Assembly: GCA_914767715.1 (NCBI GenBank)
Contig: OU612068.1
Coordinates: 28,646,001-28,710,000, forward strand
Direction of reading: 5' to 3'
DNA from: Membranipora membranacea
Taxonomy: Eukaryota > Bryozoa > Gymnolaemata > Cheilostomatida > Membraniporidae
DNA: 64,000 nt
The notes under the pieces are model-generated. The model saw only the letters and a program-made list of their open reading frames with translations. It was not told the DNA's origin and made no database searches. Of the stretch, positions 1 through 64,000 are shown in pieces (position 1 is the first letter of the stretch; the number at the start of each line of letters is the position of its first letter). Made by a program: the position numbers and the translations under genes.

Positions 1-1062
1 ATGTAGGAAATTTAGTGAGATGGAGAAATGCTTTGAGGCTAATTTCTCCTTATACAATGGCCGCCTCTTAATAACCATCATTTTCTATTCATTAGATAAC
101 ATGTATCAGTCATTATTTCATGCAATATCAAGTCTTAAATACAGGGCACGGTCATACAGAAAAGAAATTTTAATTTCTCTCCTCATCAGCACCAAATTAG
201 CCTCAGCGCAACCAATTTTCAACATTGCCAATACCTTTCCTGTTATTAATTAGCCGACCCAGGAAACACAGGCTGTGCCTCTACTGGAGATAATTGTTGA
301 TTATGAATGGATAATTTGTCATGCCTTGGAGTGCTATAAAACGCTAAATACAGGCTTGATAATGCCACTAGATGTTTAATTCTTGCCTTAGTTGAAGCGG
401 AGATAAAAGATGCTGCTGTGAAGCAGATAGTAATACTAATTATCTCAGGGCCATCGGAGAGGGCGGTTATCTCTGATGTCAAGCCTTTTCTCCTCATAGC
501 CCCACTGATCCTATCCGATCCTATCCGATCATTGACCAATATTACTATGCTAATCAGTACCAACCAATCAAATCAAAGAGCTCCCGCTGCCAAATCCAAA
601 GTGCTCACATTTTTGGCAGGATGGGGCAAAGCAGTGCAGTGACAATTTGTCCTACATTACTTGCTATTTTATTTACGAAATTATTGGACGATTGCCTGAA
701 GCATTTACTTCTTCCAGAATTCGTTTGAGAACAGGGGACCCTCCGTTTTTCTTGCAGCTTATTCGTGATTTTTTACAGCTATCTTGTTTACGTACAATCG
801 ATGGAATATTCACTGCAATGTTTACTTTCCTGTTGCCACAAACATTAGACGAGGAAGTATCATTCAATCTAACTCCAAATTAGAACTTTTTGTTTTTGTT
901 GGAATGCTAGAGCTCAATTAATTTATAGGTTATGCAATTAGAAGGTTTTGTTTTAACACCAATAGTCTATGTTTAGACGATCCAATTACGCTGTATGCAA
1001 GGTGTCAGAGGCAAAATTTTGCAAGTCAACTGGTTACTTTTCCCACAGGAGGGGAAACTCAC
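1..1062. other. ZFHX intron sequence, nothing further recognised
   Basis: No further finger or homeodomain exon was found here. A short direct repeat (cctatccgat twice, near 513-532) is the only local structure noticed. The stretch is presumed intronic to the ZFHX gene, whose later exons lie beyond the edge. Confidence 0.5.
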
Positions 1063-1168
1063 CGCTGTCTCTGGGAGCAGGAGATCCTGGCTTGACGTCA
1101 AACTCTTTCCATTTGCCTTCACACAGCGCTTCTATTTGAGTAGGATGGGTCAACAACACGTGTCTAAC
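1063..1168 (-). CDS. ZFHX3/4-like: Probable ZFHX exon 8
   Basis: The acceptor ttgtacttgtag and donor G|GTGAGT flank 35 codons plus one base. It starts [20 protein letters not shown] and joins exon 7 in phase 0, which would close the CNVC finger with spacing C-x2-C-x11-H-x4-H, one residue short of the usual arm. The following residues are not ones I recognise from the family, so this may be a divergent exon or an alternative exon of the same gene. Confidence 0.55.
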
Positions 1169-4100
1169 CTACAAGTACAAATACCATATGTCATGGACAC
1201 CCGCGCTCGGCAAATCTGGATCATTGTCAATTCCGGCAGTGAAAAGCTACTAGTGCTCTAGTGCTACAAATTAGGTATGAACAAGGAATAAGACAATAAA
1301 ATAGAAAAATGAAGGATGAAGTTTGTACCAGAACAAATGCTGCAGATAGTTGATACCATTGTGTTCAATATGTCAGCACTAATTGTATATCATCTGGAAG
1401 CTGTAGATTTTGGCAGCAATGGAGAGAATCCCCAAACTTTGCCCCCATCCTTTTGTTTATACCAGCTCGCATTTTTTCTTATAATTTTACTGGTCGAAAG
1501 TTTGTTATGAAATGGCTTAGCAAGGGTGCAATGTGATTGTTACCATGTGTATTTTGTTTGTGTTTGTCTCGGAGCAGACTCCGCAACAGTAGTGATATTT
1601 GGTGGAAAGCTCGTCTGGTCTTCTCAGATGTCTGAACAGCGAGGAACCAATCGTATGACTGGCTGGCATTGAGTGGATCCTCATCTATAGAATAATGAAT
1701 TTCATGTCTTAGGTCTGTAAGAACTAAGGTCTGTAAGAACTATTACCAATATATAATTGCGCAGGTAGGCGATCATACAACAGAATTTTAATTTGAGAGT
1801 TGTCTAAAATGTATCACATATGTGGACTTTTCCTCTTAAATGTAGGAAAACTTAACAGTGATATACATCAAGGCCTTGGCAAAAGAAGGCTGGCCTTTAA
1901 ATCTCAGGAATGATTTATACGAGTTAGCATACATCATTTATGCTTCATACCTTTTGAAGGCTGTTGGATTGGTACGAGCAGACATTACACACGATGTGAG
2001 TGAGGTTAGGCATGTTGAGGTATTTCATCCTCCATTCGTTCTCGCCGCCTCCCTCTCTGATGTGATTAACCAATTGAACTCTCTGCATGTGTCTGTCAGT
2101 CTAAAACACACAGTCAAATTATGATGTAAATCCCAACACAACAGGTTTCTACGACACGTTGATTGGCCGTGTTGACCTAGTTAATTTTTTGCTTCTGATA
2201 TCCGACTTAGGTTCCATAAACACGCTATACACGGTGATGAAAGATCCTTCATATCGAGGAGCATAGACTTCTGAAAAGAACTAGTGGAAAAAATTATGTT
2301 GTTGTTGCAATATATAATCTTATTTTGTCATAATTATGACTTTGCAAAAAAATACCCATATTCAAATTAGAGATATTTACTGATATTCAACTGGCAGCGT
2401 CAGAGAGATTCTCTACTCGTCATGAGTCACAAGTATCTATGTAATCAAAGTCTGTGTAAACAATTATCTGCATTATTATCAGCGGGTGGATACACCCGCC
2501 CCCTTAGGTGCCTGGCATGTGGGCGACAAAGGCTAAGGAAAGGGAGTCGCCGCTGATAAATCCCGCTAATGACTACGTGAAATCTAATGAGTCGATTACC
2601 ATGGAATCATTACTGTAATATTATCATAGCATTTAAGTTTTTACTGCTAAGATCTGTGTTTGTCCTAAAGCTTTGCAGATGTGTACATAAGATATATGCA
2701 TGTATAAAACCGTATGCGCCCTATTATCTCACAATTGTCCAAGTACAGTTCTCAAATGGCTAAAAAACTTATCCTCCTAATTTTATGAAGATAATTAGCA
2801 AACAGAGGTGGGATAACACTTGACATGGCGTTGTATGAATCAAACAGGACAATCATACTGCATAGATTGTACTGACAAGTCAGATTATTAACAGATTTGA
2901 GCCGACTGGATGCTAGCTTTCAGTTGCTGGAGCTGACTTTCTATTGAGTTTTACTAATTTAGTTATAATAAAGTTAGCCTTTTCTCGTGTTAAAGCATCC
3001 AATAGTTCCTATTTTTAATATGAGGCAAAATGGATTTTTCTCAGAGTTTTCCTCATTAGATTGCAGTTAGTGTAATTAAAAATCAGCTGGCCTAATTATC
3101 TAACCATTGTCCATGTAACCAGTGACAATGGACTGTAAATAACATCACTGATAATTCTGTCAATTAAAAGTTCTTTATCTTAATGACAGCACCATTTTGA
3201 AATCTCCAGGGCTTAATAATGTATAGAGCATCTTACATCAGACCATAGCCTTAGAGATACCTGATGTTAGGGACACCTTGTCCCTGTCCATCAAAAGGAT
3301 AAAACACAGGGGAAATTAATTGACCCGCTGACCCAATCAGAATTTCTAATTAAACTAACTAGACTTTCACATCCAATTTTAATTTTACAAGACAGCGATA
3401 ATAACGTTCAATTGCCAATTTTTGCTAACCTCTTTATGGTCATCTGGTAAAGATATTTTGGGTGTGAATTCTCTAGCAGCCATTGATCGACTGCTTCCCA
3501 CTAGATTCCCTATTCAGTTACAAGTTCTTACGCATCATTACAAGCTCATTTATTTTTTTCTTGTAACCCATAGGCTACTATTTATTTCCATTTTCATAAA
3601 AAAACACCTCCCAACACTCCCATGATTGTGAATACCAACCTTGCAGTGTAGCTGGAAGTTAGCCTTGAGAGGAGTTTTGTATTCACACAGGTTACAGAGG
3701 TAGTGATTCTCAGGAGTTATGGTCACATGCTCGGCGTTGTTTGTAGCGCTCCTGTCTATAGTCAAGTGTGCTTCAAGTTCACTCATATCATCTGTGGTGA
3801 AGTTGTTACAGATAGCGCAGCCATAGATATCTCGTGAGCTCTTCGACTTGTAAGGTAAGATTTCATCACCGATATGCATTCGGTCCCCATCACCCTGGGA
3901 GCAATGAGTGACAATAATAACTAGTCAGGTTTTATATAAGGCTGGAAATTTCTGATTGCTGCCAGATCGTTTGGCAGGCTATCTAGCTGGAGCTCAATAT
4001 GAGTCATGTGAGGAGAAGCATGCGTTAAAGTATAGCCTTGATGAATAACGGATTATGTCTGGCAGCCAATTATGAGTTCGACTTATCGGACTGTTTGTTG

Positions 4101-7100
4101 AGACAAAACAGCTCATATTTACTTTGGTTCATGACAAGTGATACATGTGCTTGTAGTTAACATCTACTGTAGAATATAATGGGAGTGACCTCATACCTGT
4201 TGCTGGGACTGAACCTGCATCTGACCGACGACCCCGAGTGGGTCAAAAGGAAACATAGTACCCAGCTGTAACTGCTGGAGCGCTGCTGCGTCCGCCTGAC
4301 TGGGAGTCATCCCAACCGAGCTCAACGTCATATTCATGTTGCGCTGCATACTCCTCACATTCTGTTGAAATTGATTAATAACAACAGTATAATCCGAAAA
4401 ATATAAGAAGGCAAACAGGATAGAGCATGAAAAATCGGGATTTCACTGAAAGTGTGAAATAAATTATAACAGCTCAGGTGAAAATGGACACCCATCTACC
4501 TATGATTGTAAATTACCATATAACTTAGACAAATTTCACACTCCTTGTATGTTTTCTGTACCGGTACCAACGACGCTCAAATTTCATCATCAGTTTCTTT
4601 TCCATCATTAAAAATTGACTCGCTTAATGAAATAGCTGATGTAGGTTTCTCACATTTTGTACCTTCCGGTGACAGTTACCCACCTGTTGTAATATGAGCA
4701 TGTTGTGAGTGTGTTTCTCACTGGTCATGTGTATTCTTAGATTCCTGGCTATGGTCGTCTCATAATTGCACACATCACATCTCCATTTCTGACTTTTCGG
4801 GGCAGAGACAGCGATTTGTTGACGTGACGTTATGGTAGAGACAGCAGTGGGATTAGAGCTGTTTGTTGGTACAGCAGGAGGCGTGGAGCTGCTGGATCCA
4901 GCAGTGGAGGGCCGATCCCCGACAGCACCAGATGTTACTGTCTTGTCATTTTGGTTCTCAATATTGCCCTGTTAATGACACATACAAAAACTTCATATCA
5001 AGTTGGAAGCTATTAATTGTGAAAGACTCATTATATAATTATTTAGTCACCATTATGCTCTCCCGTTTCCACCTACATTTGAGCCGGCCGCAGTGAATCA
5101 AGGAGAACATTGAGCAGACAATTAGAATCCTGACTATAACACTTTGTTACTCAATATTCAGTCTTGCTATGTGATAATTTGGTGTCTCCTTTCTCTTCCT
5201 CTTGTAATATTGAACAAGTATCACAAAGATTGCTTCGAGATTTAAATATCAAAAGAAAGGCAAGCCACATATTTTCTTGTACTTAATTTGGCACAGTTCT
5301 TGAATGGAGTAGTTTCAAAAAGATCCTGCCAGGTTATTTTTTGCACATAGCTGATGCATTGTGTCCTACGCTTTTTCATTTAATCAGGTACAGAGATAAT
5401 TATGACATGACCCCCCTACCAGCATTCTAATTATTGCAGCACCTAAGTTAAACAAGCTCTAATTTTAGAAATGAGCAAAATCTAAATCAAAATGGGTGTT
5501 GAGAGAAGAATTTTTTTGTGACAAAATGTCGCAAAAAGATCCGATAACATCCAGGCTAATCAAAAAAATATTATACCCTTCACATCCTGATTGGGATGGG
5601 TAATTATGATGGGATTGTGCTCAGAACACAGTAATTTTGATGGTCTCATGATCAGAACGGGTAATTTCCACCAATACAGCAAACATTGGGCATGCATAGT
5701 CTACTGGGCAGGTGTCGGGAAGGTACACTAGTGTCACATCATAACCCTTATCATTGTTTTAAAGTGAACAGAACCATTATTATACCTGCTTAGAGGGCTG
5801 GGTGAGAGATGACGATGTTGAGGCAGCAGTTTGTTGAAGCTCCTGGATATTGTTGATATGTTTGTCTGACTGCATATGAATGCTCAGGTTACCTTTGGTT
5901 GTGGTGGAATAGTTGCAAACTTCGCATCTGAAACAAAATTCATCATGCTATGTACGTGTGTACTTTTTATGTAATTCACAAGTTATGGTCATAAACAACG
6001 AAACAGTTAAAAATGTGAAATATGACGTAAAAAGTAAAAAAAGTCTGAGGCATTGAAATATTTTGACAGCATGCTCTAAATGTTTTTCTGGAACTCCTCT
6101 TCCTGTGCTACACAAGCTCCATTGATTTATCCGCTTGGGGATCAGCAATGTCCACCTCACTTTAAAAACACCATTTACGTCAGGGGCCTGGTAAGGTACA
6201 CATCTAGCTGCGACGCAACAAAATATAATGAAAACAAAGAGAATTTCATTGCTGTGAGTTTGGCCAGCATGTTATGTCATAGCAGTACCGCTTTCTGGAA
6301 ATATTCCAAAAAAAATGCTCTAAATGTTTTTTCTGGAACTCCTTTTCCTGTGCTGCACAAGCTCCATTGATTTATCCGCTTGGGGATCAGCAATGTCCAC
6401 CTCACTTTAAAAAACCATTTACGTCATGAGCCTGGTAAGGTACACATCTAGCTGCGACGCAACAAAATATAATGAAAACAAAAAGAATTTCATTGCTGTG
6501 AGTTTGGCCAGCATGTTATGTCATAGCAGTACCGCTTTCTGGAAATATTCCAAAAACCGTAGTCAGGTGATATTAAACGCAAGTCCCATATCCAGAGAAA
6601 CAATTTTATGGAAGAAAAGCTGCTCGTTGTTTCAGTATGGAAAAATCCAAGTGAGAAATAGCTTACCTGTATGGCTTGTAACCGCACATATAGCTCTCCC
6701 CTCTGGCTAGTCTGGGATGAGACTGTTTGGTTACACAGTATATACACGTCTGATCTGTGTCTGGGTGCTTCTCCTTCATATGGATTTCCAAAGTCTCCTG
6801 GTATTTGTAGTGCCAGTTACACTTGGGACACTTCAATGTTTTACAAGAGTTCCGAGAATGCATCATTGTCATATGGCCTGCATAATAAGGAAGTAAAACT
6901 GAAAATATTGGGATAGATTTAAGCATTTGATGAAACAAAACTGCTGTTAAATACTCAATGTATCAGGTAATGTTTAGAAGTTAATTTTGCATGATTAGCT
7001 AACACAGTGAATTATTCGTATAGAGAAATACTTTTCCTAGAGCCAAAAGATTTTAAAACTTTAAAGCACTTACCTCCAAGTGATCTAGCAGAGCTTAGTA

Positions 7101-8135
7101 TCAGATCACATTTAGGACACTCAATCCCGCCTTCAGGGTGATCTTCACATCCAGTGATAGGCGTTATACCTCTCTGCTGACTGATCGGAAAGACCTGCTG
7201 CTGCTGGCTAATAGATTGTGAAATTGAGGCGGAGACCATTGGCTGCAGTTCTGAAGCTTTCACAAGTAAGCTGTCAACTGTAAGCTTTGACGTGAAAGTT
7301 AGAAAGCTAATAATTGGTGAATGATCATTCCTCTCTTGGATTATTGCTGATGACCTGTTTGAGCTTATGTGAGGTGTGATGATACTGTGTGTGGAATGAG
7401 CATGTGCTAAAAGCTTGATTGTATCTACAAACTTAACTCTACACGGAAGGCATGCAGCCAAACATGGCTCTTCATCAGTTACTGGTGCTGTCTCTGGGTT
7501 CTCTGTCACGGAGAATGAGTGAATATCAGAGTGCTCGCCTACCCTATGATAATAGACTTGTTTGGCAGAGACCGGGAAAGGAAGACAATGGGTATCACTA
7601 GGTTCATTCAGCACACCATCTGGTGTCAACAGTTTGGCTGATAACTCACTGGGTGTCAAAAACACGTTTCCATCACAGTTGCAAATGATATCACAAGGCA
7701 TTTGAGTTCCGTCATCAGGTTGATTTTCAACATTTTCACTGACAGTAGTTGCTATTTTAACTCCATCATGCTGCGTGAAGCTGAGACGGTTGGTGAATAC
7801 CGACTCTCCTCCCTGATCTGCTAGGTTAGATACAGCAGAGTTCACAGTCAGTGGGTGATTCTGTTTCAAGGTTTCTATGGTCTCAGCTAGTGATTTTGTC
7901 CTTGGTTTTGAATCAGTATTGAGGGTGAGAGGTGGCGAGTGGGAGTTCTCCCCCTTGTCAGAAGTGGTGACAGGTAGGTTGTTCTCTAGGTAGATATTGG
8001 TGAGCTTGTTGGGCTTGTGATTGTTGTTGTCACTTTCAGAAGGAGCTGTAGCGATACCATCAGTTGTATCCATAGCCTCGGAACGATTACGTATAAGAGT
8101 ACTCTGAGGTGCTGAGGAGTCGATATTATCCATCC
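1063..8135 (-). CDS. ZFHX3/4-like: ZFHX3/ZFHX4-type zinc-finger homeobox factor, 5' exons
   Basis: Partial gene for a giant nuclear transcription factor of the ZFHX (ATBF1/zfh-2) family. Exons on the minus strand: 8135-7074, 6877-6667, 5927-5786, 4968-4684, 4361-4197, 3894-3640, 2100-1951 and probably 1168-1063. All joins keep frame and use GT-AG sites, giving about 791 codons. At least six C2H2-type fingers are visible, and several are diagnostic of the family: the [14 protein letters not shown] finger, the linker [10 protein letters not shown] followed by [20 protein letters not shown], and the KANFQLHCK finger whose histidine arm (TDRH) lies in the next exon. The segment [11 protein letters not shown] is also family-typical. 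The first exon starts two bases before an ATG and right after a splice acceptor, so a 5' non-coding exon is expected upstream. The rest of the fingers and all homeodomains must lie left of the window. Family assignment is firm; choosing ZFHX3 over ZFHX4 is not possible. Confidence 0.93.
1951..2100 (-). CDS. ZFHX3/4-like: ZFHX exon 7 (TDRH...HIREGG...CNVC)
   Basis: 50 codons, phase 0 on both sides. The acceptor gtgttttag is followed by [18 protein letters not shown], which supplies the last histidine of the preceding finger. ENEWRMKYL and the start of the next finger ([15 protein letters not shown]) follow. The donor is AAG|GTATGA. The HI[RK]EGG...NEWR block is characteristic of ZFHX proteins. 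A long antisense open frame (1858-2124, plus) overlies this exon and is its shadow. Confidence 0.94.
2476..2559. promoter_or_regulatory. GC-rich nested inverted repeat in a ZFHX intron
   Basis: A perfect 10-base outer inverted repeat (TTATCAGCGG at 2476-2485, CCGCTGATAA at 2550-2559) encloses a 7-base stem (2482-2488 with 2493-2499) and a 6-base stem (2522-2527 with 2546-2551). It is an island of GC-rich sequence in AT-rich intron. The outer arms carry GATA-type sites. It could be an intronic enhancer or a structured element; neither is proven. Confidence 0.4.
3640..3894 (-). CDS. ZFHX3/4-like: ZFHX exon 6 (finger pair before KANFQLHC)
   Basis: 85 codons, phase 0 on both sides. It holds a CAIC...H...DRS half-finger, which has no second histidine within the usual spacing, then [20 protein letters not shown]. 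The second finger gets its last histidine from the next exon. The donor is AAG|GTTGGT, weaker than the others but valid. The layout matches the ZFHX order of a DRS-type finger followed by the KANFQLHCK finger. Confidence 0.94.
4197..4361 (-). CDS. ZFHX3/4-like: ZFHX exon 5 (Gln/Met-rich linker)
   Basis: 55 codons, phase 0 on both sides, acceptor tttcaacag and donor CAG|GTATGAG. It reads [13 protein letters not shown] and then an Ala/Gln-rich stretch ending MQVQSQQQ. There is no finger; this is the low-complexity linker before the next finger pair. Support comes from splice sites, frame and position. Confidence 0.88.
4684..4968 (-). CDS. ZFHX3/4-like: ZFHX exon 4 (finger [13 protein letters not shown])
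   Basis: 95 codons, phase 0 on both sides. A Ser/Thr/Pro/Asn-rich spacer is followed by the finger [20 protein letters not shown] with TSEKH, and then MLILQQ. Acceptor attaacag and donor CAG|GTGGGT are both canonical. The finger motif and the in-frame join to neighbouring exons make it a firm part of the ZFHX gene. Confidence 0.93.
5786..5927 (-). CDS. ZFHX3/4-like: ZFHX exon 3 (finger [13 protein letters not shown])
   Basis: The acceptor tttgtttcag completes an Arg codon, then reads [19 protein letters not shown] and SDKH, a C2H2 finger almost unchanged across ZFHX proteins. A Ser/Thr/Gln-rich tail follows. 142 bases, donor CAG|GTATAA, ending in phase 0. It is too short to appear as a long open frame and was found by reading the strand directly. 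Confidence 0.94.
6071..6557. repeat. Intronic tandem duplication, 244-bp unit x2
   Basis: Two nearly identical direct copies (6071-6314 and 6315-6557) sit in the ZFHX intron between exons 2 and 3. Both begin atgctctaaatg and end at attccaaaaa. Each carries open frames containing [17 protein letters not shown] on the plus strand, a by-product of the duplication and not a gene. Confidence 0.9.
6667..6877 (-). CDS. ZFHX3/4-like: ZFHX exon 2 (two fingers)
   Basis: The acceptor ttatgcag opens with [11 protein letters not shown], completing the finger begun in the previous exon. A full finger follows ([22 protein letters not shown]), then CIYC and the family-diagnostic linker [17 protein letters not shown]. 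The donor AG|GTAAGC at 6666 is phase 2. This exon alone identifies the ZFHX family. Confidence 0.95.
7074..8135 (-). CDS. ZFHX3/4-like: ZFHX exon 1 (first coding exon)
   Basis: The acceptor (ttctcttttcag) is followed by GG and then the ATG at 8133, which begins [10 protein letters not shown]. The 353 codons are mainly Ser/Thr/Asn-rich and presumably disordered. They contain one finger-like motif ([19 protein letters not shown], with a second histidine following) and the first half of another finger ([17 protein letters not shown]). The donor is G|GTAAGT at 7073, phase 1. A long N-terminal exon rich in low-complexity sequence is typical of the family. The start is inferred, because an upstream coding exon cannot be excluded. 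Confidence 0.88.
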
Positions 8136-11100
8136 CTGAAAAGAGAAGTTAATAATAAAGTCAATATGCTATATTAGACATTATAATATTGTGACAGCAA
8201 AAAATTTAACATCACTGCAATAAAACTGAACAACCCTGTCATGAAAACGTTTACCTGTAGAGCTTGGCCTAAACGACCCATTAACATTGAACGTTGGTAA
8301 AAATAAAGCACGACAAAATGTACGTCAATTTACCGAGGCAAACTTTGAAGAAGAAAAATAGCAAAGAGACAATCAGTAAAAACTAGTGCCATGTTGATAA
8401 AGGAACTGAAACTGACAGATAAGTGAGGGGATTATCATCACTCAAGATGGCCGACAGCGCAAAGTGATAATTAGATCACGATTACACATAACCAAATTGG
8501 AGATGCTCCTTGTCACAGGTTTGGCTATTATAAACCCAGCTACTTTTCGTTACATTGATATTTGAACAAGAATCACTTCAAATATACAACTCATTTATCT
8601 GAGATAATAATTATCATAGTTATACATGCTGGCTCTCATAAGGTTTGATCATAATGAGGACTCCACCACAGCGCCCCCAGCAAATTAGCATTAACTTATA
8701 ATTAAGAACTGTGGCAATATGAAGCTTCATATTTTAATATCCTCCTTTCATGCAGGTTTTAGGTATTGTCATACGAGACCATTACATCACATTAATGACT
8801 GTGAGATCGAAGGAGAACCAGTCTTAATTCAATCCCTGACATTCACTGTGTGGATGAGTGAAAGGCTGCTATTAATTGCGTTTCTCATATTACTGTAAGG
8901 CTCAGGTAGACACTACTTAATTACACAGGACCTGTTGAAAGGAGTATTGCATGACCAGTAAGACAAAATGAAACAATTTGGCAGAATCTTATCACGATTC
9001 AAATCTTCAGGGCGAATAAAAGAATTAAGACAATGGCTGCATACATTGGTCTTAGCTAACACAGAATAACCCACTGACTGTGTGAAATTTATCTTGATAG
9101 GACATCTCTTCGTGGGATGAAGAGTCAAGTTAAAAAAAAAATCTCTTCTCCATCAGAGGTTTTTGAATTATCTCCTCCTGATCAAGCTACTGAAAATATG
9201 ACCAGGTGTCCTTTGATCTGTGATCTGTGAGGGGTAAAATTCAGGAAATTCTAACTGCTGTGGAAAAGAGGATAACAGAATAAGTGTCCGAAAGTTTTCC
9301 CATAGAGTTTTCCACATTTATTTGTGATGAAACTTATTGTATTCACAGCTTTGTTCTAATCCTGGCTGAGTGGAATTTACTTTTCTTCTTTATCAGCAAA
9401 CTGAACACACAAGATACAAGTGGTTGAGGCTATTAGCAATTACACTCTGACAACCTAATTAATACAGGAACAGCATGATGCTTACTTTAAACCAAAGATA
9501 TTAGTTGTTGTCAATATTATAGAGGTAGACTTAAAACTGTGACTGTCTGTGCTAAAGCTAATTTTGGAGAGAATAGAGGGGTATATTGTTTGAGTTAGTG
9601 AGTTAATTAGCTGAGCAGGGTTACCTAGTGACCCTGTTTACCACTCTACCCTTTGGGATGATTGTGTTACACTGATTTACCCTCTGTGCCGTGGCACAGC
9701 TAATATTGGCAAAAATTAATTCCTGTACAATTTAAGCCTCTGACTGACCAAGAAATACAATACGAATTATTATATATTACATATTAATTAGAATGTAGGG
9801 GAAGGATTAGCAATAAAGCACAACTTAAGTCTTAATTAACGTTGAAAACAAGCCAGATTTAAAATAGTAATCCTTGGTTCCAGAGTGTAATTAAAGCTCC
9901 ATGGCTGTTTACTCCGTTGATCGGTTTGCAATTATTCCTCGTCAAATCAATCAATGCAGCAGTTCCAAACCACAACAAGACTGTGAATGTTTGTAACCAA
10001 AGTTGACACCTGAAATCGGACTTCCAACAAGCCATGATAATCAGAAAACAATCAGATCTATCGATGGATTAATAGACCACTAGAATCGATCATGGGAACA
10101 AAACACAGTCCTCTGAGCCGGGTCTCGCCTCCTACAGATAGTAGAGATTAAAGTGACATCAAAAACTAAATTGACATGAGGTGGGAAAACTATATGGAAT
10201 GAAATAAATACTCCCCAATTACACAGAAGCGAGCATTTCTACACGCTGACGGAATAGACAACTTCGGGAACACCTGTAAACATAGGCTTGTATTTTAATG
10301 GGTCATTCATGGTGGGAGGTAGAGAAACCTGCGAGTTTCATACACCTGTCTGGCATGGATGAACTTTTTAATTTATTTTCCCTTCACACAGTTTGCTATC
10401 AAATACCAGGAGACAGTAGAATTGTCAGTGTGTCAAAGAGAGTTTGTATCATTGCTAAGTCAATGTTTTACATTTTAAGACAATGATTTAGAAAGTCACT
10501 GATCATGGGATGAGATTAAATTTGACAAGATATTTCTATGATGCTATTATTTAAGAATTATTCAAGCGAACTTGTGAAGTTAATGTAATATAGTATGGTG
10601 GAGATTTGTGATGGACTGGAACAAAAGGCCTTTAGAATAGATACATAACCTGCATCGTCACGACTATTCATCTATTCAAAAGACAAAAGCTGCATAAAAT
10701 TATCTCGCAACCTTATTTTCATGACTGATTATGTCCAAATGGTTAAGAACATAGGATTGTTAGCAAAGCAGTGAAATTGGCTTGATAGCCCAAAGCTTGA
10801 AAACACAGCCAGCTTACATTTACGGAGGGCCGAACCAGGTCACCGCAATCTCAATGATTTTAAGCTTGCCAAAACTCTTGATTGCAATTTTCCCAAAAGC
10901 AAATCTGATGAGACTGAATTCCAAAATTCTGAAAGGATGATGTGTTCACATTGTCATCCTCAAAAGCTGCCAGCCAACACAATGTAACCATTATCCAAAG
11001 TCAAGCCACAATTCCTGTCTAGCAAGTCAAAAAGTGGTCGGCTAAACAAAAGGATTATAAATTTATAAATCTGTCATACCCTTGAGCAGTAAATGAAACT

Positions 11101-14100
11101 GGTATTTTATATGTCAGCGGTCAGTTGATGACTAAAGACAGTCAGTGAGTTTTAATTAGTGCCAGCACAGCTATCTGTGATAATTTAGATGTGACTCCAG
11201 TTCATAGACCCAGCTAGTTATCTAATACTTAGGATTACAAATAATTATCGACAATGCCGATGATAAAATTATAAGTAGTCTTGTGATTTCGTTTCAATAT
11301 CCCCCAATATCTGCATTAGAAAATAGTGCAAAGTATTAGCATGCCTGGGATAATGAACATCATTCTTAACTCGTAGACTAAGGTCAAACCAATAAAAAGC
11401 TCATTTGATGGGGGTGTAGAACAGCTTACCCGCCTTACAAATTTAGCAAATGACTAGATAATGATGATGAGATAAAGAGAGCTAGAGACCCACTGGCCGT
11501 CATCCAAGGACTTTTAATTAGTTGCCATTATCTTTACTGTCATTAAAAGGGTTTTATTAGTACTTGTTATAAGATAGAACACATCATGTAACTGAATGTA
11601 TTTTTGAGATGCTGGTTTGATGTTGTAATTGTTAACCCGTATGCGATTGACATAGCTTACAGAATCGTCCCATCATGCATATTACAGTGATCATGGTCTG
11701 CAGCAATGCTAGCCGCATTTAGTCAGTCCGGCCGAATTACCCTTAATATTGGTTTGTGTGTAAATAGAGACAACAGAAAAGATTCATGTGCCCTGGTGTC
11801 CTAGTGCTAGCTTTTCCCAATCAGTAACTGTAACTGGATGGCGGGTTTCGCTTTTGCCAAACCTCTCTAGAGATATCCAATGAGACTATTAAGATGTACG
11901 AGACAACCTAAGCAGTAAGTTGTGTAAGTGATCCACCACCTTGAAAATCGCTGAACTCAAAGCGCCTGTTTCGCAATGTTGACCAACATAACTCAGTGCT
12001 TGGTACAGTTAGATCGATGACAGACCGGAATTCAAGTATATGATAGCATGGTGGTATCATGAGATGAGAATAGCAACAGTGCATTGCCGTAAGGTGAACA
12101 TCCTCCACCAGTGTATCAACCTGAGCAGGATATCACAAGATCTGGTGAAGAAGACGTAAAATATCCATCAAAGGTGTGACAAGCTAAAACCAACCTGATT
12201 GCTGACGCAAACTTTCCCACATAGAGAGTTAATTGCACCGAATCAGATCATCCTGTCAGCATGCTTATCCAGTAATTTCACAGACAACCAGAAGTAGAAC
12301 TGTCAACTATGCAGCAACAACAGGAAAATCTTTATCTCCTGTGATCAGAGCCTTGAAAGCCACACCAATATGTTGCAGTCCTGCCTGACTAGATGGCTGC
12401 AGTGTGTGCACTGTGGCTTATCTGAAAGCCTTGTCACACTGATGTGTATAATTAGACAGTGTATAGTATGCTTATATTTCCCATGATTCAATATACGCTA
12501 ATTAACAGGTCGCTGAATGTCAGAGAATGTACAATGTAGCTATGCTGTGCTGTAATAAATAAGTACTGCAAATTACTAATCATTGACATCAACCAGCCTG
12601 CCTTCATCATTACATTGATGACCAGTGAGCTGAACCCTTCTCTTAAAATTAATTATGTCATCAGATGATTAGCTCAAATGTTTTCCTCATACAAGTAGCC
12701 TAGTATCTACGCTGCTCATCTAGTTTGATGGGTAGGTTTTAATTTGACAGCACAGCCTAGACTTGTTGTTATGGTTATTTACATAGCTCTCTGAGCTGAT
12801 CATGCAGGGGTGGGTGGTATGGGGAAGGGGCAATATGACATGTTCCCCACAATGCTAAATATGTGAAATAAAACTAACTGTACTATACTGAAATGATCAG
12901 AATTTTTGGTGTTATTTTCACCACATGCATCAACTCACCGTTAGCAAAATAATTTGTGTCAAATTAGCTTAACCTATAGGATTGTATTGACAACACTATC
13001 AGGCGACATAACAATATTGGATATTTATTTCTGGTTCTTGAAAGGCGAATCTGAGCAAGAATATCTCTCCACGCATCGATTGATGGAAAAAAATCCGAAC
13101 AGACACAACACCTTGTTTCTGAACATCAACAAAACAGAGTTATAAGTACTTCTCAAAAATCCATGATCCCTTTTAGCATGCATGAAAATATTTTGTACTT
13201 ACTCATACGATAAAATGGTGGTAAGCGTAACCACAGACTCGATATATCCATGTCTGAGTAAACACACACAAATAACATTCGGGAATGTTAGACACAAGCA
13301 GCTGCTAGCACGGCGTCGGCACTTTTCTCAACTTGTCACCAAAGTACAACCATTTCATGTCAAGGCCAACCGTGGAACAATCGCGCAAAGGAGCGCAGGG
13401 CCTTGATACATAGTTTGATGGTAAACTCGGGAAGTGATGTTGGTTTTCAACATAACTGTAGTTTTTGTGTAATGCTGAAATAATGAGGATATGACCACAA
13501 TAGAATATCCTAGATTAGTGGTTAGGCTAAGTGAGAAAAAACTACTGATTCATTCCAGAGACACTTTCCAGCTATTGCTGAGAGATATTAAAAGCCTAAC
13601 AAATAATTGCAAAATAATTAGCAAAAATGACACTTGGATTAGCAGCCAGTGTTCTATACTGTAAGCTGTAGTTTACCCTGTTGTAATAAGTCTGATGTCA
13701 TACCTTTCACTGGCGATGCGAAGAGGGGATATATTGAGGCTGTATCTAATCCTTACTGCCCATATTCTCTCCCAAATTTAGATGTCCGTTCGATCACTAA
13801 TTTCCACTGGTTTATCGATTTAGTCAACAATCTTATATTTTCAAGAATAGTTTTTTGTGGCAAAAATTAGCCAATAATGGAAATGTGTCACAGCAATGAT
13901 AATGCACACAACTTAGCACCATGCGCCCAAGATTTAGAATGATTCTATAGGAATAGTCTATAACATAATAGGTAGGGACATTATTACGACTTGCTTTAGC
14001 TAATTATACATCCCATTCATTCAAGCCCAGCGTGTATTATAATAAATGGCAAGCCTTTTGTTCGTTTAATTCCTTTTCAAATATTAGCACAAACTTTTTA

Positions 14101-17100
14101 AGAATCCCAGTAAAGACTCAAATTAAGATCAGTAATTCTTTATATGGCTTATGCAGATAATTACTGCGTTTTTGACTGAGTTGCACTGGTTCCAGGAGGG
14201 TTTAGACTAACTCCCAGCCGTCTTATGACATTTGTGCATTGTGTCATTTGCAAATTTCAGCTCAAAAACAATACACAGTTACGAAAAGGCATTCAGCTTA
14301 GTTAGGAACTCATTGTCTTTACCAAGTTCAGATATATTGTTTTCATTCCTATACAATATTTATGTCTAATACAGTTAACAAACATAGGTATCAGAATGTC
14401 ATATTGAATAGTTCCACCACTTTGCGCGACTGACCATGCATTCGGTTAAGCCACCCTTATGGCGTTTTGTCCAGCACCGCCAGATGTTCGCCAAGACAGA
14501 GATTCTTCGAGGTCTTCACAGACGTCAATAACTATTATTTGTTACCTCATTTTGTTGTCTTACAGATTTTCTATGTATTTCTTACATATAAAATTATGCA
14601 CAAGTACAGGAAAAACCTTTAATGATGGTTTCGATACAAGATGATTTAGATTAATACCCAACTAAGAAAAGGTAGCTAAATAAATAGTTCTGACTGATAA
14701 ATGTTCGATTGAACTCCCTGATTCAATCGTTACTCTAGTCTACGAGTGGAGTTGTCAACCCATATAACGAACAGCAGTGTCGAAATATCGCTTAGATTTC
14801 AGTCTGAGTGAGAAATCAGCTAGCCAGCCAGAATTACTCAAATGACATCTAAGATCACATCACTGCATCCAGCATCAACATCACAAGCTGCAACTACTGT
14901 GACAGTAATAAGCTAGTAATTAACTACGCTGCAGTTTGCGTGCTCGAGAATATAGAATGACAATTGAATCATGGGTTGCACTAATTACAGGAGCTAATTA
15001 GTATGTCCAAGGTGGAGTATTTAGTCACAACTAGCGGCATGGCCAGAGTGTCTCCTCACCTTAAAGCTTCTATTGTTGAGTTAATACTCTCAGCTAGCTA
15101 TAGACAGCTCAGCTCTTGCAAACTGTATTCATGCAGATATTGCTTTTATGATATCTGGTTCTGCCCATAAATAGAAATGAAGTAAAGTAGTATAATTTGT
15201 TGTTATCAGCAATGATTCGATGATAAGAATTAAAAGCATGTCAAATGTAACTCAGAGGTACTGATGATATGTCGTGGGCTATGTCAAAAATCTATCTTCC
15301 CATTATCATCGACAAAACCATTGGCAGTAACTTCCTAACTGGGGATAAATTATCAAGTCAGAGTTTTGACATCGCCTCTGCTTAGATATAAAGAACCATA
15401 GAAGGTACTATCACTTGAAACGAGCTTATAATTAGTCCCACTGACCAACATCGCCCAATTCTAATTATTGGTCTTTAGGTGATTCTGAAAAAAACATCTC
15501 TATGGACTGGTCAGCATCAGCAGCATATTATTGAGTTTATAATTACACAAAATTGTCTGGGAAGAAAAACAGGGCTCAGTTCTTACAGCATGTAGTGTTG
15601 CTGTCACTGCAGCGCCCACCTGACAGCAAAAACTGAGGTAGTTCTGTAATACAAACAGGATGATCGGACTGCACAGTCGTCTCCAGGCGCCAGAGGTTAA
15701 AATTCCTATTGTTTTTTGTATTGCCACAGCATCCATTTAGTCATCAGACTTGACATTACAAAATAGTTAGAACACGGAGTTGGTGAGAGATTTCTTGTCA
15801 CTTAATCGATAATCATGAACCAAAAAGCCTATGTTGCCTGTGTTGGGAATGACCCACCGCCCCCACCTACCACAATTTCAAACTCATAAAGAAAGTAGCC
15901 ATATGCAGAGGGTAACTGCATGGATGAATGGGAATGAGAAAAGGCGAATTACTGGATGATTTCAGGCAGCAATAAATTTGTAACCCTGAAAACTGTACAT
16001 ACTTAATATTTCTCTTTGTCATAGTTATGCAGAATTCTGTGTGGAGTTTTTGCGCTGACCACCTGCCCTGTTCCCTTTGGAACTGAATCAAAAAATCTAA
16101 AATTAAATAAACAAAAACTGATTGTAACAGCAGTGCCTGCCGCTATAGTCACTATGGCAGCGAAAATAAAATTTCAGCTAATGGAGTTAACCATGATAAT
16201 TCAATGACTAATGAATCGCTGATTGTATGTGTGTAATCCCATTAACAGTGTAGGGTAGAGAGGCTGCGGATACATGTCCCTGGTGCAGGGTGTAGGAAAT
16301 CAGATCACTGCACAGTAACCTACCCTTAGCACAGTATTAATTATGACCACTGTGCTAATTGTTAAAAATTGAATTATAGGTTTAAACATTCTTAGTTTGC
16401 CTGTTTGAATGGAGAAAATGGAGGGAAGCAATTAGCGAGCAGCGATAAAATCACAGTGATTAGCGGGCTTCAGCTAGGTCTGAGACAAAAGCTGGCTGGA
16501 ATTAGCTCCATGAGACCTCTCATTCAAATGGCTCGCTGATTAGAAGATAAGATTAGTAGTAGTCACAAGAGAAATTAGTCAGAACTCCAGCAGTGTCACC
16601 ATACTGTATCAAACACACCCAAAAAGCTAATAGCCTGAACTTTACCTGGAACCAATTCATATGGTGACAGGTGACTATACAGCATTGTCAATAACTAATT
16701 GAGAACCAAAATTTCCAAGAACAGTATAACAAGCATAACAGCATAATAATATCAGTCAAACTGCACTCAGAGAAATTTAATTGGAACGGGATGGGCTTCA
16801 CAACATTTTGGAGAGAGTTGCACTGCAGATGAAAAGACAACATGAGCGGATATCTATAGTACAGGCATTTCTCACCAGCAGTACATCAATGGTTTATGTG
16901 ATTAGCAGCGTTTGTTAAGTTTTCACAACAAACCCAATCCACAACAATTGTGTTTCAAAAGAATTTTAATTAATTAAACTGGATGGTAGAGTATTTTCGT
17001 TGTACATGAATAAAAACACAAACACTTATGTAACTTTCAATTTCAGAAAACAATGGAGCTAAAATTGAGTTGGCTCTCTGGCAAAAGTTTCTTAGGGCAT

Positions 17101-20100
17101 TTCAAAGTCTACTGAGACTGCCTAATTAATGAAAAGCGCAATCAAAGCGTCCTTCGGACACTCACTGAAATAGCCACAGTACTGCAAAAGAATTGAAAAT
17201 TTAATTGGTTCTGATAATTGACCGTCATAATCATCGATGTGTTACAATCCTCAGCCAATACCTTGTTGGCCTGCTAACTCTTTATGATCGGAGAAAAACA
17301 TCAGAGGGAACCTCCATATTCACACCATGCAGCGATAACAACACCAAGCTTGTCCTGTCTTTGAAGATTACTCTTTGACCTGTTTGAGATCTTTCTCAAA
17401 ACTCAATGCCCTCGCTTCCTCTGGTAACTAGGTTCTTTACTAATTCTTCAAGTGCAGGCGCTTATTTGATTCAGTGGGATCAGTGGTAGTGGTAGTGCTA
17501 ATCGTAGACCAGTTAATAAAACTTTTGTTACTCCACTGAACGCCTTGATTAAACAGAAATTTGGAGAATTATAATTAACACCGGTCTAAGGAGAAATTAG
17601 GTACCAGCTCTAACCATACCCAAATACTCAGCGTTTTAATCATAATGATATTCTGAAAGACTTGACTTTGCTTTGACAAGGAGTGTGTTCTTAGAAGCCC
17701 CTGTTACCAGGGAGGGTGGGCGTCCCATCCTTCCTGCTGCTACTATGTGAATAATTTGATAATAGTTTGAGGGTTGTTCTCTCTCTCTACAATACGCAAT
17801 CAATTTGAGGTTTTCATTTTTCCATATGTACAAGACGTATACCACCATAAATGTTCTTGAAAGGGATGCTTACCATTACGGGTAACAAACTGAATTGATG
17901 TGGATGGTGCGGTTACCACTGTTTCAGAGCTCATATGGAGCAGACAATGATGAACTGGTATGGTAAAACCCAGATAACACAACAACCAGGGAGTTACTCC
18001 TGGCTACAACTACCCTTTGCATTCCTTCCAAATCATTCTGGGTTGGAGTGTAATACATGATCACTGCCAGCAATGATTCCCCTCATCAGTTTCACCATTA
18101 TCAGCTCATTACTACATAACATCAGTACACTGCAGGACGACACTGTTTAGTGGTAAACTTTGTTATCAGCTAAAAACAAGCTTGATTATAATGATGTTAA
18201 TTAAATTCCTACAGCCTATTAGTCTGGGCTTCATGTTTGACTAATTAATAACACTGTGCATAAAACTTTGGCTTTAATCAAATTGTGACATGGGATATCT
18301 TAGTTAGAGGTCGGCATAATCATGGCTTAATTGCAACTCTTATGACACGGCACCTACAAGAATACTGTTGTACAATGCAAACAAAAAATTCTAATGAAAG
18401 TTTCATATCATGAGATAATGTTTGATAAGTGTTGGACGCTAAATGCCAATAAATAAACACAGACGCTGTTCAGGTCAGGGGCCGCATTGAGCCAACCCTT
18501 ACTTGCTCTACATGTGTCAAAAACCCGAGGCTAGAGCTGGGTAAATATTTCAGTGCTTCTTTTCTAAAGACAATAGTCGTAAGATTAGGGAGTGCTATTT
18601 ACTCATTTTACAACTTTTAGCGTTTCACTAAATAAAGAAGAGGGTGGGTTATTATGCATGGCTTGAGGCATTCATATATCAGCTTTGTATAATTGTTACA
18701 TGGATGTTATGCGAATCACAGCTGGGAGAAAACAAACCTCTGAGCTAAAATTGGGCCATGAATTAGACTCCTATCCAGTCACAACAAATAAACACAATCC
18801 TCCATTCAAATATCAAGTAGTGTTCAGATTAGATCAGCTGCTGCTGCTGTAACAAAGCTTTGAAAAGTTTTTTATTCCGGAGTGTAGGAAGGTGGACAGA
18901 ATATAGTCAAATGAAGCCTGCCCCGAAGACCATGATGTCCTGTAAATAGCTGGCTAGGGCATGAGCTAACATTAAAGAACTCCAGATCAAGGCCATACTA
19001 AAGGGGGACAGAATGCGTCCACGGTGTACAGTATCAATTTTGGGCTAAAGCTGTTTTCTGTTTCATACAAACCAATCAATGTTGATATGAGCTTTGTAAA
19101 ATGTTAGTGACATGATAGTGGAAAAACTGCTGAATCCCAGTTAATGATCGCTAAAAAGAGCACACCAACCAACTCTCTGGCACAGCGGGACCATCTAGGT
19201 ATAAGTACAACATCATGTGTGTATGATTGAAGCCATCCCTGACTGCCTGACCAGACTATACATACCCTTTGTGATGATGAGAGATTGGACTACACAGATA
19301 ATTAATGTTCGATGGTCATCAGTGACACAAAATAAAACTGTTATTCCGTAAAGAATTCAAGAATTAAGTTTTTGTATTGAATCACGAGAGCGAAAGACAG
19401 GATTAAAATACAAAGATAAAACTTCTGCAATACTTTATGGACAATTCACAGAGTACTTGATACAATACAACTGTATAATCACACTAATCAACTAACGAAT
19501 TTTAAACCAATTCATACTAGATATTAACAATTATTAAATTTCATCCCTTTTCTATGCATGTTATGCAATCACTTGCTATCTCCAAAATAAAGTCCCATCC
19601 TGTAGTGCAGGGTTAATAAGGGCATCATACTTTCTGCTCATTTCCATCATGATAAGATAAAGTTGTATTGAAATTTTAATAATATAAATGGAATTCTTTC
19701 TTCAATCCATCTACTGTATTATTTAGGTATTAACACGGCAGTCTTATGATGAACAGTGAAAGAAGCTTGGGAACTTAATCCGCTATGACACTTAAATTTC
19801 AATTAATTCACCTCTGTATCAAGAGCATTTTGTTTGATTTGATTATTCGGCAGACCAGTTATGGCATCCCTACAATATCTAGAATGCAAACTGATGGGAC
19901 ACTGCAAGGATATTAGTAGGTCAATACGCCAGCGGCAATTTTTTATGACATAACCCACATTAGACAGTACAGGACTTCAAAATCAAAACATCTTTATATT
20001 GGTTTATAATTACAAGCTGCTCAAAAAACCTGGTTCAAATTTCGGCACAAATTACATATAATCAAGCTTGGTTGAACTCAAGAAAGCAAGGCTCTGTGGG

Positions 20101-20986
20101 CGCATCTGTCCACTTGATGTTCTGTGTGGCTCCTGATCGATCTATATTTGACCTTTTGATGATGGGATTATATTTCAACTAAAGTGACAGTGAAATGGAA
20201 CCTCATAATATACAGATCAAACCACTCATTTCAGGGATTAATCAACCCTAGTCTTTAAAAATAATGGCAATGGCCTGTAAAACCTAGACGAAGAAGGGCA
20301 TTAATTCCAGTGAGTGGAGATGAGAAGGATCAAAGCGGTGTCAATTCAAAGAAACGAAGATGTAAGCAAGCATTTTGGACAGAGACACAATCATGGGTGG
20401 TATTTCTCATACAATCTGAACAATAAATGAGGGTTTTAGAGATGAATAGCATTAAACATTAGTTGTGTGCTCCTGTTACACAATAAACAAGAGCACATAA
20501 CTCTGTAATACAAAACATTATTGGTACAGGGACTTTACTATAGGTATGAATGAACAAGGAGTTTTTGACAAACTCCACGGTAACAGGCTATTCTCCCATA
20601 GTATTATTAGGGTAGTTTTGTAACATATGGTAGTTTATATATATTTTCTAATCACAAAGTCAGTCATGAAGTGGGAATGAGGGGAACTTGTTGAACAGAA
20701 AGTAGGATAGAAAAGAGTATTCAACTAACAAATAAATCAGATAGCGGTTGCTCTATAGAAAACGGTCTAATTAGATTGCAAAATTCTTCTAGTCCACAGA
20801 TTTGAGTATGTACATATATTAATATCTGTCACTCCAATCTATCATAAATAAAACTAATCTGCTGTATAACTTTGCACAACATGTATGACATAAAAAAAAT
20901 ATGTCAATCTGTGTTTTTCTTAATCCATCCAACCGCGACTAAAATCAAGTCATCTGCTGTTTATCCTGTAGATATGGTGTTAAATA
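8136..20986. other. 12.85-kb gene-free stretch between ZFHX and GFER
   Basis: No exon was recognised on either strand, and the open frames are short and unlike any family I know. The sequence is rich in homeodomain-type core sites (TAATTA, ATTAG and complements) and has little obvious transposon content. It probably contains the upstream promoter, 5' non-coding exon(s) and enhancers of the ZFHX gene. This is inference from position and composition. Confidence 0.5.
8443..8456. promoter_or_regulatory. YY1-like motif upstream of ZFHX exon 1
   Basis: The sequence caagatggccgac resembles the YY1 core (AAGATGGCGGC) often found near animal transcription starts. It lies about 310 bases upstream of the first ZFHX coding exon. 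It could mark a promoter or 5' non-coding exon, but a single motif is weak evidence. Confidence 0.22.
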
Positions 20987-21149
20987 CTAACCACAACTGC
21001 CATCGTTCCAACCGTCCCGCCACCTCTCATCAACTTTGCTGCAATCAAATGTCTTTTTACCCAGCATTGTGTTGATCTGGTTATGCATGCGACAAAGCCA
21101 CTGTGATAGATTATGCTGGCTATCCGCTTTAACTGGCTCCTTTTTCATC
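20987..21149 (-). CDS. GFER: GFER exon 3 (HNxxN and C-terminal disulfide)
   Basis: The acceptor aaccttttag completes an Arg codon. The exon encodes the [15 protein letters not shown]-contact helix, then the [13 protein letters not shown] block and GSCG, and stops with TAG at 20989-20987. No clear polyadenylation signal was picked out downstream. Confidence 0.95.
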
Positions 21150-22874
21150 CTAAAAGGTTGAGCAAAGTAATGGATATTAATACAGTCTTTCCATGCTATC
21201 CTGGAAATTGTAAATGGCAAATTGCAGTGAGACAGTCTGGTCTTAGTGACAATTATCTGGTGGCCATCTTGGCCTTGCTTTTGAATGTGAAAAGTAGGTC
21301 TGAAACTGTGTTTGAGTCCATAGAATCGACGTGTTAAGAGTTGTTTTTGTTTTTCATACCGAGATGAAACATTCAGGAGATCGACCAACTATTGTGATAA
21401 ATACCAGTGCATTATACACAGAACTGTGGGTAGCAGCAAACATTCAATAAGTATACAGCTGTACCGGTTATGGTAGTTCATATAAAACCTACATACACTT
21501 ATGATTCCATCAGCAAATACTGAGGAAATCGGCCTGATTTGGTACCCAAGTTGTCTGCATCACATTAAAGAGAGACATCTGTTTTTCTCTGTAATTAGTA
21601 GAAAGCTCCCACACAACCAAATTACATGAACTTACTTTCTATGACTCACCTTTTCCTGAAGTCATAAGCACACATCTCACACGGGTAAAGGTAGGAGAAG
21701 GTAGACATGAATGTCTTGACTCGAGTTTCGTCATCCTTGGTAGGTTGTTCAGGATAGTTAGCGGCCATCGTATGCAGAAAAGACCATGTATTTCTACCCA
21801 GCTGATTTATATCCAATGGACAACTATGCGCAGGTGCTTGTTCGGTTACCTTGTTTTGAGTAGAAGGCATAGCCTAAAAAAGAAATACGGAGTGATTTTT
21901 ACCAGGACATGCAGAATGGTAAAAATACCAATCAGCATCTCTAGAGCTCGACAGTCCTAATAATTAGAGTATGGGTTATTAGTTCTATTCTACCATTTTG
22001 AGTTGTCTACCAGAGCCGATGAATATGTGCATTGTTCAGGGATAACCAGTGTAATTGTGCTACAGTCGAACAAGCACTTGAGTTGGGTCTCCACAATACA
22101 CAGTCCTGGTGGCGCTATGAAATCAGAGAAAGTTGATGGTTTGTATGTGCAGCAAACATAGAATTGAGTTTTTTTTGGCGGGTAGAGAAGGAATCAAAAT
22201 CAAATACAGTCATGTGGATCTATGTATAGGAGAGCTTTGTATATATTGTCGTCCATCATCCATATTGCAAATTATGCGGGCTAAAATAAATTTTCATCAG
22301 GGACTTAGTGGCATACCACCTTCCACCCATGTGTGTAGTACCAGAAGTCTGCGCAGCCTTCAATGAGAGTTATTTGAGTTCAAAATCACAGGGGAAGAAA
22401 ACTAGTGGTGCATGATACATATCCCTTGTATAGCTGGGCTGACCTTTGATTTTCCAACAAACGGACTTGTTACATTAGGTAGACTCAGACTCCTATGTCT
22501 CCTATGTCACCTGACGTCAGGTAATAAAGTTTCCTGAGATCTTTACTTTCAGTCTATTAGTCAGAACTGTGTAGTAGTGACTTAGAGCCAAGTTGCACAG
22601 AAAGATTATCATCTACCTTACAGCAAAAAGTTTCCATTAGCTCATGAATTTCCCAAATGGACAATATTTGGTAAACACCATCTTTGTAACTCACCTCTGC
22701 TTTTGCTCCAGCTTGCGATTTATTTGTCTGTTTGACCCACGTTTTAAAGTCAACACAACTCCTGCAAGGCTTCTTTGTGTGGTGAGCTAGGTCATTAGTC
22801 TCACTGTGATTACCTTTAGGATGAGACATAGGTGCTTTAGGGGTAGTTGTCTCCTCAGGTTTTGAAGAAGCCAT
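20987..22874 (-). CDS. GFER: GFER/ALR FAD-linked sulfhydryl oxidase (Erv1)
   Basis: Complete gene in three exons (22874-22695, 21873-21650, 21149-20987), 188 aa, all junctions GT-AG and in frame. The product is the FAD-dependent thiol oxidase of the mitochondrial intermembrane space. It re-oxidises MIA40 in the disulfide relay that imports small cysteine-rich proteins. Visible motifs: the N-terminal redox shuttle pair CRSC followed by VDFKTW (exon 1), [20 protein letters not shown] (exon 2), the active-site CEMC in YPCEMC (exon 2), [10 protein letters not shown] with the HNxxN FAD-binding motif, and the C-terminal structural cysteines in [13 protein letters not shown]...GSC (exon 3). Length is close to the human long form (about 205 aa). 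No catalytic residue appears missing. Confidence 0.97.
21650..21873 (-). CDS. GFER: GFER exon 2 (catalytic CxxC)
   Basis: The acceptor ctttttttag is followed by GCT ATG, so a second in-frame Met sits at the exon start (21870). The exon holds the Erv/ALR helix 1 and the catalytic pair in YPCEMC, and ends DFRKR across a phase-2 donor, AG|GTGAGT. Starting at the internal Met would give a 127-aa short form that lacks the CRSC shuttle. Confidence 0.95.
22695..22874 (-). CDS. GFER: GFER exon 1
   Basis: 60 codons from the ATG at 22874. A Lys/Thr/Pro/His-rich leader precedes [15 protein letters not shown], which carries the shuttle CxxC. The donor is GAG|GTGAGT, phase 0. The leader is polar and not an obvious amphipathic presequence. 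Confidence 0.95.
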
Positions 22875-24099
22875 TTTGCTACAGCCTACAGCGTAAACTG
22901 AAAATTAACGATTGATTGATAAATAATTGGAATACATTCACCACAATGTGTTGGTTTTGTCAGAATAACAACCATCGTGAGACATTACACAATCTTTATT
23001 TAAATATTTTAAGTTATGTAGCAGTGGAAGTGGAAATTACTAAGTCTCAAAACAGAGCTTTCCTGCATGGCTTACAATACTTGATCATAGCAACACTGTT
23101 TACTTTTTTACAGGCAATCCAGCATTGAATATCAATGAGCTGACGGAGTAAAAACTTTGAAAATGAATGAATAAGTTTAAGTGTAAAACAAATCAGAAAG
23201 GGCTACGAAAAGGGAGAGTCATGATGAGCAAACACCATACTCTTAAAGGGGAGGGGATGGGATTGAGGGCAGACCATGCTATAATAGCTCAGCTAGGTCA
23301 AGATAAGTTAAGACAGGAAGGTTTTTTATCATCTGTGAAAATAAAACGTCCAAGACCCACAATCTCAACTTTTTCCCGAGTAGGACATGGAAGAACATGG
23401 TGAGCCATATGATAAGGCTAGGTGCCACCAGATCATACACTCAAAGTGACCTCATCACAATAAGAGACATTTTCCTATTGAAAAGGAACAGCTTCCTATC
23501 AGACCAATATCATGCATAGTGCTTACTAATATAAGTATACAGCTTATTTATCTGTTGTCAACTTTTTTATTTTCCCTCGATGTATATTTGGAGTTGCATT
23601 CCGTTTTTGTGAGGAACGCCCACATACTAACACATGCCATCAGGTTCCTAAACGAATTTGTTCTTTTTTCTGCCTTATCTATATGCACAGACATATTAGG
23701 TGAAATAAGCATAAGCACTTCCCCATATGGCAAGTGCCCATTCACTATTGCCCCAATCATGCTTGCTACAGTGCCCATGTATGCTTGAACTAATATTTGA
23801 TGATTAGTTGCTTGATGGAGGGAAGAACACTACCGCATGTCACTTGTCCATGCGGATTTATACACCCTGATACTTGGGTACTAAGTCATACATAAATGTA
23901 TTTACATAGTCCAATTTGAAAATCCAGTTCCATGTGACTTTGTATGTGAAAAATTATCGAAATAGTATTTTCTTACTCATCTAATACTGGACTAGAGGAC
24001 CAGGGGAAATTTATGGGCAAGAAACTGGGTATAAATAGATCCTGTCGCATTTTTGGGTCAACATTCATCAGTGTGTATAGGCTGCAACTCCTCATATTC
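22875..24099. other. Intergenic, upstream of GFER
   Basis: No supported gene. The minus frame at 23778-23548 is open for 76 codons but matches nothing I recognise and has no flanking exon evidence. The GFER promoter should lie in the first few hundred bases, but no TATA or initiator motif stood out. Confidence 0.4.
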
Positions 24100-24790
24100 A
24101 AGTATCAGAAGGGCTAATCAGCTGTTGAGTGTCTCCTCTGTTGCATGTCGTGAGGCACGTTGTTGACCAGGGGTCCCACATCGTGCTGGTATACTCTTGG
24201 CAGCCCTTCGTAGGTGCGCCATGTAGAATGAACTTGATTGCTCTGAGAGTTTTTGACGTTGCCGCTTCATATGTCGGAGAAATCTCAGGTCAGACTGAAT
24301 CAGAAATCCAAGGTACTTAGGAGAGCCAACCCAATGCGATTCTGTACTGAGGATTGATAACTTGGTCTCCAAAGGCTATCACATGGCATTTGGTGTTATA
24401 AAACGGCATTTTCCAATGAACAAACCACCATTGTTTGGCTAAAATATATGGTAACTGGTATCTAGATTAATGTTTCATCAGCGTATATATAGACCCATGC
24501 TGCAGTTAAAACCTGCCGGGAGATCATGAAAAGTGTTGGACCAAAAACAGATCCTTAGGGTAACCCAGAGGTTACGACAATCTCTGATGAAGTCTTTCCC
24601 GCCATTACAACCCTTTGTCTTACTCCTATGTTTGTAAGGAAATCGTGGATCTAGATCCTAGCATGGGACGCAAGGCAGGGTCTTCTCTGAGGTTATCAAA
24701 AGCATCTTTGAAGGCAACTACTACAGCACGTGTAGCTTTAAGTGACCGAGCTGTCCTAACGAGTTTGTGGTAGGTACCACAGTAGCCCTA
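24100..24790 (-). mobile_element. Decayed non-LTR retrotransposon (RT remnant)
   Basis: Reading the minus strand gives reverse-transcriptase motifs in the correct order, interrupted by stops and frame changes. An acidic block, VVAFKDAFDNL, lies near 24710. The G-P-x-G-S-x-x-G box (GLP-stop-GSVFGPTLF) is near 24540-24565. A YADE version of the YADD box is near 24490, and the downstream KYLGFLIQSDLRF block is near 24310. The second catalytic Asp of YADD is replaced by Glu in the present copy. This order fits a LINE of the Jockey/CR1 type. The element is dead; its ends were not found, and it may extend to about 25.2 kb. Confidence 0.8.
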
Positions 24791-26329
24791 AAACAAAATT
24801 GGTACCTGTTTCTTTCGAAACTTTGAAATACTTCATGTGTTCAGAAATGAGTAATTACTCTAGTCCTTGTTTCAGTCAGGCCTTAATTAGTCTAATGTTA
24901 TTGCCAGATGCTGTCTGTGTGGTGTGCTGATATGAGTCAAGTTGATCAGACGAAGCAGTGCTGCATACAGAGAGGTTAGCCCAACTCTGGCAATCGATAT
25001 TGTTGTCATCGTCATATTTTTGCGGTTATCAGATATCTCATCACAGGCCTGTACTAAGATATTCTGTCTTTCCTCACCTTGTAGTCATCTTGATAAGACA
25101 GACACTATTCCGTCATTTTTTGGCCTCTGTTGTATTGTCCAAAGACCAAGCTCACATCCGGATAAACCTAATTGATCCATGTTGAATCATTACAAGCGCC
25201 TCCTTGTTGTGGGTGATCCTTGTTGTGGGTGGGGTCCTAAACTGAGTCAGCTTACACGCCATTAATTGGTAACATAACATCATATACACCTAATAAGTCT
25301 AGTAGGTCGTTGAAAAGACAAAACTGGTCCCTCTGCCTGATCCTCACATCCATTCGCTCAAATTCTATCATCATTGAGTGCTGGTTCTGGCAGAACCAAT
25401 GAATAACGCTGTTACTCCTTGCAGAACTTAGCCAATGTGTTGTCTCTGAATATGATTAGAGCTGACCATAATGTTGTGTTAACTCCTAATCATAATCGGA
25501 GCCAACACATCGGGTTGGCTTAGTTCTGCCAACATTGACTGGACTGGTATAATAATAAATAATACTGAGTGAATAATAATACTCATACTGGGATGGTAAC
25601 TGGATAAGGTAATAAGGCAAAGGAAATGCATGAGTTGTAGGACAATGGCAAGTATGAGTATGACAATGGCTTAAGTACTTGCTACCAGTCCATCTGCACA
25701 GCTTTGACTCTTTTCTCATATTACATCATCATCGCATCATACAAAGAGTAGTTGAGTTGTAGTCTTGCAAAATATCTTTCATTCTAACTCGTATGCAAAA
25801 CTCTTTGAACTTTAGAGGACACAAAATATCTTCCACTTTCTCCATCATTGATTGGGCAATTTAGTGCAAGAAGGATTTTGATTGGTGACTCATAAATTTA
25901 AATCCCACTTCATCACATGCTGTTGCTAGTCTAATCAAGGAGTTAAAGACTTGGTCTAATAGTGTTTACTTATTTACCTTTCAATCAAAATATTAGCACA
26001 TATTATTATAATATGTTTACACACCATTTTGTAGTAATCAGAGAGGGAATTCTCTCACCCTCCCTGATATAGTAGAGGTCATTGTTGTGAGACGGAACGA
26101 GTTGTCCCCTCCCAGAAGGAAAGGGCACAACTCCGCCAGTTATTTGCTTATTTCACTAATTGGACAGCTATAATGACAAACTCTTGCTGTGAAACGGCAG
26201 TTTGCAAGCAGTTGTTTCCCTTGAACTCAATTTCTATTAATTGGTGTCACGGTGCTCCAACAAAAGGGTGGAAGTAACCATCGTCCAGCATATAACGAGG
26301 CCGACAGGCATAGTATATTAGCAAATTCC
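24791..26329. other. Intergenic, probably further LINE remnant and simple repeats
   Basis: Nothing identifiable beyond possible upstream remains of the LINE to about 25.2 kb. A short direct repeat (ccttgttgtgggtg twice, near 25202-25231) and AT-rich simple sequence (25548-25590) are also present. Confidence 0.35.
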
Positions 26330-26885
26330 CGCATACGAACCTACTTTTATTAACTATGGTACAGGAAATACCATCGTAATTCTGCACACCATATCAAATT
26401 TTCCTGAATTTTATGCAGCAGAATGCCCAAAAAGGCCATAAAACACTGGATATACAGTGCATAATCCTGATGGCAGTTCCTGTGTGCACCATAGTTAATA
26501 AATGCAGGTTTGTATGTAAGAACTTTCAAAAGATTTTGTATGGACACAATAATGGTATTGTGAACAGCATATTATGTGAGAGAGACAAAAGGTAGCTGCC
26601 TGTGATGGTCTATGGTCATAGTGATATACAAGCTTAATTGACTGTTGGACCACTCCGGACTTGTGCTCCGGGAATAAATTTCACCTCTTTTCGAATTTAA
26701 ATGGAATTTGCAATCAATGTGACTCTTCCATCTGCGTTGACAAAAACAGCGTTTTTTGCCTCATTTCTTTATTAAAATGATGCAATGTCTTCAAATCAAG
26801 TTTTTGTTCAGTTATTCATGTTCAGTAGCTCGGCAGTTTTCCATCAGTATATGATAGTCGGATCGGTCATTAGCATTACAGTCGA
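26330..26885. mobile_element. Degenerate copy of the long foldback element
   Basis: Resembles the centre and right arm of the 55364-56750 inverted-repeat element. Shared blocks include the hairpin centre around 26340-26560 (ctttcaaaa...caataatgg) and the arm from about 26690 (tctgcgttgacaaaaacagcg) to cggatcggtc near 26867. The left arm is missing or unrecognisable. This shows the foldback element is an interspersed family. Confidence 0.75.
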
Positions 26886-27962
26886 AACAATATCATTTTT
26901 TACTTTGATTGTTCATTTACCATCTGAAGGCTAGCAGCGAACCAATGCCATGTCATAAAGACCTCTTGTGACAGTGAAAAGCTGAAATGATATAAAAACC
27001 TGACAAGATTAATTTATTATAATTGTGTTATTATAGTCTCGATAAAAAAAAGTAATTTGACTGCTTTGTTAATAACATAGCATGTATGCCAAGTTTTCAT
27101 CTTGATTGAAGATACATGTGCTACAGAATTATGGGGAAAACTTTGAACTTGGTGCAGCATACAAAATCGCACACAACCAACTGCCACTGTTCTACTAAAT
27201 GAGATGGCTTCTCATATGAGGATATACCAACAATCGGATATATTGACGGAGAGATGGGTATGTTATGTAACCAGTGTTGTCTGCAGGAAGCAAGACATAA
27301 GATAATAGCCTGGTGTCTAGGTTGCTTGATGGCCACTATTGGCAGCTGCCTGCACCTTTATAAGGAGGATCAACCCCAAACAAGTGCTGTTAATGTTTCA
27401 CATGCTTTTTTTATAGGCTATCATGTTTTCATATCATTCTACAGCTGATTGTTCTTGTTGTACGGTAGCTCTGGAAAATGAAACTGGTGTCATGCATACT
27501 GGTGCGCTTGTTAGTCTCTTCTTGCACAGGTATAAAAAAAACTTCATGACACATATTATTTCGATTACTGGAATTTGTTGGTTTGGAAAACGTATGTTAG
27601 GCATTATTAATGAAAATTGCAATTTCAGGTTGGTTGCAAATATCACTTTTGAATAAATTTCTTTTTGTTTTAATAATCTTTTGCATTTTGAGGGTTTTTT
27701 TGGTCAAAGTCTGTTAATCCCTTGATATAACATATAACATATAACATTTTGCAAATATTAATGGGTAATTTCAAAACTTTGAGCTTTGTAATGGCTCATC
27801 TTGAAATAATGGGTAGAACATGTATGTAGTTTATTTTAGTAATCACTTTGTTTTATGTTATGCTATGTTTGCTGTAGGAAACATTATATAGTCTAATTCC
27901 TAAGCATCCCCTTTGAGTTTTGGTCAGATTAGGTAGGTTCATTTTATCCAAACAACTCATGA

Positions 27963-28582
27963 TACACATCAATATTTTTTGCAAAAGAAATTTTCAATGT
28001 TGCCCGACGGGCGGACATTGAAGTGGAAGTGAATGTGCATGATTTACTTGTTCACTGCACACCTGTCACCTCTGGTCAGTATGCTTGCAAGAAGGGCGTT
28101 GATGATATAAAAGCACTGAACTCAATCCTGGAACAGCAGCTCACTCATAGCCTTATAAACAGTAATCACCCAATTTAGGAATACTTACTTGATTTTATGA
28201 ACTCCTCAACCCTCGTATAATTTAAGTTTATAGATGTCTGTGTGATTTGCTATGTGAAATGCTATGTGATTGGCTGTCCCTAGTAGAGGGTGCCATCTTT
28301 ACTGTATGACCACGTGACAGTCACCTGACTAAAACCGTTACAACAAGATGCATTGGACTTGGTTTCCTGTCTGCAGGTTCAAAAGATGTACTCTTACTGA
28401 TCACATTTCAGTCACAAGAAACCAAATTACCCTTTGTTAAAGCACTCAGAGCAGACATCATTGGTGAAAATGGAAGCTTGAGGATTAAACACCTTTCTCT
28501 GTCTCAGAAGAGCTCAACAATCAACATGAATAACAGTCAACACCACTCAAAAGTCACTGCTGAACTCATGGTCACTGAGTAG
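27963..28582 (+). CDS. Two candidate exons of an unidentified gene
   Basis: A frame open from 27963 reads FNVARRADIEVEVNV...CTPVTSGQYACKKGVD and reaches a possible donor (ACA|GTAATC) at 28161. It would join in phase 1 to a second frame starting after a strong acceptor (tttcctgtctgcag) at 28377. That frame reads KDVLLLITFQSQETKLPFVK and ends at TAG 28580-28582. Both look coding in composition and their phases agree. I do not recognise the family, and the acceptor of the first exon is unclear. An additional candidate exon lies at about 27445-27530 (CCTVALENETGVMHTG), with ctacag and CAG|GTATAA borders. Confidence 0.4.
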
Positions 28583-29287
28583 TATCATTGATTTGAATGA
28601 ACGTATGTGAATTTCAAGACAATCAAACAACAAGGCATAGATAGAGATGGATATATATATTCAAACTTCAGCTGCTACAACTCAATTGGTATGTATTTGA
28701 ATGTAAGTATTTCACTCTACTACTTACTAACATTGCTCTGCAAAAATGATAAATCATAAATATAAAAAAAAGACTGGGCAACCAATTGTGACTGTTAGTT
28801 AGTCCCACTAAATTTGATTGAAATGGTCTCATTAATATTATGAATGAAAATAATAAATAACTAACATGAAGATGAAGCCAAAACATTTCAATCAAAATCA
28901 ACCCAGTCCAATATAAAATAACTATATAACAACAAAATAAACTTAAACAAACAACAACAAAAACTTAACAAACAACATAGTAGCGTGAGTTGCTATTATT
29001 GTTTTCTTCTTAAATCAACAGTAACAATATAAATTTAACAAACTAGTAGAGTAACTGCGCTCAGCAAAAATGATAATTATCTATCGAAGTTAATATATTA
29101 TGCAGGGATTGAGATCAGGCTATCATTTTGATCTTTACAAAATATTGTAAAATGACTGGCGCTTAGAAGGTTGGTCTATGATAAATTGTAGTGCTATGAT
29201 GTTAGTGACTATAGTATGTTAGGTCAACTCAGTGGTATGATATGCAGGTAAGTTTGTACTTAATCTGATAGACTAGCTGTTCAATAT
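28583..29287. other. Intergenic, AT-rich, 3' flank of the THAP9-like gene
   Basis: No gene seen. A-rich and low-complexity stretches (28910-28975) lie here. No P-element-like terminal inverted repeat was recognised by eye next to the transposase-like gene. Confidence 0.35.
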
Positions 29288-29744
29288 TCACTCACCGCTC
29301 ACGAGTGTGAGCTTGTTTCGTTTAACTCTGTTCTTGGTAGGATGGTGGGCTTGATTGATTCGCTTGCCAGAGTAGAACTGCCTAAGATTATGAAATTTTG
29401 TGAGAACTTTTCGTATCAAGCTAAAGTAATGATTACCTGCCCCGTGTTGTGTGTCATTAGCATGCTGTACGAATGCATCTGGTGGGCCACCTACTGCTTT
29501 TAGCACCTCTAAATTCAGCCTCTCCTGTGTCAGTTTCTCATTATACACTCTAGTGACCCTCTCTGCAGCAGCTATAAGTTTGACTGTAAATTTTGATGGG
29601 TACACTAAACCTCCCTTGTCTTTTTGGATGAGTAGTCGGTAGCATGTTGTGTTGGTGTCCTGAATCGCATCTATCTCATTAACTGTACATTCGAGCAGCT
29701 GCTGGCATACTTCACACTTGACCTCTGCCTTTCTGACTATATAT
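29288..29744 (-). CDS. THAP9-like: THAP9-like last exon (C-terminal block)
   Basis: The acceptor ctatttcag is followed by YIVRKAEVKCEVCQQLLECT, matching the 'YI.G.V.K......C..C...L' block near the end of THAP9 proteins. It ends FHNLRQFYSGKRIN...VKRNKLTLVSGE with TGA at 29290-29288. An alternative donor-like GTGAGC lies just before the stop, so a further short exon is possible. Confidence 0.9.
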
Positions 29745-32700
29745 CTGAAATAGAGTATCAAGTGCTTACTGAAATTACCCTATATGTATGTCTATAGCAC
29801 TGCCGCTTTAGTTATGCCTCTACACATTAGGGTACATTGTCAACTTACTCATTCATATCACAATGCATCACCCAAGTACAAAATATGACAAAAGTGCGTT
29901 CATCTGAGAGCATATCTAACTTGTTGATATCAAAAAATATTATTTATTTAAAAAAGTCAACATACCCTGACATATGTCCAACTACTGAAAGCTCCCATCT
30001 TTCCAACATATTATCTTGAGGTTCATCAGGCCTAGCTATTGTCGCCAATGCCGAGAGGGAGCTTGGCATCTCGAGCATATCCTCCTCGCAGTCATCCAAT
30101 ATAAGGCAGTTGCCATTGCTACTTGGTAATTCAGTGCAATGCACTGACATCTTTCTCATAATTTTCCTGAAGTGGAATGCACTTGGATTGTTGTTCCAGC
30201 CACCTTAAATTTGGAAAACAGTGGGCCATTACACACCTAATAATAAGAATTTTAATATGTCAGCTTGATTCTTTGTTAATTCTTTTTTTGTTCCTTTTTA
30301 TTAGGAGCATCATCAGATCAGCTCAGCTTCATCTGACCACTTTGGAGTATCATATTCTGAGAACGAGTTTATAGCCATGAGATGGTATGCATGCCTAATT
30401 TTAAGTTTCCTACCTGCTTTCCTCACTGCGTTAAAAAAAAGCTCCAGGTGATCTTGGGATAGACGATATGTCATTATGTAATTCTGCTCGGCCAGCAGCT
30501 CTGGTGCCAAGTTTTTCAGGCATGCTATCCCGGAAAGAAAGCCCAGGAAGCATGTTTTCCTACAACATTCCAATTTAAAATTTCCATCGTTTGTACTCAA
30601 CCTGATCCTTCTATCGAGACAGAGTTCATTACCCAAAAAACTACATGACAAAACTTTTACTCCATTTTCTTATTCTCTACTGCCTAATTTGTAGTATCAG
30701 TATCAGACACACTTTATCGCAATATTACTTATGCAGGTGCTCCTAGTTCATAACATGCACTCTTTATTATACCTTACAGGGTTTACAGACTGAAGGACTC
30801 TTACCTTTTGGTAGTGAGGAGAAGAGCGCCATCATTTCTCCTCAGCTGCTTGATGTAATCTTCCATGTAGCTCAGGTAATCCTCGGTTTGTCTCCAGTTC
30901 ATGATCTTAATCGGCTCCTTTGAGAACTTGCCATGTGGGGATCGTGTGTTTAGTATATCAAAGAGTTTGTCAAACTTCTGCAAGTGAATTTATAGAAAAT
31001 GAGCCATGGTCCCAAATCAGCAATTCAGACATTTTCTCTCTGCCTATATAAAAAGGATTCTGCCGAGCTAATTTCCATACGGTTAAATAAAGTGAATGGG
31101 TATAAAAAAAAACTGAGACAATACACACCTTCAGAAATTTGACTGTACCAGATACATCTTTAAATTCGGGATATGCGTCTGACATTGTTTGCAATGTTGA
31201 CAGGGCATCTGCTGTACTTTGGCTGAACACTTGGACAGCCAGCCGGACCTTCATAATGTTTCCCCTGAAGTCTATATGTTGCTTGGTTAACTTGTTTCCG
31301 AGATGTAATCTACCTTTTTCCTATTTGTAAAAACATAATTAGAATGAGGTGAATGTCAAGAAATTTTAAAAGAATCATTCAAAATTATGTTCTTCTTTCG
31401 AACCAGTGTGACTAAGGCCTTGTTATGTGGAGATATCTTGGTCTATACTAAATTTGAAAATCACAGCGGTGATAGCAGACTAGATTTATTGAAAACCAGT
31501 GATCACCAATTTTGTTGTAGTCTTTACCTGTAGTTTGACCAGGTTTTTCACGTCACACCATCTGGCTGTTCCATGCGGCCCCATCACTTCTTCCCACTCT
31601 CCTAGCAGATTTCTAAGAACCTTCATCATGTGCACAATGTCTAGCATGCAGTGTATAGGCTTGTCGTTGTGGATGAATGAATACTGTCCTTTATCAAAAT
31701 CACAGCCAAGCTGTTTCAGTGTCGCAACATTTGTCCTGTGTCCATCGGCCACTAGCACTCGCACTCGTATTCCTTTAACTGATAGGCTCTCTATCGAATG
31801 CATAATAAGCGTCCCCTGTGTTTCTCCTTTAAAATATAAAAGGGATATTATGGCAACATTACTAAATGGCAGCGCACTGTCATTTTAATTTGAACTTCCT
31901 AGGTCTCCGGTTATAACTGCAAAATTGGATACCATGTATCTATAGCCAACTTTTCAATATGTTGCTTATTCATTCCTACCTGTAATGCCTGCTGTGAAGT
32001 AAAAGGCCACAGGAGCTTTCCATTTCTTTCTGAGGCCAACAGCCATGACAACCAGGGCGTTCTTGGCTATTTTAGTCCGATCTTGCTCCAGTACACCGCC
32101 CAAGTCCACATAGCCAACATGTTTCTGCTCGGATGGTATCCAGTTAACGGCTTGTTTGATCGACATTTCATCAAACATCAACACACAGTCCTTGTAGTTA
32201 TAGGGATCTTTTTGTACATAATCTCCTAGCGAGTTGATCACATGTGTGCAAATCCCGGGATGGTCGTCTACACCTTGCATCCACCTTAAATTCAAATTCA
32301 GTCATTTACTAAACATGGTTGATTTGCTATATAGTGTTTTAGGGTACTTACTGCTACAAGTATATTAGCGCCAGTCCTCTACCATGAACATATAAATATT
32401 GTATATTATGGTAAAACTGATTAACTCAAATCAAAATAACAGTATTGTAAAATGTTGATTTATCTTCTCAATTTCAATGCTGGAAAAGGATCAATTGACT
32501 ATAGTTTTAACTTACATAGTTAGTGTCCGTGGAGCTGGTAGCTTATTTTTGAAAACAGTCCTCAAGAATTCATATGACTTTGGCCCGTATAGATGTAATG
32601 TCAGGGCAAATCTCTTTTGTAAGTCGCTGTAGCTTTTACTATCTTTAAACAGCTCCATTGGCATGTCTATAAAAATTAAAAATAGCGGCATTGTAGATTG

Positions 32701-35700
32701 CTGCCTAAACCATGAAATCTAGATTGATCTTATAAATGGTCAAGCTTTTAAACTTCTCACTAATGAGTATAGAGCAACACAGAGCTACTCAAATAGATGA
32801 AGCAAAGAAGATAATATTTCAGTTTTTTTCTCCCTCATCAACCTTAAAATTTCACATGTAGGACGCCTCGATATCCAGCAAAGTACCATTTTAATATTTG
32901 TAATTCTAGTTGGGGTTACCCTGAAATTTGCTCATTTGTTGTCTGAGCTCATCCGACATCTTGTCGCTCTTTTCCAGCGTGTCCTTCATAAGCTTTTTTT
33001 GTTTTTTTAGTATTTTATGCTTCCTCTCTGTTTGATAACCTGCTATTGACTTCTGTGAGAGCTGGCGTTTTAGGAATCTGATGTGATCTTCTGGGGTCAC
33101 TCGCAATGCATATGCATGCTCCTTCCTATCACCAATTGGAATCTGTAAATTACAAGGATGGCCGGTCTGAGTATTTAACATCAGATAATAAAAGTGTATG
33201 GGTTTGAATTTTGATAATCATCTTATCTGTGTGACGGTTGTGACGTAACACTGGGATTGCCCGCTTATTCTTACTGTCGATAGACTGCCGTCACCTTGGA
33301 AGTTTGAGAGGCCATAACTTCCTCAATGGATTCTAAAGCAGGAATTCGCTCACATGATAGAATAAAATATGGAGAATAAGATGTGCTACATAATAGCAAC
33401 CTCAAACTAAGTCTTTAACTAGACACGCTTTGTCCCTACCTGGAAGAGCTGGTCCCTTTCTGGTAGAGCTGGTCCCTTTGGGGAGCTATCCTCACTCACA
33501 GAATCGCTAACCAGAAAGTCTCTAGTACTAGAACATGTTTCCTGTAGAAACAAAGAAATAGGGATGCATGGTGGTGTTTGTTATTCGAAATTGTTATTCA
33601 AATATCTATTTGCGATCAAAGCTATTATTTGTATGGTTGTGTAAATAATATTATATTAATCCGTAACTATCACATTTGGATGATCTATTGGCTTTTTTTT
33701 TTTTATAGATTCCATCGCCTTGGCCTACCTCGTGATCAAAGTCTTCATTCTGAAGTGGGATTTTGTACTTTGGAAAAACCACCACAGCTGATGTACTTGG
33801 CTCAGAAATCCCAGACTTATCCTACAAAAAATGTAAATATCTTATCTTATAATATGATATCATTGAATTGTACTATTCTGATATATACTGAAATGGAATT
33901 CAATGTATAATATATATAGCCCGAGAGACTACAATGGTAGTGGACAATACGGCGGACGATGTTACAGTTCAAACTTATGTCTGTACCGCAACCTCCATTC
34001 TATTTAACGAATGATGAATCGCCTCACCTGATTTATATTGTTAGCTAGTGCCAGAGAAAGGCGATCACAGGCTGTCTCCGGTGTCCTTGGTGTATGTACT
34101 GTATGTAGAGTAGAAGCTACAGGCTTGCTCGCTGACTGAATGATACTAAATGGGAAGTTGCCCATAGATGGAGCATCTGTAGACTTATCCTAAAACAATG
34201 TAAATTTTTGTTAATAATGATATATAGCCCTTGAGGAACTACAAACAATTTAGACAGTTTGATGGTTGATGTCGAGGCTAAACGTTGCCTGTACCACAAT
34301 TTCCATTTTATTTAAAGAAAAATGAATCGCCTCACCTGATTTAAATTGTTAGCTAGTGCCAAAGAGAGGCGATCACAGGCTGTCTCTGGTGTCCTTGGGG
34401 TATCAACTGTTCGGACGTTACTATCTAGACTGCTGCTCTCTGTTTCAGATGTGAAGAAGGGATGAGAGCTGGACTTATCCTAAAACGAGGTACACACAGA
34501 CTTGAGTTCAGTGGATGTATATGATTGGTGATTGAAAGCTTTTTATTATCTAAGCGTAAGTATTCTTGCCATTATATTGCTCCCTAAGACATTGTTGTTG
34601 CTAGGAAGAGCTCCAACCTCACCTCTCACCCGTCTTACTCCCTGCCAACAGAGTAACTCATCCTCCCTGCTGCCAAGAATTAGTTTCTCCCAAGAGTTAT
34701 CCGCCTTTGAAATATAAGCAGATAACTCCTTATGCGGAGTTTTAGGTTAGTTGCACCAGGGAGTATCCCAAACTCCCTGGTTGCACCAGCCTTTTACTTG
34801 CCAGTATTAGAAGATCCTGGCTATTTTTTTATAGATTGCATTGCCTTGGCCTACCTCGTGATCAAAGTCTTCATTCTGAAGTGGGATTTTGTACTTTGGA
34901 AAAACCGCCACAGCTGATGTACTTGGCTCAGAAATCCCAGACTTATCCTACAGAAAATGTAAATATCTTATCTTGTAATTTGATATATATAGCCCGAGAG
35001 ACTACGATGATAATGGACAATACGGCGGATGATAAAACAGTTCAAACTTATGTCTGTACCGCAACCTCCATTCTATTTAAAGAATGATGAATCGCCTCAC
35101 CTGATTTATATTGTTAGCTAGTGCCAAAGAGAGGCGATCACAAGCTGTCTCTGGTGTCCTTGGGGTATCAACTGTATGTAGAGTAGAAGCTATAGGCTTG
35201 CTCGCTGACTGAATGATACTAAATGGGAAGCTGCCCATAGATGGAGCATCTGTAGACTTATCCTAAAACAATGTAAATTTTTGTTAATAATGATATATAT
35301 AGCCCTAGAGGCACTACAAACAATTTAGACAGTTTGATGGTTGATGTCGAGGCTGAACATTGCCTGTACCACAATTTCCATTTTATTTAAAGAAAGATGA
35401 ATCGCCTCACCTGGTTTAAATTGTTAGCTAGTGCCAAAGAGAGGCGATCACAGGCTGTCTCTGGTGTCCTTGGGGTATCAACTGTATGTAGAGTAGAAGC
35501 TATAGGCTTGCTCGCTGACTGAATGATACTAAATGGGAAGCTGCCCATAGATGGAGCATCTGTAGACTTATCCTAAAACAATGTAAATTTTTGTTAATAA
35601 TGATATATATAGCCCTAGAGGCACTACAAACAATTTAGACAGTTTGATGGTTGATGTCGAGGCTGAACGTTGCCTGTACCACAATTTCCATTTTATATAA

Positions 35701-37885
35701 AGAAAGATGAATCGCCTCACCTGGTTTAAATTGTTAGCTAGTGCCAAAGAGAGGCGATCACAGGCTGTCTCTGGTGTCCTTGGGGTATCAACTGTATGTA
35801 GAGTAGAAGCTATAGGCTTGCTCGCTGACTGAATGATACTAAATGGGAAGTTGCCCATAGATGGAGCATCTGTAGACTTATCCTAAAACAATGTAAATTT
35901 TTGTTAATAATGATATATATAGCCCTAGAGGCACTACAAACAATTTAGACAGTTTGATGGTTGATGTCGAGGCTGAACGTTGCCTGTACCACAATTTCCA
36001 TTTTATTTAAAGAAAAATGAATCGCCTCACCTGGTTTAAATTGTTAGCTAGTGCCAAAGAGAGGCGATCACAGGCTGTCTCTGGTGTCCTTGGGGTATCA
36101 ACTGTATGTAGAGTAGAAGCTATAGGCTTGCTCGCTGACTGAATGATACTAAATGGGAAGTTGCCCATAGATGGAGCATCTGTAGACTTATCCTAAAACA
36201 ATGTAAATTTTTGTTAATAATGATATATATAGCCCTTGAGGCACTACAAACAATTTAGACAGTTTGATGGTTGATGTCGAGGCTAAACGTTGCCTGTACC
36301 ACAATTTCCATTTTATTTAAAGAAAAATGAATCGCCTCACCTGATTTAAATTGTTAGCTAGTGCCAAAGAGAGGCGATCACAGGCTGTCTCTGAGTTCCT
36401 TGGGGTATCAACTGTTCGAACGTTACTATCTAGACTGCTGCTCTCTGTTTCAGATGTGAAGAAGGGATGAGAGCTGGACTTATCCTAAAACGAGGTACAC
36501 ACAGACTTAGTTCAGTGGATGTATATGATTGGCGATTGAAAGCTTTTTATTATCTAAGCGTAAGTATTCTTGCCATTATATTGCTCCCTAAAGTATGGTT
36601 GTTGCTAGGAAGAGCTCCAACCTCACCTCTCACCTATCTTGCTCACTGCCAATAATTAGTTTCTCCCAAAAGTTACCCACCTTTGACATATAAGCAGATA
36701 ATTACTCCTTATGCGGAGCTTAAGGTTAGATGCACCAGCGTTTTACTTGCCAGTAATAAATTTTAACATGAAGATCCTGAATGGCTTAGTGTACTGATTT
36801 TCTATTTTAGTTACTCAAGCATGAATTGAGGATATTTACCTGGATGCAGACTAGTCCACTATCTCTGCTTGAAATAAGTCTTACTTTTTTCATTGGCTGC
36901 TCAAAGGTATCGCCTGATGGGTCATAACTGGTAATCTGAAAACAAATCCATAAATGACTCCTAATGCCCTTGCTTAACCACCTGTTATCTATTAATTGGT
37001 ATCAACTAGGACCATATTGTTAGTTGGACAGCCTCAATGAAAGAAGTCTTCTGAGTATAATACATCTTTTGATATTAATATTGAGTTAATGAAGAACAAG
37101 GTAGCCATTAAATAAAACTAAATCAATTGATCTTGCTCACCTCTTTTTTCACTTGCAACTGTTGCAAGTAGCAATGGTCATGCTCTGCAACATGAGAAAC
37201 CTGGAAAAATTCAAGAAGGCGAATCAAACTTTCTGACTACCGATCATTCCACTGTCAATATGATATGGACTGGTATGATGGGCAGAGATGAGAACTTATA
37301 CCAGCTTATTTGGTCATAATTCACAGAAACAGAAACCGTCAAATAATTTGAAATATAAGTATTGTACTCACAGGACAAGCTGTGTGTTTCAGTGACCGGT
37401 GTTTGGGATCATTTGTATTAGCATAGCTACCAGGTGGAAAATGTCGTCCACAAATATACTTTTCATTTGTGTTTGTTATTTCTATTTTCAGCACGTCCAT
37501 CCACCATAAACGACTCTTTGTGACCCTGTAGCAAGAACACAAGTACCTTGTTACTGATGCAAAAGAAAGCTTGAGCAGGAGATAGGAGAGTCCTCCCTAG
37601 GCGAAGACAAATTTTTCGTCAATCCATCATTACTTATGAGCATAGTAGCTGTGTTCAAGCTTTTGTTTCTTTTACAATGTACATCAAGAAGGACTTTTGA
37701 ACACAGTCTGTAAGCAATATGATAGATGAATTTGGATGGGATCCTCACTTTTTTTGTTAATGTCCTTGGCAAAATTATGCTTATCTTGTGCATATCTGGG
37801 CAGTGAAATTGAGACAATATTATACTTACTTATGAAAAGGCACAGTCCGATTGTCATAGACCTGACAGTAACAACACTTTTTCAT
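29288..37885 (-). CDS. THAP9-like: THAP/P-element transposase-like protein (THAP9-like)
   Basis: Apparently intact gene of about 23 exons, all with GT-AG borders and continuous frame; 1311 codons if every exon is used, 883 without the cassette array (human THAP9 is about 900 aa). Order: a compact THAP zinc finger (37885-37372); two linker exons; nine repeated linker exons (36484-33729); a Ser/Asp linker (33541-33440); a Lys-rich predicted coiled coil (33142-32920); then the P-element transposase core. The core shows FDEMS (first acidic residue), VADGHRTN (second), a lineage region with MLDIVHMMKVLRNLLGE, and LSQDHLELFF carrying the third acidic residue. After that come WNNNPSAFHFRKIM and a YIVRKAEVKCEVCQQ C-terminal block. 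Such proteins bind DNA and, in P elements and human THAP9, cut and rejoin it. The many introns and the lack of seen terminal repeats suggest a host gene and not a mobile copy, but this is inference. Confidence 0.93.
29966..30203 (-). CDS. THAP9-like: THAP9-like exon 22
   Basis: Starts GGWNNNPSAFHFRKIMRKM, continuing the family motif that follows QDHLELFF. An acidic Ser/Asp-rich spacer (LILDDCEEDMLEMPSSLSAL) and GHMSG follow. Acceptor atttaag; donor GG|GTATGT, phase 2. Confidence 0.9.
30414..30559 (-). CDS. THAP9-like: THAP9-like exon 21 (third catalytic residue)
   Basis: After the acceptor atgttgtag it reads KTCFLGFLSGIACLKNLAPE and later YRLSQDHLELFFNAVRKAG. The Glu in QDHLELFF is the residue that aligns with the third catalytic acid. 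Donor G|GTAGGA, phase 1. A longer open frame runs into both introns and should not be taken as coding. Confidence 0.93.
30805..30977 (-). CDS. THAP9-like: THAP9-like exon 20
   Basis: 58 codons, from KFDKLFDILNTRSPHGKFSK to the phase-2 donor AG|GTAAGA. The DxLN(s/t)R block is conserved in P-element-like transposases just before the second half of the catalytic core. Borders are canonical (acttgcag). Confidence 0.9.
31129..31320 (-). CDS. THAP9-like: THAP9-like exon 19 (insertion-domain region)
   Basis: 64 codons, phase 0 on both sides. EKGRLHLGNKLTKQHIDFRG and MKVRLAVQVFSQSTADAL follow the P-element pattern 'L..KLT..H..F....MKV.LA.Q..S..VA.AL'. This region corresponds to the GTP-binding/insertion part in Drosophila P transposase; GTP binding here is not shown. 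Confidence 0.92.
31528..31826 (-). CDS. THAP9-like: THAP9-like exon 18 (second catalytic Asp)
   Basis: Encodes RVRVLVADGHRTNVATLKQL, with the second catalytic Asp. It continues through FIHNDKPIHCMLDIVHMMKV and LRNLLGEWEE, the 'D..H..K..RN' signature of the family. The usual (S/T)DG(A/T)xxN is DGHRTN here, a mild variation. Acceptor tttaaag; donor CAG|GTAAAG, phase 0. Confidence 0.93.
31980..32284 (-). CDS. THAP9-like: THAP9-like exon 17 (first catalytic Asp)
   Basis: Begins WMQGVDDHPGI and contains CVLMFDEMSIKQAVNW, whose Asp aligns by motif with the first catalytic acidic residue of P-element transposase. VGYVDLGG and a beta-strand block (ALVVMAVGL...APVAFYFTAGIT) follow, as expected for an RNase H-like fold. 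Acceptor atttaag; donor G|GTAGGA, phase 1. Confidence 0.92.
32516..32666 (-). CDS. THAP9-like: THAP9-like exon 16 (N-terminal edge of transposase core)
   Basis: Encodes MPMELFKDSKSYSDLQKRFA and then YGPKSYEFLRTVFKNKLPAP with RTLT. The last part is the P-element/THAP9 'R...LP.P.TL..W' entry to the catalytic domain, and its Trp is the first residue of the next exon. Borders are ttttatag and AT|GTAAGT, phase 2. Confidence 0.9.
32920..33142 (-). CDS. THAP9-like: THAP9-like exon 15 (coiled coil)
   Basis: The acceptor gtaatttacag opens IPIGDRKEHAYAL, then HIRFLKRQLSQKS and a Lys/Glu-rich helical stretch ending MSDELRQQMSKFQ. This matches the leucine-zipper-like multimerisation segment found after the THAP domain in P-element transposases. 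The donor is G|GTAACC, phase 1. Confidence 0.85.
33440..33541 (-). CDS. THAP9-like: THAP9-like exon 14 (acidic Ser linker)
   Basis: 34 codons, phase 0 on both sides (tttctacag; CAG|GTAGGG). It reads ETCSSTRDFLVSDSVSEDSS and then PALPERDQLFQ. It is a Ser/Asp-rich linker in the same style as the cassettes, but single-copy. Confidence 0.78.
33729..36484 (-). repeat. THAP9-like: Tandem array of nine in-frame exon cassettes
   Basis: Three exon types, all phase 0, all beginning Asp-Lys-Ser (GATAAGTC) after a TAG acceptor and ending at CAG or GAG before GTGAGG or GTAGGC. Type B (144 bp): 36484-36341 and 34479-34336. Type A (162 bp): 36192-36031, 35882-35721, 35572-35411, 35262-35101 and 34189-34028. 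Type C (93 bp): 34947-34855 and 33821-33729. The transcript order is B-A-A-A-A-C-B-A-C. The four consecutive A units repeat every 310 bp with near-identical introns. A and B share their last ~24 residues (TVDTPR...ETACDRLSLALANNLNQ). None contains a stop. Each adds 31 to 54 Ser/Thr/Pro/Asp-rich residues, so any subset keeps frame. Confidence 0.93.
36840..37200 (-). CDS. THAP9-like: THAP9-like exons 3 and 4 (linker)
   Basis: Exon 3 is 37200-37141 (20 codons, Gln/His-rich, VSHVAEHDHCYLQ). Exon 4 is 36935-36840 (32 codons, ITSYDPSGDTFEQPMKK). Both are phase 0 on both sides with canonical borders (tttttccag, GAG|GTGAGC; tgttttcag, CAG|GTAAAT). They link the THAP domain to the cassette array. No known domain. 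Confidence 0.8.
37372..37525 (-). CDS. THAP9-like: THAP9-like exon 2 (rest of THAP finger)
   Basis: The acceptor ttgctacag completes Lys, then VTKSRLWWMDVLKI with the conserved Trp. ICGRHFPPGSY gives the second C-x2-H zinc pair. KHRSLKHTACP matches the position of the AVPTIF box, with only the Pro kept clearly. The donor is CCT|GTGAGT, phase 0. Confidence 0.9.
37830..37885 (-). CDS. THAP9-like: THAP9-like exon 1 (start of THAP finger)
   Basis: ATG at 37885 encodes MKKCCYCQVYDNRTVPFHK, ending in phase 2 at the donor AA|GTAAGTA. It supplies the first zinc ligands (C-x2-C type) and the conserved FH of the THAP fold. The leader before the FH motif is shorter than usual, which makes a compact domain. 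Confidence 0.85.
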
Positions 37886-38932
37886 GTCGCTTCACTGGCA
37901 AAACCAGTACACAACCTTAAAACAGCCTGTTGTCGGTGAGCAAACCTACACATGTTCCAATTGATAGACATAAATTAAATGATAAATAAATGATATGTTT
38001 TCTCAGACTTTGTGATGTTGATACTTATTCATAGGTAAGAGGAGATGCTTCTTGTGACATACGTCTTCATGAACATATTTCGGACATGCCAGACAATAAC
38101 TTGATATTGCCAGACATCTGTGCATCAGTTTAATTTCTCACCTAATCATACTTCAAGTTCATAAAAAATTTGTCTTGATTTCCATTTGGTGAAACACAGA
38201 GCCAAATAAACCCTAGTGAACTAAAATGAGCCCTTAGAACCATGCCAAATAGTCTATGAGCATTGAGCTAACAATGAAATAGAAGTTGTTCCCCCATGAT
38301 GATGCCTCCATTCAACAGTAAGACTGGAGTTATCATTCCCCTTATGTTTTACCAGTTTAAATATGGCGGTTCTTCGTCTGCTACAATTCTTCCGGATATA
38401 GTGCAGTCTCTAATAAAATATTCATTGATTTATGGATTTGTTTCATAGTGTTTTATTGTTTTATATTATCAAAACAAGCATAAATAAAAGTTGTTATGTT
38501 CGAAATAACAACCAAATAAAAGAAAAAGACACTAGTTTATACAAATTGTTGTTCATAGAAAATTGATTTTTTTAGTAATCAAACATTGCGCAAACTCCAA
38601 AAAGCTACTAGGGACTGAGCTCGATGTCAATTGAAAATTGTGAGAATGTCTATTGGAAAATACAGCTCCCTGATTGGAGAATGGTGAGTTGAAAATGCTA
38701 TTCTAAGAATAGTTCAATTCAATGTATAAAAGTAACAATAGTTCATGGGTGACGATTCTAAAATTTCAGCTCTTTCCGATGGAAAATGAAGCATGGATAT
38801 TGTAAACAAAGGATGACACTTGCATCACTGGCTTAATTCATTTCTCCTTATTTTAATCTACAAATTTTGGTAAGCGTTCACATCATTTTGCATGTTCAAA
38901 CTGTTACAATGTATTACTTTTTCTCCTTTTAG
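37886..38932. other. Upstream flank of the THAP9-like gene
   Basis: Apart from the candidate promoter near 38.37 kb, no gene or repeat was recognised. AT-rich sequence without long open frames. Confidence 0.35.
38358..38396 (-). promoter_or_regulatory. Candidate promoter of the THAP9-like gene
   Basis: On the minus strand, an ETS-type CCGGAAG is followed about 30 bases later by a YY1-like CCGCCATATT, a pair common at TATA-less animal promoters. It lies about 475 bases upstream of the start codon in otherwise featureless DNA. The motif evidence is suggestive only. Confidence 0.3.
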
Positions 38933-39258
38933 CCTTATTCTCAACATATCGCAATGGCATTGTTAGAACTCCGGTGGTAGGACGGCCAAACATAGGGCGA
39001 CTCTGGCCAGTCTGAAGAATAGGTGTTGGCCGAGTAGGTCCAATTCGGCCAATCATTCCAGTCGGTCGAATAGGCTATGGAAGAGTTTGGCCAATCGGTG
39101 GAGTACGTGTTTGTAATATCGGTAGAATACGTGTTCGATATTTTGGAAGATTACGCTTTCGTAATCCATCAGTGAGTGGTCCAATCTTTGTTTTAGGAAT
39201 AGGCCATATGATCGCAAAAAATTGGTCTATCTATTTTTCATTTCCAGTTTCTTTATGA
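38933..39258 (+). pseudogene. Gly/Arg/Ile/Val-patterned frame with internal TGA
   Basis: After an acceptor-like ttctccttttag, one plus frame runs 26 codons to a TGA at 39013-39015, then stays open for 80 more codons to TGA at 39256. The same compositional pattern (VGRPNIGRLWPV, then RIGVGRVGPIRPIIPVGRIG, then GRIRVRYFGRLRFRN) continues across the stop. This argues for a once-continuous repetitive coding exon that is now interrupted. No signal peptide or partner exon was found. Family unknown; it may be a decayed structural or secreted protein. Confidence 0.35.
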
Positions 39259-39775
39259 ACACAAGGATGCGTTGTCTGTAATAAAGTGAGTGTTTTACTA
39301 TTACAGGCGATGGAGGGATATTACAAATGTAGCCATGATAGCATCTTTCAATAATTTGGCTCAAAAACTTTTTTACCATTTCTTTAAGAGTCACGCACAC
39401 ACAACAATTAAGAACATGGGATTGACGAAAATACCTTCCTGATTGATTTTTTTCAAGATATTTGTCTCTCCTCATAGTAGTGTAAATTTTGTATCTAAAT
39501 GACAAGATTTTCTGACTGCCTCCACTATCAATTGAATTTTGGAAACTAAAAAAAACCAATGAATCAATATTCATTGTTTCACCTTGTCGCCACTCACTAG
39601 TGAATATAACATATGAGTGTGATGCAATCTCGCTTGAGTAGCCATGCCATGTGCAATGATCATTTATCTTCATTTTTCTCCCAACCGCTTTGCTCAAGTT
39701 ATCTGCTCTGTATTTGTTCTCTCTCACTTTAGTTCCCACAATCCAGCGACCATGCGGAGTAGGAGAAACTGTCAT
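39227..39775 (-). CDS. Orphan ORF, 182 aa
   Basis: Single open frame from an ATG at 39775 to a stop at 39227, the longest ORF outside known genes and transposons here. It is basic and Ser/Tyr/Lys-rich, with RKMKINDHCTWHGYSSEIAS near the N-terminus and a Cys cluster (HVLNCCVCVTL) later. There are no clear transmembrane segments or recognised motif. The 3' end overlaps the opposite-strand Gly/Arg frame by 32 bases. It may be an exon, a retrogene remnant or chance. Confidence 0.35.
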   Translation of the reverse strand: MTVSPTPHGRWIVGTKVRENKYRADNLSKAVGRKMKINDHCTWHGYSSEIASHSYVIFTSEWRQGETMNIDSLVFFSFQNSIDSGGSQKILSFRYKIYTTMRRDKYLEKNQSGRYFRQSHVLNCCVCVTLKEMVKKFLSQIIERCYHGYICNIPPSPVIVKHSLYYRQRILVFIKKLEMKNR

Positions 39776-40641
39776 GGAGAGCCAGTGTGTTATAGGTAGG
39801 CCTATTATGTACTATATACAGGTTTGCATTGTATCAGCATATGGTAGGACCTTTCTCTCTGCGTTTTAACTTTTCTTTCAAATTTTGCTTCTGTCTCTCA
39901 AGTCAGCGGTAATCTGTTGCCTGCTGTCTCTCTGCTGGTGAGTTGGATACCAGATGCGCTGTGGAAATTCCATCCGTGTATAGTATGATGAAACAACTGT
40001 TACGTTGTTGCTGTCCCTAGCCATTTACACCGCTCCACTGCATACCGGTAATCCGAGCCACGTCAGTAGATACCCTCTAGAACATTGAGCAAATTAAATA
40101 AAATATATTTTTTAAATGTTGAATATCAACTCATTTTAGTCATAACATACTGACTTGCCTATCACCGTTGATTTGGAGATCAGCTAAGATGGTCAGCGCA
40201 TGATATCCTACATTCCATCAACGTATGTGCTAAGATTTAGCATTGCCAAGGCAGACAAGCTGCCGCAACTGTTTTGTATGCAACCAAATTTACCAGAATA
40301 ATTTATTTTGCAGCAACAGTTAATACCCAGGGTAATAGGGTTGGTTGCAAGTAGGTCATAAATGTTTGACTGTTTTATGTAGCCACTGCTAATGTCTAGG
40401 CATTTTAGAAGCATACCTGGGAATATCTATGAGTTCAATAGCAGTGCATTAATGTTGCTAATGTTCTCTTGTGACAGCTTGACTTGGTAGCACCTGTGCT
40501 GGCCCCCCCCCCCCCGGGAGTCTGAGAGCTGTGATAATCTACCGTTAACCAGCTGTCAAGCAAGGAAATGTAAATGTGTTCAGGGTTCACTACGAGAAGG
40601 TGCACGTTGTGTTTATAAAAAAGGGAGGACTATGAATAGCG

Positions 40642-40731
40642 CTGGCCGTGCTTGTGTTACAGGTGGGTTATCTGGCCGTGATTGTGTTACAGGTGGGTTA
40701 TCTGGCCGTGATTGTGTTACAGGTGGGTTAT
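40642..40731. repeat. 30-bp minisatellite, 3 copies
   Basis: Three head-to-tail copies of a 30-base unit starting ctggccgtg and ending gtgggttat, with one change in the first copy. Because 30 is a multiple of three, the minus strand reads as a ten-residue repeat (DNPPVTQSRP) in a 61-codon frame. That frame has no other support as a gene. Confidence 0.95.
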
Positions 40732-42027
40732 CTGCTATGTGAAACGCGTTTATAACGCTGCCTCTGCAGCCGTTACAATGTAATGTTAATCCCTGCATAT
40801 CTTCTTGCTGTAAGTAAGGTATTTAATATTGCAGAAACAGTTTCTACTAGTCAGGACTGTAGTCACAGAGAGCAAAGGCTTGGTTAACCATGGTCCAAGC
40901 ACTTTTTGAACAGCCTGAGTTTAAAAAAAAATACAAACTGCATTCAGAATTTTGAGGCCTATTTGAAACCTAGCCATCTTGGTCATTGGGAAAAAGCCAA
41001 TGCTTGAGTAAGCCGCCATAGCGACTAGAATGTCCCAAAGTCACATATTCACCCACGGCTCTGACTAGGGCGCTCAACAAATAGTAATTTTTGTGAAACT
41101 TGACAACTTCCAGCTGCATCTTGGCAATGAATGTTAACTACAAGATAATTTCGAGTCATTTTCTCATACTCCAGTTGTTCTCCACCCACCCTCTCCCCCC
41201 TAAACTGACAATCGATCGAGTGGAAAGTATGCACTCGTTGTTGCAACCCATACTCTATATCAAGTTAATAAATAGGGTTCCAGTTATAGAAATAGAACTT
41301 GAATTGACAATCATTAATCTCCAACAAAGTTTAATGCAAGCTAATAACATTTTTGCTGGCTCAATACAACACTAACGGTAAGGTAACACCAGATAATTTG
41401 GCTAGCTTCCCTATGAAATATTTAGCTTATATTTACTGTACCATTGTCAATGAAAACCCCGGCTATGCAGAAGGAAGGGGTTCTTTTACTGCATGTTGGG
41501 TACAGTGTCATGACTTAAGCCTGGCAACTTCTTATCAACCTAATTTTGACCAAGACCCTGCGGTGATTCGAATAAGATCCCATAAGGCCCTAACTCATTC
41601 AAATGAATTTAATTGGAACTAAGTGTATATAAATTCCAGCGGCATTTGAATCTCCAATCAAATATTTAAACGGTAGGGCGGGAGCAACGTAAGTTTAAAC
41701 TTGACCAGATCAGAATTTCATGCTTATTTCAAATATCCGGTTTCTACACCTCTCAGTCTACCAGTTAAAAAGTCATTTACAGTTTTAGTCCAGAAGACAC
41801 CAAAATCTATCTTTCAGTTTATTAAAACGAAAGGGTTGCAACAATTTGACAGCATATATATGTGTAGATAGGTTGCCTTATTACTATGTCTTAGTTCTCA
41901 GTTTGTCAGTTCAGGAGAAAATTAATGCTTTATCCAAAAAAAATTGAAGAGATAACTCTTATAATTGCCCATGTAATCCCATTGTTTTGCCTCAGTATAG
42001 CCTGTTGTGTGCTGTCTGAGTTAAAAA

Positions 42028-42117
42028 CCACACTGTTCGTGACTTGATATTATAATAAAACATATATCGTAGCTACGATATATTTTTTATTATAATATCA
42101 AGTCACGAACAGTGTGG
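42028..42117. repeat. 90-bp near-perfect palindrome
   Basis: Arms beginning ccacactgttcgtgacttga and ending in its complement meet around tcgtagctacga. Pairing is almost complete. It looks like a small foldback transposon relic or a cruciform-prone site. Confidence 0.95.
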
Positions 42118-42765
42118 TAGATTTACCTTTTCAGTATGTTGGTTTGTGATGTTCACAGATTTATTTTGGGAGCATTCAGAAAGACATTTAGACATGTGGC
42201 ATGGTTCAGCATAAAGGAAATAGCCACTGCATTTTGGTCTACATAATATACAAAAGAATAATAACATGACATCCTGTCATGTGTTGTAGCAGACTGGCTA
42301 TTTAGGGTTAGTGAGTCATTTATAATGTAACATTGCTTCCCCTTTAAGAAAATTTACATCTCTCTGGTGGTTTGCTTAAAGTAGCAGACAACCACAAAAG
42401 TTATATTTTGATGTTTGACGCATAATGATGTACTCCTTCCAAATTTGCATGTTATAAAAGAAAATTAAATTTTAATTATTTTAATTGCAAACTCTCTTCC
42501 ACCATTTTGTTTCAGTAACAGGCATACCCAATATGATTGGCCGAGTGTTAATACTCTCAAAATGAAGTTATTGCTGGAAAAAATTGATGTAGAAAAGTAT
42601 TTGCTTCAAGAATTAAAGCAATAATCTTTTGTTTGTTTTAATCCAAATGTATAAACGGTCATGTCAATTGAAAATTCATCTACAGAAACAATATTTTTGC
42701 CTTCAATAAAAAAAACTTAAACTTTTCCATGAGATTATAAACAAAACGCAGCTTCCCAATTTAAT

Positions 42766-43131
42766 TTAGTTTTTTTTGCAGCCATTGTGGTTTACGGGCT
42801 GCTGACTGCCCTGTGGTGCAGAACCAGAGCTTATACCTGGGATTTTCATTGTTGAGATGTTGACTATCTGTGAAGGCAAATTGCAAGTGGATTTATATCT
42901 AGTGGTGCCAGGGTTGTATGCTACTTTAAACGAGCTGAATGTCTCAGTACTGGTGGTGTAGTAGGTGACAGTATAACGGTTTGACTGCATTTTCTGAGCG
43001 TTGTTACCAATCAGACTAGTACTGGGCACATGGCTTGTGTCTGTACTCGAACCATCAGCTGTAATGTCAACATACGAGTATCTCTGAGGCGAAGTGGTCG
43101 TTGCTGTTACATTGACTTCACTGAAGGTATC
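42766..43131 (-). CDS. Candidate terminal exon, Ser/Thr-rich
   Basis: After a good acceptor (aattatctcag) at 43132 the frame reads DTFSEVNVTATTTSPQRYSY and stays open for 121 codons to a stop at 42766. It is rich in Ser, Thr, Asn and Tyr, with NRYTVTYYTTSTETFSSFKV. The composition suits a secreted or linker region. No upstream exon or family was recognised. The frame also extends upstream through the acceptor to about 43182 without an ATG. Confidence 0.35.
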   Translation of the reverse strand, partial: DTFSEVNVTATTTSPQRYSYVDITADGSSTDTSHVPSTSLIGNNAQKMQSNRYTVTYYTTSTETFSSFKVAYNPGTTRYKSTCNLPSQIVNISTMKIPGISSGSAPQGSQQPVNHNGCKKN

Positions 43132-43487
43132 CTGAGATAATTCTTGTCTTGTTATATAAGGATTTCGGGAGTGTGGTTCCAATCACAGTCATAATCATCA
43201 ATTTGTGTACCAGCAGATACTACATGATCCAAATGACATTACCTAACTCTCGGACTAATCCTGACTAGATACCTGAGCTGAGTTAAATGTTATACTACAG
43301 TAGGCCTACCAAATAACCACTTGTCTCGGCCAATCATGTTCTTGACTGACAGCATCTTCGACTTTGAACTCATGAGACTTGGAATTACTACCATCAACAT
43401 AACAAGACTGGGTTTTATGAGAGTAAATAAAGTTCGTAGTTATCTGCCCATTAACAGTTCACATGAAGCATGACCTGTAGTAGCATG

Positions 43488-43622
43488 ATTGGTAGTCTAA
43501 GTGCTCAGACAGCTCTAATGGGAGTTAGTGACATAACATTATCAACCACTGTAAAAATGAGTGGTTGATAATGTAATGCCGCTAACTCGCATTGGAGCCG
43601 TCTGAGCACTTAGACTACCAAT
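43488..43622. repeat. 135-bp imperfect hairpin
   Basis: Two arms of about 62 bases, from attggtagtctaagtgctca to its complement, with roughly eight mismatches and a ten-base loop. The shape fits a short MITE-like foldback element. It is longer than a typical microRNA precursor. Confidence 0.9.
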
Positions 43623-45990
43623 TGAGTTAGTACACCAACAGATATGTTCTATGAATTCCTATGTTCCCATCTAAAATTTTAACACATAGTTTTTAGTCTG
43701 GGCGGGGGACATCTGAGCAACTGGAGTGCGGTTGTGATTGTTATTTGAAAACGCGGATAGGTGTTGTCAGTTTAAAACAAATATTTTACTAATTTCCTGG
43801 GATTGGGGAGAGAGGCAAGGAGAGTATTGGTAGATTAGGGTGTGAGGGATTGCGAGGCATTAATCAGAGGGATAAGACATGGTGGTATATCTCACAACTA
43901 GGAGCAAGGAGTCAACACTTGATATCAAATACTGACAAGTCAAAAGCAAGAATAATGAATAATATCCAGTCACACAAATAAATAAGTTGCACTTGAATTT
44001 TATATAGTCCGAACAAGAAAATGTTGTTTTGGTCTAAACAATTCAAGACATTCTACCCAAGAACATATTCTGCCTCAAATTCATTTATAAAGACACTGCA
44101 TTCCATTGATATTCCAGAGACCAAAAATCACTAAACCTGAAGTTTCATGCTTCGCACTAGCATAGTTTGTTCCCTATGCTGGCAGGTGATATTGCAAAAG
44201 TCGGGTTTTGGGCCTGGCAAAGTTGGTTATTAAAGAGTCATGCTCTTAGCTCTAATGAGGAAACAACTCTGTTTAGCTGACAAGTTTTCCAAATCCATTG
44301 ACGGTCAAGGTACTTACAAAATTTGTTATGGGATATAAACAACAGAATTTAAGACAAAAGGAAACACCAGCCTCCTCATTTTAGTGAATTTCCATATTTT
44401 ATTTAGTGAAGTATAGTCCAGTTTAGTGCTGATACTGTTCAAAGGGTTTGCAAATCTCTTTAGGGTTAAGTTATTATGATTTTCTGAAAAAAATTGTTAA
44501 CACTCATTTCCATACAATTACATTTCTGGGCAAGGCCATTAGATATAACCGCTAGAACTTGTGATAAAAACCTATGCAAGGTGTTGTCGGGTCCGCTAAT
44601 TGGAAAATCTTAGCTGTGAGCGAGGTAAATGAGGCATATATTTGAGCTGATTGGACTGTACAGTTGCTTTGATAATAATAGAGGAGATAGAAGAAGTAGT
44701 TAGAGTTATAATTAACGGCCCCTATCCATTAGAACAAATTGGGGGCAGATTGATCTTAAAGGCTATACCCAAAGTCCAATACCATCGATTTTCTTATCAT
44801 GCAAATCTGACATAACTTTATCATAAGTAACTGCCTGGCTATAACATGCATTGGTCTTTAGGTAGTCTTTAAGTGGAGATTTTTATTTGTAATTTTAAGT
44901 CTTGCATAGCACGCTGATGCTTGACTATAAAGTATTTCCTTGTTCAGAGTAATGCACCCCAATATTTCCTCACTAACTGTCGCTCAATGTTTGCTGAAGG
45001 TTCCCTGCATGCCATCATAAAGAATAATTCGCAATACTTACCAAGAAACATTAGCAACATCGAACCAATACCTATTGCATACTAATTTTCAGAATACAAA
45101 TCGTGTTTTGTATGGCCGCTTACATTTATTTGCTCAGCTTGAACTTTTGACGAAAAAAAACTAAAAAAATGTGCATAAATATTACGGTAGTGTGAGATAG
45201 TAAAAAATTCTTCACACAAACAATAGAAATGATGAATCGCTGCTGACAACAAATTAGTTATTATAATCATAAATAATTCTTGACATGACTTTCTCATATA
45301 ACTTGTGAAAAAGCATCAACATTGTCAGAACATAATTGCAGTGCTCAACTAGCAGCAGAATTACTCACTGGGCCTACGTTGCCTCAGATTTTTATTTAGA
45401 TTCCCTGAGCACTTTGGAAAAGCAGTTGAAAAAATTATTTGAGACCTCTGTCTAATCGACTGGAATGCACAAACAGCTTACACCAGAGCTTAAGTCACAT
45501 GATTACCTGCCTGAAATTATTGTGTCAACACCTGAAAATTCATTTCACTATCAAAACAAAGACTTTATACTAACCTGACATTAGCCATGGTATCACAAGG
45601 GACATAAAAATATTTACAATAGACAGTCAAAAACTTGGTCATGTTCATTGAGTGATCTTGAGTGACTTTTTTTGAGGAGACATATGGAGTATAAATTCAG
45701 GTTAGTAACAGTCAGTCGATGGAGCCTGGGATAGTCTCAGTCAACGCAGTCAGTTTTGTCATAGTGTTGTCTACTAAATTTATTCGGGCACACAACTTTG
45801 AACCAACCTCTGAGCATGATCAGCCATCATGTAAAATTTGGGCACTTAAATAACTTTGCGACACTAATGTCACAAAGTTTTTGATCAATGTAGCCTACGA
45901 TAGGTAAGACCATTCCATATTGGGCCTTCAAAGGCCAACGCCGCATAAACATTATTTAACAAAGTACTAAATCTCACATATTTCACAGAG
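43623..45990. other. Intergenic, nothing recognised
   Basis: No exon, RNA gene or clear repeat was seen. The minus frame at 45297-45082 is AT-rich and unsupported. Confidence 0.4.
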
Positions 45991-46765
45991 AACTGTATCT
46001 CCAAGTGGAGATGAGCATGATAAGACCACCGTCACCTAGAACAAGGCAGCTCGCTACTCAGCTAATTCTACCCCTCCCCGCACCCCAAGAACATGCCACG
46101 AATATGGTATAATTAGCATAAATCTTATTTTGTTATAATAACATCACCGAATACAAACTGCACTACAATTTCATACATAAGACGATACTATGTATAATAA
46201 AAAGTATGCTTACTATTTATTTATTTATTATGTATTACATATTATGTATGTATTTATTATTATGTATGGCTGTTACTGTTACCATATGCCAAAAAATGAC
46301 AACACACAGAAAACTGTACCTCCAAGTAGCGATGAGCATGATAAGACCACCGCCACCTAGTACATGGCTGCTAACGACTCACATTTTCTACCCCTCCCCC
46401 AAAGACCATGGTCATGACTATGGTATAATTATAATAAATCTTATTTTGTTATAATAAAATCACCGAAACAAACTGAACTACAATCTCATCCAGATAACAA
46501 TATTATGTATATTAAAATGTATGCTTACTATTTATTTATTTATTATGTATTACGTATTATGTATGTATGTTTATGTATGGCTGTTACTGTTACCATATGC
46601 CAAACTGTATCTCCAAGTAGCGACGAGCATGATAAGACCACCGCCACCTAGTACTAGGCGGCAAACTACTCAGCTAAATCTACCTCTTCCTCCAAGACCT
46701 TGCCATGAATATGGTATAAATATTATACATTTTTAATTTGTTAAAATAACATCACCAAATACAAA
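45991..46765. repeat. Tandem repeat, about 300-bp unit, 2.5 copies
   Basis: Units start at 45991, 46312 and 46603, each with aactgta[tc]ctccaagt then gagcatgataagaccacc. The first two continue through a TTTA-rich block to tgttactgttaccatatgcc. The third stops after acatcaccaaatacaaac, directly against a reverse-transcriptase fragment. Confidence 0.93.
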
Positions 46766-46776
46766 CATGAAAGTAC

Positions 46777-47432
46777 ATGAAAGCAATCGACACAAATATA
46801 TTTTCCAATGATCCCAAAATTTTAAAATCAAATGTTCATAAAATTGAACAATGGTGCTTGAGTAATAAATTGATTTTAAACTACACAAAAACATTTCAGG
46901 TAATTCTTAAATCCCAAAATAAGCAAATTGTAGATCCTGAACAGTACCAAATTAAACTTGGTAATCAGGTTTTAGAGACAAAAAATAGCACCAAGTTTCT
47001 CGGCATTCACCTTGATGAGAGCATTATTTTTAAAACCCATATTTTAGAAGTTTGTCGGAAATTGAACTGCATCCTATTTTAATGCGTAGTGTACGACCAT
47101 ATTTCGATATTCCTACGATGATCAATTTGTATTACACATTCTTTCATCCACATTTAATTTATGGTATTGAGTTTTATGGTCATGCCGCAAATTGTCATCT
47201 TAATCAAATCTATTTACTTCAAAAATCAGCTCTTTGTGTCATACTCAAAATCCGCCCACGTGGTCATGTGACCTCTTACTTCTCTGAGTATCAAATTATG
47301 CCCATTGAAATGCTTTTTAAATACCGATATTTGTTACATTTTAATAATACTCGCCTTTATGGGGAGTTAGAAATCCAAACCCCTGCCATTACAGCCACTA
47401 GGTCGAAGGAAAAATTTGCCCCAAATTGTTAA
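46777..47432 (+). mobile_element. 5'-truncated, frameshifted non-LTR RT fragment
   Basis: Two overlapping plus frames (46777-47082 and 47052-47432) give the tail of a LINE reverse transcriptase. DTNIFSNDP marks the end of the YADD box, then come IEQWCLSNKLILNYTKT, KFLGIHLDESI and, after a frameshift near 47060, YYTFFHPHLIYGIEFYG. The catalytic palm upstream is absent. Several LINE clades (Jockey, CR1) share these motifs, so the clade is uncertain. Confidence 0.88.
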
Positions 47433-47454
47433 TTGTTATTGTTAATCATAGATT

Positions 47455-48127
47455 AAGTCGTTTTGATTTGCCATTGCAAGGCCATCTTTTCAAAATCTTT
47501 CAGGGTCACTCAGCATCGGTGAAATAGTTGTATTTTTGTGTTTTGTATTTCATATGATTTTTCATAAAATATTTGTGTGATGCGATCCCGCACTCTATAT
47601 TAGCAATTGACTACCAGAATAGGATGTTAACTTAATCCACCCGTTAGCCAAGCCATCGTCCACACTACGATGAAGTTAGAGGCAAGTCGACTTGGCATCC
47701 CACAAAAATGTGGTGCAATGCCCTTTGTCAGAGACACATGAAAGCAATCCTGGCGCATTCACCAAAACATGAAATTTGAAGGTACCTGGCCAGTTTATCG
47801 AATCACTAAATATGCTTAGTTGCCAAGTTTGGAGTGTGGAGCAAAGTTGACCTGCCTGTGCCATGCATCAAAAACATTTACATAGGCTTATTTGACCAGA
47901 TTAAACCTGAAACGCAGTGTTTGAGATGAGATATTTTGCCAGGAGTTAGGTTGCTTTGACTTGCCACCACAAGCATCTTCTCACAATCTTTCAGTGCCGT
48001 TTGGCAATGGTGAAATATTTCTATTCTTACAGATATAATTTGACTGTTCACGCAAGGCTCCTGTGATGCGATCCTGCACTCTATTAGCAATTGACTACCA
48101 GGATAGGACTTAATCCATTCGATGGCC
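47455..48127. repeat. Direct repeat, two ~190-bp copies about 490 bp apart
   Basis: Copy 1 at about 47455-47650 and copy 2 at about 47947-48127 share aatctttcag, ggtgaaatatt-like sequence and gatgcgatcc...gcactctat...ttagcaattgactacca. The copies are diverged and follow the RT fragment, so they may be LINE 3' ends or an unrelated repeat. Confidence 0.75.
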
Positions 48128-48138
48128 ACAGTTGGATG

Positions 48139-50153
48139 GGTTTCAATTAGGATGCAGCTAAATACAATTTAGCGGACATTTAGCTGAGCTTTAACCAGAT
48201 TTTAGCAGCCACTTATCCATGTTGCAATAAGCCCCAGCTATAACTTGGCAAGCAGATTGATATGTATCGTGGCGAAATCTCACTTTATCACTGAGTTTAG
48301 GTGTCTGTGATTTTTTATGCTGATTGGGCACTGCAGATAGTTTGATGAGTATTTATTGATATCATTTAATCAATTAGCATATTTGACATATATAATATAA
48401 TGCTGGCTGAGTGATAGCTGCCTGAAACAGAAAAAACAGCCATGTAATATGTGGCTAAACATCAGCTAAATGTATGCGAAATTTATGCCCCAATTGGTGG
48501 GTGGCTTAGCTTTAGCTGACTTTTAGCCGCAAAAGCAAGGCTGAAAGCCAGCCAAATCTGTAATTGAAGCCACCCCCTGATGCCCTGCATGCCTGGGTTC
48601 TCTGATCAGCCGGTGTCCTTCATGCTGTGTTCCCTGTGGTGGGCGTTAACATTTTACTGGTGATTCCCGCAGCAGCTGGTGCTTCCGCTATTGGATATTC
48701 CTCTTCTGCACTGGTTGTGAGATACTTGTCCTAGATTCCATTTGGTTTCCCATTTGAGGAACTAAACTGGAGCTGTGCAGCTGGATCTGGGTTCAATTAG
48801 GATGCAGCTAAATGTCGGCTAAATTGTATTTAGCAGACATTTAGCTGAGCTAAAGTATTTATATTATTTAATCAATTAGCATATATAACAAAATAAAATG
48901 TTGATGAGTGAAAGCTGCCTGAAACAGAACAGCCAATATGAATAGCTAAACATCAGCTCAGTCTATGCTAAATTTATGCTTAGTGAAACCCAAACTAGGG
49001 AATGGCTGTGCTTTTAGCTGACTTTTAGCAGCAAATGCACGGCTAAAAGCCAGCTAAATCTGTAATTGAACCACCCCTCCCCCTGGTGTCCTGCATGCAA
49101 AGGTACTCCGAACATGCAAGGACAGCCCATTTGCAGAGGTGACTTTTTTCGTTTTCCTTGAAATTATGATGCCACAGGTTGAAGTGTTGTGGTTCACAAT
49201 CAGACGAGGAGCAGCAATTGAGGTCGTAGTAATTGGGTCATAGTAACTGGGTCTTTGTCTCCTGCTACTGGCTTTTAAAGATTAAACTAGGTGAATAAAA
49301 TAAATCAGCACTCGCGCTGCATTGTTGTGACGCCACTTGTGTGCGCTGAACAAACAACGCTGTGTTGTGAGATGTTTTCCACGCCTGCTGTCTGCTATAG
49401 CCCATCTAAGGGAGTGGGTTCTCTCTCAGCAGCTGGTATTCTGCATGCTCGTACTCTCTCTGAGCAGCTGGGGCAGGTTTCAATTAGGAATTAGCAAAGA
49501 TTTAGCTGAGTTTTAGCCAGATTTGGTAGCCACTTATCAATGTTCCAATTAGCCCCTGCTGTAACTCAGCCAAGTAAATCGACATTCATTGTGGAGAAAT
49601 CTCACACTATCACTGAACACAAAGGAGTTTTATGTCTATTTTTCACTGATTGATTACACTTTGATGGGTCGTTATTTATAATGTTACTCAATTAGCATGT
49701 ATTACATATGAGTGAATGATAGCTAAACAGCTAAAAAAATATGGCTAAACATCAGCTAAGTCTCTGCCAAGTTTATGCTAATCGAAACCCGAATTAGTGA
49801 GTGGCTGTGGCTTTAGCTAACTTTCAGCATCGAATGCACGGCTAAAAGTCAGCTAAATCTGTGATTGAACCACCCACCTCCCCCCTGAAATGAGTGGCTG
49901 TGCTTTTAGCTGACTTTTAGCAGCGGATGCACAGCTAAAAGTCAGCTAAATCTGTAATTGAACCACTCACAACCCCTGGAATGAGTGGCTGTGCTTTTAG
50001 CTGACTTTTTAGCAACAGATGCACTGCTAAAAGTCAGCTCAATCTGTGATCAAACCACCAACCTCCGCCCTGCAATGAGTGGCTGTGCTTTTAGCTGACT
50101 TCTAGCAGCGGATTCACCGCTGAAAGCCAGCTAAATCTGTAATCGAACCACCC
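48139..50153. repeat. MITE-like family with self-complementary AGCTAAA motifs
   Basis: Three related elements (about 48139-48572, 48789-49076 and 49476-49875) start ggtttcaattag or ggttcaattag and end taattgaa(g)cc, so GGTTCAATTA forms the terminal inverted repeat. Each ends in a hairpin (ttagctgacttttagc ... gctaaaagtcagctaaa). After the third element a ~93-bp hairpin unit is repeated in tandem to 50153. The spacers also repeat (tcctgcatgc, then gttctctga), indicating larger tandem duplication units of 650-900 bp. Confidence 0.88.
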
Positions 50154-53100
50154 CCCTTGCTGTCCTGCATGCTTAGGTTCTCTGAGTAGTGGGTTTCCTA
50201 CATGCCTGTGTTCTCTGTAGTGGGCGCGGTGCGTCTTCTGCTTGCTTCAACTTCCCCTTGCTTAACTCAAATACCAGAGCCTCCCAACTTCCTGGCAGAC
50301 TGCCTGACAGGCAAGGACAGCTCATCTGCTGCGGCTTTTAAGAACTAAACTAGGTGAATTAAATAAATCAACACCTATACTGCATTGTTGTGAAGCCAGT
50401 TGGAATTCTAAGAATCTCATAAAGCAGATGCATTAGAAAGTGTACACTTTTCTCCAATCCCTAGACCGGTGGCAACAGGTCTGAGAATAAATTTACTTTA
50501 CAAATAAATTTACTCGATGCAAACGTTAACTTTTTTTTTAACTTGAAATTGCCATTGCGATGTTTATTTAATAGGTCAAAGAGTTGACACCAAAATGGGT
50601 ATCAGACAACTCATTTCTACAATTATGATCCTCTTATAAAATTAATATTAATATGGTCAGGGCAGTTAACTCTGTCATCATCTGCAATGATGAAAAACCA
50701 GCAAAACCAAACCAGGCGTTTAATTTGGAAGTAAGGTCTGCAGTAATGGTTCAGCACATTTAAGCTATCTATGGTATCCCCGCAACAGCTTACAACTAAA
50801 ATTAAAACCGACACACATTGGGTCATTTTGAAATCTCAGGTAGACTTACATTATTTCTAAGCTACGAAAGCAAGGAGAACAAAATATAACTCAAAAAAAG
50901 CAATTGGAAACTTCACTTGGACTGCAGGTGACAACCAGGACATTTCATTGGCATTAACATTACACTTACACATTACACTTTAATACATGCAGTAGAATAT
51001 CCTCTCGTCGAAACACTATTTTTAGGCCTGTTGCTTGCCGAACACAAAAACGTGCCAAATCTTTTTTCCCATTTTTTATGTCTTATCTGAACAAGTGATA
51101 ATTTTGCCTAGTAGACTTTTTTTTATTCTTTACACTGTTAACATTCAATTATCATACAATGATACCGAATGTAAAATAAACTGAAACTGAAATCACCACA
51201 ACCCCTAGAACATACTGGCTAATCTGTAGAATTTGTAAATTGGAAGTGAGCCTTTTTTATTCTTTTATTTAGTTATCAACCATTAATCAGACAAGTACTT
51301 TAATTAAGAAGGAGATCATTACTAATATTTTAGGAAAGATTTATCATTGGCTGAGTTCTAGTGAGCTTAAAAGCTGGAAATACTGAGCTTAGAACAAAGT
51401 TATCTCTAAATGACTTTTGGTTATCATTGGGTTTGCATGTTGCGCTGTATGACTAAAAGTGTAAAAGTAATTATTTAGATTTTTTGCCTACTGTAAAATA
51501 TGATTTACCTAGCCTGCCTTGACAAGCTTGCAAGACAGGCTATGATTTAAGGTACTTACTAAAATTCTTACACTCACTATAAGTACATAACTTTTTCAGT
51601 TCAGTACGTATAATATTTGATTGAAAGGTATATCAACTTAATTGAAAACTATTGACTATACGCATCTTGATAGGAATATCGACGAACTATACCATTGCTC
51701 GCCATGTAAAGATGAATAAAAAAAGACTGCTAAGCCCTAATACGTACCAATATCAATAAAATCCTTTCAAGATTACCTTATTTTATTTCTCACTAACAAG
51801 GCATGTTAACAGCACCCCACAATGCATGATAAAAAATCTGAAGATTCCAGGAGGTATAGCTCACGAAGTCAATTGCTTCAAACCCTGCACCCTGCTCGAG
51901 CGTTGAGGTGTACTCCTTAATTCAGGAGTTATGTCATTTATGTGTACGGGGACACAACTACTGTTAATTCTAAGAAGTTTTGTCTAACTGTTGAATATTG
52001 CAAAGCTATTGATAGACTGAGAGTAGGATGAATGAAGGATAATATGGTTCTTCTATAAGTGATTACTGATTATGACAGTATAGTGTGTTGGATTTATGTG
52101 ATCCTATATTGTCATTACTTTATCAGCTCCATTTTGTCTCTAGGCCTACGACTATGAGCTGTTAACAAATTCAGTCAGTATTGTCACAATTTATGATCGC
52201 TTGTATCTGCTCATTGGGTCCGAGACATAAGCATTTTTTAAAGCTCAATGAATTCACACAGCTCCATATGCCCCATCTCAAAAGTCACTCTCCATACACC
52301 AGACCATAGTCAATAGTTGTCGGAATGGTTATGTACGTTCATTCTTTGGTCAAAAATAATTTAAGACAATCTTGTTGATAGCAAAATCAGGTTCCAGGTG
52401 AAATTTGATTCTGGCAGGAACACTGCTCTACATGCAGAGAGACAGAATGTTTGTGTTACATCCCTTTCACTTAGTCAGATGTCTCAACAACAAAAATAAA
52501 ATCTATAAAACAATTATGAAAACTGTCAAGCTTGCTTGACTCATGATACCCTCACCCAACAGTGTAATTAGTATACGGTGAGATTGTGATTGTTGGCGCC
52601 TCAAGAGATTTGGTGCATCCAGAATTTCAGAGCTGAATTTTGTTGAAGCGTCCAAGAATTGTACACAGTGTCTAAAGTCTATGATGATTCACCTGAAACA
52701 GAAAATAAAAGCCACCTTTATTTATGAAGAATTGCATCAGCCAAGTACAGTGTAAGTCACTTAATTCAGACTCCAGAGGGCCAAAGAATTATGAATTGTT
52801 CTAATTACAAAAGTGCCAGCTCGCAGGAATTTCCAACAGGTGGGGCTCAGTTCAGGCATTCAACAAAAAGAAACATTTTATTTGCTGTATTATGGCTCTG
52901 CAAGTCGGTAATGGAAATAAAACTGAATATGGAGTTACTTTCTTACTTGGTCAGAGAAGACAACTTCAAATTTCAATTACACCTTCGAATTATCAGGGTG
53001 TAAAAACCATTGGCTGAGCTGGGACCACAATCAGGTGTTTGAATTGACTGGGATTTCATATTTACAGGCCTGGATTTAACCAATTTATACTGTATTAGCA

Positions 53101-53301
53101 AGACCATTTTGTATCCCCTCGATGTGGGTGAATGTGGTTACATGAAAGGCCATGAAAACTTTTTACATAAGAAAAAGTGCTGCTAAAGATCTGTAACATT
53201 ATATCAACAGTAAGGAAACAAATTAAAACAAACAAGTTGTCTCAAAAGCCGTTTCATTGTGCAACAGAGAGAATTACACAACTCATTGAGATGCAAAGTA
53301 T
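50154..53301. other. Intergenic, nothing recognised
   Basis: No exon or mobile element identified. A small inverted repeat (agcctgcct...agacaggct, near 51511-51542) is the only structure noticed. Confidence 0.4.
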
Positions 53302-54240
53302 TGTTTCAGTCTCGCTCCATAAAATTCCCTCCCTTCACCTTGTAAGTTTAGTATGATGAGATTGCTAGAAGCTGCCATCTCCGTTTAAGACTGATGCAAA
53401 AAAAAAAAAAATAACACAGGGAAAAAAATCATCAAATTTATAAAGATATTCTGCTCCAATCTCAAACTTCATTACTCCACACTGTCTGCACAATTTTTTC
53501 CATAATGATAATCAGCTCAAATAATGTCAAACTCTGCTCTGTGGATGATAATGGAATTATACTACCATCGACTCAGGCAAATTTTGTGAAGTAGTTACAA
53601 CTGCATTCCAACATGCTCTGAGCAAGGAATCAAGTTTCTTACCTATGGATGTTAGATTTCCAACTGATGACTTGGATAGTTCATCTAAATACAGTCACAG
53701 GTTACTATTGAGTACGTAAATATGATTAAATCCTCTTCTGATCGACTCCCTGGTATTCTTTGAGTTCTCCTCAGATCCTAAAACGATAGCATAACATATA
53801 TATGACTTTAAAATGTGAGAACTCATGCAGACCAAGTTTGCCTGAATTCAGAATTGCTTCCCCCTACCGCTAAACAGTGGAAGGGGAGCAAACCGGAATG
53901 CATGCAAACATGACCGAACTTGATATCGAACTCCTAGCACAAGGGCCATCCCAATGATTTAATTTCAACTATGCTTTAGGGCTCTCTCATATATCAGTAC
54001 AACTCGGTTAATTTATCAAGACTAGTAAAACAAATTTGACAAACAAAAATGCTTGATGCATGTTCAATTGTCAAGACCCAGGATTGCAGTCAAGAAAACT
54101 GAAATTCAACGTGGAGATGGACGGAAAAAAAGGGGCACCGTAATAAATATTCATCATTCACTGTAACAAGATAAACATATAAAAGGTGAAGTATACGAAA
54201 CAACAGACGCCATAACCAACCGAACATGGGGAGTCTATAT
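53302..54240. repeat. Segmental duplication, copy A
   Basis: Runs from gtttcagtctcgctcc to cataaccaaccgaacatggg. It matches copy B in the same orientation (54287-57029) but lacks the inserted foldback elements. The matched landmarks are agctgccatctccgttt, tttataaa...tctgt, aagggcca, and ggattgcagt...aattcaacgt. Confidence 0.88.
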
Positions 54241-54397
54241 TCCTGTTTGTTTCATTGATCAATGGTGGACGTATTGTCTTACATCATGTTTCTGTCTCGC
54301 TCCACAAATATCTTCCTTCACCTTGTAAGTTGAGTACGATGAAGTTGCTAGTAGCTGCCATCTCCGTTTCAGACTGATAAAAAAAGATTGACTAATA

Positions 54398-54905
54398 GAC
54401 AGTTTTCTGAGCTCTGATTTAGGCCTCAGTTCAGAGTTGTCCTCTCTCCAGTTTGGTACTTTTAACCCACGCCAGATAGGAAAAACGTGCTGAAAAGAGG
54501 GTTATCTTGATAACCGCTTATAATAGGATAAAAATTATTTTTGATTCAGAATCTGCAGCATTGAAAACTCAAATGGACATAGTTCGGAAAATCATTTTAG
54601 TATTTGGATGGTCATTTATAGCATTTTCTGCCTGTTTTGCGGACAATTTGGCAGAATTTTTCATGAGTTTTGTCACTAAAATTAAGATTGATCAACATTC
54701 AAGCCTCCAATGATTTGGAAACCCTGTGTCACAGGGTTTTCAATGGTGCAGACTCTGAATCAAAAATCATTTTTATCCTAACATCAGCGGTTTTCAAGAT
54801 AACCCTCTTTCAGCAGGTTTTTCCTATGCAGCGTGGGTTTAAAGTACCAAACTGGAGAGAGGGCAACTCCGAATTGGGGCATAAATAAGAGCTCAGAAAA
54901 CTGTC
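54398..54905. mobile_element. 508-bp foldback element
   Basis: Ends gacagttttctgagctc and its exact complement. The arms are about 175-190 bases (to about 54575 and from about 54715), pairing through ccagtttggtacttt, aagagggttatcttga and tgattcagaatctg. No coding capacity. It is absent from duplication copy A, which supports insertion after the duplication. Confidence 0.88.
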
Positions 54906-55363
54906 AATGCAAGAACACAGTGAAAGAAAATTAAAAAATTTATAAAAATTTCTGGTTCCCATCTCGAATTTCTTTACTCCTAACTCTGTCTGCCCAATTT
55001 TCTTCATGTAGTCAGCTAAAACCTAGTAACAATGTAGTTTGAGTGCTCAAACTCTGCACTGTGGAATGATTATATAGTCAAGCTAGACAGAGTATGCCCA
55101 CTTTAACTAGTTACAACTGCATTCCAACACGCTCTCAGAATGGAAACAAGTTTCTTACCTAAGGAGTTTAGCTTATCAACTAATGACTTGGATACTTCAT
55201 TTGTAATACAAGTAGTTATTGAGGTCAGCCATATCAACTCCGATGTTCATCTTATGAACTCCCTGGTATTCTTTGATTTCTCCTCAAACCCTGAAAGAAT
55301 GAAATAGAAATTTACAACAATTTTGCAATGTTGAGACGTCCAGCGCAAGGGCCAACTCAGTGA

Positions 55364-56750
55364 TTAAGGTAATGTCAAAGACCGATCCGAATATCAACAT
55401 ATCATATACCGTTGGAAAGCTGCCGAGCTACTGAAAATGAATACCTGAACAAAAACTTGATTTCATGACGTTGTTTCATTTTAGGGAGGAAATGAGGCAG
55501 AAAACGCTCTTTTTGTCGATGCAGATTGAGCAGTCAAATTAATTGCAAGAAATTTCAAATCAGGTGGAATGTATACTTAGAGATTGCGTTCATCGTAAAA
55601 TTTGATTTTTTTTTATATATGACTAGTCTAAATTGACTTTTTACGTCACGCCATACAACGTATTTTTTTGTGAAGCCGTGAAAATATGTGAAATTTCAAT
55701 CATAAATTCACAACAGATCATAGGCTCGAATCAAAATTTATTATGATTTTCTCTTAGAGTACTCTTAAAAATGTCATACACATTGACTTTAAAAAAATTA
55801 GCTTGCATATTGCAGTGACAGTAGACTCTCGAATGCGGCTAATATTTTCGCCACCTTTGTATAACGCCAAACATGCTGTCCAAATAACCATTATTGTGGC
55901 CAAACAAAGTTTTTTTGAAAGTTCTCACATACGAAGCCGCTTTCATTAACCATGGTGCACACAGGAAATGCCAACATAATTTTTCATTGCATCTTCATTT
56001 TTCTTGAATTTAACGCAAAAGAATGCCAAAAAACAGCTATTTTTAGGGACTTTTGAAGTCTTTTTAAGGACTTTTGAGGTGTTTTTTGGCATTCTCTTGC
56101 GTTAAATTAAAAAAAAATGAAGATGCAATGAAAAATTATGTTGGCATTTCTTGTGTGCACCATGGTTAATGAAAGCGACTTCGTATGTGAGAACTTTCAA
56201 AAAAACTTTGTTTGGCCACAATAATGGTTATTTGGACAGCATGTTTGGCGTTATGCAAAGGTGGCGAAAATATTAGCCGCACTCGAGAGTCTACTGTCAC
56301 TGCAATATGCAAGCTAATTTTTTGAAAGTCAATGTGTATGACATTTAAGAGTACTCTAAGAGAAAATCATAATAAATTTTGATTCGAGCCTATGATCTGC
56401 TGTGAATTTATGATTGAAATTTCACATATTTTCACGGCTTCACAAAAAAAATGCGTCGTATGGCGTGACGTAAAAAGTCAATTTAGACTAGTCATATATC
56501 AGAGAAAATTAAATTTTATGATGAATGCAATCTCTAAGTATACATTCCACATGTTTTGAAACATTTTGCAATTACTTTGACTCCTCCATCTGCATTGACA
56601 AAAACAGCGGCTTTTGCCTCATTTCCTCCCTAAAATGTCACAACGTCATGGAATCAAGTTTTTGTTCAGGTATTCATTTTCAGTAGCTCGGCAGCTTTCC
56701 AATGGTATATGATATGTTGATATTCGGATCGGTCTTTGACATTACCTTAA
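55364..56750. mobile_element. 1.39-kb long inverted-repeat (foldback) element
   Basis: Nearly the whole element is two complementary arms of about 690 bases meeting near 56057, with the ends TTAAGGTAATGTC and GACATTACCTTAA. A TTAA at each outer end is the target-duplication type of piggyBac elements, though TTAA is self-complementary and could be part of the repeat. About 35 more bases outside also look complementary. No transposase is encoded. A worn relative lies at 26330-26885. Confidence 0.92.
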
Positions 56751-57029
56751 ATCTTTACATCACTGAGATGGCCCTCGTGCTGGGAGTATTATTTTTACCG
56801 AGAAACAAGGCTTTATTCATCAAGACAAGTGAAAAAGATTTAACAGAATAAGGAGAAAATGCTTGGGGAAGAATGTTCAACTGTCATGACCATGGATTGC
56901 AGTTGAGAAACTCAAATTCAACGTGAAGATGATTTGAAAAAAAGGGGTCACATTATAACTTCAACATGATTTAATATAACATATAAGGTGAAGCAGGCAA
57001 AACAATAGGCCTCATAACCAACCAAACAG

Positions 57030-59321
57030 GCGGTAGGTACGAAAAACCGAACCACGAACTCACAAGCTACGAACCTTCAATGTGTATGATAACATAATTT
57101 CGGCCAATGATGTTCTTTGTAACAAAAAGTCAAAACTTTGATGAACAGTTATCCTCTCTTGCACTTTGGCAAATGGTAGAGGACAACTCCAATCCCAGCA
57201 GAGAGTTTGGGACATATGAGCAGGGAGAGTGGGAAGGGAACAGGGAGGGGAGCAGGGAGTTTTTCCCCGACTGAACAAAAAAGGGGATTTTGTTCTAGAA
57301 GAGACACCAGGCTAGATCATAGCCTGAACGATTTCCAGATTGAGACAGAGGTTCCGGAGAGCTGGGAGCCACCAAGTTCAAACTTAGTGATTATTACCAT
57401 GGTGGTGCGACTGATCCTGGATAATTGAGTGATTATGCAAAATGCACGCAGTGATGCTTTTACTTACTAAATGATGCTTGCAAATACTCTGTTTATGTGA
57501 TCATTGCACTGTTTGAGTGATAAGGTGATCCAATCAGATAACATATTATATGCGCATTCAAATAAAGGTAATGGTTCAGAGAAGAGAAGAGACTGTTGAT
57601 GGTGTTTACACGTGTATTCAATGAACTTATTTGTATATTATGGTGCCTGAAAAAGCGGCAAAATGAGAGGCAGAAAAAAAGGCCTGAGAGAATAGTAATG
57701 GCTCAGGTGGATTAATACTGAAGTGTGAGCATTCATGGCTGTGAATACACATGTGATGGTAGACCATCGGGGACATAAAGCAGTTCCTATCCAATCGTAG
57801 TGGCAATGTACGTTGTTAATGACAGTAAGCTAACTATCAAGCCATCACTGTTGCATAACAGCTATCACTAGGATTGTTCTGTGACTTCTGGTACTGCGTA
57901 ACCAAAAAAACAGAAAATATCACATTCAAATTCAAAGAGAAGTGTTTGATATCATATGTCATGATATTATCAGTTAAAATCTAAAACTCACTTTTTGCTC
58001 ACTGCGCTCTACTCATAGCTTTAGGGCAGCATGAGGCAAGCTCCCCGTTTCTTCATTGCCAGTTAATATTATTTGCTTTTTTTATGGCTAGATGGTGACT
58101 GGTGACCACATTACATTATCAATCATGCTCGACTGGGATAAAATGAATAATACACCAATTAATTTTGGTACATACCTGACCCAACTTGCAGCTTAATTAC
58201 TATGTAGTTGTTTTACACGAGGCCGTTTCAGAAGACTAGGATATTATCATTATCAGTTTAGTCCGGGCCACCACAGCTTGAAACTGACTTCGTTACACAG
58301 CTATAGTACAGCATGTTAGTCTGACCATCGGACCAAAATAATTTTGTATTCTGTGGTACGAGTCAGAGAAATCAATAGCTGAGGTTGTAATGAGTAAGGG
58401 CCCGCATGGATATCTACAAACACAAGATTTCTTATGTTAGTTATTACAGAATATGCAGTTAATATATAGTATTTGCCTAACCACTTTCATACTAGTAGGA
58501 TCATTTCATAGATGATGCAGCCTGATCAAGCTAATGTAAATTTCAGAGAGGCAACACTGATCTGATATCTCTTAGAGTAGCACAAAATGCTGTATGTAAG
58601 ACCTAACAGTTAACAGTTATAGTTATATATATAGTAAATAAGCTCAATTTTTAATAGAAGAATTTTAATGTATATTAGAGGTCCTACTTTCCCCCTCATG
58701 CTTTGTTTGAAACCAAAGAACAGCCATGAACTTTCAAAACAATATTTCAACATAGGCCAACACCCATAGTACATACTTGTTAACTCTGTTGAGAGATGAT
58801 GATTCAGGAGGCAGCCTTCTGCTCCTCCTGTGACGAGTCAAAGGGGCTCCAATTTACTAAACTGTGAGTGTGACCATTTCTAATAAATAATAAGTGTGGT
58901 GTGTCCTCCATTACAGCCTTCTGTAGTAGCTCCACATACTTCCATCATTTTCAAACTTGCAGGAATATATATATAGTCAAACCATTCCTCTCTCCAATGC
59001 AAAAGTTCATTTGGATTCATGATGACTAATTTGACAATGACATCTACTTGGTGTGTACCAAACTGTGCCATCTTGCTCTCCATAATTTTTCATCAAGTGA
59101 CCTTGAGCTAGTGCACCTAGTTAGGATGCAATGAGTTCTATTAAAAGTCAAAGTTTGATGTCTGTTATATTATTGGTCACTTATCAAACATGACATTTCA
59201 TTGGCTACTGACAATTTAAACTTTGAGCAAATTGATTTAAGCAGGAGAGGATAATCCTGAGTTCGGTTTTTAGAGGGTTCGTAGTTCGTGAGTTCGTGGT
59301 TCGGTTTTTCGTACCTACCCC
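57030..59321. mobile_element. 2.29-kb non-autonomous TIR element
   Basis: Terminal inverted repeats of about 46 bases (57030-57075 and 59276-59321) read ggtaggtacgaaaaaccgaa inward with few mismatches. They are flanked by the direct repeat CAAACAG (57023-57029 and 59322-59328), 8 bases if the preceding C is counted. A 7-8-bp duplication fits hAT-like or related cut-and-paste elements. No transposase was recognised inside. A 67-codon minus frame (59083-58880, with NPNELLHWREEWFDY) is unidentified. Confidence 0.88.
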
Positions 59322-60063
59322 CAAACAGGGGGTCCGAGTGTCTGCCGCTTTCCTTCCTATTTTTGTGATGATTGGTGGATCTTCAGTGCAGAGATTGTGC
59401 AGATCTGTCGCAACCAATCTATCTCTCAACATGTGGATCATTTAGTATCCTCCGATCTTCCCATCTACAACAACCATAATTGCCAGCGCTGTCAAAGTTG
59501 AAAATATTATTTCAGGAATACACAGGGACATGTATTTGCTGCATCTTATCATGTGTGCGCTTATTTCAGCTGATTAAATTCGCCAAACTGTCGAATAAAT
59601 ACATTTAAAATGGCTATTTGAGGAGAGGGTCGTCACTATCAATATGCATGGGGAGTCATTGTCATTGTCATTGCCGAGATATACTGTCTCTCTTGCGTTT
59701 GGAATTAGTATAGTACTGACAGTGACAACATTCATCATCCGGAACCCATTACTGATAATATAATAAGGCTATGACTAGTCTGTAAAGAAGCCAGGGGTTC
59801 TTACTGGGCCAGGATGGGCAGAGATGATCAGTTAAAAGTTGCGATAAACTCTTAGCAGTATTTCGTAGTATAACTTACCATGAAGGGTACAACCAAGAGT
59901 GATTCTTCCCAGATAGTGATGACGTAGTACCCAGGAAGTGAGCTCAGCACTAAATAGTACTCAATAGTCTGAGAAGCATCTGGAGGCAGGTATACTGTAG
60001 GTTGTATTCAGTGTAGTGCTCCAGATCTGGTGTTGTGTAGTTAGCTAGTCAGACTACTCCACA
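59322..60063 (-). mobile_element. 3' LTR of the Ty3/Gypsy element (inner boundary only)
   Basis: On the minus strand a polypurine tract (60076-60064) runs directly into TGTGGAGTAG, the expected TG start of an LTR at 60063. The far end was not resolved, because the partner LTR lies outside the window. The LTR therefore ends somewhere between about 59.45 and 59.95 kb. The rest of this stretch holds no recognised gene. Confidence 0.55.
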
Positions 60064-60076
60064 TGCCCTTTCTTTT
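60064..60076 (-). other. Polypurine tract of the LTR retrotransposon
   Basis: The minus strand reads aaaagaaagggca immediately before the putative LTR start, the normal primer site for plus-strand DNA synthesis in LTR elements. Confidence 0.6.
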
Positions 60077-60137
60077 GGAAGGGGCAGACAACTCTTACTC
60101 TATAGCTCCACCGGGTGGTGAAGCATAAAGGAAACAA

Positions 60138-60164
60138 AGACTGTGAAATATACATTCACAGTCT
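60138..60164. other. 10-bp perfect hairpin in the element's 3' untranslated region
   Basis: AGACTGTGAA (60138-60147) and TTCACAGTCT (60155-60164) pair perfectly around a seven-base loop, between the zinc-knuckle ORF and the polypurine tract. No U-run follows, so it is not an obvious terminator. It may be an RNA structure of the element. Confidence 0.6.
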
Positions 60165-60312
60165 ACGCATAACATCATGTAACGACAATGGGAATTTTGA
60201 AAATTAACATGGTTTGGGCCACACCCTTCCCAACTTTCAAAATAACCACCTCTAGTGACAGGATCAGTTTTTGCATCATTTCCTGTTTGGCAACCGCCCG
60301 TGCTTGCCAGCG

Positions 60313-61440
60313 CTAATATCCATTGTCAGAATTGTCTCGGGATTGCTCCTCTGACGCCTCATCGAAGTGCAGCGCCTTAAAGCCAAGCACCTCGTCCTCG
60401 TCGACCTCACTTAACTCCAGAGATACAGACTCACGATCTAAAGCGAGCGTCTGATCCCCTTTCTCGGCAGATAGAGGCGACTGCTGAAGTTCATACTGAA
60501 CAGCAGACTCGTCGGTCTCTCCTGCCCTGCTGACACACACCGGCTCTGCCTCCACACTCACTTCAGCAGCATCACCAGCTGGTGATGCAGCCATCTGAGC
60601 CGCCGGCACGGGGGCCGACACAGAGGCAGTGCTGACAGGCCGAGCACTCACTCCAGAGCTCGCCGTCAATGTTGTGGCTACAGCTAAGGTGTTAATAGCC
60701 GGACCCACAGCAGACGCCTGGACCTCAGTAGCAGTGGAGGTACCAACAGCAACCGCCGCAGTTGCAGTATTGGCATACCACTGTCTCAGACCAGAGACTA
60801 GGCCTTGGAGACTGTCGTAAGTGTCACGATTTTTCATAATGACACTTCTTTCAGCCACAAGACTAGCCTGGGCTCTCTCAAACTCCTGACGGAGAGATGA
60901 AAGTCTCTCGTCAACTGTAAGCAACTGAGCGTCGAAGTCGGGACGACTCTCACTACCAAGACCAGCTGAACGGGCCAGATTCAGCATCCTTGAGACTGTA
61001 TCGTCCAAGGGTGCAACCCGGCTCCCGCTCACCATTGAGGCAAAACTGCCAGCAATGGGCCTCCTCGAGGCGCTGCTACTAGCCATCTCGAGCCGCGCTC
61101 GAGACGCAGGTGGCTCAACCGACCCAGATGACTCCGAGCCAGCAAGCTCCCTGCTGGGGCTGGTAGGCACTCCACCACCAGAACCAGAGGTTCCAGCACG
61201 ATCTCTGATCGACATACGGCTACCCCTCTGTGGGCACTCGGTCCGCAAGTGACCATGCTCGTCACAAAAGTGACACCGTTTATTGGGACACAAAGCAGCC
61301 TGGTGGCCCTGCTCACTACACTCGTAACAGATCAGCTTCTCACACCGAATAGTCGGGTGATCCATTGACCAACATACCTCACACCGCCACCGCCGTTGCT
61401 CACCTTTGCCACTGGACTTATTCTTACGTTTCTGCGTCAT
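60313..61440 (-). CDS. Zinc-knuckle ORF downstream of pol (Gag-like/ORF3)
   Basis: 375 aa from ATG 61440 to TAG at 60313. Three CCHC knuckles of exact C-x2-C-x4-H-x4-C spacing lie near residues 20-70: CEVCWSMDHPTIRC, CYECSEQGHQAALC and CHFCDEHGHLRTEC. They are preceded by a Lys/Arg-rich start, so nucleic-acid binding is expected. Residues of about 160-230 look helical (LTVDERLSSLRQEFERAQAS), and the rest is Ala/Ser/Val/Thr-rich with an acidic end. No capsid domain was recognised. In ordinary Gag the knuckles lie at the C-terminus and gag precedes pol; here they are N-terminal and the ORF follows pol by 62 bases. GC content is higher than in the flanks. Confidence 0.9.
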   Translation of the reverse strand: MTQKRKNKSSGKGEQRRWRCEVCWSMDHPTIRCEKLICYECSEQGHQAALCPNKRCHFCDEHGHLRTECPQRGSRMSIRDRAGTSGSGGGVPTSPSRELAGSESSGSVEPPASRARLEMASSSASRRPIAGSFASMVSGSRVAPLDDTVSRMLNLARSAGLGSESRPDFDAQLLTVDERLSSLRQEFERAQASLVAERSVIMKNRDTYDSLQGLVSGLRQWYANTATAAVAVGTSTATEVQASAVGPAINTLAVATTLTASSGVSARPVSTASVSAPVPAAQMAASPAGDAAEVSVEAEPVCVSRAGETDESAVQYELQQSPLSAEKGDQTLALDRESVSLELSEVDEDEVLGFKALHFDEASEEQSRDNSDNGY

Positions 61441-61502
61441 CTACACAGGTTTCACAGATTCAGAGGGGAAGGTTGTAATCTGAAAATAAAGAAAACCAAG
61501 TG

Positions 61503-63575
61503 TTAGTGATACTCAAAGTCAGGTTTGGTAGTGGGTTTGACACTGCGTGCGCGAGACGACCGTATTATTGGTGCAGCCGGACTCTCAGGTCTGGTTGAAG
61601 TGTGTGACCTACACCGTGCTTCGAACCCAGACCGTAGCAACGACCTAGGCTGTCTTTCAGACACCACATTCACCGGATCAGTGCTAGCATTACTAGAAGC
61701 GGGAGTTACAGCAGTTAAATCAAGCACAGGTTGCTCAACTGGAACTTCAAGAGTATCATCTAAGAATACCTCCTGATTTTCAATTGGAACCACCTCGACA
61801 TCAAGGTTATCCTCAGGCCTTGGGACTTGCTGAGGTTGTTGTCTAACTACAGCAGGCCCCACACTATGAGGCAAATCAAAAGAAACAACATCAGGTTGCA
61901 CACCACAAGCATTGTTACTTACGTCAGTACCATTCTCCGCTTGAACCTGATAATAATCAGCTTCAAGGGATAGCGGTAGTACCTGATCATTTTCATGATC
62001 GCTACAATCAAGTACATCATTATCATATAAAATAAATAAATGTTTCCGATTACGTCTAACGACAGAGGGACCAACCTGTACCCAGTAGCTTTGTGGGGTG
62101 GTGTCAGCTTGGACTACAATCCCTTCCCGGCCTGGATCAGACGGAGCTTTAACCCAAACTCGCTGATCAGGCTCCAAAGGAGGTAAAAACTTGGCACGAA
62201 ATTTTTCGTTCCATTTTTTTCTTCTCCGACTCACATTGTATCCCTCAACCTCTTCATACAAACTATAATCGACCCTGAGTTCTCTATTTAAGCCTAACGG
62301 AGACCTCAAAGTTCGACCAAACATCAACTCAGCAGGTGTGAACCCAGAATTCAAGGGAGTGTTCCGATATGACATCATGCATTTCTCATGATCCTTGCAT
62401 TTTCGAAACATTCTCTTGACAACACCTACGGATCTTTCCGCTAAACCGTTAGATTGCGGGTAACGAGGGCTACTCGTCGCATGACTAAAGCCATAGTCAC
62501 TCGCAAACTGTCGGAATTCAGCGCTTTTATACCCCGGACCATTGTCACTACGGAGGTTTCTAGGGACTCCAAGAGTAGAAAATACTTTCTTGAAGGCACC
62601 TATAATCCCTAGACTCGTCTGCGCTGATATAGGCACAGCCTCAATCCACTTACTATAATAATCTACAAGAATGCAGTACAACTTATTTTCGAACTCCATA
62701 ACGTCAGATGCAATCTCAATCCAAGGCCCCATGGGCAGTGGAGTTTCATGGCAAGGCTCATGTTTAACTCTCATGTCTTTGATACAAACATTACATTGAT
62801 TAATGTGAGTCTCAATATGACTGTACATATTAGGCCACCAGACCACCTGTCGAGCGAGTCTAGTGGTTCTACCAACACCTGGGTGTCCATTCTGCTTATG
62901 TGCTCTATCAATATAGACACTACGCAAACTAGCAGGTTCATAAAGTCTGTCAGTAAACATAAGACAACCTTTGTGCACGGATAACTTATGACGACAAGTA
63001 TACAAACATCTCAATTCACCTGTTAACTGCTTGTATCTTGGCCAACCTTCGACCAGATACTCTTTGCATTTAACTGCGACTTCATCGGTCACATTGGCTT
63101 CAAACAACTCTACTTCACGTATATCAGGGACTAAGTCCTCAAAAACACTATCAATATAATACTCAACAGCTGCACAGTTTTTTATGCTGGATTCACTTTG
63201 AACTTCGTTGGGTCGGCTCAAAGTATCAGCTACAAACATTTTAACACCAGGAGTATGAAAGATTTCATATCCATACCTCATCATTCTCATTTTGAACCTT
63301 TGCACCCTCGGTGGTAGATCACTCAGATCTTTTCCACCTAGAATTTGCACCAAGGGTTTATGGTCCGTCTCAACTTCGAACTTTCGACCTATCAGATAAT
63401 AGTCGAACTTCTCACAAGCCCATGTGATGGCGAGAGCCTCTTTCTCTACCATCGCATAGCGTGTCTCAGTGTCAGTCATCTTACGCGAGGCATACTCCAC
63501 TGGCTGCCAGATATCTTTACCAGATTCCTGGAGCAACACAGCACCAAGCGCAAGCGTGCTAGCGTCGGCTGACAC
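61503..63575 (-). CDS. pol: Ty3/Gypsy pol: RNase H and integrase
   Basis: Continuation of the RT frame after a one-base frameshift. RNase H is seen in SADASTLALGAVLLQ, YAMVEKEALAITWACEKFDY and VETDHKPLVQILGG, with the Asp, Glu and Asp ligands present. Integrase has the HHCC finger (HKQNGHPG ... CNVC). Its catalytic triad lies in SDVMEF, LRSDNGPGYKS and SNGLAERSVGVVKRM, and a GPY/F-like C-terminal module follows. The RT-RH-IN order is that of Metaviridae. The tail after about residue 560 is acidic and unassigned, and no chromodomain was seen. The open frame begins with a non-ATG codon because the true start lies upstream in RT. The element otherwise looks young. Confidence 0.96.
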   Translation of the reverse strand: MSADASTLALGAVLLQESGKDIWQPVEYASRKMTDTETRYAMVEKEALAITWACEKFDYYLIGRKFEVETDHKPLVQILGGKDLSDLPPRVQRFKMRMMRYGYEIFHTPGVKMFVADTLSRPNEVQSESSIKNCAAVEYYIDSVFEDLVPDIREVELFEANVTDEVAVKCKEYLVEGWPRYKQLTGELRCLYTCRHKLSVHKGCLMFTDRLYEPASLRSVYIDRAHKQNGHPGVGRTTRLARQVVWWPNMYSHIETHINQCNVCIKDMRVKHEPCHETPLPMGPWIEIASDVMEFENKLYCILVDYYSKWIEAVPISAQTSLGIIGAFKKVFSTLGVPRNLRSDNGPGYKSAEFRQFASDYGFSHATSSPRYPQSNGLAERSVGVVKRMFRKCKDHEKCMMSYRNTPLNSGFTPAELMFGRTLRSPLGLNRELRVDYSLYEEVEGYNVSRRRKKWNEKFRAKFLPPLEPDQRVWVKAPSDPGREGIVVQADTTPQSYWVQVGPSVVRRNRKHLFILYDNDVLDCSDHENDQVLPLSLEADYYQVQAENGTDVSNNACGVQPDVVSFDLPHSVGPAVVRQQPQQVPRPEDNLDVEVVPIENQEVFLDDTLEVPVEQPVLDLTAVTPASSNASTDPVNVVSERQPRSLLRSGFEARCRSHTSTRPESPAAPIIRSSRARSVKPTTKPDFEYH

Positions 63576-64000
63576 ACGATGTTTTTAGACATATCAAATG
63601 CACACAACACTGGGCTGTTGCATAACTCCACCTTAATCAGCTCGAAAGCATTCTGCTGATCGGCGCCCCAGTACATTTGGGACTTCTTGCCCATGACTGA
63701 GTACAGCGGACAACAGAGTCCTGCTAACCTTCCACTGAACTTGCTTAAGTAGTTAACCATACCAATAAACCTGCGAACCTCATTCTGATTGCGGGGAGGT
63801 TGCATGTCACAAATGGCTTTTACCTTCGCAGGATCAGACTCAACTCCTTTTTTGCTAACAATATGACCAAGAAATTTGACAGTAGTGGTTGCAAACTCAC
63901 ATTTGTCTTTTCTCAAGGTCAAACCGGCCTTACTACATCTCTCTAAGACTAATTTCAGTCTATCCCAATGAGTTGACTCATCTTTAGCATAGATTAAAAT
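63576..64000 (-). CDS. pol: Ty3/Gypsy pol: reverse transcriptase C-terminal part
   Basis: The open frame enters from the right edge just after where the YxDD box should be (ILIYAKDESTHWDRLKLVLE). It runs through the RT thumb: CEFATTTVKFLGHIVSKKGV, DPAKVKAICDM, RRFIGMVNYLSKF. The frame should pass into RNase H, but a missing base in an A-run near 63583-63588 shifts it; the shifted frame runs on to about 63476. This is either a real inactivating mutation or a base-calling error in a homopolymer. The catalytic palm, protease and any upstream gag lie outside the window. Confidence 0.95.

Follow-up and report, generated by a model that had tools for sequence, protein, structure and literature searches.

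Taken singly, elements of the P superfamily, arrays of tandem exons and transposase genes with an in-frame repeat that varies in number are all known already. An example of the last is the TPE repeat of hobo, a unit of nine bases within one exon. Copies of hobo (hAT) with three repeats are reported to transpose more than copies with five (PMC4807377, citing Souames 2003), and this in-frame repeat of variable number within a transposase gene recalls the arrangement described here in the bryozoan Membranipora membranacea, with the difference that hobo belongs to another superfamily and carries short Thr-Pro-Glu repeats, whereas the Membranipora element repeats whole exon-intron units.

Within the P superfamily, the Drosophila P element shares with the Membranipora element a THAP domain, an HTH, an RNase H domain split by a GTP-binding insertion, and 8-bp duplications (6p5a/6pe2; PMC7776569). 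It is described as 2.9 kb long with four open reading frames (PMC7776569), against 10.6 kb and 24 predicted exons here, and differs from the Membranipora element, in which a repeated and copy-variable exon array lies between THAP and HTH. Zebrafish THAP9/Pdre2 has terminal inverted repeats of 13 bp, subterminal ones of 12 bp and 8-bp duplications, as well as about 100 extra disordered residues between its THAP and dimerisation domains, a linker that its authors propose to help the protein engage both internal and terminal repeats (PMC10983969). This linker occupies the same place as the cassette stretch of Membranipora; since the words 'exon' and 'intron' are absent from the main text of that paper, repeated or variable exons appear not to be reported there for zebrafish THAP9. 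Copies of Galileo, also of the P superfamily, differ in their tandem repeats, and slippage and template switching during gap repair have been invoked for its defective copies (PMC4168063); those repeats sit in the terminal inverted repeats, whereas those of Membranipora sit in predicted coding exons. Finally, the tandem exon duplications and mutually exclusive exons described in animals (PMC9013439, PMC6071210) likewise consist of tandem homologous exons, but these belong to host genes, whereas in Membranipora the exons are predicted and differ in number from one copy of a mobile element to another.

In the open-licence literature, judged by title and the start of the abstract, we found no paper describing a transposase whose exon arrays vary from copy to copy, and searching the literature for bryozoan P elements yielded nothing either. 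The string 'transpos' is absent from the main text of one bryozoan genome paper (PMC10290214), as are 'P element' and 'DNA transposon' from that of another (PMC13326412). The nearest cases found are the short in-frame repeat of hobo and the unrepeated linker of zebrafish THAP9. Here, we describe a P-type transposon of M. membranacea in which a copy-variable row of in-frame predicted exons probably forms an adjustable linker from the DNA-binding part of the transposase to its cutting part.

Results

The element and its transposase gene

The window, i.e. the whole stretch of 64,000 nucleotides that was analysed, is C4:28646001-28710000 on chromosome 4 of M. membranacea tzMemMemb1.1. It contains a P-superfamily DNA transposon of 10,611 bp with a transposase gene on the minus strand (Table 1). 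A search with part of the transposase core retrieved near-identical sequence on other chromosomes, and further copies lie near C2:26.29 Mb (C2) and at C7:15.40 Mb (C7p), C7:19.04 Mb (C7q), C10:5.42 Mb (C10), C3:11.86 Mb (C3a), C3:12.58 Mb (C3b), and C7:15.99 Mb (C7m), the last being an internally deleted derivative of 0.58 kb that has kept both ends. Each of the four insertions that keep both ends is flanked by an 8-bp target-site duplication of its own (window TATAAAAG, C2 TATACAAG, C7p TCACAGAC, and C7m TTTGCTAC), and all four carry the exact 11-bp inverted repeat GTCCCTAGTAG at the same distances, 162 bp from the left end and 109 bp from the right; none of 100 shuffles of the window gave such a pair. 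The left GTCCCTAGTAG repeat is present in C10, C3a, and C3b too, and an exact 11-bp subterminal repeat was looked for and not found in C7q, where the right end is kept. As candidate terminal inverted repeats, the ends themselves (CACTGAACTCAAT and CATTGAATTGAAC) match at just nine of their first 13 bases. The Drosophila P element likewise has subterminal inverted repeats, comparable to GTCCCTAGTAG in size and position. The near-identity of copies inserted at differing sites suggests that the element has moved recently.

The predicted gene of the window copy has 24 exons and 1289 codons with no internal stop. When the full protein was scanned, PF12017, PF21787, PF21788, and PF21789 all scored above their Pfam cut-offs, covering the HTH, both halves of RNase H, and the GTP-binding insertion. 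The THAP match (PF05485) is weak, being obtained with a 90-residue N-terminal piece at 26.0 bits against a cut-off of 23.9, and no THAP match at E up to 0.001 appeared in the full-protein scan. The protein also matches the solved P element transposase 6p5a in sequence (E = 2.8e-25). The charged stretch encoded by E6, which leads into the P-type HTH, may represent a coiled coil. In the alignment with the solved transposase, three acidic residues are paired, i.e. the D in FDEM, the D in VADG/VSDL, and the E in QDHLELFF/QDIVEHFF, which we take to be the catalytic residues in Drosophila P transposase. Four distant homologues passed among 7340 candidate proteins, with 28-34% identity; a THAP domain is listed for two of them, part of one can be made out by eye in a third, and inspection by eye showed no repeated linker in any of the four.

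The preliminary description of this DNA, made from the sequence of the window, had proposed a transposase-derived, THAP9-like gene. Its THAP and P-type core are indeed present, and together with the 1289-codon open frame they would suit a domesticated gene serving a host function. However, it had overlooked that the gene belongs to a multicopy mobile element: the transposon ends, the 8-bp duplications, the subterminal repeats, and the near-identical copies on other chromosomes, including the internally deleted one, indicate that the gene is part of a P-superfamily transposon and not domesticated. A host THAP9-like gene was accordingly rejected, and we consider the chance that this one serves a host function as practically negligible.

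Table 1. Features of the transposon and of its predicted transposase gene (positions in the window).
Feature	Position	Strand	Basis
Target-site duplication, left, TATAAAAG	28106..28113	.	identical 8 bp flanking either side
DNA transposon, P superfamily, 10,611 bp	28114..38724	-	termini common to other copies; copies with both ends each have own 8-bp duplication
Subterminal inverted repeat, left, GTCCCTAGTAG, 162 bp from left end	28276..28286	+	exact inverted partner at 38605-38615
Exon E15, stop codon	29299..29381	-	gene model
Exon E14	29437..29744	-	gene model
Exon E13	29966..30203	-	gene model
Exon E12	30414..30559	-	gene model
Exon E11	30805..30977	-	gene model
Exon E10	31129..31320	-	gene model
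Exon E9	31528..31826	-	gene model
Exon E8	31980..32284	-	gene model
Exon E7	32516..32666	-	gene model
Exon E6, rich in charged residues, leads into P-type HTH	32920..33142	-	gene model; PF12017 at protein 640-710, across E6 and E7
Exon E5, phase 0	33440..33541	-	gene model
Cassette B1, 31 codons, phase 0	33729..33821	-	gene model
Cassette A1, 54 codons, phase 0	34028..34189	-	gene model
Cassette C1, 48 codons, phase 0	34336..34479	-	gene model
Cassette B2	34855..34947	-	gene model
Cassette A2	35101..35262	-	gene model
Cassette A3	35411..35572	-	gene model
Cassette A4	35721..35882	-	gene model
Cassette A5	36031..36192	-	gene model
Cassette C2	36341..36484	-	gene model
Exon E4, phase 0	36840..36935	-	gene model
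Exon E3	37141..37200	-	gene model
Exon E2, main THAP part	37372..37525	-	gene model; PF05485, 26.0 bits, cut-off 23.9
Exon E1, predicted start codon	37830..37885	-	gene model
Subterminal inverted repeat, right, 109 bp from right end	38605..38615	-	exact partner of 28276..28286
Target-site duplication, right, TATAAAAG	38725..38732	.	identical 8 bp flanking either side

The cassette array

Between E4 and E5, the minus strand carries nine cassettes (33729-36484), which follow each other in the predicted transcript as C2, A5, A4, A3, A2, B2, C1, A1, and B1. As previously proposed, all nine are in phase 0, free of stops, a multiple of three in length (A 162 nt, C 144 nt, B 93 nt), and bordered by AG and GT; the proposed 310-bp period was recovered by Tandem Repeats Finder (35054-36415, 4.4 copies, 98% matches), and the block of B, A, and C is indeed duplicated. 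On the other hand, the order given at that time, B-A-A-A-A-C-B-A-C, agrees with neither strand of the gene model, which reads B-A-C-B-A-A-A-A-C on the plus strand and C-A-A-A-A-B-C-A-B in the direction of the predicted (minus-strand) transcript, and the kinship of A and C, whose last 25 codons agree but for a few changes, had been missed.

Sequences like the element's own ends occur within the array. At 34502-34513, just upstream of the C1 acceptor, the left terminal 12-mer (CACTGAACTCAA) recurs exactly in inverted orientation, and this 12-mer or a near copy of it precedes each of the eight C exons examined; exon C may thus have arrived with a nested insertion, of which the 12-mer would be a remnant. 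Moreover, the intron between A1 and B1 contains at 33861-33905 a 45-bp insert, both ends of which are like the right terminus of the element (CATTGAATT...CAATTCAATG), with ATATTATA/ATATCATA beside it, and which has the appearance of a minute derivative of the element whose insertion duplicated 8 bp. It is found in the second blocks of the window, C2, and C7p copies, as well as in C3a and C3b, and is missing from the first blocks, C7q, and C10. Elsewhere, the window contains a minisatellite of about 93 bp (49798-50157, 3.9 copies) and a tandem duplication of 244 bp (6071-6556, 97% matches).

Copies elsewhere in the genome

The genome searched comprises 339,339,785 bases in 18 contigs; the published figures for the assembly are 339,374,674 bp and 21 scaffolds (PMC10290214), so that a few small pieces lie outside the part searched. 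Copy numbers are lower bounds, the scan with the core protein having scored 150 of 213 candidates.

The arrays differ widely among copies. The window copy (C-AAAA-B-C-A-B, 1289 codons) and C2 (C-AAA-B-C-A-B, 1235 codons) are open throughout. C7p has C-AA-B-C-AAA-B, with E2 not found and E14 partly missing, and C10 has a lone C-A-B, with E1, E2, and E15 not found, the right end missing, and B separated from E5 by about 3.7 kb of other DNA. C7q (C7:19034001-19044000) has C-AA-B and is cut off after B, with the right end kept; since its THAP part and C-A-A-B remain, it could encode a repressor-like THAP-plus-linker protein. C3a and C3b are A-B remnants whose 5' part is missing. The four copies with predicted exons on both sides of the array thus contain nine (window), nine (C7p), eight (C2), and three (C10) cassettes. 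The cassettes of the window recur in six other copies, and all 37 cassettes of the seven copies are tandem homologous exons of one phase, open, a multiple of three in length, and bordered by AG and GT, which is more than chance would give. A genome search with the 310-bp unit, in which all 11 candidates were scored, gave matches confined to these copies, apart from a weak one of 94 bp at 80% (C2:19278030-19278123).

The window copy and C2 differ at 8 of 1968 bases (0.4%) in nine core introns and by three changes in the compared core codons, and their arrays differ by exactly one A unit. Between copies, core pN/pS ranges from 0.14 to 1.47 (15 pairs, leaving out E5 of C7p and any exon that a copy has in disrupted form or at a different length), values up to 1.47 suggesting that several copies evolve like dead ones.

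Tandem repeats are prone to miscounting, and the array could have been an artefact of the assembly. However, the latter was built from 66x HiFi reads, according to its published description (PMC10290214), and arrays vary among copies in both order and linked base changes; since other copies carry different arrays, we consider such an artefact very improbable.

Probable growth of the array by exchange

Exons C and A end in 75 nt that are homologous and in the same phase, and the introns that follow are homologous too, with two types, the distance between the homologous C and A ends being 310 bp. An exchange between a C end and an A end would therefore add or remove a whole 310-bp exon-intron unit while leaving the frame and the splice sites intact. 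If such unequal exchange takes place inside the exon, the type of intron is expected to be tied to the exon that comes next, and the tie is perfect among the 27 C and A cassettes: all 17 that are followed by exon A have the C-type intron, and all ten that are followed by exon B have the A-type. The internal A cassettes of the window consist of an A beginning joined to a C-type end and a C-type intron. Their breakpoint lies at or upstream of codon 31, and differs from those of the last A of the first block of the window and of the A that is repeated in the second C7p block, which fall between codons 46 and 52. Such intron types and breakpoints are what unequal exchange, or template slippage, between exon ends would leave. 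An origin as a plain minisatellite was rejected, as the units coincide with exons and the points of exchange lie inside them.

The copies compared fit the duplication of the block and the amplification of A that the preliminary description had proposed. We infer that the ancestral module was C-A-B. The lone C-A-B of C10 fits this state, and a tree with a distant outgroup copy places C10 first (IQ-TREE bootstrap 73%, FastTree support 0.19); loss of a block in C10 is a possible alternative. The second tree data set is unrooted, so it is uninformative on C10 as the first branch.

Coding constraint and composition

In line with the earlier proposal of a Ser/Thr linker between THAP and the transposase core, Ser or Thr make up 25% of cassette residues and 12% of core residues, and the cassettes contain 13 TP pairs. 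The cassettes had also been put forward for a dN/dS comparison, which revealed constraint on A (n = 19, pN/pS 0.26, codon bootstrap 0.09-0.82), whereas the bootstrap intervals for B (n = 10, 0.40) and C (n = 8, 0.67) both extend above 1. The majority C-type and A-type ends (eight sequences each) differ by five synonymous and two nonsynonymous changes, over 19.3 and 55.7 sites, respectively (Fisher p = 0.0098). The first 48 intron bases have changed more than nonsynonymous sites have, without reaching significance (p = 0.077), and exon and intron change overall do not differ (p = 0.40).

In the full protein, the repeated stretch matches the Pfam domain HU-CCDC81 at 28.4 bits against a cut-off of 26.1, with no single stretch passing alone. 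As an A-B-C piece scanned by itself gave no match at E up to 1, we read this match as a sum over the repeats; HU-CCDC81 is a folded domain and, if genuine, would speak against a plain disordered linker.

Other P families in the same genome

A second P family contains seven small predicted exons of whole codons between THAP and core (L029 gene strand 1101-4023; equivalents L027/L028, L030/L031). Four copies were searched for them: in the second-family copies C1b and C7m every one of the seven is open and has AG/GT borders, C8 has one with a stop and another with changed end residues, and none were found in C6. Two pairs of these exons, x1 with x3 and b1 with b2, are duplicates (0 of 2000 shuffles as good for each). 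Among the 28 pairs tested between the two families, just two fell below 0.05, namely cassette B with b2 (1 of 2000 shuffles as good) and E5 with x1 (0.037); homology of A or C with second-family exons was dropped, there being no such match among these pairs. The duplicates of the second family and the likeness of B and b2 are modest evidence that exon duplication in the linker is older than the present array.

Family 3 (one locus, L044) was covered through frames of at least 120 aa. Family 4 (one locus, L045) runs from THAP into the core in a single frame of 553 codons without cassettes. Genome-wide, 150 of 283 candidates were scored for a THAP domain and all 150 matched, so that there are at least 150 matches; many of them share the same score, which suggests that several families with THAP exist in many copies.

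Discussion

The reading best supported by our analysis, and the most likely, is that the array encodes a linker of variable length between THAP and core, which amounts to 428 cassette residues in the window copy and 374 in C2, the two copies open throughout. Such a linker would let the THAP domain reach subterminal sites while the core holds the ends of the element, the 11-bp GTCCCTAGTAG repeats being candidate THAP sites, and the number of cassettes would then tune the efficiency of transposition, with exon skipping possibly adding variation; the reported difference between three-repeat and five-repeat hobo copies is a precedent for such an effect of number. In-frame gain or loss of 310-bp units would arise through exchange between the homologous C and A ends, likely either by unequal crossing-over or when the gap that the element leaves on excising itself is repaired; that excision-gap repair is the occasion may be suggested by analogy with Galileo.

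As the preliminary description had in part proposed, tandem homologous exons could also serve combinatorial or mutually exclusive splicing, whereby each copy would produce many transposase isoforms, some of them repressors. As the nine cassettes and both neighbouring junctions are all in phase 0, any subset of cassettes would keep the frame. In four of the five A cassettes of the window, retention of the following intron gives a stop within eight codons (after 50 codons for A4), which would leave a THAP-plus-linker protein, and C7q has just that part; the Drosophila P element is in fact described as making a truncated repressor (PMC7776569). However, the A and C donors of the window are all alike (CAG|gtgagg), giving no ground for choice among them, and a docking site shared among the array introns was not seen in the 25 longest of 56 inverted repeats. 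Isoform production as the role of the array thus appears rather doubtful to us; public RNA-seq data are available for M. membranacea (ERR6464929).

The main rival to a tuned linker is that the array is a neutral by-product: exon ends recombine, units turn over, and a disordered linker tolerates any length. The units are near-identical and recent, copies that are broken elsewhere are among those with very different arrays, and the Ser/Thr-rich composition suggests disorder. On the other side, the A cassettes show a synonymous excess, and a B-like exon seems to be kept in the second P family of this genome, which itself has duplicated linker exons. We therefore regard neutrality as a possibility to be taken seriously, if not the outcome that we would expect, and retain the variable linker as the preferred reading.

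In a bolder version, which we advance as unlikely and speculative, the transposon's mobility itself would act as a dial: excision and gap repair would keep changing the number of in-frame exons, and the resulting variants in linker length (or in isoforms, by skipping) would come under selection. If so, activity could be adjusted, or host control escaped, without point mutation, and, given the duplicated linker exons of the second P family, this would be a long-standing trait of the clade.

The gain or loss of an exon-intron unit in frame, through exchange in homologous exon ends, can be followed between copies that are only 0.4% apart in their core introns. The same genome also offers a natural series of one transposase gene, in which the linker has three cassettes in one copy, eight in another and nine in two more; two copies in the series are open throughout, and it thereby becomes testable whether the distance from the DNA-binding domain to the core sets the activity of the transposase.
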